Shown: in pieces, positions 1 through 64,000 of the stretch
How positions within the stretch are numbered: the first letter of the stretch is position 1
Layout of the letters: the number at the start of each line of letters is the position of its first letter
Assembly (NCBI RefSeq): GCF_007859935.1
Contig: NZ_SJPO01000002.1
Location: 310,001 to 374,000 of the forward strand
Length of the DNA stretch: 64,000 nucleotides
Direction: 5' to 3'
Source: Posidoniimonas polymericola
GTDB taxonomy: Bacteria; Planctomycetota; Planctomycetia; Pirellulales; Lacipirellulaceae
Notes under the pieces: generated by a model
The model's input: only the letters and a program-made list of their open reading frames with translations
What the model was told of the DNA's origin: nothing
Databases searched by the model: none
Position numbers and translations under genes: made by a program

Positions 1-621
1 GCGGAGCTGAAGCGGCGGCAGCGCGGGGTACTCCCCGGTGGAGCTCACCATCTCATCAGCGCCAAACACGCCGTCCCATTTCTTACCGAACCTGACCCAG
101 CTTCCCGAGTTGGCATGGTAGTTGGTCCACCCAGTCGTCTGATCTCGTTGATCGAGGCCAAGCGTTTCACGGCCGAAGGGGTCGCTTGGGCAGCGGATAA
201 AGGCAGGCTCGTTCTGAGCAACGGCAAAGTTATGGGTCGACCACGGGTCGCCTTCGGTAGTGTCGTCTTCAATGATGAACGTTTGGGCCAGCCCCCCTTC
301 CTCGACGTAAGGCAGCACCTGTGCCATCGGAGACCAGTATCCGTTTTTCTTCGTGGCAACGTACGTGCCGTAGGAGCCGGCGGGAAACTCGCCGTTGGCC
401 GACTCGTAGTTCAGCGTCCCCAGCATCAACTGCTTCAGGTTGTTGGTGCAGGTCATCCGGCGGGCAGCTTCGCGGGCCGACTGCACCGCGGGCAGCAAGA
501 GCGCGATGAGCACGCCGATGATCGCAATCACGACCAACAGCTCGACCAGCGTGAAGCCGGTGCGGGAGAAAGGACGCCGCGGCGTGCTGCGTCCGGCTAA
601 CGTCGAGAGGCCAGCGTGCAT
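1..621 (-). CDS. DUF1559 family prepilin-like protein, C-terminus outside window
   Basis: Reading on the minus strand from an ATG at 621, 207 codons stay open to the window edge, so the C-terminus, including any H-X9-DG motif, is not visible. Residues 22-40 carry a type IV prepilin signature: Gly22 before [12 protein letters not shown], with the conserved Glu at position 5 of the mature form, followed by a hydrophobic helix. Next comes the [17 protein letters not shown] block typical of the planctomycete DUF1559 (SBP_bac_10) family. A GGAG lies 9 bases before the ATG. The family is highly expanded in Planctomycetota and its function is unknown; members are presumed pseudopilin-like and membrane anchored. 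Two further family members lie in this window, on the minus strand near 46.7-47.7 kb and 56.3-57.3 kb. Confidence 0.9.
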
Positions 622-1043
622 GACAGGAGACTCCGGTGAGGTGCGAGCCGCACGAGCCAAAGCATGGCTTTCGCGGCGCGCTTCGTTGGCGTACGCGGTA
701 TCGCTCTACTCTTTCCGCCCGGAGAGCGTAATTCTAGCGACGCAAACGCGCACTACCTACGCTAGGTTCGCGCAGGGGTGCACTGCGGAGTGCGGTTTCC
801 TGCAGGTGGAGGTTCGGCAGACGCGGAATTGACGACTGTAGTGCCGTCTTAGCGTCGTGCCGGCGCGGGGAATTTTTTTGGCCGGTGGCGCGAGGTGCAG
901 AGAAGAAGAGCATCCGCACCCCAACCAATCAGGGGGGCGGGTTGGGGCGCCGAGGCGTGTCGGCTGCCGCGGGCCTGACGCGGCGGGCGACCTGACACTT
1001 CGAACTGCGCCCCACTCAAACGGCCGGGCGTCGTGCGACGAGC
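622..1043. other. intergenic, no gene recognised
   Basis: No coding frame here has convincing composition or similarity. A short inverted repeat pairs CCCCAACC at 919-926 with GGTTGGGG at 940-947, and CGTCG/CGACG pairs just beyond the stop of the next minus-strand gene. The hairpins could be terminators, but neither has a T-run. Confidence 0.4.
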
Positions 1044-1298
1044 CTACAGGTGCTCGCTGCCGCTGCCGACCGCCAATTGGAACGCCGAGGTGTCGATCAC
1101 CGGCGGACGCCACGTCAGTTCGACCCCTTCAGGCGCCAGTTCGCCGACGTAGCGGCGACGCTGTTCATTAAGCGACCAGCGGGCGCGGATCGCCTGGCAG
1201 GCCTGAGCGATCTCACTCGAGGTAGGCAGGTAGTCGATGCGGCGGTCCTCGAGGTCCATCAGCGCGTCGTGGTCGTCAGCAATGGCACAAGCGGGCAT
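1044..1298 (-). CDS. small hypothetical protein (84 aa)
   Basis: This small soluble acidic-to-basic protein contains the stretch EIAQACQAIRARWSLNEQRR. That pattern resembles short conserved planctomycete hypotheticals in which an amphipathic helix of this kind precedes a basic RRR run. The start at 1298 (MPACAIADDHD) is preferred because an AGGA lies about 10 bases upstream; an upstream in-frame start at 1364 would add 22 residues with no obvious conservation. It has no signal peptide or membrane segment. It diverges from glgC. I do not know the function. The codon pattern and the predicted helix support a real gene, but the evidence is moderate. Confidence 0.6.
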   Translation of the reverse strand: MPACAIADDHDALMDLEDRRIDYLPTSSEIAQACQAIRARWSLNEQRRRYVGELAPEGVELTWRPPVIDTSAFQLAVGSGSEHL

Positions 1299-1543
1299 TC
1301 CGTCGGTTCCTGGTCGCTGGTTGTTGCTCAGGGTCGGGAGTACGTGGTCGAGCGGTCGTCGCAAGACGAGGCCGGACGCCGATTGGCGGTTGGTGGGCAG
1401 CGGGTAAACCGGCGCCGGCCCCGGGGTGGGCGAATGCTCTTCACGGACGGAAGTATGCCAAGCGAATGTGACGAAACTGTGTAGAAGAGGCTTAAATACG
1501 TTGAAGGTTGCCGGCGCCCGGTCCGGTTGGGAGTGGTCCGGTA

Positions 1544-1572
1544 TTTAGTCGTCCGGGTAACCCCGCTACAAT
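1544..1572 (+). promoter_or_regulatory. candidate sigma-70 promoter of glgC
   Basis: TTTAGT (1544-1549), a 17-base spacer, then TACAAT (1567-1572). The -10 box matches TATAAT at five of six positions and the -35 is weak. It lies 51 bases upstream of the glgC start in a 325-base region that otherwise shows nothing coding. Confidence 0.4.
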
Positions 1573-1623
1573 ACAAGACTTAGCAGCGGTCCCACGGAGT
1601 TCGGCAAAAGGGAGTTTGGCGCG

Positions 1624-2859
1624 ATGAAGGATGTCTTGGCGGTCGTGTTGGCGGGCGGAAAAGGGTCGCGGTTGGAGCCGCTGACCCGCGACCGGGCGAA
1701 GCCCGCGGTGCCGTTTGGCGGCAGTTACCGGATTATTGATTTTGCGTTGTCCAACTGCCTGAACAGCGGCATCCGCAAGATCATGGTGCTCACGCAGTAC
1801 AAGGCGATGAGCCTCGACCGCCACGTCACGCTCGGCTGGCGGGGCTTCCTGTGCCGAGAGCTGGGCGAGTACATCGACGTTGTGCCGCCGCAGCAGCGGA
1901 TCGACGAGAAGTGGTACCAGGGCACCGCCGACGCCGTGTACCAGAATATCTACACGCTCGAGAAGGAACGCCCCGAGCACGTGCTGATTACCGCCGGCGA
2001 CCACATCTACAAGATGGACTACGCCAAGATGGTGGCGGCGCACGTCGAGAAGAAGGCCGACCTGACGATCGCCGCGCTGAACGTCACGATCGAGGAGGCC
2101 CGCTCGTTCGGCGTGATGGAGGTCGACCCCGAGAACCGCGTCCGCGGCTTCGAGGAGAAGTCGCCCAGCCCGAAGACCGTGCCCGGCCAGCCCGACACGT
2201 GCCTGGCGTCGATGGGCGTGTACGTGTTCAACGCGCCGTTCCTGTTCGACGAGCTCTGCAAGGACGCCACGCTGCCGGAGAGCGCGCACGACTTCGGCAA
2301 GAACATTATCCCCTCGATCATCGACCAGCGGCGGGTGTTCGCGTACCCGTTCCTGGACGAGAACCGCAAGTCGCACGCCTACTGGCGGGACGTCGGCACG
2401 ATCGACGCCTACTTCGAGGCCAACATGGAGCTGACCTCGGTCGACCCGCCGCTGAACCTGTACGACCGGCACTGGCCGATCCGCACCTACCAGCCGCACC
2501 TGCCGCCGGCCAAGTTCGTGTTCGACAGCGAGGAGGGGGAGAAGCCCCGCCGCGGCGAGGCCCTCGACAGCATCGTCTGCCCCGGCGCGATCCTGTCGGG
2601 CGGCATGGTCAACCGCTGCGTGGTCGGCCCCGGCGCGCGGGTCAACAGCTACGCGACGGTCGAGGACTCGATCCTGTTCGCCGGCGTCAACATCGGCCGC
2701 AACTGCAAGATCCGCCGCACCATCATCGACAAAGAGGTGTGCGTGCCCGCGGGCCTCGAGATCGGCTACGACCTGGAAGCCGACCGCCGCCGCGGCTTCA
2801 CCGTAACCGAGTCCGGCGTGGTGGTGATCGCCAAGGCGGACGGGATCCCGGTGGGGTAG
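1624..2859 (+). CDS. glgC: glucose-1-phosphate adenylyltransferase (ADP-glucose pyrophosphorylase)
   Basis: This enzyme makes ADP-glucose from glucose-1-phosphate and ATP, the committed step of bacterial glycogen synthesis, in the cytoplasm. The 411-residue length is normal for GlgC. The N-terminal nucleotidyltransferase domain has the LAGGKGSRLEPLT nucleotide-binding loop at residues 9-21 and the following KPAVPFGG. The YQGTADAVYQN and GDHIYKMDY motifs mark the active site and the metal/nucleotide region. The C-terminal hexapeptide beta-helix is visible as repeats around FAGVNIGRNCKI and IIDKEVCVPAG. A GGGAG sits about 9 bases before the ATG. It stands alone, divergent from the small gene upstream and convergent with the hypothetical downstream; no other glg gene is nearby. 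Confidence 0.97.
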   Translation: MKDVLAVVLAGGKGSRLEPLTRDRAKPAVPFGGSYRIIDFALSNCLNSGIRKIMVLTQYKAMSLDRHVTLGWRGFLCRELGEYIDVVPPQQRIDEKWYQGTADAVYQNIYTLEKERPEHVLITAGDHIYKMDYAKMVAAHVEKKADLTIAALNVTIEEARSFGVMEVDPENRVRGFEEKSPSPKTVPGQPDTCLASMGVYVFNAPFLFDELCKDATLPESAHDFGKNIIPSIIDQRRVFAYPFLDENRKSHAYWRDVGTIDAYFEANMELTSVDPPLNLYDRHWPIRTYQPHLPPAKFVFDSEEGEKPRRGEALDSIVCPGAILSGGMVNRCVVGPGARVNSYATVEDSILFAGVNIGRNCKIRRTIIDKEVCVPAGLEIGYDLEADRRRGFTVTESGVVVIAKADGIPVG

Positions 2860-2904
2860 CGGGCAAGTGCGGAGCGCATTTTGGCAGCTGCCGGTAGAAG
2901 GGGC

Positions 2905-3336
2905 TCAACGATTCAAGCGCGGAGTGGTTGGCGATCGCTTTCCAGCCACCACGCGGACGATCCGGAAGCAAGCGTAGAACGGCAGAGCCAGCAGGAGCAG
3001 CACGAGCCCTAGCGGGTGCGAAACTAGCCCTGAGAGGATGGCCTGCTTGGTTTCGGCTGCTTGCCGCTGTTTCCAGATCGCTACGATTTCGTCGACGATG
3101 GTCTCGACTGAGGCCTCGTCTGCGACCGTTATCGCGTAGTCGTGATCGTTGAAGAATGCCTGGAGGTCTTGCGGTGCGTTCGCGGCCTTCAACGCCTGGT
3201 GCTCTTGGTACGTCAAACGCGTGTAGCGTTTGCCCCGGGCGGAGAGCTCTTCCAGGACTGCGTTGCCGTTGAGCATGGTAGGAGACTTGGGGTCGGGCTC
3301 GCTGCTGGGCGATTTGTACGGGTTCAAGGAGCTCAC
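2905..3336 (-). CDS. hypothetical protein with C-terminal membrane anchor (143 aa)
   Basis: The protein starts at a GTG (MSSLNPYKSPSSEP). The NPYxSP opening is common in small planctomycete membrane proteins. The middle (residues about 25-95) is soluble and mixed alpha/beta, with ALKAANAPQDLQAFFNDHDY and an IVDEIVAIWKQRQ helix. One hydrophobic segment at about residues 105-127 is followed by a basic tail, so a tail-anchored topology with the N-terminus in the cytoplasm is likely. It converges with glgC and is divergent from folC across an 80-base gap. I do not recognise a characterised family. Confidence 0.75.
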   Translation of the reverse strand: MSSLNPYKSPSSEPDPKSPTMLNGNAVLEELSARGKRYTRLTYQEHQALKAANAPQDLQAFFNDHDYAITVADEASVETIVDEIVAIWKQRQAAETKQAILSGLVSHPLGLVLLLLALPFYACFRIVRVVAGKRSPTTPRLNR

Positions 3337-3416
3337 GGGCGCCGGCTAGCGTTGGGCGGTGGGCTGGTTCTAATAGGGGTAACCGCTCTGCTCGCATTCT
3401 ACCAACGCTTAGCCGC

Positions 3417-4799
3417 ATGGAACCCGCGCCCCCTACCACCCGCCGCGACGCCGCGATCGACTGGCTGCTCGGCCGCATCAACTACGAGCGGGTGGCGGTG
3501 ATCCCGTACCAGGAGCGGCAGCTCAAGCTCGACCGGATGCGGCAGCTGCTGACGCGGCTCGGCTCGCCCGACGCGGGGATGCGGATCGTGCACATCGCCG
3601 GCACCAAGGGGAAGGGCTCTGTGGCCAAGATGACCGCCGCGATGCTGACCGCGGCCGGCTACCGCACCGGCGTGTACAGTTCGCCCCACCTGGAGCGGTT
3701 CGAGGAGCGGATCGCGGTCGACGGCCTCCCCTGCCCCGCCGAGGATCTCGTGGGGCTCGTCGAGCGGCTGCGGCCGGTGGTCGACGCGATGGACCAAGAA
3801 TGCGGCGACCCTTCAGAGGGGCCGACGTTCTTCGATATCGCCACGGCAATGGCGCTGGTGCACTTCGCCGACCGTCGGTGCGACGCGGTGGTGCTGGAGG
3901 TCGGCCTGGGCGGGCGGCTCGACTCGACCAACGTCTGCCTGCCGGTGGTGTCGGTGATCACCAGCATCAGCCTCGACCACACCAAGCAGCTCGGCGACAC
4001 CCTCGGCCAGATCGCCGGCGAGAAGGCGGGCATCGCCAAGCCGGGCGTGCCGCTGATCAGTGGCGTGACGCAGGACGAGCCGCGGGGCGTCATCACCGAC
4101 GCCGCGCGGCAGCTCGGCTGCCGGCTGCTGGAGATTGAGTACGAGTTTGGGTTCGACTACCAGTCGGAAAAGAATTCCCCCAAGTTCTCGTTCTGGCAAG
4201 CCGACGGCGATCGCCGAATCGAGCACGCCCCGCAGCGGCTCGGGCCACGGGGCCGCCACCAGGCGCACAACGCGGCGGTGGCGCTGGCGGTGATCGGCGA
4301 GCTCCGGGACCAGGGCTGGTCGATCGCGGCGGACGCGTGCCGCGAGGCGCTCGCCAAGCTGCAGCTGCCGGGGCGGGTCGAGATCTTCCCGGGCGAGCCG
4401 ACCATGATCATCGACACCGCGCACAACGAGGCCTCGGCCAGAGCTCTGACCGAGGCGCTCGCTGAACTCGACTGGGGTGGAGAGGGAATCCTGGTGCTAG
4501 CCGCCAGTCGAGACAAAGACACCCAAGCGATCTGCCGGGAGCTGGCCCCGGCATTCGACCGCGTTTTCATTACCCGATACTTGGAGAACCCGCGAGCGGT
4601 CGACCCACAGACGCTCGCCGCCCAGTACGGCGAAGCGGCCCAGGATCGGGCGGAAGTATCGGTGGTCGAAACCCCGGGCGAGGCTCTGGCGGCCGCCCTG
4701 GCCGCGGCCGGCCCGCACGACCTGGTGTGCGTGACCGGCTCGTTCTTCATTGCCGCGGAGCTACGGCCGCTGGTTGCGGCCCGCGGGGAGAAACGGTGA
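3417..4799 (+). CDS. folC: bifunctional folylpolyglutamate synthase/dihydrofolate synthase
   Basis: This Mur-ligase-like ATP-dependent enzyme adds glutamate to dihydropteroate and/or to reduced folates, retaining them in the cell for one-carbon metabolism. The P-loop GTKGKGS is at residues 62-68. Other FolC hallmarks follow: the early SSPHLERFEERI folate-binding stretch, the GGRLDSTN and SLDHTKQLG metal/ATP motifs, the IAGEKAGIAKPG segment, and DTAHNEAS at the start of the C-terminal domain. The 460-residue length fits the bacterial family. It starts at the ATG at 3417; the upstream region is AT-poorer and shows no strong Shine-Dalgarno. It is monocistronic, ending just before a paired-hairpin repeat. 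Whether it has both activities cannot be told from sequence. Confidence 0.96.
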   Translation: MEPAPPTTRRDAAIDWLLGRINYERVAVIPYQERQLKLDRMRQLLTRLGSPDAGMRIVHIAGTKGKGSVAKMTAAMLTAAGYRTGVYSSPHLERFEERIAVDGLPCPAEDLVGLVERLRPVVDAMDQECGDPSEGPTFFDIATAMALVHFADRRCDAVVLEVGLGGRLDSTNVCLPVVSVITSISLDHTKQLGDTLGQIAGEKAGIAKPGVPLISGVTQDEPRGVITDAARQLGCRLLEIEYEFGFDYQSEKNSPKFSFWQADGDRRIEHAPQRLGPRGRHQAHNAAVALAVIGELRDQGWSIAADACREALAKLQLPGRVEIFPGEPTMIIDTAHNEASARALTEALAELDWGGEGILVLAASRDKDTQAICRELAPAFDRVFITRYLENPRAVDPQTLAAQYGEAAQDRAEVSVVETPGEALAAALAAAGPHDLVCVTGSFFIAAELRPLVAARGEKR

Positions 4800-4821
4800 G
4801 GTGAAAGAGAGTTTCGAGGAG

Positions 4822-4895
4822 TCCCACCCCTGGCGGGGTGGGCTGGAACCACTTGCGACATTGTCCCGGGGCAGCCCACCCCGCCAGGGGTGGGA
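4822..4895. repeat. paired-hairpin REP/BIME-like element
   Basis: A perfect 23-base inverted repeat: the arm at 4822-4844 is the exact reverse complement of 4873-4895, with 28 bases between. Each arm is itself a hairpin (CCCACCCC, loop TGGC, GGGGTGGG), so the unit is two palindromes in head-to-head orientation. That is the layout of bacterial interspersed mosaic elements. It begins 22 bases after the folC stop and could also stop transcription. Copies elsewhere in the genome cannot be seen here. Confidence 0.75.
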
Positions 4896-4910
4896 CCAAA
4901 CCAGCCGCGG

Positions 4911-5186
4911 CTAGCGATCGAGCACGGCCGAGCTCGCTTCGCCTTCCCAGTCGAGCGGCTCCCAGACCGAGTCCGGCTCTGCCTGCGGCGAAGAGCTGGT
5001 CGCTTGAGCGGCGTCGCGTTCCTCCCGGACCTCCCGCTGCAGCTTGCGGACCAGCGAGGCGATGTACGGGTCGGCCCACGGGACGAGGTCACTGGGGCGG
5101 AAGCGGGATTTGTCCGGCAGGTTCATGCGGTTAAGTTCGGCAGGCGCACAAACAACAGCACAGTTAATTGTCTTCTCAGCGACCAT
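4911..5186 (-). CDS. hypothetical protein (91 aa)
   Basis: A small soluble protein with a helical centre ADPYIASLVRKLQREVREER and an acidic, Ser-rich C-terminal tail ending EGEASSAVLDR. The start at 5186 (MVAEKTINCAV) has GGAG nine bases upstream; an internal ATG at 5126 (MNLPDKSRFRPSD) is the alternative. It converges with folC, separated by the paired-hairpin element. I do not recognise the family. The charged helix and good ribosome binding site favour a real gene. Confidence 0.6.
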   Translation of the reverse strand: MVAEKTINCAVVCAPAELNRMNLPDKSRFRPSDLVPWADPYIASLVRKLQREVREERDAAQATSSSPQAEPDSVWEPLDWEGEASSAVLDR

Positions 5187-5815
5187 AGCAACGTACTCCA
5201 GAATTCCGAATGGATGGTTAGCGCCGGCTGAGCCAAGCGCGGTGGTTTTGAAAAGGGAACAGCGGCCTTGTGTTGCTCAAGCCTGACGGGTTTAGGCCTT
5301 GAAAGCAGAACTCGGGTCGCTGTGGTTGGCAGGGCGACTCACGCGGCGGTCCCAGCATTAGCGTCGTTGCTGAGACTTGCCGCGTGGCGGGCCGGCCCTC
5401 CCAAGGACGGCCCGCGGTGTCGCTCCTGTTGTCGTTCAAAACCCGGCTGGCGGTTGGGCCCGTGGTGGGCCTCAGCGAACCTGACCTGCCGGTGTGACCT
5501 CCGCCCCCTATCGCGTCAGTCGAGAAAGCCTTATTGCACGGGCTGTGCCAAACGCCCGGCGCCAGCGGGCAAGAAACGGGAAGAAAGTTGATGGGCGATC
5601 TCTAAGTCGCTTTGCACAGGCGTCTTACGGCGATTTCCCCTCGCGGGGCGCCAGCGCCGCTGGCGGGGCCGTTGGCGAGGGCGCATGGCGCCAACCTTAC
5701 AAAGCGTTTTACCCGCCCGTTAAGCTGCGTGGTTTGCGGTGAGCTGGGCGGTCGCGGCGCGCTAGCAGTGGTGTGGTTCAACGCGTGCCGGCACGCGCTG
5801 TAGTCGGCCGGCTGG
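5187..5815. other. intergenic region with GC-rich palindromes
   Basis: No gene is supported in these 629 bases. There are several inverted repeats: GCGGGCCG/CGGCCCGC (5387-5394 with 5408-5415), CGCCAGCG/CGCTGGCG around a single base (5649-5665), and TTGGCG/CGCCAA (5672-5677 with 5689-5694). It lies between a divergent hypothetical and the 3' end of the CDF transporter gene. Confidence 0.5.
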
Positions 5816-6736
5816 CTAGCCTTCGGCCGGGCAGCTCTCGCCCTCCAGCTCGACATCGATCGCCACGTGCGTCACGTCGAGGCCCGCAAGCAGCTTGTGG
5901 ACGCCCTGCTTGACGCGGAGGATGTCGGCCCGCGTGCTAGCGGCGTCGAGCACCAGGTGGGTCGAAACCACGTGGCTCTCGCCGTCGAGCGTCCAGGCGT
6001 GCGTGTGGTGCGAGGCCACCACCCCGGGCAGGTCCCGCAGTCGGGCCTGCAACAACTCGGCGTCGAGCTCGCGCGGCGCGCTCTGCAGGAACACGGCCGC
6101 CACCTGCTTCAGGTTGCGGAAAACGTTGTAGAGCACAAACAGCGAGATCAGGATCGCCATCAGCGGGTCGATGATCGGCAGATCCCAGCAGGTCATCACG
6201 ATGCTGCCGATCAGCACCGCCACCCAGCCGAGCGTATCCTCGAGCAGGTGCCAGGTGGCGACCCGCTCGTTCAGCGAGTGGCCGCCGTGGAGCTTCCAGG
6301 CGGCGAATCCGTTCATCAGCACCCCGACCACCGCGAAGGCCACCATGCCGGGGGCGTTTACCTCGGCCGGCTCGCGGAGCCGGCTGATGGCGCTGACCGC
6401 AACGAACCCCAGCCCGACAATCAGCACCACGCCGGTAATCAGGGCGCCGAGGCTCGAGAACCGCTGGTAGCCGTAAGTGAACCGAGCGTCCGCCTGCTTG
6501 GCGGACAGCTTCTGCAGCCGCCAGGCCAGGCCCAGCGACAGGCAGTCGCCCGCGTCGTGCAACGCGTCCGACAGGATCGCGACGCTGTTGGTGTACAGGC
6601 CGCCGGCGATCTCCAGCAGCGTGAACAGCAGGTTGAGCCCGAACGCCACGCCGAGGTTGGCCCCCGCGTCGTGGGAGTGCCCGTGACCCGCCTGGCCCGG
6701 GCCCGCGTGATCGTGGCTGGAGTGGTCTTGCGCCAA
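5816..6736 (-). CDS. cation diffusion facilitator family metal transporter (Zn/Co efflux)
   Basis: A proton-coupled efflux pump of the CDF family in the cytoplasmic membrane, probably for zinc. The N-terminus is His-rich (HSSHDHAG, GHGHSHDAG), as in many metal exporters. Six membrane segments follow. The metal site has the HxxxD pattern in TM2 (HDAGD within SDALHDAGD) and again in TM5 (HLLED), the HDHD arrangement of zinc-type members. A C-terminal cytoplasmic domain of about 80 residues completes the usual 306-residue length. Translation appears to start at a TTG only 3 bases after the stop of the S41 protease gene, so the two are probably translationally coupled. It is the last gene of a three-gene minus-strand operon. 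Confidence 0.93.
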   Translation of the reverse strand: MAQDHSSHDHAGPGQAGHGHSHDAGANLGVAFGLNLLFTLLEIAGGLYTNSVAILSDALHDAGDCLSLGLAWRLQKLSAKQADARFTYGYQRFSSLGALITGVVLIVGLGFVAVSAISRLREPAEVNAPGMVAFAVVGVLMNGFAAWKLHGGHSLNERVATWHLLEDTLGWVAVLIGSIVMTCWDLPIIDPLMAILISLFVLYNVFRNLKQVAAVFLQSAPRELDAELLQARLRDLPGVVASHHTHAWTLDGESHVVSTHLVLDAASTRADILRVKQGVHKLLAGLDVTHVAIDVELEGESCPAEG

Positions 6737-6739
6737 AAC

Positions 6740-8098
6740 CTAGGCCCCGGCGTCGAGCTGCGACTGCAGGTACTCAACCGCTCGCAGCAGCGCCGCGTCC
6801 TCGTAGCCGGGGTCGACCTCAACGGCCTGGCCTTCGGCGTCGCGGTGTTCGATCTGCGGGGTGGATAGCACCTCGCCGGTGTCGGCGTCGAACACGATGA
6901 GGTCGCGCCGCTCGCGCCAGCGGAGGAAGTCGAGGTGCTCGTCGTCGGTCATCGAGACCGCCAGCTCAGGGTCGGGGCTGACGCCCCACGGGTCGGCCTC
7001 CGGGGCGTCCGACAGGCGGTGGATGTTGACCCCGCTCGGGCGCCAGTAGCTGCTGGTGGTGAGCTTCAGGTAGCTCGTGCCGGACTCCAACGGGAACAAC
7101 CGCTGCACGGTGCCCTTGCCGTAGGACCGCTGCCCGCCGACCATTGCACGGCCGTCGTCCTGCAGGCAGGCGGCGACGATCTCGCTGGCGCTGGCCGAGT
7201 CGCCGTTGACCAGCACCACGACCGGCATCGCCAGGTAGGGTCCGTCCCCTGAGGCCTCGTACGACTCCTCGACGACGCCGCGGCGGCCGCGGGTCTCGAC
7301 GATCGGGGCGCCCTCGGGCAGGAACAGGTCGCTAACGCCGATCGCCGCATCGAGCGCCCCGCCGGGGTTCTCGCGGACGTCCAGCACCAGGGCCTCGACG
7401 CCGAGCGTCGTGAGTCCCTCGAGCGTGGCCGTCAGCTCCGAGACCGTTTTCGAACCAAAGTTGGTTAGACGCACGTGCGCCACGCGGGGGTCCTCGTCCA
7501 GGCGGAACTGCCAGGAGCCGTCCGACAGCCGCCGGTCGCCAAACACCGAGGCCACGCTGATGGTGTCACGCACCATCGGCAGGTCGACGGGTTCGGTCTC
7601 GCCGTCGTGCAGGACGCGGAGCACAATTGGTTCGCCCACCGGCCCCCGCATCAACTCGATCACCTCCTGCATGCCGAGCCCGGCAGTCGGGTGGGTGTCG
7701 ATCTGCACCACGTGGTCGTTTGGCTTCACCCCGGCCAACGCCGCGGGCGAGCCGGGCTCGGGGATGCCGACCAGCAGCAGCCGGGCCGGGTCGCCGGTCA
7801 TCCGGATCCGCACGCCGATGCCCCCGAACTCCTGCCGCATCTCGTCCATGAACGGCTGGGCGCGGCGGGGGCCGATGTACTGCGAGTGCGCGTCGCCCTG
7901 CTCGTTGAGCACCGCCACCATGCCGCGCATTGCGCCGTTGATCAGGGCGCGGCGCGACGGGGGCTCGAGCGACCAGTCGTTGATCGTCGTGTAGGCCTGG
8001 GCGACGTAGCCCGACTGGGGGCTGGTCCCGCCGCGCATCCGGCACAGCAGCGAGGCCGCCAGCACGCACAGCAAGAGCGAAAGGTTGCGGCGGGACAT
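6740..8098 (-). CDS. S41 family C-terminal processing protease with PDZ domain
   Basis: A secreted or periplasmic serine protease of the CtpA/tail-specific family. A signal sequence (MSRRNLSLLLCVLAASLLC) leads into a helical region and a PDZ domain at about residues 90-180 (FGGIGVRI, GSPAALAGVKPNDHVVQID). The S41 catalytic domain follows. The nucleophile Ser lies in NGDSASASEIVA and the general base Lys in RSYGKGTVQ, which is the Ser-Lys dyad. It ends with about 90 residues beyond the core. It is the middle gene of an operon: 21 bases after the RND exporter and 3 bases before the CDF transporter. The substrate is unknown; processing of exported or envelope proteins is the family role. Confidence 0.92.
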   Translation of the reverse strand: MSRRNLSLLLCVLAASLLCRMRGGTSPQSGYVAQAYTTINDWSLEPPSRRALINGAMRGMVAVLNEQGDAHSQYIGPRRAQPFMDEMRQEFGGIGVRIRMTGDPARLLLVGIPEPGSPAALAGVKPNDHVVQIDTHPTAGLGMQEVIELMRGPVGEPIVLRVLHDGETEPVDLPMVRDTISVASVFGDRRLSDGSWQFRLDEDPRVAHVRLTNFGSKTVSELTATLEGLTTLGVEALVLDVRENPGGALDAAIGVSDLFLPEGAPIVETRGRRGVVEESYEASGDGPYLAMPVVVLVNGDSASASEIVAACLQDDGRAMVGGQRSYGKGTVQRLFPLESGTSYLKLTTSSYWRPSGVNIHRLSDAPEADPWGVSPDPELAVSMTDDEHLDFLRWRERRDLIVFDADTGEVLSTPQIEHRDAEGQAVEVDPGYEDAALLRAVEYLQSQLDAGA

Positions 8099-8119
8099 GG
8101 TGGTCGATTCGGTGTCGGA

Positions 8120-11100
8120 TCAGCGGGGTGTTTCGCGGCGGCGGAGGCTCTGCAGCTTGGACCGCAGGGCCGCGTTCGACGGGGCGAGCTGCGAGCCGTC
8201 GGGCGTGTCGGCCGGCGTATCGGAAGTGGCGGGCGACTCGGCGGCCGTAGTGGGGGAGGCCGTCGAAGGGGAGGCCGTCGAGCGGGCGGCCCCTTGCTCG
8301 GACACGGCCGCAGCGTGCTCGGGACGCGCCGCGGGGACGAACGGCGCGTCGGGGTCCGGCACGGCGAGGGCCTTGGGGGCGAAGCACCAGCCCAGCGGTC
8401 CGCACAAGATTGCCGGCAGCATCAGCAGGTCGCCTACCAATGCGGCGCCCAAGATCGTGATCATCAGCGTGCCGAACTGCTGCGTCGGGGTAAACGTGCT
8501 GGTGGCGAACACCGCCAGGCCGAGCCCGGCGATCAGCGTGGTCTGGACCATGGCGACCGCGCACCGCTCGTACGCGAGCCTGGTCGCGGTCTGGCGGTCG
8601 TGGCCCTCGCGGATGTGCCGGCGGAACCAGGTCAGGAAGTGGATGGTGTCGTCCACCGCGACGCCGAGCGCCACGCTGGCGGTCATCATGATGCCGATGT
8701 CGACCTTGATGCCGATCCAGCCGATCGCGCCGAACACGATGATGATCGGGAACACGTTGGGGATCATCGAGATGACGCCGCCGGCGATGTTGCGGAACAG
8801 CAGCATCATCACGCCCGCGATCAGCAGGGTCGCCCAGCCAATGCTCTCCCGCAGGCTGGCGAGCAGTTCGCGCTGCGTCTTGTAGACCAGCGGCACGATG
8901 CCGGTGTACACGGCGTGCAGCGAGGAGTGCCGGTCGAACGCGACGCTGGGGTGCGGCACGCCGGGCTCCTCGCCCGTTAGCGGGGCGATCACTTTCAGGT
9001 TCGGCGCCAGCTTCGCAAGCTCGGCGGCGGCCTGGGCCGTCGGGGCGACCACCGCGTCTTGGGCGGCGAGCGCTTTGAGGCTGGCGGCCCGCGTCTGTTC
9101 GTCGACCCCGGCGAGCTGGTTGAGGCTCAGCGGGCTGACCTTCATCCGGAGCTGGCGGATGCCGGGCCCGGTCTCGTCGAGCACGCTGATGAACATCCCG
9201 GCCGGCTCGCTCGGGTCGAGCGGCTGCTCGCCCTCGCCTTGGTAAACAATGCAGACCTTTGCGCCCCGCAGGCCGGCGCCCTCGTCGTGCAGCTGCTTGA
9301 CGAGTTGTGAGCGGAGCGTGTACGTGGTGAGCACCGGCTCGACCGCATCGCGGAGGTCGTTGACGAACTGGCCGTAGTCGATGTCCTTGAGCGCGGCGAC
9401 GCGGGCGCTAACCCGCCACAGCTCGCGGGGCTGCTCGCCCTCGGGGGTGATCTCCTCCCGCATGTACTCGACCAGCTGGCCGCGGTTTGCCTCGAGGATG
9501 CGGCTGGTGGTGGAGATCGCCCGGCTGTTGAAGATCCCGTTGCCCCCCTCCTCTTCGGGGCCGAACGACGCCGCCGAGAGGGCCCGGCTCACCTCGTCGA
9601 GCGACTCGACCCGGCGTTCCAGCCGCTGCGCCATGTGCATCCGCTCGTACATCGACATGCGGTACTGGCCGTCCGGTCCGACGGCGTCTTCGTCGGCCTG
9701 CTTGAGCTGGTCGGGGGTCAACGCGACGACCACCTCCATGGGCACCAGGTTGCCGAGGTGCTCCTCGAGCCACGCGTAATCGTGGATCAGGTCGACGTCC
9801 GGATCGAGCAGCTTGAGCAGCTGGACGGAGGTCTTGATCTGCGGCAGGCCGAGCGCGAGCAACGCCATGGCGCCGAAGCAGCCGGCCGTCACGAGGCCGT
9901 GCCGTGTGGTGACAAACGCCACGTACCGGTGGGCCCACGGCGGCAGCACGCCGCTGTGGCCACTGGAGTCGGGGTGGTCGTCCCCACGCAGCTTGGGCGG
10001 CGCGACGTGCAGGAAAACCGGCAGCACGGTGAACAGGATGGCGACCGTCACCATCACGCCAAGCGCGGTGAAGCCGCCGAACTTCATGATCGGCACGATG
10101 TCGCTACCCGCCAGCGAGCCGAGGCCGACCGCCGTGGTGAGCGCCGCCAGGGCGCACGGGCCCCAGCCGATGCGGACGGCGCGTTCGACGGCGCCGGCGA
10201 TGCCGTGCTCGTCACGCTCGTCGCGGTAGTAGTTGACCAAGTGGATCGCGCCCGCCAGGCCGAGCACGTACACCACCGCGGGCATCGAGAGCAGGATGGC
10301 GTCGACCGTGCCGATCCGCGGCCGGTCCATCTGCATCAGCCACGACTCCCAGACCACGCTGTAGTAGTAGACGCCGGCCAGGCTCGCGCCGGCGCTGATG
10401 CCGGCGACGGCAAACACGGCCAGCGTCGTCGCGACGCTGCGGAAGAACCAGAAGGCTAGCGACAACCCGACCACGCCGGAGAGGATCGCCAGCCGCCGCA
10501 GGGTCTTCTCGCCCTCGATATCGATCGTGATGTTGTCGACCGGCGGCCCGCCCAGGTGCAGCTGCTCGGACTTGACGCCGCACTCGTCGGCGGCGATCGA
10601 CTGCACCGCCGTAACGGCGGTGCGCATGTTGAGGTTGCTCTCCTGCGAGTAGCTCGACAAGTAAGCGATCAGGCAGGTGGTGCGGGAGTCGGCGCCGAGC
10701 GACTCGCCGTCGGCGCCGAGCTTGGGGGGGCCGATCAGGGCGCCCTCGAGCCGCTTGATGGCCGTGCGGGTCGGCAGCCGCGCCGGCTCTTGGGTGAGGG
10801 TCTCGATCATCTCCGGGCCGGTGATGACCTTGGAGAAGAGCGGCTTCCCCTCGACCTCGGCGGCGCGGAGCTTTGTGGCGAGCAGCCGCAGCTTGTCCGT
10901 GTCGCCCAGCGTGCAGCCGTCCCAGCTCGCCAGCACAAATTGGGCGCTGATGAAGTGGTCGCGGAACCACAAGAGGTCCTGCGACTCCGAGTAGCTAGCA
11001 GGCAGCCAGTCCGCGGCGTTGTTGCTGTTGGTCTTGATCGACTGCTTCACGCCACGGGGGATGAACCCCAGCAGGAAGCAGGTCGCAACAGCGATCAGGA

Positions 11101-11152
11101 GCCAGTTAGAGACCCCAAACGAGCGGCGGGCGAGGAACGATTCTTGCGGCAT
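8120..11152 (-). CDS. RND superfamily (MMPL-type) exporter, 1010 aa
   Basis: A large inner-membrane transporter with the RND duplicate layout: an N-terminal TM, a large periplasmic loop, a block of five to six TM segments around residues 220-400, a second periplasmic domain, and a second TM block around 760-920. The signature GVAVDDTIHFLTWFRRH is in the second block, typical of the MMPL/HpnN-like branch that moves lipids or other hydrophobic molecules. No outer-membrane or adaptor partner is adjacent. The C-terminal 80 residues are a low-complexity Ala/Ser/Thr/Pro tail (STASPSTASPTTAAESP) likely to be disordered and cytoplasmic. First gene of the operon with the S41 protease and CDF transporter. 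The substrate cannot be inferred. Confidence 0.9.
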   Translation of the reverse strand: MPQESFLARRSFGVSNWLLIAVATCFLLGFIPRGVKQSIKTNSNNAADWLPASYSESQDLLWFRDHFISAQFVLASWDGCTLGDTDKLRLLATKLRAAEVEGKPLFSKVITGPEMIETLTQEPARLPTRTAIKRLEGALIGPPKLGADGESLGADSRTTCLIAYLSSYSQESNLNMRTAVTAVQSIAADECGVKSEQLHLGGPPVDNITIDIEGEKTLRRLAILSGVVGLSLAFWFFRSVATTLAVFAVAGISAGASLAGVYYYSVVWESWLMQMDRPRIGTVDAILLSMPAVVYVLGLAGAIHLVNYYRDERDEHGIAGAVERAVRIGWGPCALAALTTAVGLGSLAGSDIVPIMKFGGFTALGVMVTVAILFTVLPVFLHVAPPKLRGDDHPDSSGHSGVLPPWAHRYVAFVTTRHGLVTAGCFGAMALLALGLPQIKTSVQLLKLLDPDVDLIHDYAWLEEHLGNLVPMEVVVALTPDQLKQADEDAVGPDGQYRMSMYERMHMAQRLERRVESLDEVSRALSAASFGPEEEGGNGIFNSRAISTTSRILEANRGQLVEYMREEITPEGEQPRELWRVSARVAALKDIDYGQFVNDLRDAVEPVLTTYTLRSQLVKQLHDEGAGLRGAKVCIVYQGEGEQPLDPSEPAGMFISVLDETGPGIRQLRMKVSPLSLNQLAGVDEQTRAASLKALAAQDAVVAPTAQAAAELAKLAPNLKVIAPLTGEEPGVPHPSVAFDRHSSLHAVYTGIVPLVYKTQRELLASLRESIGWATLLIAGVMMLLFRNIAGGVISMIPNVFPIIIVFGAIGWIGIKVDIGIMMTASVALGVAVDDTIHFLTWFRRHIREGHDRQTATRLAYERCAVAMVQTTLIAGLGLAVFATSTFTPTQQFGTLMITILGAALVGDLLMLPAILCGPLGWCFAPKALAVPDPDAPFVPAARPEHAAAVSEQGAARSTASPSTASPTTAAESPATSDTPADTPDGSQLAPSNAALRSKLQSLRRRETPR

Positions 11153-11302
11153 GGGTTTGGCGTGGCGGGGCCTGGAGCGGCCCCGCCGATCGGGCGGGGC
11201 GTCGCAAACAACCAGCGTAAGCCTTTCGCCCGCGGGAGTCTACGCCGCTAGGGGCGGGTCGGCCTCCCACCGCGGCGGCCAGGTCCGCCTAACCCGCACC
11301 CC

Positions 11303-12568
11303 CTACCAGTAGAACTCGCCGCCCAGCGTCAATCCGTGCATGAACGGGTTGCCGGAAGTGACCACCTTGCCGTCGTTTGGCGTGAAGTTCAGCTGGTGCG
11401 GCGCCAGTCCGACCGCGGTCACGTACATGTACTCGTAGCCCGCCCGGATGCTCACGTTCGGTCGCAGGTGGTAGCGGCCGAGCAGGCCGCCCTGGATGAA
11501 GAACGGCATGCTGCCGGTGCGGTCGCTGTTGGCGAAGCCGATGTCGGTCCGGGCGTCGCCGGTGACCGGGTCGGTGTAGGTCAGGTTGGAGTTGCTCTTG
11601 GCGTCGTTGAAGGCGAAGCCGCCGCGGGCGAACAGGGTCACGCTCCAGCGGTGCGACTCGTACGCCACGCCGCCGCCGGCCTGGAAGCCGAACATGTCGT
11701 TGTTGGTCTTCACGTTGTACTGTCCGGTTTCGCCGGTCAGTGGGTCCGCGTTGCCGGGGACACTGATGATGTCGTTCGCGGTCCAGAAGATGTTCTCGGA
11801 GAGGTCGATGTACCGCATGCCCGCCAGGCCGTGGTAGGTGACGCCCGAGTTGGCGCGTCGCACCCACTGGCCGTCCGGCTGCAGCTCCATGCGGTCGCGT
11901 TCCATGCGGCTGGTGACCGTGTAGTTGAGCTCGAACGAGTTGAGCTGGCTGCTGTAGGAAGCGTCCATGCTCGAGGCGCCGTCGAAGCTGATGGAGGCGG
12001 CGCCGTCGATGGTGAACGGCACCTGGATAGCGTTGGCGTTGTTCGAGTCGAGGTGGCACGACGCAACCGACTCGCCGCCGCCCATCACGTTGAACTCGAA
12101 GCGGTGGTCACGGTTCTCGCCGTCGCGGAACAGGAAGCGGCTGAGGTTCAGCCGTCCCGACGCCGCGGTCGGCATGGTGCGGCCAAATCCGATGCTGCGG
12201 AGCGTGTTCGGGTTGAAGATCGATCCGTCGGTCGCGATTGTCTGGTTCGCGATGTCCCACTTGCGGACAAACACGAAGGTGTCGATCTCGGCGGCCCACC
12301 AGCCGCGACGCAGCCAGGTGCCGGAGCTCTCCGGCGCCGCGGGGCAGGAGTCCCACAGGTTGAACGAGTCGGTCGTGAGGTCCGACACCGGCGAACCCGG
12401 CTCGGAGTACACGTACTCCTCGATGCTCGGAGCCTCGCCGCGCGGGACCTCTTCGTAGAAGTCCATCGGCAGCGGAGGGGTTTCCTCCGCACGCGTCTGG
12501 CCCGGCGCGATGAGCAGCGCCACGGAGAACAGAGTCAGAACTTTTGCAATGCCTACGGTGTTGGTCAC
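11303..12568 (-). CDS. BBP7-like planctomycete outer-membrane beta-barrel protein
   Basis: A secreted protein starting at a GTG ([11 protein letters not shown]) with AGGAGG eight bases upstream. The signal peptide ends near GQTRAEE. After an acidic linker, the body has alternating short hydrophobic strands ([64 protein letters not shown]) and ends in ...LGGEFYW. A terminal aromatic residue is expected for a beta-barrel inserted by BamA. The GLAGMRY and C-terminal GYEYMYV patterns match the BBP7 family of planctomycetes, of unknown function. It is divergent from the transaldolase gene. Confidence 0.75.
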
Positions 12569-12831
12569 CTGTCGGACCTCCTCGCTTGTCCCCGCGCCGC
12601 CTACACTTACCGGCGGGCGCGGCCCGGCGGTCGGTAGTGGGCGGGGAGCAGATTTCCCCCCGGAAGCAGGCGGATACTTCCGTCTGCCTGCGACTGTTCA
12701 TCGACCACGCTTGCGCCCTAGTTCAGGAATTACCGGTAGAATCGCGAGAACCGTGCCAACCGGCGCATCTGGTAAAGGTTGCCAGGCGCCAGCACGAGTC
12801 GCCCCCTTCAAATCCACGGAGTCGGCCAGGA

Positions 12832-13884
12832 ATGTCCACGCCCATCGAATCGCTCATCGCCACGGGGACCAAGCTGTGGCTCGATTCTGTCGAGCCACAG
12901 CTCGTGAAGCAGAACCGCGCTCTCGGGGCGACCGGGGCGACCAGCAACCCGATCATCATCTCCGGCCTGATCAAGACCGGCGACTTCGACCAGCCGCTGG
13001 CCGACCTGCTAGCGGACCCGGAGCTGTCGGTCGCGGACGCCGCTTGGCGGCTGACCGACCAGATTGTCAAGGACGCGCAGGCCGAGTTCCTGCCGGTGTG
13101 GAAAGAGACCGCCGGCAACGACGGCTGGGTCAGCTTCGAGCTCGACCCGCTGCTCGAGGACGCCGACTGCACGCTGTCGACCGAGCAGCGCGCCGCCCGG
13201 TACATCGAGCTCGGCAAGCAGTGGTCCGCCGGCTGCGAAAACCGGATGATCAAGATCCCCGCGACGCCCGCCGGGCTGGCCGCGATCGAGGAGCTGGCGG
13301 CCGCCGGGGTGACGCTCAATGTCACGCTGATCTTCAGCGAGCGGCAGTACCAGGAGGCCCGCGACGCCGCCTGGCGTGGCGCGCAGCGGCGTGGGTCGCT
13401 CGACGCGTTCAAGAGCGTCTACAGCATCTTTGTATCGCGGATCGACGTCTACACCGAGCAGCACGTCGCGCAGCTCTCCGACGCCGCGCAGGGACAGGTC
13501 GGCACTGTGAACGCCAAGCGGCTGTGGAGTCAGAACCAGGAGTTCTGGTCCGACAAAGCGACCAAGCTCGATCAGGAGATCGTGTTCGCGAGCACCGGCA
13601 CGAAGAAGCCCGAGGACCCGCCGTGGAAGTACGTCGCGGCGCTCGCCGGCAGCGACATCCAGACCAACCCGCCGGCCACCAACGAGGCCGTGCAGGAGAG
13701 CGGACAAAGCTTCACCCGCCAGGTCGACCAGCTGCCGCCGGACGAGGTGCTCGCCGAGATCGACCGCGAGGTCGACTTCGAGCACCTCGAGCGGATCCTG
13801 ATGGAGGAAGGGCTCAAGAAGTTCGCCGACCCGCAGCGGGCGCTGCTGGAGCTGGTGGAGTCCCGCCGGGCGGACCTTGGCTAG
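12832..13884 (+). CDS. tal: transaldolase family protein
   Basis: An aldolase-type TIM barrel that transfers a dihydroxyacetone unit between sugar phosphates in the non-oxidative pentose phosphate pathway. The Schiff-base lysine is Lys141 in [11 protein letters not shown], followed by the diagnostic [16 protein letters not shown] strand and [21 protein letters not shown] near residues 34-43 is the N-terminal signature of the longer transaldolase class. Length is 350 residues. The frame is open 96 codons further upstream, but the ATG at 12832, with AGGA just before it, gives the expected N-terminus. No other pentose phosphate gene is adjacent. The ring-carbon specificity cannot be confirmed by eye. 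Confidence 0.9.
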
Positions 13885-13928
13885 CGTACGAACCAGCTCG
13901 TGATCAGCCCAGCTAGCGGCTCACCCAG

Positions 13929-15809
13929 CTAGCGACTGATCCAGTCGAGTGACATCCACCCGGCCATCGCGTTGACCCCGGTAGCGAGCAGCTCGCCGCG
14001 GCCCTCGCGGAGCTTGATCGGCCCCAGGTCGATGAAGTCGGGGACGCCCTGCTTGCCGTCTCGCGGCTTGTTGAGCTGCGCCTCGAGATTGCGGCGGAAC
14101 GCGACCTGACGCGAGGTGAGGCGGCGGCCGCTGCTGGGGTCGAAGTCGGTAGGGAGCGCCTCGACCCTGCCCTTGCGGGCCAGCACGGTGCGGCCGTCGC
14201 GCACCGCGGGCTCGAAGCGGAGGATGAGGTCCCAGCCCTGAAACGCGTCCTCGCCCGCGGCGAGCTCCGCGGCGTGCAGGATCACCTCGACCTCGTTCTG
14301 GTCGAAGCGGAACGAGAGCGGGCGGTTCCGCCGGAAGGTAAGCGCCCACGGCTTGAACTCGCTCGGCTTGGCCTGCTCGGTGTCTTGCGCGCCCTGCCGG
14401 GCGAGCCTGGTCGCCCAGTCGGGGACCGGCACGTCGACCTTGGTTGGCTGGTCGGCCGATTCACGGGACACGGTCGCGCCGCTCAGGATCGACGCGGCGA
14501 TGTTGTTGGCGGCCGACTGGTGCAGGCGGAGCGACAGGTCGTCCGCCGGCGGCGTGGTCGGGCCGGCGGGCGCCGCCAGCTGCCCGCGCTCGGCCTGCAG
14601 CACCCGCACCGACAGGCGGTCGCCGCCGGTGTGGAACTCGAGCCGCCGCGGCTCCGCGTGCCGGCGTTTCAGGGGGGCGATCAACTCCTGCTCGAAGTTG
14701 CGTCGCGCGACGGCCAGCTCTTGGTTTAGCTGCCGGTCGAACTCGGTGCGCAGGCGGCCCTCGGCGCGGTCGGCAGAGATCGCCTCGGCTTGGGCCTTCT
14801 GCTCCGCAACTCGGCGGCGGGCGACCGACTGCACGATCCGCTGGCCGAAGCCGCCCCCCTTCTTGCAGATCGCGGTGGTTGTGGTGTTGGTGGTGGCGTC
14901 GAACGTCGAGCTAGCCGACGAGAAGTTGGTGCGGGTGATCTCGACCAGCTTGCTGCCGGTGAACGCGGTCAGGCCGTCGCTGTGGATGACCGCCGGCCCG
15001 TTTACGCCGACCGTCTTCGACTGCGTGGCGCCGCTCATCGTAAACAGCAGCCGCGCCGAACCCACCGACGGGAGCGTCGTGACAGAGAGCTGGCCGTTGG
15101 TGTCGCCCGTGCCGGTGATGCGGGTGCCGAGGATGACCTCGCTCACGGGCCCAACGTCGTGCACCGGGCGGCGGACCATCTGCTCGAGCAGCCGCTCGGA
15201 GAGGTCGACATGGAGGTTCGGCTCGCTGAATCGGACCGCCAGCGTGCGTGCCCGCTCGCCGCCGCCCGGCGCGCCGCGGAAGAAGTCGAGCCGCTGCTCG
15301 ACCGCGTAGCTCGCCCGCGCGTCGATCAGGTTGGGGTCGGTGTCAAGGATCTTCTGCAGCTGCTTGGCCTGTTGATCGGCGAAGGCCGCGGCGTCGGGCA
15401 GCGTGCCGACCAGCAGCAGGTCGAACAGCCGCCGCGCGTCGAGGGCGAGCTGCTGGAACTCGGGGAGTTCGAGTCCCTTGTCGCCGGAGGTGAGGCGGTC
15501 GATCGACTCCTGGAGCTCGGCCAGCGTGGGGTCGGATCCGTCGGTGGCGAAGCGCTCGAGCGTTTTCCAGCGGAGGAACTTCTTCCAGCCGTCCAGCTTC
15601 GAGGAGCCGACGCCAACCCGCCGCTCGAACCGCTCGAGGCTGCCGGCGAGCGCCGCCCGGGCGCCGGCGATCTCGTCGGCGGTGGGGGCGCGGACGCCCT
15701 CGCTGACGGCGGGCGTTGGGGCCTGCGCTGCGCCGGGTGAAGGCACGGACAGCAGGCAGCAGAAAGTCGCCCCCCACAGCAGGGAGCGTCGCAGCAGGGA
15801 AGATTTCAC
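13929..15809 (-). CDS. secreted hypothetical protein, 626 aa
   Basis: It starts at a GTG and has a clear signal peptide (basic KSSLLRR, a hydrophobic core, then a GAAQAP cleavage region). The mature protein has an N-terminal helical half (FERRVG, ELPEFQQLALDARRLFD), a central beta-rich part (VILGTRITGTGDTNGQLSV, SATQSKTVGVNG) and a helical stretch at about residues 340-400 (RRRVAEQKAQAEAISADRA). The C-terminal part has DQNEVEVILHAAE and ends WMSLDWISR. The composition and architecture match long conserved planctomycete hypotheticals, but I do not know a named domain. It converges with transaldolase and is followed upstream by another minus-strand gene of unknown role. Confidence 0.75.
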   Translation of the reverse strand: MKSSLLRRSLLWGATFCCLLSVPSPGAAQAPTPAVSEGVRAPTADEIAGARAALAGSLERFERRVGVGSSKLDGWKKFLRWKTLERFATDGSDPTLAELQESIDRLTSGDKGLELPEFQQLALDARRLFDLLLVGTLPDAAAFADQQAKQLQKILDTDPNLIDARASYAVEQRLDFFRGAPGGGERARTLAVRFSEPNLHVDLSERLLEQMVRRPVHDVGPVSEVILGTRITGTGDTNGQLSVTTLPSVGSARLLFTMSGATQSKTVGVNGPAVIHSDGLTAFTGSKLVEITRTNFSSASSTFDATTNTTTTAICKKGGGFGQRIVQSVARRRVAEQKAQAEAISADRAEGRLRTEFDRQLNQELAVARRNFEQELIAPLKRRHAEPRRLEFHTGGDRLSVRVLQAERGQLAAPAGPTTPPADDLSLRLHQSAANNIAASILSGATVSRESADQPTKVDVPVPDWATRLARQGAQDTEQAKPSEFKPWALTFRRNRPLSFRFDQNEVEVILHAAELAAGEDAFQGWDLILRFEPAVRDGRTVLARKGRVEALPTDFDPSSGRRLTSRQVAFRRNLEAQLNKPRDGKQGVPDFIDLGPIKLREGRGELLATGVNAMAGWMSLDWISR

Positions 15810-15947
15810 GGGGGCCGCCGGCGGGAGACTGTGTTGCTGGGTCTAGGTTAGCAACCAGTATAAGTGCCGACGCAGACAGCGGCCAATCGACCGCCCGCCC
15901 GCGGCCGCCGGGACGTGGGCGGTGGGCAGGGGGACGCGCCGACGGGG

Positions 15948-17609
15948 CTACAAATCCGCGCGGATTTTGCTGAAGAACTCCTGGGCGTGGTCGCGTTGCG
16001 GCCGGGGTAGTCGTTCTTCGCTCAGGGCCTCGGCCTCCTGCTCGACGCCGCTCGACAGCTCATCTTTGATCGACTGCATGACGTCGCCCTTGATGTTGGG
16101 GCCCTCGACCTCGCCGGTGATCACCGAGGCGCCGTTCTTCGGGTCGTGCTTGACGCGGGTGTCGCGGAGGTTGGTGGGGTTCTCCTCGTCGGGACGCGGG
16201 CCCTTGCCCTGCCCCTTGCCCATCCCCATGCCGGGGGGGCCCTCGTTCATGCCCAACCCCTGACCCATTCCCTGGCAGGCCTCGCAGCCTTGGCCCTGGC
16301 ACTGCTGGCAGCCCATCTGCTGCTTGGCGACCTCGATCTGCTCCATGGCGCCGTCGAGCATCTCCATCTCGGCGTTCTGTTGCTGCATCTGCTGGAGCTG
16401 CTGCTGCATTTGCTGCATCGCCTGGGCGGCCTGCTGCTGGTCGCCCTGCTGCATCGCCTGCCGGGCCTGCTGCATCTGCTGGGCCATCTGCTGCAGCTGG
16501 TTCATCTGGGGCTGGTTCTGCTGCATCTTGTCGAGCTGCTGCTGAAGCTGCTGGGCCTGCTGCTGGTTGCCCTGCTGCTTCTGCTGCTCGATCTGCTTCT
16601 GGAGGTCCTCCATCTTCTGCTTGTGCGCGTCGGCAGCGGCCTGCAGCTTCTTCTGCATCTGCTCGAGCTGCTTGGCAAGCTGCTCGGCCTTCTCCGGGGG
16701 CATCTCGCCCTTGGCGAGCTGCTCTTGCATCTTCTTTAGCTCGTTGATCGCCTTCTTCCAGTCGCCCTCCTGCAGCGCCTTGGCGGCCTTGTCGGCCGGG
16801 CCGGCGCCGATGTCCTTCATCGCCTCGAGTTCCTTCTGCAGCCGGTTCTTGTCGCCCAGCTGCTGGCGGCGCTGCTCGAGCTGCTTGGAGAGCTCGTTGA
16901 GCTTGACGGTCGACTTCTTGCGGTCGGCGAGGTCCTCGTTGTTCAGGTTCTTGGTCCCCTCCATCACCTGTTTGAGCACGCCGGTCTTGTCTTCCAGGCC
17001 CTTCTTCTCGGCCTCCTTCTTCTGCTCCTCGAGCTTCTTGCGGAGGTCCTCGATTGACCGCTTGGTCTGTTCCTTTTGAGCCTCGGGCGTGATCGGGGTC
17101 GCGCCGGTGGTGCTCATCGCGGTCTTGTTGCCGACAAACGCCATCAGGCAGAACGCGATCACGGCCGGCGCAAGCGGCAGCCAGGCGTTGCGCGGCGGGC
17201 GGACGTGAAACTTCTCGCCGATCTCGATCCGGCCGACGCTGTGCACGGCGTCGTTCATCAGGGCCTGGCCCGCCTCGGACTCCAAAGCCGACTCGGGGAG
17301 CGACAGACTGCTCGACACCCGTTCGCGGAGGCCGTAGCGGCGGTCGATCTCGATGGCGGCCTCAAGCGAGCTACGCCGCTGCACCGCGGTCCACACCCCG
17401 GCGGTGATGAGCGCGGCCGCGGCCCCGCCGATCAACCAGTACTGCGCCCACATCGCGGGCAGGTTTTCGACTACCAGTACCTTGGGCGCCGCGATGGCGA
17501 TTGCGGCCACGGCCAGGGCCCCGGTCAGGCACCACACCAGCCGGCGGACGAACTGCTCCATCACCAGGCGGCGGTGGGCGGCTTTAACTTGGGCGAGCAA
17601 GGTGTCCAT
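15948..17609 (-). CDS. membrane-anchored Gln-rich coiled-coil protein with DnaJ-like Cys cluster
   Basis: The 553-residue protein begins at the ATG at 17609, with GGAG nine bases upstream; an upstream extension to 17774 is not credible. It has two TM segments near residues 20-40 and 55-72, a third near 140-158, then a long charged coiled coil (residues about 175-330, KKLEEQKKEAEKKG) and a Gln/Met-rich coiled coil (QQQAQQLQQQLDKMQQ). Four cysteines follow in a CxxCxGxGCxxC pattern (CQQCQGQGCEAC), resembling one zinc-binding repeat of DnaJ, then a Gly/Met-rich stretch and a conserved acidic-basic C-terminal domain. Function unknown. It is divergent from the DCC-family gene. Confidence 0.8.
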   Translation of the reverse strand: MDTLLAQVKAAHRRLVMEQFVRRLVWCLTGALAVAAIAIAAPKVLVVENLPAMWAQYWLIGGAAAALITAGVWTAVQRRSSLEAAIEIDRRYGLRERVSSSLSLPESALESEAGQALMNDAVHSVGRIEIGEKFHVRPPRNAWLPLAPAVIAFCLMAFVGNKTAMSTTGATPITPEAQKEQTKRSIEDLRKKLEEQKKEAEKKGLEDKTGVLKQVMEGTKNLNNEDLADRKKSTVKLNELSKQLEQRRQQLGDKNRLQKELEAMKDIGAGPADKAAKALQEGDWKKAINELKKMQEQLAKGEMPPEKAEQLAKQLEQMQKKLQAAADAHKQKMEDLQKQIEQQKQQGNQQQAQQLQQQLDKMQQNQPQMNQLQQMAQQMQQARQAMQQGDQQQAAQAMQQMQQQLQQMQQQNAEMEMLDGAMEQIEVAKQQMGCQQCQGQGCEACQGMGQGLGMNEGPPGMGMGKGQGKGPRPDEENPTNLRDTRVKHDPKNGASVITGEVEGPNIKGDVMQSIKDELSSGVEQEAEALSEERLPRPQRDHAQEFFSKIRADL

Positions 17610-17815
17610 GACGTTCCGCTCCGGTTCGTAGGGATTCGACCCAAGATTATACGGGCAGCCCAGCCGCGGGCCCACGGTTTCTTGGGTTCTTGGGGCCCAC
17701 ACGGGCCGATTTCCAAGGTTCGCGGTTCTGCCAGTAGCGATCGACCAATTGGGCAACGACCATTGTCTGCGCAAATAAGGTAGAATCGAACATCCCAGCC
17801 AGATTTAGTCGCCCC

Positions 17816-18253
17816 ATGACAGAAAACCCCGCAACCGCCGTGACGCCGCCGTCGCCCGCCGAAAGGCCCTTGGCGGAAGTCGTGATCTACGACGGACACT
17901 GCAACTTTTGCCGGGCCCAGATCAAGCGGCTGCAGTGGTGGGACTGCCAGGGGAAGCTGGCGTACCTCTCGCTGCACGACCCCGAGGTCGGCCGACGCTG
18001 GCCCGACCTTCCCCAAGAGCGGCTGCTCGACGAGATGTGCCTGGTCGATCGCCAGGGCCATCGGCACTGGGGCCCGGAGGCGTTCCGCTACCTGACCCGG
18101 CGGCTGCGTCGGCTGTGGTGGGCAATGCCGCTGATGCACCTGCCCGGCGTGATGCTGCTCGCCAAGCCGGTGTACCGCTGGATCTCTCGGAACCGCTACC
18201 TGATCGCCGGTCGCACCGACTGCGACTCTGGCAGCTGTTCGCTGCACCGCTAA
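17816..18253 (+). CDS. DCC family (DUF393) thiol-disulfide oxidoreductase-like protein
   Basis: A 145-residue protein with the family signature YDGHCNFCRAQI near residues 25-36, where the CxxC-like DGHCNFC motif resembles a thioredoxin active site. The LAYLSLHDPE and GPEAFRYLTRR segments and the C-terminal RWISRNRYLIAG, followed by a second Cys pair (DCDSGSC), are also typical of DUF393 proteins. The family is predicted to act in thiol redox chemistry, but its substrates are unknown. The -10-like TAGAAT lies about 35 bases upstream of the ATG. Monocistronic, divergent from the coiled-coil membrane protein. Confidence 0.88.
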   Translation: MTENPATAVTPPSPAERPLAEVVIYDGHCNFCRAQIKRLQWWDCQGKLAYLSLHDPEVGRRWPDLPQERLLDEMCLVDRQGHRHWGPEAFRYLTRRLRRLWWAMPLMHLPGVMLLAKPVYRWISRNRYLIAGRTDCDSGSCSLHR

Positions 18254-18365
18254 ACCGCCCGTTCCAGTGGCGGGGCGCGTCGCCAGTCGAATCGTGGCGT
18301 CTCGCGATTTCGTTGTGGAATTGACCCTCGGTGCGCGGTCCAATGGTGAGGGCGGTAGACCGACA

Positions 18366-18567
18366 TGGTTCGCTACCCGGTGAAACGGAACCAGTGAAAC
18401 AGCTGCCGGCGGAAGCCGGCAGCCGGAGGGCGTCCCCTGCGCGGTCGGCGAGGGATGCCGACACGCGGGTCGCTCCCAGGGGTCCGCCGATGCTCAACGC
18501 TCAGTCGACGCCGGGCGAAGTTCGCGCGGAGGTTTTGTCCCCTCCGCGCGATGTTTCGGACAAAACC
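18366..18567 (+). other. hairpin-dense gene-free region, candidate structured RNA or repeat
   Basis: Within the 555-base gap 18254-18808, five inverted repeats lie close together: TGGTTC/GAACCA (18366-18371 with 18388-18393); a 9-bp stem GCTGCCGGC with GGAA tetraloop (18402-18423); GTCGGC/GCCGAC (18444-18449 with 18457-18462); a 10-bp stem CGCGCGGAGG/CCTCCGCGCG (18523-18550); and a 10-bp stem GGTTTTGTCC/GGACAAAACC (18531-18567). The last two share bases 18531-18550 and cannot form together. A further copy of GGACAAAACCC is at 18670-18680. The next gene starts at 18809. The strand is assumed from that gene. Confidence 0.5.
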
Positions 18568-18808
18568 CCCCACCGCGGGACCGAGTCGGGCATCGCGTCT
18601 GAGGCTTGTATAGCAGGGCAAGACGTTTCGGGGATCGGTCGGCGGCCAGCTGGCGTTAGAATTGGCGGCGGACAAAACCCTCAACGAGGCGCCCATCAGC
18701 CGGCCGGCAATCGCCGACGCGTGGCTCGCCGGCCGCGGGCTGTCGGAAGCCCCAGTGTAGGCGGAAGTGTTGATAACGACAGGCTCTCCAAGAAAGCAGA
18801 AGGGCGGC

Positions 18809-19666
18809 ATGCAGATCATTCAGTGGGCGGCAGTGGGCGTCGCGATTCTCGGAATAGCGGCCACGCGGGCGGCGGCCGACGAGCCGCTGAAGGCGATGAC
18901 CTTCAACATCCGCTACGGCACGGCCAACGACGGCGAGAACCGCTGGCCCCTCCGCCGCGAAGCGGTCGCCGAGACCATCCGCCGCTGCGACCCAGATCTG
19001 CTGGGCGTCCAGGAGGCGCTCGACTTCCAGCTCGACTACCTAGACCAACAGCTCGATGGCTACGAGGTAATCGGTGTCGGCCGCGACGACGGCCGCCGAC
19101 GCGGCGAGTTCGCGGCCCTGCTGGTCCGCAGCGACCGTCTGGAAGTCGTCGACTGGGGGACCCGCTGGCTGAGCGATCGGCCGGAAGAGCCAGGATCCAA
19201 GACCTGGGGGGGCGATCTGCCGCGAATCTACACCTGGGCAAACCTCCGCGATAAGCCGTCTGGCCGAGAACTCCACGTGGTGAACGCCCACTGGGACCAC
19301 CGCTCGCAGGAGTCGCGGGAAAAGAGCGCCCAGGCGATTCTCGAGCACCTGGACGGCGTCGCGAGCGGTCGCGACTTGGCGATCGTAATGGGCGACTTCA
19401 ATGCCGGGCCAGAAAACCCGGCGATCCAGCAGCTTAGGGCAGACGGTTCAGGGCTCCGAGACACCTGGGCCGCCGTTCACCCAGACGCCGCCCGACCGTC
19501 GACCTTCAATGGCTTCCGGCTGCCCGCCACAGGACCGCAGATCGACTGGCTGCTGGTGGGACCTGGGTGGCAGGTGCAGTCGGCAGCAGTCATTCAAAAT
19601 CTGATCGAGGGGAAAATGCCGTCGGATCACTTCCCAATGACTGCGGTGATTCGGACGTCAGATTGA
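18809..19666 (+). CDS. secreted endonuclease/exonuclease/phosphatase family protein
   Basis: A metal-dependent phosphoesterase of the DNase I/EEP fold with a signal peptide (MQIIQWAAVGVAILG, ending near AAADEP), so it acts outside the cytoplasm. Family motifs appear in order: TFNIRYG (Asn metal ligand), LLGVQEAL (catalytic Glu), VNAHWDHRS, MGDFNAGP (Asp/Asn pair), and the C-terminal PSDHFPM with the catalytic His. The 285-residue length is typical. The start at 18809 is preferred over an in-frame start 14 codons upstream because it gives a clean signal peptide. The substrate (nucleic acid, sugar phosphate or lipid head group) cannot be told from sequence. Confidence 0.92.
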   Translation: MQIIQWAAVGVAILGIAATRAAADEPLKAMTFNIRYGTANDGENRWPLRREAVAETIRRCDPDLLGVQEALDFQLDYLDQQLDGYEVIGVGRDDGRRRGEFAALLVRSDRLEVVDWGTRWLSDRPEEPGSKTWGGDLPRIYTWANLRDKPSGRELHVVNAHWDHRSQESREKSAQAILEHLDGVASGRDLAIVMGDFNAGPENPAIQQLRADGSGLRDTWAAVHPDAARPSTFNGFRLPATGPQIDWLLVGPGWQVQSAAVIQNLIEGKMPSDHFPMTAVIRTSD

Positions 19667-19738
19667 CGTAAACCTAATCTGGGAAACGGATAACTGCAGT
19701 TGGCCGCGATGCCAATAGCCGCGCAGATCGCTTTGGGT

Positions 19739-19767
19739 TTGCGCACTCTGTGTATGCTGCCTATTTT
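19739..19767 (+). promoter_or_regulatory. candidate promoter of PEP-CTERM gene
   Basis: TTGCGC (19739-19744), a 17-base spacer, then TATTTT (19762-19767), about 110 bases upstream of the PEP-CTERM gene at 19880. Both boxes are partial matches to the sigma-70 consensus. Confidence 0.3.
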
Positions 19768-19879
19768 CTTGCTTTGCGGTGTCACGCTAGTTAGAACGGG
19801 GGTAGTGCGGCGAGACGCACCAGTTTTCTCTTACACCAAGGAGGGATGGGCCCAAGAACTTCAAGACTGAAGGCACCCG

Positions 19880-20572
19880 ATGAACCTCTCCCGTCTGCGC
19901 TGCTGTGTCGCGTCCCTCGCGGCGTTCCTAATTCTGATCTGCGAGTGCCGGGCCGATCTTGTAAATCACTACTTTGATTTGGCGGTCGACGGCACCGCCG
20001 CGTCGCCGGACGATCCCAACTTGATCGAGTTGCAGAAGACGAATCTGCAGGTTGGTGACATCACTTTCAACGCTACCCTGCGAGTTACCTCGAGTCATAG
20101 CTTCACGTTTTTCACTTTGGGGGATCCGTCCGGCCTGGGGGTAAAGAGCAGCGAAGATTTCCACCAGGTAGATGGCGGTGAGTGGCTCCACTTCACGCTT
20201 GAAGTGACAAATCCCACCGGCGGTCCCGTGCCTGAGGCGAGGCTCAGTTTTGTCGACTACTCGACGTTTTCATTTCTGCCACCGCCCGAGATTTATCTGA
20301 GCCCGAGCTCCACCATTCCTGTGGGCACAGCTGCCGTGCAAAGCACCGCAGGGGAAATCGACGTTGTCGAACTGCCGGAGTGGGTAGAAACCGAGCTCTA
20401 CTCGATCGCCGGCGCAGACATTTCGACGAGTCGTCACCTAGTGAAAGGCATCACCGCCACCTTCACCACAGCCGTTGCCGCAGTCCCCGAGCCGACCGGG
20501 TTCCTGTTCGGGACCTTGGTCGCCGCAGCAGCGGCGTGGAGTTCCTGCCAGACACGGCGTCGCTGCAGTTAG
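19880..20572 (+). CDS. PEP-CTERM sorting domain protein, 230 aa
   Basis: A signal peptide (MNLSRLRCCVASLAAFLIL, cleaved near CRADLV) precedes a beta-rich unknown domain. The C-terminus has the exosortase-type tripartite sorting signal: VPEPTG, a hydrophobic helix (FLFGTLVAAAAAW) and a basic tail (RRRC). The protein is predicted to be exported, then cut and anchored or released by an exosortase encoded elsewhere. AAGG lies seven bases before the ATG. Its TAG stop overlaps the TAA stop of the convergent dockerin gene by 4 bases. The function of the mature domain is not recognisable. Confidence 0.85.
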   Translation: MNLSRLRCCVASLAAFLILICECRADLVNHYFDLAVDGTAASPDDPNLIELQKTNLQVGDITFNATLRVTSSHSFTFFTLGDPSGLGVKSSEDFHQVDGGEWLHFTLEVTNPTGGPVPEARLSFVDYSTFSFLPPPEIYLSPSSTIPVGTAAVQSTAGEIDVVELPEWVETELYSIAGADISTSRHLVKGITATFTTAVAAVPEPTGFLFGTLVAAAAAWSSCQTRRRCS

Positions 20573-21597
20573 CGGGAGCGTCGTCGCCCGGCGATCAGCA
20601 GCCCACAGACCGCGGTCGCGAGAGTAGTTGGCTCTGGCGTTGCGGCCACTGCCGACATTGAGGGCGAGTAGTTGTCGCGCCAGACCGTGTAGTCGGCGGC
20701 GTCGACAACCCCGTCGCCATTCCCGTCGGCCCCGGAATTGGCGATTGTCGTCGCCCCGTAGTTGGCCTGCCAGACCAGGTAGTCGTTAAGGTCGACGTCC
20801 CCGTCGACGTCGTAATCGCCGTCGACGCGGGCAAAGTTGACCACGACAAAGTTGTCGAAATACGCGACGCCCTCAGCGGCCTGGGATGCGGCGTCGTCGC
20901 CGGTGGCGATCGCCGCTATGTCCACGTCTGTGAGTGAGTCGATCGTGCCGTTGCTGCTATCGACAAACGGCTCAGTGAGAATCGGTTGGCCGTCGTAGCT
21001 TAATTGGTAGAGGTCGTGATCGTAGTCTAAGGCCATCCGGAATTGGTGCCATTGATTGTCAACTTGAATGCCTTCGACCGCCTCGAAATACCCGTTGGGG
21101 TTTGACTGGTACAAGATCTCGCGAGTTAGGGCGTCTACCCCTAACGAACCGATCGTGAATGGGTAGTTGGTAGCGCTGAATCCTTCGAAAGCGCGCACGC
21201 CCAAAAACGGCCCGTTGCCGCCAGTTGATACGCTGTTTTCCACCTTCATGTCCCACTCAACGACGATCACTCCGTTGACCGGCGTCTCGTAGTCCTCGCG
21301 AGCAACGAGCCAGTGCGTGTCGTCGAAGGGTGTACGAGTCACTTCCACCGCTTGGTCGCCGCCGCCGTAGGGGTGCGACACACTGTTCTGGACGATCGCG
21401 GTCGATTCCGGGCCGTCTACGTCGCTGCTCAATTCGTACCAGCTGCCAGCTACATACGGGTCCACGGCTAGTGCACCGAGTGGGTAAGATTCGAAGCGGT
21501 TGGTGTCAATCAGCACAGTGGCGGATGCATTTCCCATCGCCCCGACGGCAGCCAGTACCGCTGAGTAAATACAGAAAGTCTTCAGGGGAGTGATCAC
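20569..21597 (-). CDS. secreted protein with dockerin type I and PEP-CTERM signal
   Basis: It starts at a GTG with AGAGG five bases away, giving a signal peptide ITPLKTFCIYSAVLAAVG that ends near ASAT. The mature part (residues about 25-270) is a beta-sandwich-like domain with EWDMKVENS, SLGVDALT, RMALDYDHDL and AYFDNFVVVN. A dockerin type I repeat pair follows (DYDVDGDVDLNDYLVW and GADGNGDGVVDAADYTVW), each with a calcium-loop DxDxDGxxD pattern. It ends with TPEPTTLATAV and the basic RRRSR, a PEP-CTERM-like tail. The domain is homologous to the divergent gene at 21961, which lacks the dockerin. Surface attachment is inferred. Confidence 0.85.
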   Translation of the reverse strand: MITPLKTFCIYSAVLAAVGAMGNASATVLIDTNRFESYPLGALAVDPYVAGSWYELSSDVDGPESTAIVQNSVSHPYGGGDQAVEVTRTPFDDTHWLVAREDYETPVNGVIVVEWDMKVENSVSTGGNGPFLGVRAFEGFSATNYPFTIGSLGVDALTREILYQSNPNGYFEAVEGIQVDNQWHQFRMALDYDHDLYQLSYDGQPILTEPFVDSSNGTIDSLTDVDIAAIATGDDAASQAAEGVAYFDNFVVVNFARVDGDYDVDGDVDLNDYLVWQANYGATTIANSGADGNGDGVVDAADYTVWRDNYSPSMSAVAATPEPTTLATAVCGLLIAGRRRSR

Positions 21598-21828
21598 GGG
21601 GACCTCTAGAGCGAGGGGACGGCAGGAATCAGAGGGCGGGGGGCGGACGGGGTGTACGACCGTTCGCAACCCCGAGTATACGCGGGCGGTAGGCCGTAAC
21701 AAGGATTTGGCGTCGCCTACAGCGAGATATCGCTAGGATCCTTGCATCTTCAGATGCGTATACGGGTTGCGACATATCGCAGACAATGGTGCCCCGGAAC
21801 AAATGACTTCAAACTTAGGTGAAATAGG

Positions 21829-21857
21829 TTGACCGGGCGTTGAGCCCTTAGTAACGT
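21829..21857 (+). promoter_or_regulatory. candidate promoter of PEP-CTERM gene at 21961
   Basis: TTGACC (21829-21834), a 17-base spacer, then TAACGT (21852-21857). The -35 box matches five of six positions and the -10 keeps the key first T, second A and last T. It lies about 105 bases upstream of the start, in a 363-base divergent intergenic region with no coding sequence. Confidence 0.35.
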
Positions 21858-21960
21858 TAACGGTTGTGCGGATAGGCGTACGTAATCGCGGCCGACGCTT
21901 CCGGGCGGATAAAACCGGCGGCTCGCACCATTTGAAACAGCATTCTTGAAGGGGTCGCTA

Positions 21961-22842
21961 ATGTCTCGGAGATCACACTGGTTTACCAACGCTGCGGCTG
22001 CGGTCGCGGTTGTTTTATTGGCTGGGGCGACTGCCCACGCTGCTGACTTGATGTATTTCGATGCGGAAGGTTTTGAAGCTGGTTACTCGCCTGCGTTCAA
22101 CGGCACCGGCGAACTGCAGGGTCAGACGCTAGTCAATATTGACGGCTCCACCTTGTGGAAAGAGAGCCCCAATCCGGCTGGATCTCCGAGCACCGCGACC
22201 GTAGTAGCGGGCGCCGGCGTGGGCGGTTCGCAAGGGGTTGAGGTAGTTAAGGAGTCGGGTATCAACGGCTTCTGGGGCGCCACGGTGGATGCGCTTCCGG
22301 TTCCTGGTTTGCCCTACATCTGCATCGAGTGGGACATGCTCGTCGAAGCTTCGATGGGAACCCCCTCGGGCGGCGACGATCCGTTTGGCCCCTATTTCGG
22401 AATTCAGGCTTTTAGCGAAGACGAAGGCCCCCCCGGTGCGGCCCTCCCGCTGGCGTTCCTCGGTGTCGACTCGCAAACGCTCGACATCCTCAACATCAGT
22501 GGTGGAGTCTTCTCCGAGACTGGTGAGACTGTCGCCGCCGGCGTCTGGAACTCGTTCCAGTTGTTCCTCGATTATGACACCAAGACCTACGATGGTTTTA
22601 TGAACGGCAGCGCTCTGTTCGTGGATGTGCCGTTCTTTGACACCGGCGCCGAACTGTTCTCCGACGCCGCCATCGCCGCCATCGCCGCTGCCGACACTCC
22701 CTATTACCAGGGTCTGACCGGCACGGCCTACTTTGACAATTACTATGTGTTCGGTACCGACACCGCCAAGATCCCCGAGCCGGCGGGCATTCTGCTGCTC
22801 TCGGTCGGCGCAGCTCTTGCGGCCTGCCGTCAGCGTCGCTAA
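21961..22842 (+). CDS. PEP-CTERM sorting domain protein, 293 aa
   Basis: It starts at the ATG at 21961 with GAAGGGG nearby; a signal peptide (RRSHWFTNAAAAVAVVLLAG) is cleaved near AHAADL. The body has EWDMLVEASM, FLGVDSQTLDIL, LFLDYDTKTY, AAIAAIAAAD and AYFDNYYVFG. These match the divergent neighbour at 20569-21597 in order, so the two are paralogues. It ends with IPEPAGILLLSVGAALAA then CRQRR, a canonical PEP-CTERM signal. No dockerin. A 14-bp terminator hairpin starts 24 bases after the stop, so it is probably a single-gene unit. Confidence 0.88.
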   Translation: MSRRSHWFTNAAAAVAVVLLAGATAHAADLMYFDAEGFEAGYSPAFNGTGELQGQTLVNIDGSTLWKESPNPAGSPSTATVVAGAGVGGSQGVEVVKESGINGFWGATVDALPVPGLPYICIEWDMLVEASMGTPSGGDDPFGPYFGIQAFSEDEGPPGAALPLAFLGVDSQTLDILNISGGVFSETGETVAAGVWNSFQLFLDYDTKTYDGFMNGSALFVDVPFFDTGAELFSDAAIAAIAAADTPYYQGLTGTAYFDNYYVFGTDTAKIPEPAGILLLSVGAALAACRQRR

Positions 22843-22865
22843 GATAGAGAAGTTGAGGTAGGATA

Positions 22866-22896
22866 TCCGGAGGCATGATCAAATCATGCCTCCGGA
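22866..22896 (+). terminator. transcription terminator hairpin
   Basis: A perfect 14-bp stem (22866-22879 with 22883-22896) with the 3-base loop CAA, just after the PEP-CTERM gene stop at 22842. There is no long T-run after it (CCTATCG), so it may be only partly Rho-independent. Confidence 0.7.
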
Positions 22897-22947
22897 CCTA
22901 TCGTTCAGAGAAGTCAGGCGTGTAGAAGAAGCAACTAGGCAAACTCT

Positions 22948-23283
22948 ATGAAACTTTCGATTGGCTCAACAGTCGCCGCTGCTGCTTTGGTGGTGGCATT
23001 TAGTGCCGAGGCACGGGCTGACGACGCGGGAAGAAGTCGATTCTTCAACCCGTTCTCCGTAACCTCCGCTAGCAGCACTTCGCCAAGCTGGTTTAGCGTG
23101 TTCCAGAGCCCGTCGGCGTCGACGGGACTTCGCAGTTCGTTCTCTGCGAGCACTAAAAAGACGACTACCGGAACTACTCCAGTTGCAGCGCCGGTTGCTG
23201 CCGCGGGCCGTCCGATTACGCCGCCGCCCTTCCGCAGCCCGTACGCCCCGCCGCCACGCCCGCCGTTCTTCCCGTTCCCGTAG
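22948..23283 (+). CDS. small secreted Pro-rich protein, 111 aa
   Basis: A signal peptide (MKLSIGSTVAAAALVVAFS, cleaved near AEARADD) is followed by a Ser/Phe-rich part (FFNPFSVTSASSTSPSWF, FQSPSAS), a Thr/Ala linker, and a Pro-rich C-terminus (PITPPPFRSPYAPPPRPPFF). The low complexity suggests a cell-wall or extracellular structural role, but this is inference. No sorting signal or lipobox. It sits between two hairpin terminators and so is probably its own transcription unit. The family is not recognised. Confidence 0.65.
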   Translation: MKLSIGSTVAAAALVVAFSAEARADDAGRSRFFNPFSVTSASSTSPSWFSVFQSPSASTGLRSSFSASTKKTTTGTTPVAAPVAAAGRPITPPPFRSPYAPPPRPPFFPFP

Positions 23284-23395
23284 GTCTCGGCCCGCGAGAA
23301 TGCGACTCAACGCATTTGATGCCAGAGGGGCAGCATTGCTCTCTCTAGCCGACCGGACGTTTGTATTGGATCGGTGTGTTTAGCTGGATAAATCG

Positions 23396-23429
23396 AAAAA
23401 GGACGCCGCGTTTCCGCGGCGTCCTTTTT
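23396..23429. terminator. bidirectional Rho-independent terminator
   Basis: A perfect 15-bp stem: AAAAAGGACGCCGCG (23396-23410), loop TTTC, then CGCGGCGTCCTTTTT (23415-23429). It ends in a T-run on both strands, so it can stop the small plus-strand gene and also the minus-strand polysaccharide locus, whose last stop is at 23511. Confidence 0.9.
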
Positions 23430-23510
23430 CTTGTGCCCAATGTTGACTCACGCTAGGACCAGTATCGTTGCGCCAGAAATTCTTCTTCAACGCAACTGCG
23501 GACCTGTCCG

Positions 23511-24872
23511 CTACGGAAGGATGACGCTTGCCCCACCCTGAGCGTCGCTGCGGTTAAGGATCCGGAAGAAGAAGTCAAACTGGACCGCTTGGCTGACGTA
23601 GCGGGCGAACGCTTCGTCGGTGTTCTCCTGCAGAATCAAAACGTCGTCGGCCTGCACCAACAAGTTAAGCCGCGGGTCGCGGAGCGCCTCGTTCAGGTCG
23701 ACGCGGATCATGACCTGTTGGCCGCCGGGCGTCTCACGAAGGATAGCGAGTTGACTTGGAGAGGGATTCCCAACCCCTGAGCCGACCGAGCTGCCATTAA
23801 GGTTGCTTGTGCTCAAACCGCCAGACAGCAGCTGGCCGCGGGCCCTTAGCACCGCTTCAATCACGTTCAAATCGCGGTCCAGCGGCAGCGACTGAACACT
23901 TGAAGGCAGAATGCCGCCCGTGTAGTAGGTTTCTTGGTTGCGTCCGCGGACGACGACGATGTCTCCGTCATGCAGAACAATATCTTCTCGAGGTATGTGA
24001 ACCGACTCACAATTCTTGGTTCGCAAAGGGATGCGTATGATACGCTCGCCGTCAATAGTTGGGTCGTCACTGGGGCAGAGCGGTCGGCAAGGCGCTTCGG
24101 CGTACCCGTCGGATCCCGCGCTTCCGCGATAGATTAGGATATCTCGACCGCCGCTAACGCTGGGCAGCCCGCCGGTGCGAGCCAGTGCGTTCAGTAGATC
24201 GTTCTGATATGCCGGAAGATCTACGATCTGGCCCGATGGCTTCTGCTCGCCGCCGATAGTCGTCGACGAGCCTCCGATACCAATTAGCGAGTTGTTCTGG
24301 AGCGTTACTGAACCTGATCGAGAGTCTTCTCGCACGACAACTACCCCTACGGTCCGCGAACGCATTAGGGAAACGATTATCCGATACTCGTTCGGGCGGA
24401 GGATCTCCTTGTCGAGGTAGGCTTGGATAATGGCCTGCTCGGCTTTCTCGATTGTGAGCCCTTTCATCGGCACGTTTCCGACCATCGGCAGCGAGACGTT
24501 GCCGTCGTCGCGGATGGGGAATGGGTAGCCGATCGAGGGCGTCTTCTCGGTCGAGTCGGCGACGCTCACCGGCGGCGGGGCGTCAACGCTGCCGACGATC
24601 CCTTCGACGTAGACGCCCAGCGTGTCGCCGACGTCGAGCAGGTACACTTCCGGCGGCGGGACGCGTAGCAGCGTCAGGTCGACCGGCGAGTAGCCCTCCT
24701 TAGACTCGGCCAGCAACTCCGGCGGCAGCGCGTGGGCCGGGACGCCGTTGGCAGTCGGGTTGGTTACCGCTGCACAGCCGACTTGCAGGAGCGATCCGAG
24801 ACCGAGCAGCAGCAAGCCGAACGCTCCGGGGCGACGCGACATGTTCGTGTGAATCTTTGGAAAGTTGGACAT
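23511..24872 (-). CDS. polysaccharide export outer-membrane lipoprotein, Wza-like
   Basis: The outer-membrane channel component of a Wzy-dependent exopolysaccharide exporter. The N-terminus has a lipoprotein signal with lipobox LLQVGC (Cys at residue 33 from the first ATG; an alternative ATG ten codons later gives a more standard length). The polysaccharide-export domain begins at PEVYLLDVGDTLGVYVEG, and SLBB-type beta-grasp segments follow (GNVSLPMVGNVPMKGLTIEKAE; RTVGVVVVREDS). A Gly/Ser-rich insertion and a C-terminal SLBB-like region (ETPGGQQVMIRVDLNEAL; QADDVLILQ) complete 453 residues. It is the last gene of the polysaccharide locus, ending before a bidirectional terminator, and is preceded by another lipoprotein gene 40 bases away. 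Confidence 0.9.
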   Translation of the reverse strand: MSNFPKIHTNMSRRPGAFGLLLLGLGSLLQVGCAAVTNPTANGVPAHALPPELLAESKEGYSPVDLTLLRVPPPEVYLLDVGDTLGVYVEGIVGSVDAPPPVSVADSTEKTPSIGYPFPIRDDGNVSLPMVGNVPMKGLTIEKAEQAIIQAYLDKEILRPNEYRIIVSLMRSRTVGVVVVREDSRSGSVTLQNNSLIGIGGSSTTIGGEQKPSGQIVDLPAYQNDLLNALARTGGLPSVSGGRDILIYRGSAGSDGYAEAPCRPLCPSDDPTIDGERIIRIPLRTKNCESVHIPREDIVLHDGDIVVVRGRNQETYYTGGILPSSVQSLPLDRDLNVIEAVLRARGQLLSGGLSTSNLNGSSVGSGVGNPSPSQLAILRETPGGQQVMIRVDLNEALRDPRLNLLVQADDVLILQENTDEAFARYVSQAVQFDFFFRILNRSDAQGGASVILP

Positions 24873-24912
24873 ATCGATTTAGGCCAGTAGGACACAAGGG
24901 CCGCCGATGGCG

Positions 24913-25758
24913 TTACCTGAGGAAGTCGTTTCCGAAACGCCGCGACGCAGATGGCGGCACGACATCGCGATGCAGTGAGCGTTGGGAAGGGGCAGTGGCG
25001 GAGTAGTTCGGCACCGCTTCGTGCGACGGTCCGACTGGTTCGGCGGCCTCGCCCCGAGGGGCGTCGACGACGACTGCCGACGGGTTCTTTCGCCCGAAGG
25101 CCGCGGGAGACACCGCGTGCGGGGAGAGGGGCGAAGTAGATCCATCCAGCATCGGCAGCAACAGGGCGTCGGGGGCCGTGGCGTCAATCGGCATCGCCGG
25201 AACAGGCTCGAGATCGCCCGGGTAGGGCGCTCGCGGCGCGATGGCGTCATCGCCGCCTGTGTTGCAGGGGCAACCGGCGCCTCCCTCAATGGCCCCGCCT
25301 TTGGAGCAAAGGCTCGCTGACGCCGGCACAACCGCCTGGTCGCGGTAGCCACCCTCGCGGGCGATGCGTGCCCCGAGACGGTAGCCGTCGAACCATTCGT
25401 AGGCGCCCTTGTTGAGCGGCGCCACGCGGTTCAGCGAGTTCCAGTAGGGACGCGGCGGGACTGGCGGTGGCTCACCGGTGCCGCCGGCGTAGCAGAACTC
25501 GACAAATCCCTCCTGGAAGCCTAGTACGAAGTCGGCCGACCGGCACTCGACACCCGACGCACGCTGCTCCGCCCAGGCGTCGGACGCCCAGGCGGCGTAC
25601 AGCGTGCGGCTCTCGCAGCGGTCGCGGCGCCAGCTGAACTGCTTTGGCTCTTTGATCAGCGTCCGGTACGCGTTGTTGCAGACCGACAGACAGCCGGTAG
25701 TGCAGCAGATTAGCAGGACGCTGGCGGTGGCTGTTCGGAATTTCATATGAATCGGCAT
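24913..25758 (-). CDS. hypothetical lipoprotein of polysaccharide locus, 281 aa
   Basis: A lipoprotein signal with lipobox region LLICCTTGC follows MKFRTATASV; the start may be either 25758 or the ATG at 25746. The conserved part has many aromatics and Cys: WRRDRCESRTLYAAWASDAW, FVLGFQEGFVEFCYAGG, PPVPPRPYWN and YEWFDGYRLGARIAREGGYR. This GF/YW pattern recurs in planctomycete lipoproteins of polysaccharide export loci. The C-terminal 130 residues are Pro/Ala-rich and variable. It probably associates with the Wza-like channel, but this is inferred only from position. A 204-base gap separates it from the upstream ligase gene. Confidence 0.7.
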   Translation of the reverse strand: MPIHMKFRTATASVLLICCTTGCLSVCNNAYRTLIKEPKQFSWRRDRCESRTLYAAWASDAWAEQRASGVECRSADFVLGFQEGFVEFCYAGGTGEPPPVPPRPYWNSLNRVAPLNKGAYEWFDGYRLGARIAREGGYRDQAVVPASASLCSKGGAIEGGAGCPCNTGGDDAIAPRAPYPGDLEPVPAMPIDATAPDALLLPMLDGSTSPLSPHAVSPAAFGRKNPSAVVVDAPRGEAAEPVGPSHEAVPNYSATAPSQRSLHRDVVPPSASRRFGNDFLR

Positions 25759-25962
25759 CTATGAGCGAGTACGCGCCGCCCGGGCGGCGCATGCATTTGA
25801 GCTACGGGTTGTATCGACCGCGCTTCCCGCATCGGTTAGCGAAACCTTGAGGGTGACGCCGAATGTGCCGACAGGTGGGTGGCTGGCGCCGCTAGCGTTG
25901 CGGGCACAGCGAGATACCGCTCGCGAAGTGGTAGGGGCGCTGACAGGGCGGTTGCCAGCTGG

Positions 25963-28509
25963 CTACTGGTCCGATGAACCGTCCTGGTGGAGCAGATCGT
26001 AGAGCTGGCTCTCGAGGCGACCTGCGGCGGCGTGCTGGGGCTTAAGCCGGAGGCAGACCCTTATCTCTTCCATGGCGTCGCTAAGAAGGCCAGCGTCGCG
26101 TAGCGTCGCCGCCAGCTCGAGGCGCAGCGGAACGTTGTTGTACTGGAGCGAGAGCGCTCTGCGGTACAGCGACACGGAGCGTTGGTGGTCGCCATCGGCG
26201 TGGGCGAGCTGCGCCAGTCTGGCAAGCTCCTGAGGGGTCGCGTCCTTGGACTCGACGCGTTTCTCAAGCAACCTTGATGCCTGTAGGCGGAGTTCGGGCG
26301 CCCGTGAGGCGATGGGGTCGCCGAGGTCCAGGTAGAGCTTGGCGAGCACCTCGAGCCGCTCTGGCGAGTCTCCGCAGAGACGCTCCGCTTCGTCGGGCGC
26401 CTTGAGCGTCTTGACGAGCTGCTCGGCGGCTTGGCGGAAGTAGGACCCCTGCAGACTTACCAGCCGACCGAACGCCTGCGAGGCGGCCTTGAGGTCGCCC
26501 TCAGCTGCGTGCAGGCGTCCGACATTCAGCAACGCCGCTGGGTCGTTGGGTGCGAGTTCCGCGGCCACCAGGATCTGCCTCCGGCCTTCAGCGAGGTCGC
26601 CAAGCACCGAGTATCGTAGTTGGCCTTCCAGGGCGTACGGCAGACCGAAAGTCGGGCAGAGCTGACGGTTCTGAGCCAGGGCGTCTACCAGCGATCCGGT
26701 GACCGCTTGGAACTCGGGCGACATCGTCACTGATTGGTCAACCTCGGCGCCGGCCATCAGCATCGCCTGCCAGCGGTAGAGATTCAATCGAAACGCGTAG
26801 CGGACGTTGTTGGGTTCGAGCGCTGCTGCTGACCCCGCGTGCTGCAGCAGCAGGCGGTACTCCTCAACGCTGCCCTGCCAGTTCCGCTCGTAGAGGGGCA
26901 CTTCCAACTGGTAGGCTTTGGCCCAGGACTCCTCGGCCTGCGCCGCCCGAAACGCTACGACCAGGGCCGACGCCCAGATCGGCAGCAGCACCACGGCCGC
27001 GGCGCCGCCCCTGAGTCGACGCTGCGTCGGCGGTAGCCAAGTGGGGTCCTGCGCCGCCAATTCGTCCTTGCTCGCTTGCCGATGACGCCGCTCACGGTGG
27101 CCGGCGGCTACCACCACGCCGACCATCAGCGAAGTGAGCGAGAACACCGCGGGGATCCGTTGCCCGAAGTCGGTCCAGCTGTGGACGGCGACCGCCACCA
27201 AGCCGAACACGATGCCGTGAGCAGCTAGTGAAGTCGATGGGCCATGGGAGCCGGTGAGCCTCACAATCTGTCCTGTCACCATCGCCAGCACGGTGGCGAT
27301 CAGTGTGACGCCTATTAGTCCTGTCTCCTCCAGGATTTGCACGTAGTCGTTGTCGGCAGTCTGCGCGATCGCGAGCGACCCGGTCGTGTCGTAGGCGGGG
27401 AACGCGTACTCGTGTGCGTTCAGGCCGATCCCAAAAACCGGGTGGTCGTGCCAGGCGTGGATCGTGTCGAGCGTGAGCTGCCAGCGGTCGGTAAGGATGC
27501 CTTCCTGTGAGAGGGTTCCCAGGCGGTCGTAAACCGCGTCGAAGCCAACGACGCAAAGCCCCACGAATACAGCTAGCGGCACTGAAACAAGCGCCCAAGC
27601 CTGGACGCTCGACGAGCGTCGCCACTGAAGCATGATTAGCAGAACCGCACCTGCAACCGCCATCGAGAGGACGCCGTTGCGGCTCATTGAGGTAAACACC
27701 GACAAGCAGCAGAACGACAGGCCGGCGACGATCCAGCCCTCGGACCTCCAGAATTCGTCCCAGGAGGGGGTCCTCCCGGTGACCCGGCGGCGGTGCTCCG
27801 ACCGCACTAGCAGCAGGCCCAGCCCGGCGCCGATCGACATGTTGACGAACTGGCTGAAGTTGCTGTAGTTCAAGAATGACCCGGCGGTGACCGCCCGCCG
27901 CGCTTCGCGCCCGATTGCAGCGTACGTCCAGTCCGATTGCGAGATGATCTGAGCGAGCGACATGATTGCCTCACCTGCACCGACCACGAACACCATCATC
28001 AGGAGCCGGGTGACGCCGCCGCGATCCCGTCCGAGTGTGCACGCGGCCGCGAACAGGGCGCCGCCGACAAACGTCATCCGCAGCAGCCGCCAGGTTTCTC
28101 GAGGGTAGTAGGAGATAGTCGACATGGTCAGGTCGCCACTGCCGAGCAGGTCCTGCTTCCGCGAGAGTGTCCCCGGAGCCAGCCACTCCGACCACGCCGC
28201 CGGCAGTGGCATCGCCTGCAGGGCCGCAAACGCGGCGAACAGCCCGAGGGGGAACCACAGCCAGGTCGCCGGCGGGCGGCTCTCGCGGTCAACGACGTGC
28301 CGCAGCAGCAGCACCACCACCAGCAGCCCGCTGAGCCCGAGCGCCGCGAGTTCGCTCCAAGCCTCGACGGCGCCGTGCGCAAACGCCTCGAAGAACAGTA
28401 GAACGGCAATCAGCACGAAGGCGAGTTTGCTGAGACGGCCGGCAGGCGCCAGCGGCTCGAACTCTGCAATGGCGGCCGAGGAGCCTCGTGTTCGGTGGCG
28501 TCCGGGCAT
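25963..28509 (-). CDS. O-antigen ligase/Wzy-type polymerase with C-terminal TPR domain
   Basis: An 848-residue membrane protein. The N-terminal half has about ten to twelve TM helices (FVLIAVLLFFEAF, LGLSGLLVVVLLLRH, LAVFVGLCVVGF, AAAVVLLPIWASALVVAF) and the Wzy_C/O-antigen-ligase region: FCCLSVFTSMSRNG followed by GTLSQEGILTDRWQLTLDTI and HPVFGIGLNAHEY, the periplasmic loop typical of the family. The C-terminal half is a TPR-like solenoid (PNDPAALLNVGRLHAAEGDL; VSLYRRALSLQYNNVPLRLE). It is expected to polymerise or ligate exopolysaccharide repeat units. It starts 3 bases after the CpsB-type phosphatase gene, so it is cotranscribed and probably coupled. Confidence 0.88.
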   Translation of the reverse strand: MPGRHRTRGSSAAIAEFEPLAPAGRLSKLAFVLIAVLLFFEAFAHGAVEAWSELAALGLSGLLVVVLLLRHVVDRESRPPATWLWFPLGLFAAFAALQAMPLPAAWSEWLAPGTLSRKQDLLGSGDLTMSTISYYPRETWRLLRMTFVGGALFAAACTLGRDRGGVTRLLMMVFVVGAGEAIMSLAQIISQSDWTYAAIGREARRAVTAGSFLNYSNFSQFVNMSIGAGLGLLLVRSEHRRRVTGRTPSWDEFWRSEGWIVAGLSFCCLSVFTSMSRNGVLSMAVAGAVLLIMLQWRRSSSVQAWALVSVPLAVFVGLCVVGFDAVYDRLGTLSQEGILTDRWQLTLDTIHAWHDHPVFGIGLNAHEYAFPAYDTTGSLAIAQTADNDYVQILEETGLIGVTLIATVLAMVTGQIVRLTGSHGPSTSLAAHGIVFGLVAVAVHSWTDFGQRIPAVFSLTSLMVGVVVAAGHRERRHRQASKDELAAQDPTWLPPTQRRLRGGAAAVVLLPIWASALVVAFRAAQAEESWAKAYQLEVPLYERNWQGSVEEYRLLLQHAGSAAALEPNNVRYAFRLNLYRWQAMLMAGAEVDQSVTMSPEFQAVTGSLVDALAQNRQLCPTFGLPYALEGQLRYSVLGDLAEGRRQILVAAELAPNDPAALLNVGRLHAAEGDLKAASQAFGRLVSLQGSYFRQAAEQLVKTLKAPDEAERLCGDSPERLEVLAKLYLDLGDPIASRAPELRLQASRLLEKRVESKDATPQELARLAQLAHADGDHQRSVSLYRRALSLQYNNVPLRLELAATLRDAGLLSDAMEEIRVCLRLKPQHAAAGRLESQLYDLLHQDGSSDQ

Positions 28510-28512
28510 GGG

Positions 28513-29334
28513 TCAGTCACTTTCCGAGAGCTGGCCGGCGGGGACAGCTTGGCCGGTGAGTAGTCGGTAGGGGTTTTCGTGACACATCCGTCGGACGGCC
28601 CATTCGGGCGCCTGATCGCGGAGGGCTTCGATGGCGGCGGACATCCGCGGCGGCCGCCGCGCGACGCAGTGCGCATCAGTCGCCACGATATGGCACAGCC
28701 CCCAAGAGACCAGCTCCCAGCCCGCCTGGTAGGCGCCCTCGCCGAAGTCCCCCAGGAGGCTGCCGGCGGTCACCTGCACCAATGCGCCGTCGTCGACCCA
28801 GCGTTCCACGATCACGAGATCCTGACGCAGGTAGCGGTGGCGCTCTGGGTGGGTCATTACCACTTGGACGCCGCGTTCGGCGAGCGGGGCGAACAGCGGC
28901 GAGGGGTCGAGGTACTGGCCGTGTGGCAGCTCCAGCAGGAGGTGCCGGCCGCAGTCGGCCACCGTCAGCACCTGGTCGGTGTCGAGCAACCCCATTAGCC
29001 GTTCGTCGATTCGCACGTCGGCGCCCGGGACCAACTCGATCGGGATGCCGCGCGCCGCGGCCTCGACGGCCGTTTGGGCGACTAGCTTGCGGACTTTCTT
29101 GGGTCCATTCTCGCGGTCGTACGAACCGAGCTGATGGGGCGTCGCGATGATTGTCGTGAAGCCGTCGTCGGCCAATGCCGCGAGCAGCTCCATCGCGTCC
29201 TCTAGCGTCGGAGGCCCGTCGTCGATTCCGGGGAGACAGTGGCAGTGCGCATCAACGGTCCGAGGGCATCCGCTCTCGTCGATTCTCGCGCGCTGCGCCG
29301 GGAGCCAGCGTGGGTGCTCGTCTGGGGTTCGCAT
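28513..29334 (-). CDS. CpsB/YwqE-type tyrosine-protein phosphatase (PHP domain)
   Basis: A metal-dependent PHP-fold phosphatase of the family that dephosphorylates BY-kinases and so controls exopolysaccharide assembly. The first metal motif DAHCHCLPGIDDGP is at residues about 25-38; further ligands appear in TPHQLGSYD, GADVRIDERL, MTHPERHRYL and ATDAHCVARRPP. The 273-residue length is slightly longer than the usual 255 because of an N-terminal basic extension. It lies directly after the BY-kinase gene (13-base gap) and 3 bases before the O-antigen-ligase gene, the expected kinase-phosphatase pairing. Confidence 0.92.
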   Translation of the reverse strand: MRTPDEHPRWLPAQRARIDESGCPRTVDAHCHCLPGIDDGPPTLEDAMELLAALADDGFTTIIATPHQLGSYDRENGPKKVRKLVAQTAVEAAARGIPIELVPGADVRIDERLMGLLDTDQVLTVADCGRHLLLELPHGQYLDPSPLFAPLAERGVQVVMTHPERHRYLRQDLVIVERWVDDGALVQVTAGSLLGDFGEGAYQAGWELVSWGLCHIVATDAHCVARRPPRMSAAIEALRDQAPEWAVRRMCHENPYRLLTGQAVPAGQLSESD

Positions 29335-29347
29335 TCAGGGCCGGGCT

Positions 29348-31615
29348 TTAGGTCTGCTCGACGACGGCGGGAGTCTCGGGGCGGGCTTGGATCAGACGCT
29401 TTTTGCGGTTGCCGAGCGACCTCTGGTCCTCGTGCCCATACGCGACCTCACCGTAGTTGCCGTAGCCGTAACCATAGCCGTAGCCGTAGCCATAGGAACC
29501 GCCCTTGGACTGCGGCACCGCATTGACCACAATGCCCAGCCGCTGGGCCCGGACCCGCCACAGCTCGTCGCGGGCGGCGAGGCTCAGGCGACGCGTCGAC
29601 TTTTCGGCCCGCAACACCAGCAGCACGGCATCGCTCATCGACGCGATCACGCGGGAGTCTGCCACGGGCATGACGGGCGGCGAGTCGATGATGATCCGGT
29701 CGTACTGCAGTTTGAGCCGCTCCAGCATCTCGGCGAAGTAGTCGTTGTTGAGCAGCTCCAGTGGGTTGCTTGGGGTGGGGCCAGCGGGCAGGAAGTCGAG
29801 TGTGCCGATCTCGCTAGATACGATCAGCTCCTCGATCGGCCGGCGTTCGCTGAGGGCTGTCGAGAGCCCCTGGGTGTTGTCAACGCCGAAGATCGTGTGC
29901 TGCGTCGGCTTTCGCATGTCGGCGTCGATCAGCAGCGTGCGTCGGTCGGCCTGGTCGGTAGCGATCGCCAGATTGCTCGTGACCACCGACTTGCCGTCAC
30001 CGGGAGAGGGGCTTGTCACGACCAGCACCTTGCAGTCGTCGCCCGCCAGCCCGAAGTGCACCGCGGTACGCAGCGTGCGGAACGCCTCGGCCGAGGTCGA
30101 TCGGGGTTGGAGGTGAACTAGTTTGCCGAGTTCCTCGCGGCCGATCTTGCCCAGTTGGCGGCGGACCGCGCCGAACACCTGCAGCTGCAACAGCTCCTGG
30201 ATCTCGTCTACCGACTTCAGGCGATGGTCCAGCATGTCCCTCAGCCAGGCGAGTCCGAAACCGGAGAGGGCGCCGAGCATTACCCCCGCGCCAAGGAATT
30301 TTGCCCGGCTCGGGTAGGTTGGCAGTTTAGGCGCGGAGGCGGTCTCGATGATGCTGACGTTCATGGCGCCGACCTTCTTGTTCAGGTCCAACTCCTTGAT
30401 TCGCTCTTCAACCTCGTCCGAATCGGAAATCGCCCGGGCGTACGTTTCTTCGAGCGAAAACAGCTTCAGCGAGTTTGCGCTCGACTCCTTGGCGGCCTCG
30501 AACTGATCCTGGTACTTGCTGCGGAGCCCATTCAGCTTGTTGGTGTGGAACTCGAAACGCTCCTTGACGTTGAACGCATAGGCGCGGAGGGCGGCTTCCT
30601 TTTCGGCCTCGATTGATTCCCGCTTGGCCTCAATGCGTAGCCCAGACTGGTCGAGCGAACGCTGGATCGATTTAACGGTGGGATAGGCATCACCCCATTT
30701 GGCTTGCTCGGCCATCAGCAGCAGCTCTAGCTCTTGCTGTTGATTCAGCAATGCCTCGAGATCGTCGTTCAGGTTGGCCTTGCCGACGGAGTCGAGGGCC
30801 ATGTCGAGAAGCATCGGGCGGAGTGTCGGCGATGCGGCCATCTCCTTGACCCGTTCATACTCTGCTTTCGCCGTCAGCTGCTCTAGTTCGGTTTGGTTGA
30901 GCTCGGACATCAATCGACTGAAGCGGTCGCTCGCGACATCCTGGTTGTCGACCAGCACGGCGAGTTCGGGGTTCGCTTCGCGGAAAGCGGTGAGCTCTCG
31001 GCGGGCCTCGATCAGAACCTTGTCGCGTCGTTGCTTCTCGCCGTTTAGGATTTCGAGGATCTTGAAGGTTTCGGTGTTGTGCTTCTCGGCGTACTGGGTG
31101 ATGTACGCGGCGACGATCTCGTTTACAAGCTGCGCCGCCTCAACCGGATTTGGCAGAGTCAAGCTGACATTGATAATCTCGTCGTCGCGACCGACATCGA
31201 CGTTCAGCCCGCTATACAGCAGCCCCACTCGGTTTTCGACGCCACGGAAGGTCTCCATGCCGGAGGCCATCGGACTATCGGCAACACTTGCCAGGACGCC
31301 GGTCGATTTAATCAGTTCTTTCTGCGTGAACAGGTAGGAGTTAGAGTGCCCGAGTTGCATGTCCGAGCTGAGCAGCTTGGGGAGCGACCGTTCGACGTAC
31401 ACCCGCGATGTGCTTTGGTAGAGGGGCGTCACGCGCTGCAGGTGGACCCACGCCGCCGAGCCGCCGATGAGCACCCCGATCAGAATCAGCCAGCGTCCCT
31501 GCCAGGCCAGCGCCAATAGGTCGGTGGATTGCGGCGGGGCCGCGGCGCTCGACTGCATCTGCCCAATCGGTTCACTGTCGAGTGCACCGTGAGGTGTCGT
31601 CACAAGGGGGTTCAT
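29348..31615 (-). CDS. polysaccharide chain-length regulator/BY-kinase fusion (Wzc-like)
   Basis: A single-chain Wzc-type protein of 755 residues: a Wzz-like N-terminal domain with TM1 (LALAWQGRWLILIGVLIGG) and a periplasmic coiled coil, TM2 (FLGAGVMLGALSGFGLAWL), then a cytoplasmic autokinase. Kinase motifs: Walker A SPSPGDGKSVV, Walker A' LLIDADMRKP, and Walker B IIIDSPPV. The C-terminus has a Tyr-rich autophosphorylation tail in which Tyr and Gly alternate six times. The start at 31615 (MNPLVTTPHGALD) is chosen because longer in-frame extensions are low in conservation and begin at GTG; no clear Shine-Dalgarno was found. It is the first gene of the polysaccharide operon. Confidence 0.93.
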   Translation of the reverse strand: MNPLVTTPHGALDSEPIGQMQSSAAAPPQSTDLLALAWQGRWLILIGVLIGGSAAWVHLQRVTPLYQSTSRVYVERSLPKLLSSDMQLGHSNSYLFTQKELIKSTGVLASVADSPMASGMETFRGVENRVGLLYSGLNVDVGRDDEIINVSLTLPNPVEAAQLVNEIVAAYITQYAEKHNTETFKILEILNGEKQRRDKVLIEARRELTAFREANPELAVLVDNQDVASDRFSRLMSELNQTELEQLTAKAEYERVKEMAASPTLRPMLLDMALDSVGKANLNDDLEALLNQQQELELLLMAEQAKWGDAYPTVKSIQRSLDQSGLRIEAKRESIEAEKEAALRAYAFNVKERFEFHTNKLNGLRSKYQDQFEAAKESSANSLKLFSLEETYARAISDSDEVEERIKELDLNKKVGAMNVSIIETASAPKLPTYPSRAKFLGAGVMLGALSGFGLAWLRDMLDHRLKSVDEIQELLQLQVFGAVRRQLGKIGREELGKLVHLQPRSTSAEAFRTLRTAVHFGLAGDDCKVLVVTSPSPGDGKSVVTSNLAIATDQADRRTLLIDADMRKPTQHTIFGVDNTQGLSTALSERRPIEELIVSSEIGTLDFLPAGPTPSNPLELLNNDYFAEMLERLKLQYDRIIIDSPPVMPVADSRVIASMSDAVLLVLRAEKSTRRLSLAARDELWRVRAQRLGIVVNAVPQSKGGSYGYGYGYGYGYGNYGEVAYGHEDQRSLGNRKKRLIQARPETPAVVEQT
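29459..29494 (-). repeat. hexanucleotide tandem repeat encoding (Tyr-Gly)6
   Basis: Six tandem TAYGGY units inside the BY-kinase gene give the alternating Tyr-Gly tail. Six-base units preserve the frame, so slippage could change tyrosine number without breaking the protein. Confidence 0.9.
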
Positions 31616-32032
31616 AAGGCGCCGAAAAGTCGGAGGCGGGAGGGGTGGGGAGGGGCGATGCTTGGGAACGAAGAACGTCCCCACCATTCGTTTTAACCAC
31701 GTGCGGCCTAGCGCACAAATGGTCTGCACGTAGTTCTACAGAATAATCCGAGGAGCTTGCCTTGGTTAGCCGCACAGTCGTTGCAATCGGTCAAGTTTCG
31801 TTGGCCCGGGTCCGCCACGCCTGCGAGGCCCAGCGAGATCACCGCTCCTCAGCTTTCCAAAAGTGATTAGACAGGCAAATGTCGACAACCAAACGACTTA
31901 GGGGCACGCTCGCGGACAGCCGCCCCGCTGCCGATGGCGTGCTGGTCTCATAGCCACCAGCGACGATGGCGCCTTGGGGTATCTGGGAGCGTCTGTGTGA
32001 CACATGCTGCGTTTCGCATCGCGCGAAGAGAA
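31616..32032. other. intergenic upstream of polysaccharide operon
   Basis: These 417 bases hold no supported gene. They must contain the promoter of the minus-strand polysaccharide locus, but no good -35/-10 pair was found. A short dyad TGTGT-G-ACACA lies at 31994-32004 close to the stop of the DUF1501 gene. Confidence 0.4.
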
Positions 32033-33460
32033 TTAAACCAGCAAATCGTGAACGACGCTGCCGTGCACGTCCGTCAGGCGAAAGTCGCGGCCGGCGTAAC
32101 GGTAGGTTAGCCGCTCGTGGTCGAAGCCTAGGCAGTGCAGCATCGTTGCGTGCAGATCGTGCACGTGCACCTTGTTTTCGACGGCGCGGAAACCACACTC
32201 ATCGGTCGCGCCGTGCACCATTCCGCCGCGGATCCCGCCGCCCGCCATCCAAACAGTAAAGCCGTGGTGGTTGTGGTCGCGGCCGTTAAGCTTGCCCTGG
32301 TTGGCCCCCTCTTTGGGCAGCTCGACGACCGGTGTTCGGCCGAACTCGCCGCCCCACAGCACGAGCGTCTCGTCCAGCAGCCCGCGCTGCTTGAGGTCGA
32401 CCAGCAACGCCCCGATCGCCTGGTCGCTCTCTTGCGCGAGCCGGCGGTGGCCCTGTTCGATGTCGTCGTGGTGGTCCCACGGCTGGCCGTCGCCGTGCCA
32501 CACTTGCACGAAGCGGACCCCGCGTTCGACCAGCCGACGGGCGACCAGCATCTGCCGCGCCTGCAGGCCGGGTCCGTACATGTCGAGCACGTGCTGTGGC
32601 TCGCGGGTCACGTCAAAGGCGTCTGTCGCCTCCACCTGCATGCGGTAGGCGAGCTCGAACGACTTGATCTGCGCCTCGAGCTGAGGATCGTCGCCCCGCG
32701 CCTCCGCGTGCCGTTCGTTGAGCGAGCCAAGCAGGTCGAGCTGCCGCCGCTGGTCGGTCCGCGCGGTTCGGCGGTTGTCGATGTTGGCGATCAGGTCCTC
32801 AACCCGGGTGTGCTTCGTATTGACGTGGGTCGCCTGGTACACGCCCGGCAGGAACCCCGCCTGCCAGTTCTGCGACTCCTGGATCGGGTAGCCAGGGCAG
32901 AGCGACACAAACGCCGGCAGGTTCTGATTCTCGCTCCCCAGTCCGTAAGTTACCCATGATCCAACGCTCGGCCGGATCAAACGTCCGTCGCCGCAGTTCA
33001 TCAGCAGCAGCGAGGGTTCGTGATTGGGCACGTCGGCGTGCATCGACCGCACCACCGCAATGTCGTCGATCGAGCGGGCGACGTGCGGGAACAGCTCGCT
33101 GACTTCAATACCGCTTTGGCCGTGCTTCTTGAACTTGAAGGGTGACGGCAGCGCGCCGCCGGTTGGCCGCTCGGTCCCGAGGTTCGCGAACGGGAGCGGC
33201 TTGCCCGCATACTTCTCCAGAATCGGCTTCGGGTCGAAGGTGTCGATGTGCGAAGGACCGCCGTTCATGAACAGGTGGATGACGTGCTTCGCCCTGCCTG
33301 GGAAGTGGGGTTCGCGGGTGGCGAACTGCTCGGCCGCCGCCGAGGCGTTGTTCGCCAGCAGCCCGCCTAGCATCAGGCCGCCCATCCCCATACCGCAGGT
33401 GGCGAAGAACTCTCGCCGCGAGGCAGTAGTCTGGTTGGCTTGGATTGATTGGCTTCGCAT
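32033..33460 (-). CDS. DUF1501 domain-containing protein (sulfatase-like fold)
   Basis: A member of the planctomycete DUF1501 family with a twin-arginine signal near the N-terminus (SRREFFATCGMGMGGLMLGG), so it is exported folded. The body has the family motifs FLHLFMNGGPSHIDTFDPK-like text (VIHLFMNGGPSHIDTFDPK), GVEVSELFPHVA-like text (IEVSELFPHVA), GEFGRTPVVE and RDHNHHGFTVWMAGGGIRGG. The fold is related to alkaline phosphatase/sulfatase hydrolases; the substrate is unknown. The start at 33460 is chosen over a TTG at 33499 because it places the Tat motif correctly. It follows the DUF1553 gene by 35 bases, the standard pairing in planctomycetes. Confidence 0.92.
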   Translation of the reverse strand: MRSQSIQANQTTASRREFFATCGMGMGGLMLGGLLANNASAAAEQFATREPHFPGRAKHVIHLFMNGGPSHIDTFDPKPILEKYAGKPLPFANLGTERPTGGALPSPFKFKKHGQSGIEVSELFPHVARSIDDIAVVRSMHADVPNHEPSLLLMNCGDGRLIRPSVGSWVTYGLGSENQNLPAFVSLCPGYPIQESQNWQAGFLPGVYQATHVNTKHTRVEDLIANIDNRRTARTDQRRQLDLLGSLNERHAEARGDDPQLEAQIKSFELAYRMQVEATDAFDVTREPQHVLDMYGPGLQARQMLVARRLVERGVRFVQVWHGDGQPWDHHDDIEQGHRRLAQESDQAIGALLVDLKQRGLLDETLVLWGGEFGRTPVVELPKEGANQGKLNGRDHNHHGFTVWMAGGGIRGGMVHGATDECGFRAVENKVHVHDLHATMLHCLGFDHERLTYRYAGRDFRLTDVHGSVVHDLLV

Positions 33461-33495
33461 TGCTATTGCTGGGGGCCCGTGGTCGGGGCGGGTGA

Positions 33496-36075
33496 TCAAT
33501 CGATATACAAGAACTCATTCGAGACCAGCAGCACCTGCACCAGCTGCGGAAGCAGCTCGAGCGGCGCCGCGACCGGGCCGGTGAAACCCTCTTCGGACTT
33601 CCAGACGCGGCGGCTGGTCTTGGTCTCGAGCGTCAGCTTGGTCTGCCAGCTAAACGTGTCGTACGAAGGTTCCGCGCGGCAGCTTACGACCAGGTCGAAG
33701 CTCTCGCCCGGTTCGACGTCCTCGACGTGGGCGTGGGTTGGACTGGCGCCGGTCATTGTCGTCCACTTGCCGACCACTCCGCGACGTGACGAGATCAGCA
33801 GCCCGTCGACGCCGTCCCCGCGTTTCTCCGGGCGTTCGAGTTGGCCGTCGACGGTGAGGTCGCCCCGGGCTGGCGCCGTCCAGCGGCGGATCGCGCTGTA
33901 GTCGCTTGAGTTGCCTGGGTGACCGCCGGTCGGTGTAACGCACAGGTGGCCAATTTCCGGCGCGGGGAACTGCGAAGCCGCTTGCCAGCGGTTCTCGGTG
34001 AAGTGAGAGAGCGGCGCGAAGCTTATCGCCGGATTTTCAGCGGCGCCCTGAACGGCGCCGTACCCGAACGCCCAATCGCCTGGCGGGAGTGGGGACGGCG
34101 CCGGGCGGCCAAGGAACTCTGTGGCCAGCATCAGCTCTTCTTCGCGCGGCTCGCGTCCCAGCACACGCCGGTACGCAGCCGTGACCTGATCCTCTGAGGG
34201 CAGCTCAGAGAGGTCGACGCTGATAGCGAGCGCCGCCCGCTGAACCATCGGGCTGTTCAGCAGGAACAACGCCTGCTGCGGCACCATCGTGTGGGGCCGC
34301 TCGGGCGAGTGGGCGTCGGGGCTGGCGAAGTCGAATGTGCGGAACAGGCCGGGCAGGTTCTGGCGGTCGATGTGGGCGTACAGCGTGCGGCGACGTCCGC
34401 CGTCGTCCGTGGAGATTTCTTCAGAGGGACCGCCGACGGTGCCGGTGTCGAGCAGTTCGGCGGCGGCAAGCAGCCGGTCACGCATCGACTCGAAGTCGAG
34501 CCGCCGGCGGTTGGTGCGACCCCACAGGACGTTTTCGGCGTCGGCCGCCAGCAGAGCGGCGTCGGCATGGGACGACTGGCGGTAGGTGCTCGAGGTTACC
34601 AGCTCGCGGACCAGCCACTTGAGCGACCAGTCGTGTTCCATGAAACGCACGGCCAGATGGTCGAGTACGGCTTGCTGTCGTGGTGCGTCGCAGCGCAGCC
34701 CGAAGTCGCTCGGCGTGCGGACCAGCTGCTCCCCAAACAGGTGCCCCCACACTCGGTTCACAAAGACGCGGGCGGTCAATGGGTTCCGCTCGTCGGCGAC
34801 CGCGTCGGCAAGCTCCAACCTCCCACTACCCGTGGTGACCGCGGGGGCGAAGTCGCTGAAGAAGTCGGGGAATCCGCGTTCGGCAATCTCGCCGCGGTTG
34901 TGAGCCGCGCCGCGGATAAACACGCCGACGTTCTCGGGCTGGGGCTTGTCGACTAGGCGGAGCGGCAGCTCACCGTCCTGCTGCTCGGCCGAGCTCGCGA
35001 AGACGCCGTACAGGGCGTAGTAGTCCTCGGCGCTTACGGGATCGTACTTGTGGTCGTGGCACCGCGCGCAGGCGACCGTTAGGCCCATCATCCCGCGGAA
35101 CACGACGTCGATGCGGTCGGCGGCGATATCGTGCGGGTTGTTGATAAACCGGCGACCGAGCGTCACGAATCCCTGCGCGGCGAGCTGTTCTTGGTCGATC
35201 TGGTCGGCCGCAATTTGAAGCCGCAGAAACCGGTCGATCGGCAGGTCGGCGTTGAACGCGGCGATCACCCAGTCGCGGTACTTGTAGGCATTGGGGAACG
35301 TGCGGTCCTCGGTGAAGACGTACCCCTTGGTGTCGGCGAACCGCGCGACGTCGAGCCAGTGCCGCGCCCAGCGTTCGCCGAATCGTTGTGACGCGAGCAG
35401 TTCGTCTACTAGCTTGTCGTAGGCGTCGTGCCCCGCATTCTCAAACTGCTTGATCTGCTCCGCGGTCGGCGCGAGGCCGCTGAGGTCGTAGTAGAGACGC
35501 TGGACCTGCTCGCGGCGGCTGGCCTCGGTCGCGGGCGCGAACCCGGCGCTGCTGAGCTCCGCCAAGACGAGTGCGTCGAGGTCGGTGCGTGCCCATCGGG
35601 GACGCGGGCTCGGCAGCTCGGCGGCTTGCGGCGGTTGGAACGCCCAGTGCCTGGCGGCGCGAGAATCAATCGTGTCAATTTCGGGCGCGGCGCCGTCGCG
35701 TGGGTCTGCCGCGCCGAGTCGGATCCACTCGCGGAACGCGGCGATCGTTTCGTCCGGCAGTTTGCCGGAGGGAGGCATCTGCAGGTCGGCGTTGCGGTGC
35801 TCGATCGCCTGCAGCAGCCGGCTATTATCGGGGTCGCCCGGAACGATCACCGCACCGCCGCGACCACCACGCTCGGCGGCCGCGTGGTTCTCGAGTGACA
35901 GCTCGCCCTCGACGGCGCCGTCTGCCTGCGAGTGGCAGGCGTAGCAGTGCTCGACCAGCGCGGGCCGGATCTTATTCTCGAACAACTCGAGCGCCCGGTC
36001 GGTGTTTTCGGCTGCAACGGGCAGAGCGGCGGCGGCAAACAGCGTCGCGGTCAGGCAGGTGAGCGAGCGATTCAT
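33496..36075 (-). CDS. planctomycete cytochrome c/DUF1549/DUF1553 protein
   Basis: A secreted 859-residue protein. The signal peptide (NRSLTCLTATLFAAAALPVA) is followed by a PSCyt1 cytochrome c-like domain with the heme motif CYACH at residues about 43-47 and a distal Met in LQMPPSGKL. DUF1549 comes next (TDLDALVLAELSSAGF; ERWARHWLDVARFADTKGY), with a second Cys-rich motif CARCHDHKYDPVS, then DUF1553 (NPLTARVFVNRVWGHLFG; SSTYRQSS) and the C-terminal end SNEFLYID. These proteins always pair with DUF1501 proteins and are proposed to act on complex substrates outside the cytoplasm, though no activity is proven. First gene of the two-gene operon. Confidence 0.93.
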   Translation of the reverse strand: MNRSLTCLTATLFAAAALPVAAENTDRALELFENKIRPALVEHCYACHSQADGAVEGELSLENHAAAERGGRGGAVIVPGDPDNSRLLQAIEHRNADLQMPPSGKLPDETIAAFREWIRLGAADPRDGAAPEIDTIDSRAARHWAFQPPQAAELPSPRPRWARTDLDALVLAELSSAGFAPATEASRREQVQRLYYDLSGLAPTAEQIKQFENAGHDAYDKLVDELLASQRFGERWARHWLDVARFADTKGYVFTEDRTFPNAYKYRDWVIAAFNADLPIDRFLRLQIAADQIDQEQLAAQGFVTLGRRFINNPHDIAADRIDVVFRGMMGLTVACARCHDHKYDPVSAEDYYALYGVFASSAEQQDGELPLRLVDKPQPENVGVFIRGAAHNRGEIAERGFPDFFSDFAPAVTTGSGRLELADAVADERNPLTARVFVNRVWGHLFGEQLVRTPSDFGLRCDAPRQQAVLDHLAVRFMEHDWSLKWLVRELVTSSTYRQSSHADAALLAADAENVLWGRTNRRRLDFESMRDRLLAAAELLDTGTVGGPSEEISTDDGGRRRTLYAHIDRQNLPGLFRTFDFASPDAHSPERPHTMVPQQALFLLNSPMVQRAALAISVDLSELPSEDQVTAAYRRVLGREPREEELMLATEFLGRPAPSPLPPGDWAFGYGAVQGAAENPAISFAPLSHFTENRWQAASQFPAPEIGHLCVTPTGGHPGNSSDYSAIRRWTAPARGDLTVDGQLERPEKRGDGVDGLLISSRRGVVGKWTTMTGASPTHAHVEDVEPGESFDLVVSCRAEPSYDTFSWQTKLTLETKTSRRVWKSEEGFTGPVAAPLELLPQLVQVLLVSNEFLYID

Positions 36076-36236
36076 CGAACGGCGTCGCGAGGGGGGGCGG
36101 TAGGGCGGGTCTGCAACAGGTCGCCCCCCAATTGTAAAGAATCACCCGCCCAAAATGCGACTCGAATTGATCTCTGCTTTGCGCACACCCGTTGACCGTC
36201 TGTGGGGGCAGCAGCTGGCGGAAGCCTACTCCGGCA

Positions 36237-36273
36237 GAAAAAAAGGCCGCCCATCGAGAAGATGGGCGGCCTT
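36237..36273 (-). terminator. Rho-independent terminator of the TIGR03790 operon
   Basis: A perfect 13-bp stem (36243-36255 with 36261-36273), loop GAGAA. On the minus strand the stem is followed by seven T residues. It lies 33 bases after the last gene of the minus-strand unit. Confidence 0.92.
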
Positions 36274-36305
36274 GGGGGACTTGGTTCGTATCGGGCGATG
36301 ATCGC

Positions 36306-36970
36306 TCACGCGGCGTCGGCTAGTGGCTTGCGAGCTGGCCGCCGCCGGGCGACCACCATGCCAACACTGCCGGCGACGAACCTGCCGAACGGGAAGGCGG
36401 TTGGTTCAGGGACGGCGGCGATCGAGATATTGACCACGTAATTGCCACCCGCGATTGGTGACGAGTAGGTCCCTGGGATCAGGAATCCTTCTACATTCTT
36501 GCTAAGAGTCAGGGTCCCTGCACCAAGCCAAGATAGGAAATCGCCCGGAACCAAAGTTGGGTAGGCAATTGTCCCATCTGGATCTAGTTCGATGTCGTCG
36601 TTGCCGTCAACGTTCGATGAGACAAAGTCGATTGCATCGAAAGTTGCGAATTCCACTGAGTTTAGTCGATACGATACTCCTGCTCCTCCAAGGAGAAGGT
36701 TTGGATCGTTGGAAACACCGTTGACGATCGCATTTCCAATATCGTTGTCGTAGAGAGTACTCCATGCGACAACCGATGTGTCAGAAGTTGGAGCGGCGCC
36801 GCGGAAGTTGGAAATACCTACTACAGCGTCGGAGACTTCCACCTCCCCAGTCGCTTCCCATGTAATAACTTAACTACCGGCACGCCCGATAAGTTGAGAA
36901 CGAGATCTGCATGAGCGAGCTGCGGCACTACGCCGCAGAGAAGCATTGCTGCAAGGCCCTTGACCTTCAT
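36306..36970 (-). pseudogene. PEP-CTERM protein gene broken by a frameshift
   Basis: An ATG at 36970 opens a signal peptide (MKVKGLAAMLLCGVVPQLA, then HADLVLNLSGVP) that stops after 43 codons. A second frame, offset by one base, continues from about 36870 with VITWEATGEVEVSDAVVG and runs to 36306, ending in VPEPTAFPFGRFVAGSVGMV and RRRPARK, a PEP-CTERM signal. WEATGEV is a usual opening of such proteins, and the downstream frame alone has only a GTG start at 36842 and no signal peptide. One base missing near the GTT-AAG junction at about 36870-36875 would join the two. The gene begins 9 bases after the TIGR03790 stop. It may be a real mutation or a sequencing indel. Confidence 0.8.
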
Positions 36971-36979
36971 TGGAGTGTT

Positions 36980-38650
36980 TCAGTTCGCGGGTGGTATCGC
37001 CTGATACAACGGGTCCCCCACCAGCACCATCATCCAGCTATTAAACGGCTTCGACTGGTAATAGACCTCGACCAGCGTTAGGTCGGTTTTGGTCAGCAGC
37101 GCGAAGAAGTCGTTCGGGCGTGGGAAGGCGAGCAAATAGGGTTCGTACACGGGACCCACCGTGGCGCAAACCCCATCTTCCAGCAAGCTTTTACACCACA
37201 CTCTTGCCCCTTCTTCACGCAATGTGCGGGCCTCGGAGGACGCGAGGTGGTACGCGATTGCGCCCTGCCGCCATTCAAACGCATCGACGTAGTTCGCGAG
37301 GCTGTACCAGCCGCAATAAAGCGCGGCGTCGGGGCACTCGCCCGGTTGAAACAACTCGGGCGAGGTGTTGAGCACGACGTCGTATTGCGGCTCGCCATCG
37401 GGGCCCTTCATCTGCTTCATCGACTCGGCCGTGACTAAAAGCGAGCGGTCGAAGTCGGGGTAGCTGCCGGGCAGCAGCGGCTCGCCCTCGAGCTCGGCGA
37501 GCCCGCGGGCGTCGAAGTAGACCTTGCCCTTGAGGCCGCCCTGCTTCTCGACCGCGATCGCGTCGTCGATTAGCCGCTTTGCAGTCTTGATCGATGGCCC
37601 ATCGAGCCGCGACACCATCAGCGTCCGGAACGTCTTGCCGAGCTGCGATCCCTGGTACGCGGTCCGCAGGTAGTTGGGCTGCCACCGCAGCAGCTCGTAA
37701 TCCTCGGGCCACATCACCAGGCTTAGCTCGCTGTCGAAGGACGAGCCGGATTCGTTCTTCTGTGCGGTTGCGATCTGCTCGTCGAGCCACTTCACGGCCG
37801 CCAGCATGCCGCCGGTTTGCTGGATGGCGGTCAGGGCGATTTCGTCCCGCTCGTAGCTTGGGGCGCGAAGCTCGAGCATGAGCTTGAGTTCCGAGAACGC
37901 CGACGCGCGGCCCCGCAGCAGCTGGTACTGCTGCAGCGTCTCGGCCGGAGGAGTCTGTTCGCGCGAGGCGAATTGTTGGAGCTGCTGGCCCAAGCCCTGC
38001 AGCAGCACATTGGCGCCGGCGGTCACCGTAGCGAGCTGCTGCAGCTTTGCCTTGTCGGCTCGGGCGGCTTCACTTGTCTGCCCCGCCAGCCGCGTCTGGG
38101 CGGCCTGGAGCGATGTCTCAAGCCGTTGCTCAATCTTGAGGTCGCTCTTTCCGCCAAGATCGGGGAGCTGGAGGTTGTCACCGTCCTGTTCGGGGTCCAA
38201 GCCGAGTTTGTCGAGAGCGGCGGAAACCTGCTCGAGCTGCTTCATGCGGAGGTCGCGTTCGCCCTTAAGGTAGGCGAGGTACCGGGCGGTCCTCTCGTCT
38301 GGTCCTGCGGGCTTGATCTTGAGCGGCACTCCCCAGGTAGTGACCAGGCAACGGAGTTTGCCTTCAGGGTCGTTCTCCTGAACCCACCTCTGGATCTCCG
38401 GCCGCACTGCCCACCGCCAGTGCTCCCGCTCCATCTCCTCGGTGGACGGCACGTCGACTTCGCAGATGTTGATGATCGGCACGCCGCGCTGGCGGCAGTA
38501 GTACTTGGCCAGGCCGAGTGACTCGCGGTTGCCGCGTGCCACTACTAGGGCGATCTCGTCCGGCTGCAGGGCGGCAAGGGTGGGTGTCGCCACCGCAAGC
38601 AGCGCAGCGATGCATGCAAGCAGGAGTGCGGAAAATCGTGTTGTGCGCAT
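36980..38650 (-). CDS. TIGR03790 family protein
   Basis: A 556-residue exported protein: the signal peptide RTTRFSALLLACIAALLAV ends near TLAALQ. The family opening is clear: DEIALVVARGNRESLGLAKY, YCRQRGVPIINICEVDVP and LRCLVTTWGVPLKI. It contains a long helical insertion (residues about 125-260, RTARYLAYLKGERDLRMKQL and a Gln/Ala-rich stretch). The C-terminal part has ALYCGWYSLANYVDAFEW, GAIAYHLASSEA and the final LVEVYYQSKPFNSWMMVLVG plus DPLYQ. The family is found in Planctomycetota, Acidobacteria and relatives; its function is unknown. Middle gene between a TPR membrane protein and a PEP-CTERM gene. Confidence 0.9.
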   Translation of the reverse strand: MRTTRFSALLLACIAALLAVATPTLAALQPDEIALVVARGNRESLGLAKYYCRQRGVPIINICEVDVPSTEEMEREHWRWAVRPEIQRWVQENDPEGKLRCLVTTWGVPLKIKPAGPDERTARYLAYLKGERDLRMKQLEQVSAALDKLGLDPEQDGDNLQLPDLGGKSDLKIEQRLETSLQAAQTRLAGQTSEAARADKAKLQQLATVTAGANVLLQGLGQQLQQFASREQTPPAETLQQYQLLRGRASAFSELKLMLELRAPSYERDEIALTAIQQTGGMLAAVKWLDEQIATAQKNESGSSFDSELSLVMWPEDYELLRWQPNYLRTAYQGSQLGKTFRTLMVSRLDGPSIKTAKRLIDDAIAVEKQGGLKGKVYFDARGLAELEGEPLLPGSYPDFDRSLLVTAESMKQMKGPDGEPQYDVVLNTSPELFQPGECPDAALYCGWYSLANYVDAFEWRQGAIAYHLASSEARTLREEGARVWCKSLLEDGVCATVGPVYEPYLLAFPRPNDFFALLTKTDLTLVEVYYQSKPFNSWMMVLVGDPLYQAIPPAN

Positions 38651-38680
38651 AGCGGGGCGTTGCGGGGTCTGGGGTGGGGG

Positions 38681-40504
38681 TTACTCGCCGAGCAAGCGGC
38701 GGTGGACGTCGGCGAGTTGCAGGTCGCCAATCGCCTCGTAGGCGGTCGCGAGTCCGGAGTGGGCGTCGCGCGAATCTGGCATCGCGTTGAGGGCAAACTC
38801 GAGGTCGGCGATGGCGTCTCGCCACTGCTTGAGACGCAGCAGCGCCTGGCCGCGGGTCTCGCGGAAGTGGGGGTCTTGCGGGTGTTTCGCCAGGGCCTTG
38901 TTGACCGCTTTGAGCGCCTCGGTCGGTTGCGGCAGCGGCTCCTGCAGAAGCGTCCAAGCGAGGTTGTTCCACACAACGGCCGGTGCGTCGCCCGACTCGG
39001 TGACCTGCCAGAACGCCTTGCGAGCTTGCGTGATCTCGCCCGTCGACGCCGCGAGGGAGCCGGCGATCTCCAGCAGGGTGACCGTGCTGTCGGGCGAGGC
39101 GAGCATCTGGTTCCAGGCGGCGCGGCACGCTTCCGAGCCGCGGCGTTGGATCACGATTGCCTGCAGTGTCTGGCCGACCGCGTCGGCGGAGGCGCCCATT
39201 CGTTCTGCCCGGATGACGCGTTCGGCAAGTAGGCCGCCGTCCAGTGACTGCGAGGTGAGCGATTGCTGGGCGAGCTGCAGGCTGATCACCGCCAGCTGTT
39301 GTCGGGCGTCGGCAGCATCGGGATCGAGCCGCGTGAGCTCGACAAGCGACTCCTCGACCGTCAGACGCCGGCCGAGCAGCCGGCCCGCGAGCGCTCGGCT
39401 GCGATGGTCGTCAGCGCTGACCGGATCAGGTGGGCTGGCGTCGAAGCGGGCGAGGAAGGCCTGCGCCTGTCCGACCGCCGCGGCCTGTTGCTTGTCCATG
39501 ACAAGCAGGCGAAGCCGCATCGACGAGGCCTTGAGCGATTCCTCCGCGTAGGGCGTGATGGCTGCCAATGCCTGTTTAATGTCCCCCTGTTCGGCCAGCA
39601 GGTACGCCTGGGTGGCGGCAAGCGGCTCGCTGTCGCCCTCGGCGGCTCGGATGCGTTCGAGGTGCTGCGCCGCCAGGGCGAGGCGTGCCCCGCGGTCGAG
39701 GGGCATGTCGCCGTCTTGTGTTTTGTCTGCCAGGAGGTGCTGCACCCACCAGCGGTGCGCAGGAGCGTAGCCAGGCGCGTCGTCCGGGTTGTCCAGTGGC
39801 GCCAGCTGTTCCATCTTCGCGCGTGCCTCGTCGAGGTCGCCTCGGTCCGCCAGATTCAACGCGTCGATGAAATCAGAGCGGCTCGTGCTCACGCCGAGCT
39901 GCTCCAGCTTGCGGCGCATGAGATCGGCGGTCTCTTGATCGCCGGCCAGCTCGTACTCCTTGACCGCGTCGCGGTAGCGACCGGCGACCACGCCGCTGCT
40001 CCGCGATGCGCCCGCAATCGCGACATACACGAACGGCAGCAGCATCAGGATGGCCGGGGTGGCGAGCGCCAAGTCGCGCGGCTTGCGGGTGACGCACCAT
40101 GCGTAGAGGAAGAACCCGAAGGCCCGCACCGGTGTGAACAGCCAGTAGACGAAGTCGCTGAAACGAGCGAAGGCGCCGCCCAGGTGCAGCCGCTCGGCGG
40201 ACCAGGCCATGGCCTGGTACAGCCACCAGGCGGTGTTGCCCGGCAGCTCAATCACCCACCGGAACAGGGCAGGCACCCGCAGCAGCCGGGCAATCGCGGC
40301 GAAGGGCCACAGCAGCACGCCGACAATCCGGATGGTGGCGGACTCCAGTGACTCGAAACTGTCGAAGGCGTCGAGCACAAAGTCGACCGACCGGCCAAAC
40401 CACAGGTCCCAACGCTCGGCGCACCACTCCCGCACGTCGATGATGCGGGCGCCGAATTCGCGCAGCGATTCGATCAAGCGGATGGGGAGAGGGGGGCGGT
40501 CCAT
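38681..40504 (-). CDS. TPR-repeat membrane protein
   Basis: A 607-residue protein. The N-terminal 170 residues are membrane associated, with hydrophobic stretches at about 60-80 (IRIVGVLLWPFAAIARLL), 110-125, and near 148-168 (LATPAILMLLPFVYVAIAG). The rest is a helical solenoid of tetratricopeptide-like repeats, for example AVVWNNLAWTLLQEPLPQPT, DPHFRETRGQALLRLKQW and DSRDAHSGLATAYEAIGDLQ. Such proteins usually scaffold complexes at the membrane. First gene of a unit with the TIGR03790 gene (30-base gap) and the frameshifted PEP-CTERM gene, so a role in surface assembly is possible but unproven. Confidence 0.8.
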   Translation of the reverse strand: MDRPPLPIRLIESLREFGARIIDVREWCAERWDLWFGRSVDFVLDAFDSFESLESATIRIVGVLLWPFAAIARLLRVPALFRWVIELPGNTAWWLYQAMAWSAERLHLGGAFARFSDFVYWLFTPVRAFGFFLYAWCVTRKPRDLALATPAILMLLPFVYVAIAGASRSSGVVAGRYRDAVKEYELAGDQETADLMRRKLEQLGVSTSRSDFIDALNLADRGDLDEARAKMEQLAPLDNPDDAPGYAPAHRWWVQHLLADKTQDGDMPLDRGARLALAAQHLERIRAAEGDSEPLAATQAYLLAEQGDIKQALAAITPYAEESLKASSMRLRLLVMDKQQAAAVGQAQAFLARFDASPPDPVSADDHRSRALAGRLLGRRLTVEESLVELTRLDPDAADARQQLAVISLQLAQQSLTSQSLDGGLLAERVIRAERMGASADAVGQTLQAIVIQRRGSEACRAAWNQMLASPDSTVTLLEIAGSLAASTGEITQARKAFWQVTESGDAPAVVWNNLAWTLLQEPLPQPTEALKAVNKALAKHPQDPHFRETRGQALLRLKQWRDAIADLEFALNAMPDSRDAHSGLATAYEAIGDLQLADVHRRLLGE

Positions 40505-40597
40505 GGCGGGAAGCTGAGGAGGGGGCTGATGCGCCTATTATGGTCTTCCGCATGCGATCTGGCCACAGCGTAGCCGCCAAGTTGGGCGATTGCCGGG

Positions 40598-42184
40598 TTA
40601 GCTCGGTTTTAACGGTTCTTCCTTATGCCGCAGCTCCGCGAGCAGGCTGCTGTCGATCTTGCTGCGGACCGTGCGTCGATCGAGTCCTAGCTGCTTTGCG
40701 GCGTGCTCGTAGTTGTCCAGTCGGGCGTAGACCGAGGTGCAGAAGCGTCGCAGCAGATCGTCGGCCGAGAGCTTGTGCTCATCGGCCCCCGCCAGCCAGC
40801 CGGGCAACCGCTGGGCAGAGGGCTGGTCGACGGTCCGAGGAGCGTACTCCTGGCGGACGAGCACATTCCGGACGCACTGCTCCAGCTCGCGGATGTTGCC
40901 CTGCCACGGGTAGTCGGTGGGGAGCCGCTGCTCTATCCAGCGCTGGACCTCGACCGCCAGGCCGGGCGCCTCGTCGCCGGCCACCCGCTCGCAAAGCAGT
41001 AGGATCAGGCCGCCGAGCGCCTCGGGGCGGTCGTCCACCTGCTCGCGGAGCGAGGGGGTCTCGATCCGATCGGAGCAGAGCCGGTAGTACAGGTCCTCGC
41101 GGAACCGCCCCGCCTGCATCTCGGCGGCGAGATCGCGGTTTGTGGCGGCGATGACCTTGCCCTTGAACGGGCGTTCGGTGGTCTCGCCCAGTCGGCAGAA
41201 CGAGCGGCTCTGCACCACCCGAAGCAGCTTCACCTGGATCGCCGGATCGAGCTCGCCGATCTCGTCGAGGAATACCGCGCCGTGCTCGGGGCACGTTTCC
41301 AGCCAGCCGGTCCGATCACCTACGGCGCCGGTGTACGCGCCGCGGCAGTGGCCAAACAGCTCCGACTCGACCAGCGTTGGCGACAACGCCGACAAGTTGA
41401 TCGCGACGAAGCCCAGGTCGGGCTTCGAGCAGAGCCGACCGGTCTGTGGGTCCACGGCGATGAACTGCGACAACGCGATCGCGCGGGCGACCAGCTCCTT
41501 ACCGGTTCCCGACGGCCCGGTGATCAGTGTTGAGAAGTCGCCCATCTGGCTGTAGAGCGATCGGCGGTAGCGGCGCATGTCGTGCGTGAAGATCGACTGC
41601 CAGACCTGTGCCCGGAGCCGCGCGGCGGGGAGCGAGTCGCCCAGGATGCAGTCGAAGATGCCGCGGAACGCCCGCCGCACCTGGTGCAGGCAGGCAAACA
41701 GGTGGGCCGCGGCGTCGTCGCCTGTCGGCAGGCCGGCGACTTCGTGGAAGTGTTGGTGGGCGTGCCGGAACGACTCCCAAGCAGGGCCGACCGCCGCCTT
41801 GTGCCCCGACACCCCGGCTGGCGACAGCGTCGCAATCCAGCGGTAGTACAGTACGTAGACCACCAAGTCGTCGTAAAGCCGGAGCTCTTCGGCGGTCGCC
41901 GTGACGCCGGTTGCGAGCTTTGCCCGCAGTTTTGTGGCGAGGCGGTCGGCCAGCGCTGTGAGCCTCACCACGTTGGGGCGTTCGTAGTGCGACGCCGCCG
42001 TTCGGCTCCAAGCGACATGCTCCTCGGGCTCGTACTCGCCACCCAGCGCCGCCTGCTCGAGCTCCAGCCGCTCGGGAAGGAAAGGGTTGCAGTAGGCCAG
42101 CCGAGAGAGGGGCCTCAGGAGTTCGGCTTCATGGGGAGTGATGAGCGGCATGTGGCGGGGAAGCTGGGTGACATTGTGTGCCAT
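40598..42184 (-). CDS. sigma-54-dependent transcriptional activator (AAA+ with Fis-type HTH)
   Basis: A bacterial enhancer-binding protein. The AAA+ domain has Walker A GPSGTGKE, the sigma-54 contact loop as GAYTGA (in SELFGHCRGAYTGAV), Walker B AVFLDEIGELD, and the R-finger region. The C-terminus has a Fis-like helix-turn-helix (DNYEHAAKQLGLDRRTVRSKI). The 170-residue N-terminus is not a receiver or GAF domain that I recognise; it has LSRLAYCNPFLPERLELEQA, seen in planctomycete regulators. The start is uncertain: 42184 (MAHNVTQLP) is used, but the frame is open to 42280 and an ATG also lies at 42151. It is divergent from a membrane protein that carries a sigma-54 promoter. Confidence 0.9.
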   Translation of the reverse strand: MAHNVTQLPRHMPLITPHEAELLRPLSRLAYCNPFLPERLELEQAALGGEYEPEEHVAWSRTAASHYERPNVVRLTALADRLATKLRAKLATGVTATAEELRLYDDLVVYVLYYRWIATLSPAGVSGHKAAVGPAWESFRHAHQHFHEVAGLPTGDDAAAHLFACLHQVRRAFRGIFDCILGDSLPAARLRAQVWQSIFTHDMRRYRRSLYSQMGDFSTLITGPSGTGKELVARAIALSQFIAVDPQTGRLCSKPDLGFVAINLSALSPTLVESELFGHCRGAYTGAVGDRTGWLETCPEHGAVFLDEIGELDPAIQVKLLRVVQSRSFCRLGETTERPFKGKVIAATNRDLAAEMQAGRFREDLYYRLCSDRIETPSLREQVDDRPEALGGLILLLCERVAGDEAPGLAVEVQRWIEQRLPTDYPWQGNIRELEQCVRNVLVRQEYAPRTVDQPSAQRLPGWLAGADEHKLSADDLLRRFCTSVYARLDNYEHAAKQLGLDRRTVRSKIDSSLLAELRHKEEPLKPS

Positions 42185-42290
42185 GCGAATGCCATCTGTT
42201 GTACGCCTAGTGCTTGCTGCATTCCAGTTGAGTGCCTTTGGGTTTGTAGTAACTCTTTTGATATCAGTGCCTTGTGGCATTTTCTTTAGG

Positions 42291-42308
42291 TTGGCGCAAC
42301 CATTGCTT
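42291..42308 (+). promoter_or_regulatory. sigma-54 (RpoN) promoter
   Basis: TTGGCGCAACCATTGCTT has the invariant GG (42293-42294), exactly ten bases, then GC (42305-42306), and matches the TGGC-N8-TTGC consensus. It reads toward the membrane protein starting at 42411. TGCCA is repeated 11 bases apart at 42179-42183 and 42190-42194, about 110 bases upstream, a possible activator site. The adjacent divergent gene encodes a sigma-54 activator. Confidence 0.75.
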
Positions 42309-42410
42309 TAGCAGTCTGCATCGCCGGGTGAGCCAACCGTTCGTGGTTTTCCGGCGGCCTGCAACCCAACTCGCAGGCAGAGCCCAATTCATCTGCACGG
42401 GGAGACCATC

Positions 42411-45275
42411 ATGAGTGCGACCTCCGCCGACGTGTTGTCGGCTATCGATTTTGCCGAGGAGCAGTTCACCGCCTGGCGCGCCAGACACCTGCTCTCGGCC
42501 CAGCAAATGGCCAATATCCGGGAGCACTACTGCCAGTGGCGCTCTCAGCTGACACCCGAAACCGACGGCAGCCATCTGTTCGACACCGTCGAGCCCGACG
42601 CCAATCTCGGGGTCGACGTCCAGGCCGAGCTTCGGCGGCTTTCGTTCCTCCGCCGTGAAATCCAGCGGCGTAAAGGAGCCCAGCACCTGTCCGAAGGGGC
42701 GGCCCAGCAGATGCAGAAGGAAGTCGACGCCCGTACGGTCGCAATCCGCAGCCAGCGTCAAACCACCGGTGAGCCGAATGCCAACGCTGACCAGGAGCCA
42801 ACCCGCGGCTGGTTCGAGATGCTGCTCGACCCGCGCAGCCTGCACGCGTTGATGGGCTGCGGCGGCGGCTTGCTGGTGCTCGGCCTGGTTGCCTGGCTGT
42901 GGTCGGTCGGCGTGTTCGAGAACCGGTTGGTGGTCGCGTCGCTCTTGGGCGGCGTCAACATCGCGGCGCTCGCCGCCGGAGCGGCGGTCGTGCTGCGGAC
43001 CCCCTACCAGACCGCGGGCCGGGCAGTGACGCTTCTAGCGTGTCTGGTGATGCCGCTCAACCTCTGGTTGTACGATGCCCAGGGTTTGATCACGCTCAAG
43101 GATGGCGGCCACTTGTGGGCGCCCGCGTTAGCAATCTGCGCGCTGTACGCCGGCGTCGCCAGGCTGCTTAAGGACCCCACTTTCGTGTACGCGTTGGTGG
43201 GCGGGGTCACGATGACCGGCCTGCTGTTCCTGGCGGACCAGCACGTCGATCGGTTGTGGGAGGTCATCGCGCCTTCGGCATTGTTGGTGGTGATCGGCGT
43301 TGTCTGTGTGCACGTCGAGCGGTTGTTCGCCCCGGGCGACGGGCCGTTTAGCCGAGAGCGATTCGGCACCGCGTTCTTCAACTCAGGCCATCTGGTCATG
43401 GGCGTTGGGCTGGTTGTGCTGCTCGTCGGCCGGGTCGTGGGGCGGTTCTACGACCCGGTGTTTGCCGACCTTGGCTTGTTCGAGGCCGCGCCGCTTGTGG
43501 GGTCGATCGCAAACGCCAAGCTAATGGCCCTGGCGCTGGCGGCGGTGGGCGCCTACACCTATTTTTACTCGCTGTTCAGCAACAAGGGCGGCGCCCGGTA
43601 CGCGTACTCTGGGATCGGGATGCTGCTGTGGTGCGAGGTCATCGCGCTGGACGTGCTGGCCAAGCCGCTCACCGAGCAGCTGCTGGTCGTTGTGCTGGCT
43701 TCCACCGCGGTGGCCGCGAGCGCGGGCGCCGCGGTGGCGCTGCGGCTGCGTGACGGTCGTGGCCAGGGGACCGCCGATCGGGCGACCGATCAGGTGGTCA
43801 ACGCCGCCGGCGGGATGGCATACCTTTTCTCTGTGATTGCGTTGGTGCTCGGCGCCGTGCAGTATGCCAGGCTGGCCTTCCAGCCGGACTGGCTGCCGGT
43901 GTTTGATGCGGATTGGATGTACGTGATTTCGATGGCGCTAGTCGCGGTCGCCGGGGCCTACACCCAGCGAGTCCATCTGCTCCGCGGCCGGCGGACCGGC
44001 GCGGCGTTTGGGCTTCAGCTCGCGGCGGTCGCCGCGACGCTGGCGGGCGCAGGGGCTCTGGGGGTCGCTGGTGTGTCTTCGCTGCCGGTAGTGCTGGCGG
44101 CCATGGCAGCGGTGACGCTTGTGGCCTACTTCGCTGTCGGGCGAGTGGCCGACGCGGAGCTGCGGGGCGGCCTGCTCAACGCTGCGGAAGTAGCGGGCGC
44201 GACGCTGCTGCTGATTTCAGTCCCCGCGACGATGGGGGCGGCGCCGGTGGCCTCGGTGTTTGCGGCGCGGCTGTGGCTCGGGGCCTTCTTCGCCGAGGCC
44301 GCGGTGCTGTTCGCGGTTTCGAGCGGCGCCAACCGCCACGCCACTGGGCAGGTCCTCGCCGCGCTGTCGGCGTGGGCGGCCGGTTGGCAGTGGTTGCAGC
44401 TGGTTGGCCTAGAGACGTACTCCCCGATGCTCGCGGGCAGTGTGGTTGGCGTGGTCTGTCTGATGGTGGATCGCCTCCGTTCGCAGCGGATCGAGTCTGG
44501 CGCCCTGGTCCCGCACCAAGGGGTTGGCCAGGTGGGTCTGCTGCTAACGGGGCTTGGCGGGTTGGCCGGGTTGCTGCTGGCGTTCAACCGCTTGGCCGCC
44601 GGCGAGGAGGTGTGGGAGCTTGTCGGGCTGATGCTTGGGCAAACGCTGGTGGGGCTAGCTGCTGCGGCGCTGACCCGGTCGGAGGGCGCACGGCGCGGGC
44701 TGCTCGCCTTGGCTGGGTGCCAAGCCGGGGTTGGCGTGCTTGTCGTGAATGCTCTGTCGGCGCTGTCGTTCGGTCAGCGGGTGGAGCTGTTGCTGGTCGC
44801 AACTGGTGGGCTGCTGCTGATCGCCGGGCACATGGGTTGGCGTCGCGAGGGCCAGCGACGGAGCAACCTGGTGACGTTTAACTTGGGCGCCGGCAGCCTG
44901 CTGGCGGCTGTTCCGCTCTGCTTAGGGCTGCTGTCGAACCGCTTCGACTCTGACACCGCCCATTGGGCATGGCTGTTGATGCACGACGTGGGCGTGCTGG
45001 CGGTTGGCCTGGGGCTGCTCGGCGCCGGGGTGCTGTGTAGAGTGCGATCGACCACGCTGGTCGGGGCCGCGACGATGACCATCTACGTCGCGAGCCTGGT
45101 GATGCTGATCGATGTGCCGGACCGGCTGCAGAGCGTGTCGGTCTACATGATGGTCGGCGGCGGGGCGTTCTTCGGCGTCGCGGTCCTGCTGAGCGTTTAC
45201 CGCGACCGGCTGCTGAGCGTCCCGGACCGGATCCGCAACGGCGACGGCTTGTTCCGCGTGCTTTCGTGGCGGTAA
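42411..45275 (+). CDS. large polytopic membrane protein, 954 aa
   Basis: About 130 soluble N-terminal residues include SAIDFAEEQFTAWRARHLLS and AQQMANIREHYCQW, reminiscent of the DUF2157 N-terminal helices, then a charged linker. From about residue 145 to 945 there are more than twenty hydrophobic segments (LLVLGLVAWLWSVGVF, LVMGVGLVVLLVGRVVG, LAALSAWAAGWQWLQL and others), with few loops of any length. A GGGGAG ribosome site precedes the ATG. No transporter signature is recognisable. It is controlled, by context, from a sigma-54 promoter 100 bases upstream and the divergent activator. Function unknown. Confidence 0.82.
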   Translation: MSATSADVLSAIDFAEEQFTAWRARHLLSAQQMANIREHYCQWRSQLTPETDGSHLFDTVEPDANLGVDVQAELRRLSFLRREIQRRKGAQHLSEGAAQQMQKEVDARTVAIRSQRQTTGEPNANADQEPTRGWFEMLLDPRSLHALMGCGGGLLVLGLVAWLWSVGVFENRLVVASLLGGVNIAALAAGAAVVLRTPYQTAGRAVTLLACLVMPLNLWLYDAQGLITLKDGGHLWAPALAICALYAGVARLLKDPTFVYALVGGVTMTGLLFLADQHVDRLWEVIAPSALLVVIGVVCVHVERLFAPGDGPFSRERFGTAFFNSGHLVMGVGLVVLLVGRVVGRFYDPVFADLGLFEAAPLVGSIANAKLMALALAAVGAYTYFYSLFSNKGGARYAYSGIGMLLWCEVIALDVLAKPLTEQLLVVVLASTAVAASAGAAVALRLRDGRGQGTADRATDQVVNAAGGMAYLFSVIALVLGAVQYARLAFQPDWLPVFDADWMYVISMALVAVAGAYTQRVHLLRGRRTGAAFGLQLAAVAATLAGAGALGVAGVSSLPVVLAAMAAVTLVAYFAVGRVADAELRGGLLNAAEVAGATLLLISVPATMGAAPVASVFAARLWLGAFFAEAAVLFAVSSGANRHATGQVLAALSAWAAGWQWLQLVGLETYSPMLAGSVVGVVCLMVDRLRSQRIESGALVPHQGVGQVGLLLTGLGGLAGLLLAFNRLAAGEEVWELVGLMLGQTLVGLAAAALTRSEGARRGLLALAGCQAGVGVLVVNALSALSFGQRVELLLVATGGLLLIAGHMGWRREGQRRSNLVTFNLGAGSLLAAVPLCLGLLSNRFDSDTAHWAWLLMHDVGVLAVGLGLLGAGVLCRVRSTTLVGAATMTIYVASLVMLIDVPDRLQSVSVYMMVGGGAFFGVAVLLSVYRDRLLSVPDRIRNGDGLFRVLSWR

Positions 45276-45401
45276 CGCACGCGGGCGCCGTTGCTAAAAG
45301 ACTCGAGTTGGGCGGCGTTCCGTCCGTTGGTGTTGCAGGTCTCCCGCAACCCAACGGGCGGGCGCCATTCTTGTTGCGCTGCGGGAAGATAAGTACCAGC
45401 G

Positions 45402-46601
45402 CTAGACTTGCTGTCCTGCAACACAGCGTGGACGCCGTCGGGCAATCAACGCCAAGCCGGCCAGCAGCGCCGCGGCCGGTTCTGGGACCACGCCGCCCAT
45501 AACGGCCGGGATGCCGTCGAACGCGCTGCGCCACAGCGTGTAGTCGGCGGCGTCGACGCGGCCGTCGCCGTTCCCGTCGGCGTATAGGCCTGTGGGGTCC
45601 GCGTAGCCGAGGCGCCACGCGTCGAGGTCGTCGAGGGTTGTCTGCCCGTCGTAGTTGTAGTCGCCCTCCGGGAGGACCGCGCGGACCGCGGCGTAGCCGA
45701 GCAGCCGATGCACAGCGGCCGTTGGGTGCACGCCGTCCCAGAAGACGTACTCGTCGGGGTTGGGCACGATCTGGCTGATGTCGTAGTTCGAGGCGCCCGC
45801 CTCGAGTCCCGGCGCCGCCGAGTTGGTGGCGTTGGTAAGGCCAAAATCGTTGTGGTTTTCGATCAGGTTGCCCAGCAGGCCCGCCAGGTCGAGCCGGAAG
45901 AGCGTCGCGTCGGGGTGCGACGCCTCGAACGCGTCGTACTGAGATGAGAGTGCAGCGTTGTAGTCTCGTGAGCGTTGATTCCACGCCTCGGCCTCGGCGG
46001 ACGAACCGTTGTGGGCGGGCGTTAGGCCGAGCCACGGCAGGTTGAGCACCAGGAAATTGTTGATCCCGGCGGCCGCCAGGTCATTCAACGCGGCGCCCAC
46101 CGTGGCGGCGGGGGCGAGCACATTCGTTTGCCCGCCGAGCAAGAAATTGTTGGCGCCGATCAACAGGCTCGCGATCGCACCCGGGGCCGGGTCGCGTTCG
46201 TTCGTAAAGTCGTCGATCTGAGTGTCGAGGTCGTTGACATAGAGCTGCTGCAGCGCCGGTGCGTCGGAGGTGTAGGCGCCGCCGTAGGCAAAGTTGTTCC
46301 CTCCGGCGGTGCTGGTCGTCAGCTGGCCGAACCCCAGCCCTTCCGACAGCCACTCGGTGAACACCGGGCCGTTGGAGAACCGGCCCTGCCAGTAGGCGGT
46401 TCCGGGCGTGTCGGGAGCGGCCCAGCCGGTCCAGTGCACGGTGGTCCAGTAGTGTGTGTTGCCGACGTCCGACAGGCTGTCGCCGAATACGAACATCTCG
46501 CTATATGGGCCGGCCGACAGCGGGCCCGCTAGCAGCACTAGCAGCACCGCAACGCGCAGCGGCCTGGCCGCGCGGGCAGAGATAGGCGGGAGGGCTAGCA
46601 C
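45402..46601 (-). CDS. GDSL/SGNH hydrolase with dockerin and PEP-CTERM signal
   Basis: A secreted esterase/lipase-like enzyme starting at a GTG. The signal peptide (RVAVLLVLLAGPLSAG) leads to the GDSL block FVFGDSLSDVGNT with Ser42 as nucleophile. Block III is LLIGANNFLLGG and block V DGVHPT gives the catalytic Asp and His, near residues 290-296. A dockerin type I pair follows (DYNYDGQTTLDDLDAW; GNGDGRVDAADYTLW). The C-terminus VVPEPAAALLAGLALIA plus RRRPRC is a PEP-CTERM-like sorting signal. It is the third in a minus-strand run after a CotH-type protein and a DUF1559 protein. Substrate unknown; surface attachment inferred. Confidence 0.9.
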   Translation of the reverse strand: MLALPPISARAARPLRVAVLLVLLAGPLSAGPYSEMFVFGDSLSDVGNTHYWTTVHWTGWAAPDTPGTAYWQGRFSNGPVFTEWLSEGLGFGQLTTSTAGGNNFAYGGAYTSDAPALQQLYVNDLDTQIDDFTNERDPAPGAIASLLIGANNFLLGGQTNVLAPAATVGAALNDLAAAGINNFLVLNLPWLGLTPAHNGSSAEAEAWNQRSRDYNAALSSQYDAFEASHPDATLFRLDLAGLLGNLIENHNDFGLTNATNSAAPGLEAGASNYDISQIVPNPDEYVFWDGVHPTAAVHRLLGYAAVRAVLPEGDYNYDGQTTLDDLDAWRLGYADPTGLYADGNGDGRVDAADYTLWRSAFDGIPAVMGGVVPEPAAALLAGLALIARRRPRCVAGQQV

Positions 46602-46719
46602 GAGTTGTGGCCGGGGGAGGGGGGTCGGTTGTCGCGGTTTCGAGCCGCCTCAACCTACCCACCCACGATCACCGACGCCATACGAAATGCGCGGCCTCAG
46701 CGGGCCGCCGCTCGAGACG

Positions 46720-47673
46720 CTACTCGTCGATAAGCTCGCCGCCGTCGCGCGAGCAGAGCGCCCCCAGCAGGGCCTCATCGGTGTTGATCGAAAGAAACCG
46801 TACCGAGCCGTCGCAGTGCAGGCTCTGGGCGCCGTTGGTGTGCTGCGAGTAGACGCGCTCGTCTTCCCACGCTACCGGCGGGGCCTCCTCATTCACGCCC
46901 TTCTTGATGTGGCTGATGTTGCTGCCGGAGGCCCAGGCGCCGTTGAGGCTCTTGACCTCGCCCGACTTCTTCAGGTCGACTCCGCGGCCGGAGCACTCGA
47001 CCACGTCGATGGTCTTGGACAGGCCGTCGGTGATGCGGGCGGCGGTGACGCCTGGCGGCTCGGTCAGCGTGTCGCCATCCGGAAGGCCCTTGGTGCCCAG
47101 CAGCACGCCCCGTTGCGGGCCGTAGTCGACGCCGGTTTCGGGGTTGTTCTTGTCCTTGTCGGGGCCGGACACGCCGAGGTAATCGATGCAGGCGAGCCCC
47201 TCTCCGGGTTGCCCCCCAAGGTTGAACAGCCGGCCTTCGGCAGAGCGGTGCTCTTCGATGATCGCGGTGCTCGGGCAGAGGTACGCCGGCACGATCGTGC
47301 TCGCCGCCTCGTTGTTGGACGGCGAGGTCAGGGGCTGCTTGAAGTTCAGCTTCACGCTCAGCGCGGACTCTTCCAGGTAGGCCAGGATGATGCTCGACCA
47401 CGCGTAGTCGAAGGTCGCCGGGTCGGTACGCCGCGCGGACCAACGCTTGCCGGGCGGGAACTTGCGGTGCGACGTTTCATACCCCGCAATCGCCAGGCCG
47501 ACCTGCCGAAGGTTGTTCTGGCAGGCGGACCTGCGGGCGCTCTCCCGCGCGGCCTGAACTGCCGGCAGCAGCAACGCAATCAACACGCCAATGATGGCGA
47601 TGACGACCAGTAACTCGACCAGCGTGAAGCCGCTGGCGCCTTGATGTAATTTGCGATGTGCCTGCTTCTTCAT
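46720..47673 (-). CDS. DUF1559 family prepilin-like protein, 317 aa
   Basis: The type IV prepilin-like signal [14 protein letters not shown] lies at residues 15-28, followed by the hydrophobic helix and the [20 protein letters not shown] block. The middle has [10 protein letters not shown] (a Cys-Pro motif common in the family) and the C-terminal H-X9-DG motif as [12 protein letters not shown], then SVRFLS. Length is in the normal range for the family. Its function is unknown; members may be pseudopilins or periplasmic binding factors. It follows the large CotH gene by 43 bases. Confidence 0.93.
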
Positions 47674-47716
47674 CCCGGTCGTGCCTGTCCGCTCTAAAGG
47701 AGGGCCGCGCCGGCCG

Positions 47717-50700
47717 CTACCGCCAACGGGGACGGTACGCTCGGCCGAGCGGTTCTTCGGCCTCGGCGATCTGGGAGAATGCGGCGTCTGCGGCCCCCGG
47801 CCAGGCAGTCGTGGGGGCGTTAGCCAAGTCGCTGTGGCCCCAGAAGCGGCGGGCCTGATCTATCGATAATAGCATCAGCAGTTCGTCGATCCCAGTGAGA
47901 TGTTCGCCAAGTTCGGCCGAGTGCGGTGAATTCCGGTCGGGTCTGGTCGCTTCGTGTTGGTTGTGGGGGGGGATCAAAAAAGAAGCGAAACCTGCGGCCG
48001 GCTGCGGTGTTGCAAGGGCCGATTCGCTCGCCGGGGCAGTAATTTGACCGGTTCCGACCGCTATAGCGGGCTGCGCGGAAGCGGGCGCCGCCACGAGGGT
48101 GAAAGCCGATCCGTGGGCTTCTGATTCGGTCGCCGCGGCGCGAGGCAGGGCCGCCGCCTGGGCTGCTTCATACTGATCTCGCCAGTACGCGTAGTCGGCC
48201 GAGTTCACCACCGAGTCGCCGTTGCCATCGGCGCGAAGGTCGGTGGTCGACCCGTAGGTCGCGCGCCAAACATCGTAGTCGGCCCGCTCGACCAGGCCGT
48301 TGCTGTCGTAGTCGCCGGGCAGGGAACGGCCCACGCCGGGCGAGCCGCCGTCGGTAAGGCTCGCCAGCCAATTGGAGGCGTCGTCGTACGGGTCGCCAGC
48401 GGTCTGCATTGGGTCCGCGGAGTCCGCGTCAAACGGCCCGGCGTACTCCAGCGAACGCCCCGCCCCGTCCGCGTCGGCCGGCCACGGCGCGAGGTCGCTG
48501 TAGGTGAACGACTGCAGCACCACGCCGAACGAGTCGAGCAGCGTGACGGTCTCGCCGCTGTTGCTCAGGCTGCCAGAGAAAGCGGTCGCGGTCACGTTCG
48601 TGACCGCAGGGTACGCCGCCTGGAAGGCCGACACATCCTGCGGAACGACGATCCGCTCGCCCGGCGCCAGGGTCTGGGCCACAAACGTGTAGCCGCCGGT
48701 CGAGAAGTCGGCGAGCTGAACGCCGCCCAGTTCGATCGGCTGGCTGCCCGTGTTCACCAGCTCCAGGTACTCGAGGTCCCCCGAGGCAGCTGGGTTGTAC
48801 ATCACTTCGACGACCCGCAGCGAAAGCGGCTCGTCGAGCGTGAAGGTCTTGTCGACCTCGGCGCTCCAGTCGTCGGCCGTGCCCGACTGCCCGGCATCGA
48901 GCACCCGGGTGCGGACGCGGGTCGCCTCGGTCAGGCTGATCGCGCCGCTGGTGTACGCAACGGCGGAAGGGCTTACCCCGCCGCCGGCGGTCCGCGGGTC
49001 GGAGCCGTCGATCGTGTAGTAGATCGTCCCGCCTGCGTTGGGGTTGGCGAGCGTGAGCAGGTAGGACGCAGCGATCTCGCCGCCGTACTGGCTGAGCACC
49101 GGGGCGTTGAGGTTCACAAGCCAGTCGGTCTTGCCGACCTGGCCGCTGCCGCCGGGGGCGATGGTGTTGTTGAAGATGCCGAGGATAATGTCGGTCCGGC
49201 TCTGGTACGGGCCGTTGGCGAAGAAGAAGTTGTCAGTAGTGTACTGCACGTTCGTGGCCCACGTGCCGCCATCCTTGGCGGGCGATCGGTTGTCGCCCCA
49301 GCGGGCCGCTTCGGCGTTGATGGCGCCGGCGATCTCGTCAACACGGGCCTGCCACACGGCCTGGGCGTTGACGGGGGTCAGCAGACCGTCGTTGCGGAGC
49401 AGCTCCTCGACACGGTCTGAGAACCTCAGCCGGTACTCCGCGCTCTGCATCAGCTTGTGGTGGATGCCGGTCGGGCCGAACTCGTGCTCGCCAAAGTCGT
49501 TGGCGACCAAAGCGGTGTGGTCGTAGTCCTGGTTGCGGCCGTCGCCGGCGGGGGCGTTCTGGTCGTTCGGGAAGGCGTGCTCCTGGTCCCACTCGTGGAA
49601 GTGCCACTGACCGTCGGGGTCGGCGCTGTCGAGCGAGGCGAACCAGTTGTTCTCACCCCAGTCGTAGTTGCCGGCGTAGTACAGCACCACCATGTAGTCG
49701 ATGAACGAGTCGATATCGAGGATCTGCTCTACCTGCTGGTACGCGCTCAGCGAGGCGAGGTTGCCGTTCACCTGGTCGAGCAGGTCGACGTAGGCCGCCT
49801 CGGCAGTGAGCCCGCCGTCTACCTGCAGGTACTTGTCGTGGGCGCCTCCGTGGGTCATGCCGATTCCGTCGAAGCCCTTGACCACCAGGTAGTCGTCCTT
49901 GTCGCCGCCGTAGTACTCCTCGGCAAACGAGTCGTCGGGCCGCTCGTGCGCGTTGTAGATGCCCCAGTACAGGCCGTTGATGTACAGGTGCACCCAGCGT
50001 CCGTGAGCCGCCTCGCCGCCGGCCAGGTTGACCATATCGGCCACCACCTGGTCGTGCACGTAGGTGGCGTACGGCCCCTGGGTCGATGTGTTGTTGACCG
50101 TGAACGAGTAGTTGTACTGCGAGTCGAGCACCAGCGTGTCGAAGCCGTTGGCCGCGTTATCGCCGTCGGCGGTGCCGGCGAACAGCGAGTCCGAGTTGAG
50201 CCGTGTGTCGTAAGGCTGTTTGAACTTGACCTGCAGCGAGAGCTTGTCGCTCCGCCAGCGGCTTGTGCTGGAGTGCCCCTGGATCTCCACCACCGAGTCG
50301 ATCTGGAAGTCTTCGCCCTCGAAGCCATTGAAGTATTCGAGCGAGGCGAAGCGCTCGTCGCTCTTGTCCCGCCAGCTAGTGTCCTGGGTGTAGATGCCGT
50401 CGTCGTCGCCCGAGCCGCCGTTACCGAAGAACTCTTCCCAGTCCATCACCAGCGACATCGTCGGGATCGACTGCAGGTCGGACTTCAACTTCTCGGCGCC
50501 CACGCCGCTGACGATCGCGGGGTTCATGGCCCAGTCGGGACCCGCGTAGCCCCACGGGCTGTAGGCCGGCAGCCCGGTGGCGTCCTGGGTCAGCACGCTG
50601 TCGAGGAACACATATGTCTGGGTGTCGACGTTGGTCGAGAAGTAACCCGCCTTGAACGCCGCCGCGCGGACCGTCACGACGCCGGCGTCGGCGTGGCTGA

Positions 50701-52039
50701 GCGCCGCGGGGTCGACGATGATCGGGCTGCCGTCGACGTAGGTCAGGCCGTTGGCGAGCGTCGGCCGGGTGCCGTCGGTGGTGTAGCGGATGGTCGTGCC
50801 CGGCTCGGCGGTCGTGATGGTGAGCGGGAACGGCGCGTCGTAGAAGCCGCGGTCGTGCGAGAAGACCGTGTCGGCGATCACGCCCAGGTACCCGGCCCCG
50901 TTGCCGCCGCCCGGCGTCGGCGTGACCATGAAGGTCTCCGCGAGCGGACCCGACGCCCGCTGCGCGGTGAGCTCCGCGTGCACCAGCAGGTCCGATGAGT
51001 CGCTGGAGTGGTTGGCGGCGTAGATCGCGAGGACATTGTCGCCCTCTTCGATCGTGTCGAGCCACTCGGTCAGGTCAATCACCGTGGGCGAGCCGGTGAG
51101 AGTTGAGTTGCTGACGTTTTGGCGGGAGTTTAGCTCCCAGTCGTTGCCGATCTTCAGGTCCATCTGCAGCCGTTCACGCTGCACTTCGCGGCCGTTGAGG
51201 AACAGGATGTAGCCGTTGTCGACGCGCAATTCGAGGTTCAGCTCGGCAAGTTCGGCCTTGTTGGTCACCTGGAACGGCATGCGGACGTAGCCAGAAATCT
51301 GGCCGGCCAACGATACCGTGCTATCCTGCCAGGGGCTGCCGTAACCAAAGCCGAGTCCGTCAGTGGCGTTGACCCAACCGTCCCCTGCGGTAGCGACATA
51401 GCCGACCTCGGTCCAGTGGTCGTCAACGCTGGCGTTGGGGCCGGTGAACGGGCGGAACTTAGCGGGCGAGCCGTCTCCGACGGCCGATGTGCCGGCCGTC
51501 AGGAGCGTTTCGGTGACCGTCGAACCAACGCCAACGCCCTGCCCGTACGAGACATCGCGGAACTGTTGTGGGTAGAGGTTGAATTCAGAGGCGACCGTGA
51601 CACCGTCGTCCTGCACCAGGGCGAGGTAGCCCGGCTCGAGCGACAGCTGGAAGTTGCTGTGCAGCTCGCCGCCGATGACGCCGACCTCGGCTCCGCTGCC
51701 CGAGGCAAACACCAGCAGGCTTGCGCCCGGCGCGAGGTTGGTGGTTTCGGGCGTGGCGGGGATCTGCCACTTGGCCATGTCCAGGGCGTCGTCGGTCAGG
51801 CTCCATCCAGAGATGTCCGCGGCCACGGCGCCGGTGTTGGTGAGCTCAATCCAGTCGTGGCGGTGGCCGGCCGTGTCGCGGACGCCGGCGTCGTTCTCGG
51901 CGAGGAACTCGCTGATCACTACCGCCAGGGCCAAGCGGTCTTCAAGCGTCTCGTACTGGAGCGGACGCCCCTTAGCGGTGGTTGGCTTTTTTGGCTGGGC
52001 TAAAAACAAACGGCGAGACAAGCGGGAGCGACGGGGCAT
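47717..52039 (-). CDS. giant surface protein: LEPR-XLL, lamin-tail, CotH kinase, dockerin
   Basis: A 1440-residue protein beginning [13 protein letters not shown]. The N-terminal [10 protein letters not shown] is the LEPR-XLL motif of exported planctomycete proteins. Domains in order: lamin-tail 1 ([26 protein letters not shown]), a beta-rich insert, a chitobiase-like beta-sandwich ([12 protein letters not shown]), the CotH kinase-like domain ([30 protein letters not shown]), a second sandwich ([12 protein letters not shown]), lamin-tail 2 ([17 protein letters not shown]) and a dockerin ([17 protein letters not shown]). A variable Ala-rich tail ends with a conserved-looking [16 protein letters not shown]. 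It is divergent from a paralogue at 52330. CotH proteins are kinases in spore coats; activity here is unproven. Confidence 0.9.
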
Positions 52040-52329
52040 AAGATGTCGTGCGTAGGGGCAGGAGGCGGCGCCGGCGCGAACAGCCGGCGCAAAGCAGAGC
52101 GGAATTAGGGGAGCGACAAGCACAGGCCTACAGGCAGACTCTTATTCTACGGGGCCGGTCGGGGCGGTTGTCGCCGCCGCCGCCTTGTTTTGAGACGGAG
52201 CCGCAGGGCCGACACCCCTTCGGCGACTTGTACTACAATCAGAAGGTCGCCTTCAGCGGCGGTATTGCATTCGCGTTTCTGCTGGAATCTCAGCGGCGCT
52301 TCGGTTCCTAGACGGGGTGGAGTTCATTG

Positions 52330-55300
52330 ATGCGTCGGATGTGCAGCAGCGGTGCGTGCCGGCTCGGTTTCGAAACGCTCGAGCCCCGTCGGGTGCTGGC
52401 GGCGGCCAACCTGGTCATCAGCGAGCTCATGGCGACCAACGTCACGACGCTCGCCAGCGGCGATGGAGCGTACGACGACTGGATCGAGATCCACAACGCC
52501 GACAGTGTGGCGGTTAACCTCGGCGACTACTTCCTGTCCGACAACGCCGGCGACCCAACCAGGTGGAGGCTCCCCGCCACGACGCTCCCCAGCGGTGGCT
52601 ACCTGGTGGTGTTCGCCTCGGCGCCGGTCGACTACCTGGGCGCCCCGGTGATCGACAAAGTCGACGGCGCCGGCTATTCCCACACTAGCTTCAAGCTCGA
52701 CTCCGAGGGGGAGGCCCTCACGCTGGCTTACCAGGACCCGGGAACGCACGCGACCGCGGTAGTCGACCAGATCTTCCCGGAGTTTCCCCAACAGTACCCG
52801 GACGTCTCCTACGGCGTGGCGTCCGACACTCAGCTGCGGTACTTCGACACCCCCACGCCGGGCGCCGCCAACGGCGCTGGCTTGCTCGGTGTGGTGGCGG
52901 ACACCCGGTTCAGCGTTGACCGCGGATTCCACGACGCGCCGTTCGAGGTCGTGATCACCTCCGACACGCCCGACGCAGAGATCTATTTCACAACCGACGG
53001 CTCGGCGCCCAGCCCCACCAACGGCGAGCTGTACACCGCCGCGGTGCAGGTCGATCGCACCACCGTGCTCCGGGCGGCCGCCAGCAAGGCCGGCTACCTG
53101 CCGACCAACGTCGACACCCAGACCTACTTGTTCCTCGACAATATTGTCGGCCAGTCGCGTCAGGCGGCCCTCGACGCCGGCTACCCGGGCGTGTGGGAGG
53201 CCGCCAACGGGGACTTCCTCGCCGACTACGGCTTCGACCCGGAAGTGGTCGGCTACTTCGGCGCCGATGGGCAGCCGCTTGGCGGCGACTTGTTCGGTGG
53301 CGCCTACGCGGCCGATTTGCGAGAAGCGTTGCTCTCGGCGCCGACGATCTCGATCGTCATGGACCGGGACGACTTGTTCTTGCAGGACGACTCGGACGTC
53401 GACGGCATCTACATCGACCCGCGTCAGGGACGCAACCCAGAACCGGAAAGGGCGACCTCGGTCGAGTGGATCACGCCCGACGGCGCGACGCGGCTGCAGG
53501 TCGACGCCGGCATCCAGATGCAGGGCGGCGCGTTCCGCTCACAGTTCTTCACCCGCAAGCACTCGTTCCGCCTGGTGTTCAAGGACCAGTACGGACCGAG
53601 CGAGTTAAACTTCCCGCTCTACGGCGACGGCGCCGTCGACCAGTTCAACACACTCGTGCTGAAGGCCACCGCCAACGACGGCTACTCTTGGAACGCGGGG
53701 CAGCAGACCCTGCAGTACGCGCGCGACCAGTTCGGCCACAGCCTGCAGCTGGCGATGGGCCACGCCAGCCCGCACGACGCCTACACCCACCTGTACATCA
53801 ACGGCATGTACTGGGGCGTGTACTCGGTGCAGGAACGGCCCGACGCAGAGTTCGCCGAGAGCTACCTCGGCGTCCACCCCGACGCCTGGGACGCCCTGCA
53901 CGACGACGAGTTCAACAGCGGCGACTCGACCGCGTGGTTCGACATGCTGAACCTCGCGTACCAGGCGGGCGGTTCACTGGCGTCGTACCTGCAGTTGCAG
54001 GGCAGGAACCCCGACGGCACGCCGAACGCCGGCGCCGCGCCGCTGCTGGACGTCGAGAACTACGTCGACTACCTGCTGATCAACGTCTGGGCCGGCAACG
54101 ACGACTGGCCCCACCACAACTTCTGGGCCGGCCGCGATCGGTCGCCGCTCACTACCGAGGGGTTCCAATTCTTCCTCTGGGACTTCGACGGCGTCATGGG
54201 CAACACACGGAAGTGGTCGCCGCTCGACACCCGGACATTCGATCAGGACTTCGGCGGCGCGTTCAACGTCGGGCAGCCCCACCAGTACCTGCAGTGGAAC
54301 CCCGAGTACCAACTGCAGTTCGCCGACCGCGTCCACCGCTATTTCTTCAACGACGGCCTGCTGACGCCCGGCAGCCTGATCGATCGCTACCAGGCGATCA
54401 CCAATCAGGTTCAAGAGATCCTTGTCGCCGAGTCGGCCCGCTGGGGCGATCTGCACGCGTCGTTCCCGCTGACACCCGCCGACTGGCAGGTCGAACGCGA
54501 CTGGCTCCTGAACACCTACCTGCCGCAGCGTTCGTCCTATGTGATGCAGGAGCTGCGCGACTTCGGATTCTACCCCAATGTTGATGCGCCGGAATTCAGC
54601 CAGCACGGCGGCGTCGTGCCGGGGGGCTTTGAGCTGACGATGCAGTCGGCAGGCGGCGCCGTCTACTACACCCTCGACGGCAGCGATCCCCGCCGGCCCG
54701 GCGGCGCCCTCAGCGGCGCGGCGATGCTCTACAGCGGCCAGCCGATCGCGATCAACGCCGGCGTCACGGTCAATGCCCGGGCGCAGCAGTTCGGTGAGTG
54801 GTCGGCGCTCAACCAGGCCGAGTTCTCGCCGGAGGCGGCCGGCGATATTGGCGCCCTCCGTATCACCGAGCTCCAGTACCACCCCGCCGACTTTCCCGTC
54901 GTTCTCGACGACGAGGACCTCGAGTACCTAGAGATACTCAACACCGGCGACGCGGCCGTCAGCCTCGACGGCGTGCAGATTACCGGCTTCGCCAGCCTGC
55001 CGTACGACTTTGAAGCCGGCTTGACCGTGGACGCGGGCGAGCGGATCGTCGTGGCCCGAAACGTAGCAGAGTTCCAGTCATTCTACGGCGCCGAGATCTT
55101 TGTCGCGTCCAGCGGCTATTCCGACCGCAACCTCAGCAACGGGGGCGAGTCCGTGACGCTGCTCGGGCCTGCGGGCCAAGTGATCCACAGCTTCACCTAC
55201 AGCGATGATCCTCCCTGGCCGGCCACGCCCGATGGCCTCGGCCCGTCACTCGAGATCATCGACCCGCTCGGCGATGCGAGCGACCCGGCCAACTGGCGGG

Positions 55301-55854
55301 CGAGCCTGTACTTCTATGGTTCGCCGGGGACTGACGGTCTGCCGCTGCCGGGCGACTACGACCGGAGCGGCGTCGTTGACGACGCCGACCGTGACGCCTG
55401 GCGGGCGGCCTACGGCGCACTCGCAACTACCCCGGGCGACGGCGCCGACGGCAACCGGGACGGCCTCGTGAACGCGGCCGACTACGCCGTGTGGCGCGAC
55501 CACCAGGGAGACTCGACCACGCTCTACGGGACCGTCGCCCCTGCGGCTGCCTCGCCAGGGCCTGCCGCGGTTGAGGCCGCCGAGGCGCCTGCGGCGTACT
55601 TCGCAGCACTCGGAGAAGAGCCGCGGCTGGTTCGCGGCTACGACGTCAACGCGGCCCAGCAGGCGACGTCCGCTTCTCCTGCTCAGGACGACTTGCTGCT
55701 GGCAACGCGCCCGCGGCGGCTACCGCCGCATCGTCCGATCGCCGAACCGCCACGTACCCAGACTACGGACGACAGCGGTGAAGACACCCTGCCGGCTGCC
55801 AAGCCGCTGCGGCCCTGGCTCGGTGTTCGCACGCTGCTATCGGGGCGGCGCTAG
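52330..55854 (+). CDS. giant surface protein: LEPR-XLL, lamin-tail, CotH kinase, dockerin (paralogue)
   Basis: A 1174-residue relative of the divergent neighbour. The N-terminal FETLEPRRVL is the LEPR-XLL motif. The order is lamin-tail 1 (LVISELMATNVTTL, DDWIEIHNADS), chitobiase-like sandwich (EIYFTTDGSAPSPTN), CotH kinase-like domain (NTLVLKATANDGYSW, YINGMYWGVYSVQERP, FFLWDFDGVMGN), sandwich 2 (AVYYTLDGSDPRRPGG), lamin-tail 2 (DLEYLEILNTGDAAVSLDG) and dockerin (GDYDRSGVVDDADRDAW; GNRDGLVNAADYAVW). The tail is shorter and Ala/Pro-rich. GGTGGAG precedes the ATG at 52330. Its TAG overlaps the stop of the convergent lipoprotein gene by 3 bases in CTAG. Confidence 0.9.
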   Translation: MRRMCSSGACRLGFETLEPRRVLAAANLVISELMATNVTTLASGDGAYDDWIEIHNADSVAVNLGDYFLSDNAGDPTRWRLPATTLPSGGYLVVFASAPVDYLGAPVIDKVDGAGYSHTSFKLDSEGEALTLAYQDPGTHATAVVDQIFPEFPQQYPDVSYGVASDTQLRYFDTPTPGAANGAGLLGVVADTRFSVDRGFHDAPFEVVITSDTPDAEIYFTTDGSAPSPTNGELYTAAVQVDRTTVLRAAASKAGYLPTNVDTQTYLFLDNIVGQSRQAALDAGYPGVWEAANGDFLADYGFDPEVVGYFGADGQPLGGDLFGGAYAADLREALLSAPTISIVMDRDDLFLQDDSDVDGIYIDPRQGRNPEPERATSVEWITPDGATRLQVDAGIQMQGGAFRSQFFTRKHSFRLVFKDQYGPSELNFPLYGDGAVDQFNTLVLKATANDGYSWNAGQQTLQYARDQFGHSLQLAMGHASPHDAYTHLYINGMYWGVYSVQERPDAEFAESYLGVHPDAWDALHDDEFNSGDSTAWFDMLNLAYQAGGSLASYLQLQGRNPDGTPNAGAAPLLDVENYVDYLLINVWAGNDDWPHHNFWAGRDRSPLTTEGFQFFLWDFDGVMGNTRKWSPLDTRTFDQDFGGAFNVGQPHQYLQWNPEYQLQFADRVHRYFFNDGLLTPGSLIDRYQAITNQVQEILVAESARWGDLHASFPLTPADWQVERDWLLNTYLPQRSSYVMQELRDFGFYPNVDAPEFSQHGGVVPGGFELTMQSAGGAVYYTLDGSDPRRPGGALSGAAMLYSGQPIAINAGVTVNARAQQFGEWSALNQAEFSPEAAGDIGALRITELQYHPADFPVVLDDEDLEYLEILNTGDAAVSLDGVQITGFASLPYDFEAGLTVDAGERIVVARNVAEFQSFYGAEIFVASSGYSDRNLSNGGESVTLLGPAGQVIHSFTYSDDPPWPATPDGLGPSLEIIDPLGDASDPANWRASLYFYGSPGTDGLPLPGDYDRSGVVDDADRDAWRAAYGALATTPGDGADGNRDGLVNAADYAVWRDHQGDSTTLYGTVAPAAASPGPAAVEAAEAPAAYFAALGEEPRLVRGYDVNAAQQATSASPAQDDLLLATRPRRLPPHRPIAEPPRTQTTDDSGEDTLPAAKPLRPWLGVRTLLSGRR

Positions 55855-56291
55855 AACTCGAGGTTGAAGTCGACTGTCGACTCGCCTTCCCCGATGGTCT
55901 CAACAAGCTGAGTCTGCGTGTTGAACTTCGGCGGGAGGAAGTCGACCAGCTCGTCTTCAGTGGCGGGTGCGCCCGGCTCGGGCGAAAGCTTACGGCCCGT
56001 TCTTCGCTGGCCGATGACAATCACCTTGTAGTCACCGGGTGGCATCTTCTGCGTGACGGTGACGCTGTAGCGGCCCTGATCGATGCCGGCCGAGACCGGC
56101 TTCCGCTTGACTCCCTCCGGTGTGGTTCCGGATTCCGTGGGGGCGAACATAATGGTGCCGAGCTCTACCGGCTGACCATTGGCGGTCACGGCGCCAGAGG
56201 GGATTGCGGTCGGTGGCTCGGCGCAGCCAGCAAGGAGCATTGGCAGCCAAGCCAGCACCAGTCGATATCGTGTCTTGGTTGTCGCGGCCAT
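55851..56291 (-). CDS. lipoprotein with carboxypeptidase-regulatory-like domain
   Basis: A small lipoprotein: the signal peptide ends in the lipobox LLAGC at about residues 19-23. The remaining 120 residues form a transthyretin-like beta-sandwich: SGAVTANGQPVELGTIMFAP, an insert, GRYSVTVTQKMPPGDYKVIV, then ESTVDFNLEF. This is a very common planctomycete architecture, usually encoded just after a DUF1559 gene, as here (2-base gap). The pair is likely cotranscribed and may act together at the cell surface; no function is known. Confidence 0.88.
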   Translation of the reverse strand: MAATTKTRYRLVLAWLPMLLAGCAEPPTAIPSGAVTANGQPVELGTIMFAPTESGTTPEGVKRKPVSAGIDQGRYSVTVTQKMPPGDYKVIVIGQRRTGRKLSPEPGAPATEDELVDFLPPKFNTQTQLVETIGEGESTVDFNLEF

Positions 56292-56293
56292 GG

Positions 56294-57298
56294 CTAGGGC
56301 GCCTCGTACACTTCTTCGCCATTGACAGTCGCGATCGCCTGCCAGACCGCTAAATCGATATCGTCAGAAACGAAGTGTAGGCTGGTGTCGGCGTAGATCG
56401 CGTTCACGCCCCCAACGTGATTGCTGCGGGCAACCTGGTGCCAGCCGCCGCGCCACTGGCTTGTTGTAGGGCGGCACGGCGCTTGCTCTGGAACGGTGAC
56501 GCAATATCTCGTGAAGTCGAACGAAGCCAAGTCGTTAGGGGGCGCGTTGTGCATGTACATCACCGCGGCGCCATAGTGCAAAGCTCCCCGGGTGTCTTCT
56601 CCTGGCACATTGATGATTTCCGCGGCCATGGCGGTCTTGCTGGTGCCGTCGGTAATCTCGCCCATCTTGCGTCCGTGGTTCACCATGAAGGTTCCGATGG
56701 CGCCAAGCGACGAGGTGCTGCTCGCGTAGGGCGGGAAAGGCCACTTCTGCGGCGTTGGCGAGACGCCCGCAGTGCGCTGCTTCGGGTCGGGGTTGTGCAT
56801 GTACACCTGGCCAATGCCTGCGTTCACCCCGTAGGAACCACGAGCGCCGTAGAAGTCATTGATGATGTCCACAGGCTCCAGTGAAGGGCAGCTGAAGGTC
56901 TCAAATTTGATATGGTGAGCTTTGTTGTCGTTGCGCTCACGCTCGGCAAGCGGCACAGTCCAATCGGCCTGGCCGTACGCGGCCGCTTCCTCGACATACT
57001 GCAGGACCTGCGTCACCCAGCTATAAAGGGTCGGGTCGGCCGAGACGTCAAACCGCTGCACCGCGCCAATCGGCAGCCGCTTCTGCGACGACTCGTAGTT
57101 GGCGACCGACAAGCCGATCTGGCGGAGGTTGTTTTGGCAGCTCGAACGCCGGGCCGCTTCGCGTGCGGCCTGCACTGCGGGCAGAAGCAGAGCGATTAAG
57201 ACACCGATGATCGCAATCACGACCAGCAGCTCGACCAGGGTAAATGCGGTCCGGCGTGGCGACTGCGCAGCAGCCGCTTGCTCAAGAGGTAGCGACAT
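56294..57298 (-). CDS. DUF1559 family prepilin-like protein, 334 aa
   Basis: The prepilin-like motif [13 protein letters not shown] lies at residues about 18-30 from the ATG at 57298 ([13 protein letters not shown]), which has GGGAG eight bases upstream; longer in-frame starts at 57313 and 57337 are possible. Here Ala replaces the usual Gly before Phe, so prepilin peptidase processing may differ. Family blocks follow: [34 protein letters not shown], and near the end [13 protein letters not shown], an H-X9-D motif with Thr in place of Gly. Operon with the downstream lipoprotein gene. Confidence 0.92.
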
Positions 57299-57663
57299 CC
57301 AGGGTTCTCCCATCGCCTGTAGCAAAGGATTCCCCACTCGCGTCTTGCAGACGCAGCCGGTGGCTGAGGTCGTGAGGGGCGCTACGTGCCATGAGGATTC
57401 TATCCACTGTCTGGCAGCGATTTAAATAGCATTGTCAAAAATACCAGGCGAATTGTATTGCTTCCTCATCTCCGCAGCAGTAATAATCGGGCGAGCTGCT
57501 GCTGATGCAGTAGCAGCGAGCGTAGTCTGCGTTGGCAGGCTCAGGAATGGAACGCAGGCCGGAACATACTCCCCATTGGGGGGGGGTGGCTGGGGCGTTC
57601 CTTTTTTTATGCCTGTCTCGGTTTATGCACGCTGAGCCACTTCGATCTTGGGAGATTTGTCTA
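57299..57663. other. divergent intergenic region
   Basis: No gene is supported in this 365-base stretch between the DUF1559 gene and the plus-strand PEP-CTERM gene. It contains a run of nine or more G residues and a T-run near 57580-57610, and an imperfect hairpin around CTGCTGCTGATGCAGTAGCAG. Promoters for both directions must lie here, but no convincing box pair was found. Confidence 0.4.
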
Positions 57664-58479
57664 ATGAGACGGCACGCTTTGATTCCCCTTCTACTCGCGG
57701 CTGCCGCGACCATCGCACTACCGGCCGCCCAGGCGGTGGTGCTCGAGGAGTTCCTCTTCGACGACCCAGGGGGCACCGCGATCGAGGCCGCGGCCAACAA
57801 CGCCGGCACCGGCAACCTGTTTGACGTCGACGCCGATCTAGTCGACGTGAAGACCAACGGCGCCGGGCAGCTCGACGCCTCGCTCAAGGCCAACTTCGAC
57901 TTCGGCACGACCTACGTCGACACCGCCGATTCGCTAACGGGCTCGTACTACGGCCTGATCGATTTCTCCTACGCCTTCGACGAGGCCACCTACACCACGG
58001 GAGAAGACGAAGAAATCCGGATTAGCCTGATCCAATTCGACCCCCGCTCGACCTTTGTCACCGGAGAAATTGAGATCACACGCAACAGCGCGACCGACGC
58101 GGTCATCTTCGGCAACGCCGTAGGGACCGGCGCGGTTGACATCGGCGAAACCGCCCTGCCACTCTCGGGCTCGATCATCGCCATTGTGGCGGCGAACCTG
58201 GACGCGGACCTGATGCAGGTGCACTACTCGCTTGACGGCGGGGCCTCTTTCACGACCCTTACTGGCGGCGAGCTTGACCCCGACCGCGGACTCGGCTCGC
58301 TGCGCCTGACGCTCAACAACGACTTCTCGGACGACGCGGTCCTCATCGACCGAATTGCCCTCTACGACGCCAACCCGTACCCGGGGCTGATCCCAAGCAT
58401 CGAGAACATCCCCGAGCCCTCGGCCGCGTGCCTGGCGTTGGTGATGACCTTGGCCGCCACCCGTCGCCGGCGCGGCTAG
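57664..58479 (+). CDS. PEP-CTERM sorting domain protein, 271 aa
   Basis: The ATG at 57664 has GGGAG upstream and gives a clean signal peptide (RRHALIPLLLAAAATIALPA, cleaved near AAQAVVL). The mature domain starts LEEFLFDDPGGTAIEAAANN, has EEIRISLIQFD and QVHYSLDGGASF, and ends RIALYDANPYPG. The EEFLFDD opening is homologous to both repeat units of the last gene in the window. It ends IPEPSAACLALVMTLAA then TRRRRG, a PEP-CTERM signal. First gene of a plus-strand cluster whose next member starts at 58489 or 58561. Confidence 0.87.
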   Translation: MRRHALIPLLLAAAATIALPAAQAVVLEEFLFDDPGGTAIEAAANNAGTGNLFDVDADLVDVKTNGAGQLDASLKANFDFGTTYVDTADSLTGSYYGLIDFSYAFDEATYTTGEDEEIRISLIQFDPRSTFVTGEIEITRNSATDAVIFGNAVGTGAVDIGETALPLSGSIIAIVAANLDADLMQVHYSLDGGASFTTLTGGELDPDRGLGSLRLTLNNDFSDDAVLIDRIALYDANPYPGLIPSIENIPEPSAACLALVMTLAATRRRRG

Positions 58480-58560
58480 TCTGCTGCGATGAGCAATGCT
58501 GCGATGCGCCGGCGGTGGCCCCGAGGCCGCCGCCGGCCGCGCATCACGAGGTCCCGCCCC

Positions 58561-60273
58561 ATGCACTCACGCCTCCCGTTACGATTGACCTTCGTTGCGC
58601 TGACGCTCTTGCTGAGCGCAGGTCCAAGCCCCTGCGCGGTCGGCAGGGAACTTGTAGTCGCAAAGCGTTTTGCGGTCACCAGTGGCCACCCGGCGGCGTC
58701 GTTCGCCGGATTAAAGGTGCTGCAGAGCGGCGGCAATGTCATCGACGCCGCGGTCACCACCTCGATGGCGATGGGGGTGGCGGCGCCCTGGGGGTCGGGC
58801 CTGGGGGGCAAGCTGGTTATGCTCTACCGCGAGGGCGACACCGGAAAGATTTACTGTGTCGAGGCGCTCAACGCCGCGCCGCAGAAGCTCGACACCGAAA
58901 CCTTCATCAACCTCCCCAGATCGCAGCGACGCCACGGCTACGCGTCGGTTTGCGTGCCGGGGCTGCCGGCCGGGCTCGAGCTGGCCCACCGTCGTTGGGG
59001 CGAACTTTCCTGGGAGGCGGTCGTGACGCCCGCGGCTGAGCTTGCTGAGGCCGGGGTCAACTTCGAACCGGAGATGCAGCCACTCTTTGAGCACAAGACC
59101 GAGCGGTTGAGCCTCAACCCTGCGGCCGCGCAGATGTATTTGTGCGAGAAACAGCTTCCGGCGCTGGGCAAGAAGCTGCGATTCCCCAAGCTGGCCCAGA
59201 CGCTCCGCGAGGTTGCGGCTCACGGGGCCGACGCCTTCTACCGGGGCGATGTCGCCCAGCGGATTGTGAAGGTCGCCCGGTCGAACGGCTCGGCGCTGAC
59301 GCTGGCGGACTTCGAGCAGTACCGGCCGCGCGTCATCGAGCCGTTGGAGCGGCGTTTTGGCGACTACGAGATCGCCACCCCGCCGCCTCCGACTACGGGC
59401 GGGATCACCGTGCTGGCCGCGCTCGGTGCGCTCGAGCAGGTCGATTGGGCCGGCCGCGACCTCCGCGACCTGGAGTCGATCGAGCAGCTCAGCCGGGTGC
59501 TGAACCAGCTCTACCCGCTGGTCGACCGCGGCATCGCGGACCACGTAAAGTCGCTCGATGCGGCCCGCCAGTTGTTGTCGACAGAAGGGATCGAGGCGAT
59601 CCGCAACGAGGCCCTCGCGGTCGGCGCCGCCGCGAGCCGGGTTGGGCAGTCCGCGGGCGACGATCTCGAGGGCACCCTGGACGACACGGCGGACGCCAGC
59701 ACCTCGCACCTCGTGGTCGCCGACTCCGAGGGCAACGTGGCGTGCGTCACCCAGTCGCTCAGCTACCATTTCGGCGCGAGCGTCGTGGCGGCAGACACCG
59801 GCGTGCTCCTCAACAACAGCATGTGCAACTTCAACACCCGCAACCTGGATTCGGTCAACGCGATCGCGCCAGGCAAGCGGCCTCGCAGCACCATCGCGCC
59901 GGTGATCGTCATGCGCGACAACGAGGTCCGGCTCGCGTTTGGCATCCCGGGCGGGCAGCGGATTGCGTCGACGACCGCGCTGATCTTGCTCGACACGCTG
60001 CGCAAGGGCCACAGCCTGTCCGAAGCCTTGATCGACTGGCGTTACCACCTTCGGCGGCCGGTTGAGCCGGGCCAGCCGCACAACCAAATTGACCTCGAGG
60101 AGGGCGCGCCCGAGGACCTGCGGGAGCGGCTTGCCGCGCGTGGCTGGCGGTCCGCGGAGTGGCGATGCGACGGCAGCTACTTCGGCGGCGGGAACGGCGT
60201 CGAGTACCTGCCGGACGGGACGCTGGCGGCGGTCGCCGATCCGCGGCGCACGAACGACGCGATGGGACAGTAG
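58561..60273 (+). CDS. gamma-glutamyltransferase family Ntn hydrolase, altered substrate pocket
   Basis: A secreted member of the GGT fold (570 residues; an in-frame ATG at 58489 is an alternative). A signal peptide (RLPLRLTFVALTLLLSAG) precedes GHPAASFAGLKVLQSGGNVI, the family opening. The maturation site is before Thr381 in ASTSHLVVADSEGN, so the autoprocessing nucleophile is present. Compared by eye with E. coli GGT, the residues that hold glutamate differ: Arg114 aligns with Leu (EALNAAP), Asn411 with Ser, Gln430 with Ser and Asp433 with Asn (LNNSMCNF). It may therefore cleave something other than gamma-glutamyl compounds. Second gene of the cluster, 7 bases before the M14 gene. Confidence 0.88.
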   Translation: MHSRLPLRLTFVALTLLLSAGPSPCAVGRELVVAKRFAVTSGHPAASFAGLKVLQSGGNVIDAAVTTSMAMGVAAPWGSGLGGKLVMLYREGDTGKIYCVEALNAAPQKLDTETFINLPRSQRRHGYASVCVPGLPAGLELAHRRWGELSWEAVVTPAAELAEAGVNFEPEMQPLFEHKTERLSLNPAAAQMYLCEKQLPALGKKLRFPKLAQTLREVAAHGADAFYRGDVAQRIVKVARSNGSALTLADFEQYRPRVIEPLERRFGDYEIATPPPPTTGGITVLAALGALEQVDWAGRDLRDLESIEQLSRVLNQLYPLVDRGIADHVKSLDAARQLLSTEGIEAIRNEALAVGAAASRVGQSAGDDLEGTLDDTADASTSHLVVADSEGNVACVTQSLSYHFGASVVAADTGVLLNNSMCNFNTRNLDSVNAIAPGKRPRSTIAPVIVMRDNEVRLAFGIPGGQRIASTTALILLDTLRKGHSLSEALIDWRYHLRRPVEPGQPHNQIDLEEGAPEDLRERLAARGWRSAEWRCDGSYFGGGNGVEYLPDGTLAAVADPRRTNDAMGQ

Positions 60274-60280
60274 GCAAACG

Positions 60281-61834
60281 ATGGCGGAACGAATCGCAAC
60301 CCGCGGCGCCGTGCGGCGTGGCTCTGCAGCAGGCGTCGCCGCCTTGCTGCTGGCGGCCTCGCGTGCCTGTCTGGCGTTGTCGCTCTCGGCCGATTTTGAC
60401 AGCGCGTCGCTCGACATTGCGGCCTCCGCGGTCATCGGTGGGGACGTCACACTCGTTGGGCGGGACAACTACAACACCGGCGACTGGAAGTGGCTCTATT
60501 TCCGGGCCGACGGCGTGCAGTCGACGTCGCCGGTGTTCTCGATCGGCGACAACTTTGAAACCGGCGCCAGCAGCCTCAATGGCCACGCGATGGTCTACAG
60601 TTACGACCAACAGGACTGGTTCTTCTTCGACAACAACGTTCGCAACGCCGCCAGCGGGACGTTCCGCTTCTGGAACTCCACTCCGTTCGCCCAGGACGGG
60701 GTGTATGTCGCGTACGGCCTGCCCTACCCTGCCGGGCGCGCCGCGTCGCACTCGCTCAGCCTGGCCAGTTCGCCGTGGGTGACCGACCTGCCGTCGTCCG
60801 TGGGTCTGCTAACGGTGGGGCAATCGCCCGGCGGTGTAGATGACCTTGGCCGCGCCATCGCGCCGAGCGACCTGTACGGCTACCGCGTGCACGACCCGTC
60901 TGGGGCGGCAGACCGCGCTACTGTCGTGCTAGCGAGCGGCGTTCACGCAAACGAGACGCTCGGCAACTTCGTGCTCGAGGGCCTGGTCGACTTCTTGATC
61001 GGCGATTCGCTGGAGGCCGCGCTGCTGCGAAAAGCCGCCGATTTCGCCGTCTACCCGCTGGCTAATCCCGACGGGCGCCTGGCCGGATACAATCGGAGCA
61101 CGGTCGCAAACGAGTCGCAGGACCCTAACCGCTACTGGGACTCGCCCTCCTACGGGGGAATCCCAGAGCTACAGACCATCGGTAGCGCAATGCTGGCAGA
61201 CACCGCGGAGTCGGCTGATTACCTGATCGACTTCCATTCCACGGTGAATGGCAAGGCCGGCCACTACGCGTTCGTCCACCCCGATATGCAGTCGGACCCG
61301 CTGTGGCAGAGCTTCCTCCAGCACGAGCCCACGGTCGAGACCCGCAACGCCGTATTGTCCGACGACACGCTGCCCAAGTTCGGCCGCGACGAACTCGGCG
61401 CCGCGTTCTCCATCACCTTTGAGACCGAGTTCCTGGCGGGCGAGAACATCGACCGCTACCTCGCGATCGGCGAGAGTTGGGGACACGCCCTGGCCGAGTC
61501 GTTGGTCGTGTTCGCCGACCTGAATCTCGATGGCGAACTGAGCCGGGCCGACTGGGCGCTGCTGATCGCCGCCGCCGAGACCGACCTCAGCAGCCTCTCG
61601 CCGATCGACGCCTACCTGCACGGCGACCTCGACGGCGACGGCCTTAACAGCATCCAAGACTTTTCGCTATTCAAGAACGCCTACGAAAGCGCGCACGGGC
61701 TGGGATCCCTGGCCAAACTCATCGCGGCGCCCGAGCCGTCAGCCGGCGTGTCGTTTGTCCTGTCCGTGAGCCTCCTTGCCACCACCCGAGTGCCGATCTT
61801 CGACCGGAGCCGAATCCTATGCACCGCAACTTGA
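60281..61834 (+). CDS. M14-type zinc carboxypeptidase with dockerin and PEP-CTERM-like tail
   Basis: A 517-residue exported metallopeptidase. After a signal peptide (RRGSAAGVAALLLAASRACL) there is an N-terminal jelly-roll-like domain, then an M14 fold: the zinc pair GVHANE (HxxE), the YPLANPDGR and DPNRYWDSP substrate motifs, the third zinc ligand in DFHST, and the catalytic Glu in TFETEF. A dockerin-like repeat pair follows (DLNLDGELSRADWALL; DLDGDGLNSIQDFSLF). The tail APEPSAGVSFVLSVSLLATTR resembles a PEP-CTERM signal, with 14 more residues after it. Its last 16 bases overlap the start of the next gene in another frame, so translation is likely coupled. Confidence 0.85.
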   Translation: MAERIATRGAVRRGSAAGVAALLLAASRACLALSLSADFDSASLDIAASAVIGGDVTLVGRDNYNTGDWKWLYFRADGVQSTSPVFSIGDNFETGASSLNGHAMVYSYDQQDWFFFDNNVRNAASGTFRFWNSTPFAQDGVYVAYGLPYPAGRAASHSLSLASSPWVTDLPSSVGLLTVGQSPGGVDDLGRAIAPSDLYGYRVHDPSGAADRATVVLASGVHANETLGNFVLEGLVDFLIGDSLEAALLRKAADFAVYPLANPDGRLAGYNRSTVANESQDPNRYWDSPSYGGIPELQTIGSAMLADTAESADYLIDFHSTVNGKAGHYAFVHPDMQSDPLWQSFLQHEPTVETRNAVLSDDTLPKFGRDELGAAFSITFETEFLAGENIDRYLAIGESWGHALAESLVVFADLNLDGELSRADWALLIAAAETDLSSLSPIDAYLHGDLDGDGLNSIQDFSLFKNAYESAHGLGSLAKLIAAPEPSAGVSFVLSVSLLATTRVPIFDRSRILCTAT

Positions 61835-64000
61835 CGTTCACTACCTTCACCACTGCCGGTCTGCTGATGCTGGTGGCGCTGTCCCCGCCGGCGGACGCTG
61901 TCGACCTCGAGGCGTTCGAATTCAACGACCCCAACTTGACTGAGTTGACTGCCGCGGCGAACACGGCCAACCCGGGCAACAGCTGGGTCAGCTCTGAGAC
62001 CAACGGCTTCTCGGACATGACGCCGTCGCGCGTCATTTCGGGTTCTTACCAGATTTTGAAGGAGCAGGGTGGCCTGGCGACCAACCACCTGCAGATCGAC
62101 AACGTGACCAGCGGCTCGGTCTTCCTCGTGGCGCGGATGTCGGAGTGGGCGTTCCGCGAAGATTCGCCAGAAGAGGCAGAGGAAGAGGTCCGATTCGGTT
62201 TCCTCAATGACGATTCCGGGACGGGCGGCAGCACGATCACCGCCGAGATGATCATCCGCCGCGAGGCGTCCGGCGGCATCGAGCTGGCAGGCCGGGCCCT
62301 CGGCCCTGGGGCGACCGCGGTTAGCAACACGGCCCCACTCGCCACGGATCAGATGTCGCCGTTCACTGCGGTGCTCGCGGTGGACCTCGACTCGTCGACC
62401 TACAAGGTCTATTACAAGGACGGCTCAAATCCGTCCCAGGTGCTGGGGATTGGATCGATGTCGCCTTCGCGGGCGGCCAATTCCGTCCGACTGGCTGCAA
62501 ATAACTTTTTCGCGAACGGGAACCTGGTAGGTATCGGGCCCTCGGACATCATCGAGGAGGAGTTCAATATTGACCGCCTCGCGTTGGCGACCACCAACCC
62601 GCTAACCGATCTGCTGACGGTCAGCATCAACCGCGCCACCGGCGCGATGACGCTGGTTAACAGCACCGGCCAGGCGTTGCCGACGCTGCTGTCGTACTCG
62701 ATTGAGTCGGCTGCCGGTGCGCTCGACGCGAGCGGCTGGAAGGCGGTCGCCGGCAATTACGACAGCGCCGGCAATGGCAGTGTCGACATCGACGGGACCT
62801 GGAGTGTCGACACGACCACCGCCTACGTCCTTTCCGAGTCGGCCAACACGGCCAGCGGAGGAGCCCTCGCAGCCGGCCAGAGCGTCGTGCTCAACCAAAC
62901 CGGCGACAGCGTATGGCTGCAGTCGCCGATCGAAGACATCGCGGTGACCCTCACCTTCGCAGGCGGCGTCAGCCGCACGGCGGACGTCATGTTCATGGGC
63001 AATGGCGGCAGCCGATTTGCTCTGGGAGACCTCAACTTTGATGGGCAGGTAACCGCCGCCGACTGGAGCACCCTGATCATGTTCAACGAGACCGACCTGA
63101 CCAGCCTGTCGCAGGTCGAGGCGTACCGTCGGGGCGACCTCGACGCCGACGGCGTCAACAGCATCCTGGACATCGGCGCCTTCAAGTCCGCCTACGACAC
63201 CGCCAACGGCTCCGGCGCATTCGCCGCGATGATCGCCGGCGTCCCGGAACCAGCCGCCACGCTGCTCGCAATCGGGGCGTTAACGCCACTCGCCCTGAGA
63301 CGCCGAACGGCGTCGCTGCTGGTGCTGCTGACGCTCGCCCTCGCCGGCCGCGGTGTCCAGGCCGGGATCCTCGAAGACTTCACCTTCAACGAGGTCGACG
63401 GCACGGCCCTCAATGAGGCGACCAACCTGATCAACCCGGACAACACCTGGACCGAAAACACGACCGACCTGACGCCCACAGCGGTCCTCGACAACAAGCT
63501 GCGGGTCACCAAGTTGAACGACTCGCTGGCTAGTAACTACCTGGACATTTCGAATGTCACGTCGGGCAAAGTTTGGCTCGTGGCCGAGATCTCCGGCTGG
63601 CACTTCTCATCGATTGTCGGACCGACGGAGTTCGACTCTGGCGAACTTGAAGAGTTCCGCTTCGACTTCCTCGACAACGACGACAACTCCGGCAGCACCA
63701 TCACTGCCGAGATGGAGATCGAGCGCAAGGCTGACGGCAGTATTGTGCTGCAGGGGCAGGCGCTCGGCGGCGGCAGCACCGTGTCGGGCACGACGCTGGG
63801 ACTGTCGCGGTCGACGCCGTTCACGATGGTCCTGGAATACGACGCAACGGCCAATGCCTACGAGATTTTCGGCAAGGACGGCGCCGGCTCGTTCGAGAGC
63901 TACGGCGCCGGCACAACCTCCGCCACCCGCGACGCCAACAGTGTCCGGTTCGCGGTTAACAACAGCATGGGCGGGACCGGCGAGTTCTTCGACCTCGACC
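61819..64000 (+). CDS. tandem two-unit dockerin/PEP-CTERM protein (polyprotein-like), 3' end outside window
   Basis: From an ATG at 61819, 727 codons stay open to the window edge. Unit 1: signal peptide (MHRNLTFTTFTTAGLLMLVAL to a PPADAVDLEAFEF region), beta-sandwich domain, dockerin pair at residues about 403-465 (DLNFDGQVTAADWSTL; DLDADGVNSILDIGAF), then VPEPAATLLAIGALTPLAL with a basic RRR at 494-496, a full PEP-CTERM signal. Directly after it, with no stop, TASLLVLLTLALAGRGVQA looks like a second signal peptide cleaved before Gly516. Unit 2 (GILEDFTFNEVDGTALNEAT onward) is homologous to unit 1. Its start overlaps the M14 gene by 16 bases. A mutated stop or an assembly error must be excluded. 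Confidence 0.85.
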   Translation, partial: MHRNLTFTTFTTAGLLMLVALSPPADAVDLEAFEFNDPNLTELTAAANTANPGNSWVSSETNGFSDMTPSRVISGSYQILKEQGGLATNHLQIDNVTSGSVFLVARMSEWAFREDSPEEAEEEVRFGFLNDDSGTGGSTITAEMIIRREASGGIELAGRALGPGATAVSNTAPLATDQMSPFTAVLAVDLDSSTYKVYYKDGSNPSQVLGIGSMSPSRAANSVRLAANNFFANGNLVGIGPSDIIEEEFNIDRLALATTNPLTDLLTVSINRATGAMTLVNSTGQALPTLLSYSIESAAGALDASGWKAVAGNYDSAGNGSVDIDGTWSVDTTTAYVLSESANTASGGALAAGQSVVLNQTGDSVWLQSPIEDIAVTLTFAGGVSRTADVMFMGNGGSRFALGDLNFDGQVTAADWSTLIMFNETDLTSLSQVEAYRRGDLDADGVNSILDIGAFKSAYDTANGSGAFAAMIAGVPEPAATLLAIGALTPLALRRRTASLLVLLTLALAGRGVQAGILEDFTFNEVDGTALNEATNLINPDNTWTENTTDLTPTAVLDNKLRVTKLNDSLASNYLDISNVTSGKVWLVAEISGWHFSSIVGPTEFDSGELEEFRFDFLDNDDNSGSTITAEMEIERKADGSIVLQGQALGGGSTVSGTTLGLSRSTPFTMVLEYDATANAYEIFGKDGAGSFESYGAGTTSATRDANSVRFAVNNSMGGTGEFFDLD

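Follow-up and report, generated by a model that had tools for sequence, protein, structure and literature searches.

The PEP-CTERM sorting signal is defined as a C-terminal one. What, then, does such a signal do when it stands in the middle of an open reading frame of Posidoniimonas polymericola, with a second signal peptide-like segment and a further complete unit directly behind it? The frame, at 61819–63999 on the plus strand, is open over 727 codons and reaches the edge of the window (the whole 64,000-nucleotide stretch of DNA that was analysed). The first-pass annotation had read VPEP at residues 475–478, RRR at 494–496 and VQA at 513–515 in this frame; all three are present, and no stop codon falls between residues 496 and 500.

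Layout of the gene and its junction signals

Followed past position 64000, the frame ends at a TGA (L009:3730–3732, which is C2:374729–374731 in the genome), giving a gene of 970 codons with 731 bases outside the window and its end at C2:374731. The 970-residue product consists of two full units, both of which carry a lectin-like domain, then a further module, a dockerin and a PEP-CTERM tail. Homology between the units, claimed earlier for their first domains, is borne out by 36% identity in an alignment of 423 columns (E 1e-50). The features within the window are as follows.

60062–61834, plus strand: M14 zinc carboxypeptidase gene with a PEP-CTERM-like tail, a separate upstream gene (PF00246, 35.1 bits)
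61819–64000, plus strand: two-unit PEP-CTERM polyprotein gene, in-window part (727 of 970 codons; sequence)
61819–61899, plus strand: unit 1 N-terminal signal peptide, residues 1–27, ADA before V28 (motif; aligned with the N-termini of 10 relatives)
61900–62589, plus strand: unit 1 lectin-like beta-sandwich, residues ~28–257 (structure model; Foldseek)
62590–63018, plus strand: unit 1 second beta-rich module, residues ~258–400, common to many paralogues (alignment, structure model)
63022–63237, plus strand: unit 1 dockerin type I region, residues 402–473 (PF00404)
63241–63252, plus strand: internal VPEP, residues 475–478, putative exosortase site (P476, E477 and P478 invariant in 11/11)
63253–63297, plus strand: internal PEP-CTERM hydrophobic helix, residues 479–493 (sequence, curated junction set)
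63298–63306, plus strand: RRR, residues 494–496, end of sorting signal 1 and n-region of signal 2 (R495 and R496 invariant in 11/11)
63307–63363, plus strand: internal signal-peptide-like helix and VQA, residues 497–515, putative signal peptidase cut before G516 (A515 at least 90% conserved)
63364–64000, plus strand: unit 2 lectin-like domain, homologous to unit 1 (alignment, structure model)

The M14 gene and the start of the polyprotein gene overlap by 16 bases in different frames. Beyond the window lie the second module and dockerin of unit 2 and a terminal APEP tail (residues 945–948, with PEP at 946–948); the product ends with this second dockerin region and APEPGCLVLAGLAGGVLARQRRVARR. 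Both signals run from a PEP motif through a hydrophobic helix to a basic cluster; that of unit 2 lies at the protein end, while that of unit 1 lies about 490 residues before it and so is not at the extreme C-terminus. The segment behind the first signal has the parts of a signal peptide, with RRRT as n-region, ASLLVLLTLALA at residues 498–509 as core and GRGVQA as cleavage region, in which the small-x-small site VQA is V-x-A and not A-x-A.

Dockerin type I (PF00404) scored 25.1 bits over the whole protein against a cut-off of 22.9, in two stretches, the better at residues 402–452. For the lectin-like domain of unit 1, the best Foldseek matches were L-type lectin domains (E 4.4e-6, target TM ~0.55), from a model whose mean pLDDT is only 62.7. 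Toxin binding domains were also matched, as carriers of a common beta-sandwich fold. The model is uninformative at the junction, where pLDDT is below 50 for residues 470–515. Profile models of the PEP-CTERM signal did not recover it in the window protein: TIGR02595 gave no match at E up to 10, and PF07589 reached 11.9 bits, under its cut-off of 20.7, with its best stretch terminal. Among seven proteins tested, five exceeded the TIGR02595 cut-off and scored best over an internal stretch, among them two direct orthologues (L047, residues 447–469, 23.5 bits for the whole protein; L050, residues 464–486, 28.1 bits); the congener orthologue L045, and also L090, fell under it. PF07589 exceeded its cut-off with an internal best stretch in three of six. 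The genome encodes three exosortases by PF09721 above cut-off, two of which pass the XrtU model (97.4 and 82.9 bits, cut-off 40). The open frame, the order of its motifs, their conservation and the presence of exosortase genes are read directly from the sequences.

Orthologues and a control at the same locus

In-frame fused orthologues, at 40–59% identity, occur in ten further genomes that span six genera when P. polymericola is counted; fused examples that carry a name come from Bythopirellula polymerisocia, Botrimarina colliarenosi, Botrimarina hoheduenensis and a Planctomycetales MAG. The closest full-length relatives are all fused (G001, of the same genus, 61%; G011, 58%; G018, 49%; G006, 48%), the other fused copies being those of G019, G034, G023, G024, G029 and G004. 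Alignment of the 11 fused copies shows the internal Pro-Glu-Pro and two Arg to be invariant. Because it is conserved in many related planctomycetes, the polyprotein layout looks real, and previously unremarked. Among 14 orthologous copies, 11 are fused and three are split into two genes; the relatives are thus not uniformly separate, and the fusion is not essential. Across the junction region of the 11 fused copies, frame +1 holds at least one stop in all 11 and frame +2 in seven, and the frame in use holds none.

Elsewhere we found 54 tandem pairs of separate PEP-CTERM genes, for which a stop and an ATG were part of the selection, so that only their relative frames are informative (17, 16 and 21 pairs in frames 0, 1 and 2). 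For this reason we made a boundary control at the locus itself. An upstream PEP-CTERM gene is present in 11 of the 14 copies, ten of them M14 peptidases; it is fused to unit 1 in none of the 11, and units 1 and 2 are fused in nine of the same 11. As weak evidence, dN/dS in the hairpin (0.50/1.23, over only 40 codons) lies between that of unit 1 (0.26/0.89) and that of unit 2 (0.41/0.64). Junction lengths modulo three carry no weight, since both ends were taken in frame.

The first-pass annotation had suggested that recombination between tandem paralogues at the arginine codons made the gene. As a recent origin this is not favoured by the orthologue tree, which has a midpoint root only and needs one or two changes (support for one change 65/57 in the joined tree). 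The fused form is found in each main clade, and the linker is about 20–40 residues long in eight of the 11 fused copies; the shortening of an old fusion, the presumed direction of change, is for this reason the simpler history.

Internal junctions across the phylum

The search for further junctions covered the phylum Planctomycetota. From 96 raw sites we curated 74 internal junctions in 158 loci; the loci were chosen by similarity to a PEP-CTERM query and for long frames, and these figures are therefore counts and not rates. For about 16 of the 22 sites left out, the sole failing was against a rough dockerin pattern, and they look genuine (L058, L072 and L103 among them); L070, L082 on the minus strand, L086 on the plus strand and L144 are either noise or not strong enough, L082 10101–14000 is doubtful, and one L107 entry is a shifted duplicate. 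Related genes carry up to three complete units end to end, and the P. polymericola genome itself has at least nine open reading frames with an internal junction.

In every one of the 74 curated junctions the loop between the two helices carries a net charge of +2 to +8; in 43 it is short, at 3–12 residues. Internal PEP helices match terminal ones in length (16.1, s.d. 1.2, versus 16.4, s.d. 2.2, n=127 terminal). Because counting by the PEP motif alone is circular, we also ran a hydrophobicity search that ignored it, blind in its detection step only and missing the known junctions of L046, L049 and L050; PEP preceded 80 of the 83 hairpins found, and the three misses comprise one PEP hairpin counted twice and two that read VPEG and VPEH. 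An A-x-A site follows the helix in 58/74 internal signal-peptide-like segments, 41/64 N-terminal controls, 8/28 multipass helices and 19/74 PEP helices, a comparison inflated in part by Ala-rich sequence. Loop charge, retention of PEP, the A-x-A excess over multipass helices and the three exosortases bear out the earlier description of an internal PEP-CTERM signal followed by a second signal-peptide-like helix, and the short loops fit its proposal that one Arg cluster is used twice.

Within the 43 genomes of the family, both helices occur without an intervening stop in at least about 111 of the matches listed, from at least about 27 genomes, and with a stop in at least six. Other families of the order have internal junctions too, as do two genomes whose placement goes no further than membership of this phylum; beyond the family, single-unit frames made up most of the PEP-CTERM ones seen. 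A junction profile matched 75 of 199 phylum genomes, most of the matches listed spanning the PEP half only. Among the loci fetched after that search, no internal junction of a convincing kind was seen in L196 to L202, and L195 is truncated at a contig end.

Proposed processing, its alternatives and its meaning

The best reading, and in our judgement the likely one from sequence evidence, is that the product is a secreted polyprotein cut by exosortase and signal peptidase. Unit 1 would be exported by its own signal peptide up to the PEP-CTERM helix, which would halt transfer and leave the Arg cluster on the cytoplasmic side. The second helix, with the same cluster as n-region, would start another round of export that takes unit 2 out of the cytoplasm, and a two-helix hairpin would remain in the inner membrane with an extracytoplasmic unit at each end. 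An exosortase (of the three in the genome two are XrtU) would cut unit 1 at VPEP and hand it on, and signal peptidase I would cut at VQA and free unit 2, at whose end stands a further PEP-CTERM signal. One translation product would then give equal amounts of two proteins, or three in other members, each bearing a dockerin and probably lectin-like. We infer the topology, both cuts, the equal stoichiometry and the surface location.

A conserved fusion and a membrane hairpin would also suit a protein that is never cut, in which the two helices anchor both units as one membrane-tethered, two-armed protein. Anchoring, however, needs neither PEP nor A-x-A, yet PEP is kept in nearly every hairpin and A-x-A is far commoner at the junctions than in multipass or PEP control helices; a PEP-CTERM-like tail is, moreover, still found at the end of unit 2. 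We regard this uncut form as unlikely. That the missing stop codon is incidental, unit 2 arising mainly from internal translation initiation, we regard as decidedly unlikely. Separate initiation is possible at 30 of the 74 junctions, where an in-frame start with a basic n-region is kept (24 of them with loops above 12 residues), some starts stand behind a Shine-Dalgarno-like stretch, such as the ATG in G034 (L022/L050), and separate tandem pairs are common. The other 44 lack a start codon from which the following unit could be made with a basic-led signal peptide of its own, and no usable start exists in 37 of the 43 loops of up to 12 residues, including that of P. polymericola, where a GTG is the sole in-frame ATG, GTG or TTG in the stretch from the Arg cluster to the beginning of the second helix; it lies within that helix and lacks a basic n-region.

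Tandem PEP-CTERM genes are also the obvious raw material for a chance recent fusion without selected function, and three orthologous copies are indeed separate; a sequencing error at the stop would give the same picture. Fusion in independent genomes of six genera, named isolates among them, and the invariant PEP and Arg pair contradict both, and we reject this explanation as highly improbable.

With somewhat less assurance than for the single gene, we lean towards a lineage-wide device, with many members per genome: in Planctomycetota, a sorting-signal helix and a signal-peptide helix joined by one arginine loop may be a standard hinge, the cutting point of two- and three-unit secreted polyproteins, at which the exosortase and signal peptidase flanking the hairpin would fix in what ratio and order partner surface proteins are released.

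Rhizobial FbcH (cytochrome b/c1) is a bacterial polyprotein processed by signal peptidase. The proteins described here share with it a single translation product, an internal signal peptide and a putative cut that frees a second extracytoplasmic protein, but here the upstream partner would itself be sorted, its helix being a sorting signal with a dedicated protease, and there are up to three units. Bacteria are not, to our knowledge, known to produce a set of surface proteins by cutting up a polyprotein; we also know of no internal LPXTG signal followed by a signal peptide. Sortase is an enzyme unrelated to exosortase. LPXTG signals follow the same logic of motif, helix and basic tail, a comparison made by Haft et al. 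2006 (PMC1569441). Compared with known PEP-CTERM/exosortase sorting (TIGR02595, PF07589; exosortase U, NF033780), Pro-Glu-Pro, helix, basic cluster, N-terminal signal peptide and exosortase genes are alike, whereas the polyprotein signal stands inside the chain, with another export signal immediately after it and then one more complete unit. The claim that such use is undescribed stands in so far as our literature searches found no internal PEP-CTERM of the polyprotein kind; it needs qualifying in that the same paper, which gives fewer than 10 residues after the signal in 87% of proteins, mentions a few long-tailed cases and suggests that they are possibly non-functional.

If the conserved internal form is what it appears to be, exosortase would be able to work without a free C-terminal tail, and the enzyme could be assayed directly, with a single precursor yielding two products whose sizes can be predicted. 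Such proteins may be misread by annotation and by predictors of sorting signals, and some large secreted planctomycete proteins would really be several proteins. The arrangement looks like a previously unremarked route to several surface proteins from one translation product.

Two secreted units in one reading frame

Our reading of the source genome (6.26 Mb; the window is C2:310001-374000) reproduced the frame described in the first-pass annotation, which starts with ATG at 61819, runs for 727 codons and is open at the window edge, together with its motifs: VPEP at residues 475-478, a hydrophobic stretch, RRR at 494-496 and VQA at 513-515. Beyond the window edge the gene ends with TGA after 970 codons. 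Ahead of this stop come another dockerin region and another PEP-CTERM-like tail, and the polyprotein gene therefore consists of two complete secreted units. The similarity noticed between them is also real, as unit 2 is homologous to unit 1 (36% identity over 423 alignment columns). They are separated by a junction, or hairpin, of an internal PEP-CTERM helix, an Arg-rich loop and a signal-peptide-like helix.

A structure model was built for unit 1 plus the opening domain of unit 2. It gives the first domain in both units as a beta-sandwich with closest resemblance to L-type lectins; because the mean pLDDT of the model is 62.7, we regard the lectin-like fold as suggestive. Each lectin-like domain is followed by a second beta module and then a dockerin region, and the dockerins are backed by Pfam in two stretches (25.1 bits versus a cut-off of 22.9). 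The upstream neighbour, an M14 carboxypeptidase gene, closes with a PEP-CTERM-like tail of its own and shares 16 bases with the start of the polyprotein gene, read in a different frame. Inspection by eye of the surroundings identified:

57532-58479 of the window, on the upstream side of the polyprotein gene: PEP-CTERM protein of one unit, its N-terminal domain (VLEEFLFDDPGGT) similar in appearance
3738-10198 of L009, the locus continuing past the window: outer-membrane efflux protein gene (minus strand), then adaptor and RND-type pump (plus strand)

Orthologues and the wider class of junctions

Matches to the window protein at E <= 0.001 were found in 61 of the 97 genomes searched. Counting as fused a full-length match, or a match in pieces inside one open frame, we identified in-frame fused copies in G001 (same genus), G011, G018, G006, G019, G034, G023, G024, G029 and G004, and thus in six genera including that of the window. 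Comparison with orthologous loci, proposed as a check on the internal junction, upheld it for most copies; 3 of the 14 are split, including both copies of Adhaeretor mobilis, each present as separate genes. Named relatives with a fused copy are Bythopirellula polymerisocia, Botrimarina colliarenosi, Botrimarina hoheduenensis and one Planctomycetales MAG. By genome-search taxonomy these genomes and that of Adhaeretor fall in the window's own family, and titles in the literature assign Botrimarina and Bythopirellula to Lacipirellulaceae. In an alignment of 11 rows at 40-59% identity to the window protein, no change is seen in P476, E477, P478, R495 or R496, and A515 is kept in at least 90% of rows, with variable helix letters between the invariant residues. 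In a midpoint-rooted tree the split copies are scattered among fused ones, a pattern that a single old fusion followed by one or two losses is enough to explain. In two split copies, L054 from G004 and L056 from Adhaeretor mobilis, unit 2 differs in its N-terminal stretch (QTFTDLASWQAA), which makes an exchange of domains at this locus probable.

The internal PEP-CTERM junction is a class rather than a single gene. The 158 loci examined contain 96 raw internal PEP sites, and a filter for dockerin, PEP and second helix retains 74 of them; since locus selection relied on similarity to a single query and on long frames, these counts are not rates. Complete ORFs with curated junctions are 839-1570 codons long and carry two or three units, and two ORFs found later have 640 and 1610 codons. 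In all 74 junctions the loop between the helices carries a net charge of +2 to +8, as expected of a cytoplasmic turn, and the internal PEP helix has the same length as in terminal signals. A PEP-blind scan for paired hydrophobic peaks in 85 long ORFs, at loci pre-chosen by a PEP-CTERM query, recovered 83 hairpins, 80 of them with PEP, and missed the known junctions L046, L049 and L050. The three without PEP comprise one PEP hairpin counted again at a shifted position and two with one residue changed, VPEG and VPEH (L064 near residue 956 and L080 near residue 531), possibly decaying or variant exosortase sites. The curated signal models reached their cut-offs with the best stretch internal in 5 of 7 proteins for TIGR02595 and 3 of 6 for PF07589; the window protein itself reached neither cut-off.

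At least nine ORFs of this kind lie in the window's genome (the window's on C2, two on C1, and others on C6, C17, C4, C8, C13 and C11). Junctions of the same form occur in other families of the order (G055 and G071 in f14, G076 in f19, G095 in f2) and in G173 (f76) and G255 (f95), both placed only in the same phylum. Three-unit polyproteins (L058, L059, L060, L061, L062, L092 and others) have N-terminal domains that differ between units, the last unit often beginning with a motif like DRxYxFGDD.

Fusion against separate tandem genes

Separate genes in tandem are frequent and are not fused by default: of 255 genes that end in a PEP-CTERM, 54 have a separate PEP-CTERM gene close behind, and the second starts of these 54 pairs are spread over three frames (17, 16 and 21). 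In L090 (two plus-strand ORFs, with ends at 5706 and 8796), L059 (end at 11295) and L057 (end at 10204), the next unit of separate tandem PEP-CTERM genes lies in the same frame past the stop.

The best control for selection on fusion is the upstream boundary at the polyprotein locus itself. Immediately before unit 1, our filter detected a PEP-CTERM gene in 11 of the 14 copies and none in L048, L052 and L054; ten, including the window's, are M14 peptidases and one is M12 metallopeptidase-like, below cut-off. This boundary is fused in none of the 11 (each has a stop; ten also change frame, and L055 alone does not), and the boundary between units 1 and 2 is fused in 9 of the same 11. Between G000 and G001, dN and dS are 0.50 and 1.23 for the hairpin (40 aligned codons), 0.26 and 0.89 for unit 1, and 0.41 and 0.64 for unit 2; the hairpin ratio lies between those of the units and is weak evidence on selection.

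A separate start for unit 2 was considered at every junction. In 44 of 74, no ATG, GTG or TTG lies where a basic n-region would remain ahead of the second helix, and this applies to 37 of the 43 loops of up to 12 residues, the window's included. The 30 junctions with such a start include 24 with longer loops. This looks like a path, probably running from split genes, through fusion with a linker and leftover start, to fusion without linker.

Predicted processing and prior descriptions

Exosortase is predicted to cut at the internal PEP on one side of the hairpin, and signal peptidase at a small-x-small site on the other; we think that both cuts would be made. The main rival is that the hairpin stays uncut as a two-armed anchor. 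Of 74 junctions, 58 have A-x-A behind the second helix, versus 41 of 64 N-terminal controls, 8 of 28 multipass helices and 19 of 74 PEP helices; the window's own site is V-x-A, not A-x-A. The window's genome encodes three exosortases, two of type XrtU. Among bacterial polyproteins, FbcH offers an earlier case of an internal signal peptide.

Among the open-licence papers listed on PEP-CTERM and exosortase, judged mostly by title and abstract opening and in part from longer lists, none describes an internal PEP-CTERM polyprotein. For Haft et al. 2006 (PMC1569441) the signal is by definition C-terminal, and they suggest that the few long-tailed cases may be non-functional. Because the internal sites are conserved, we would argue otherwise for this lineage.
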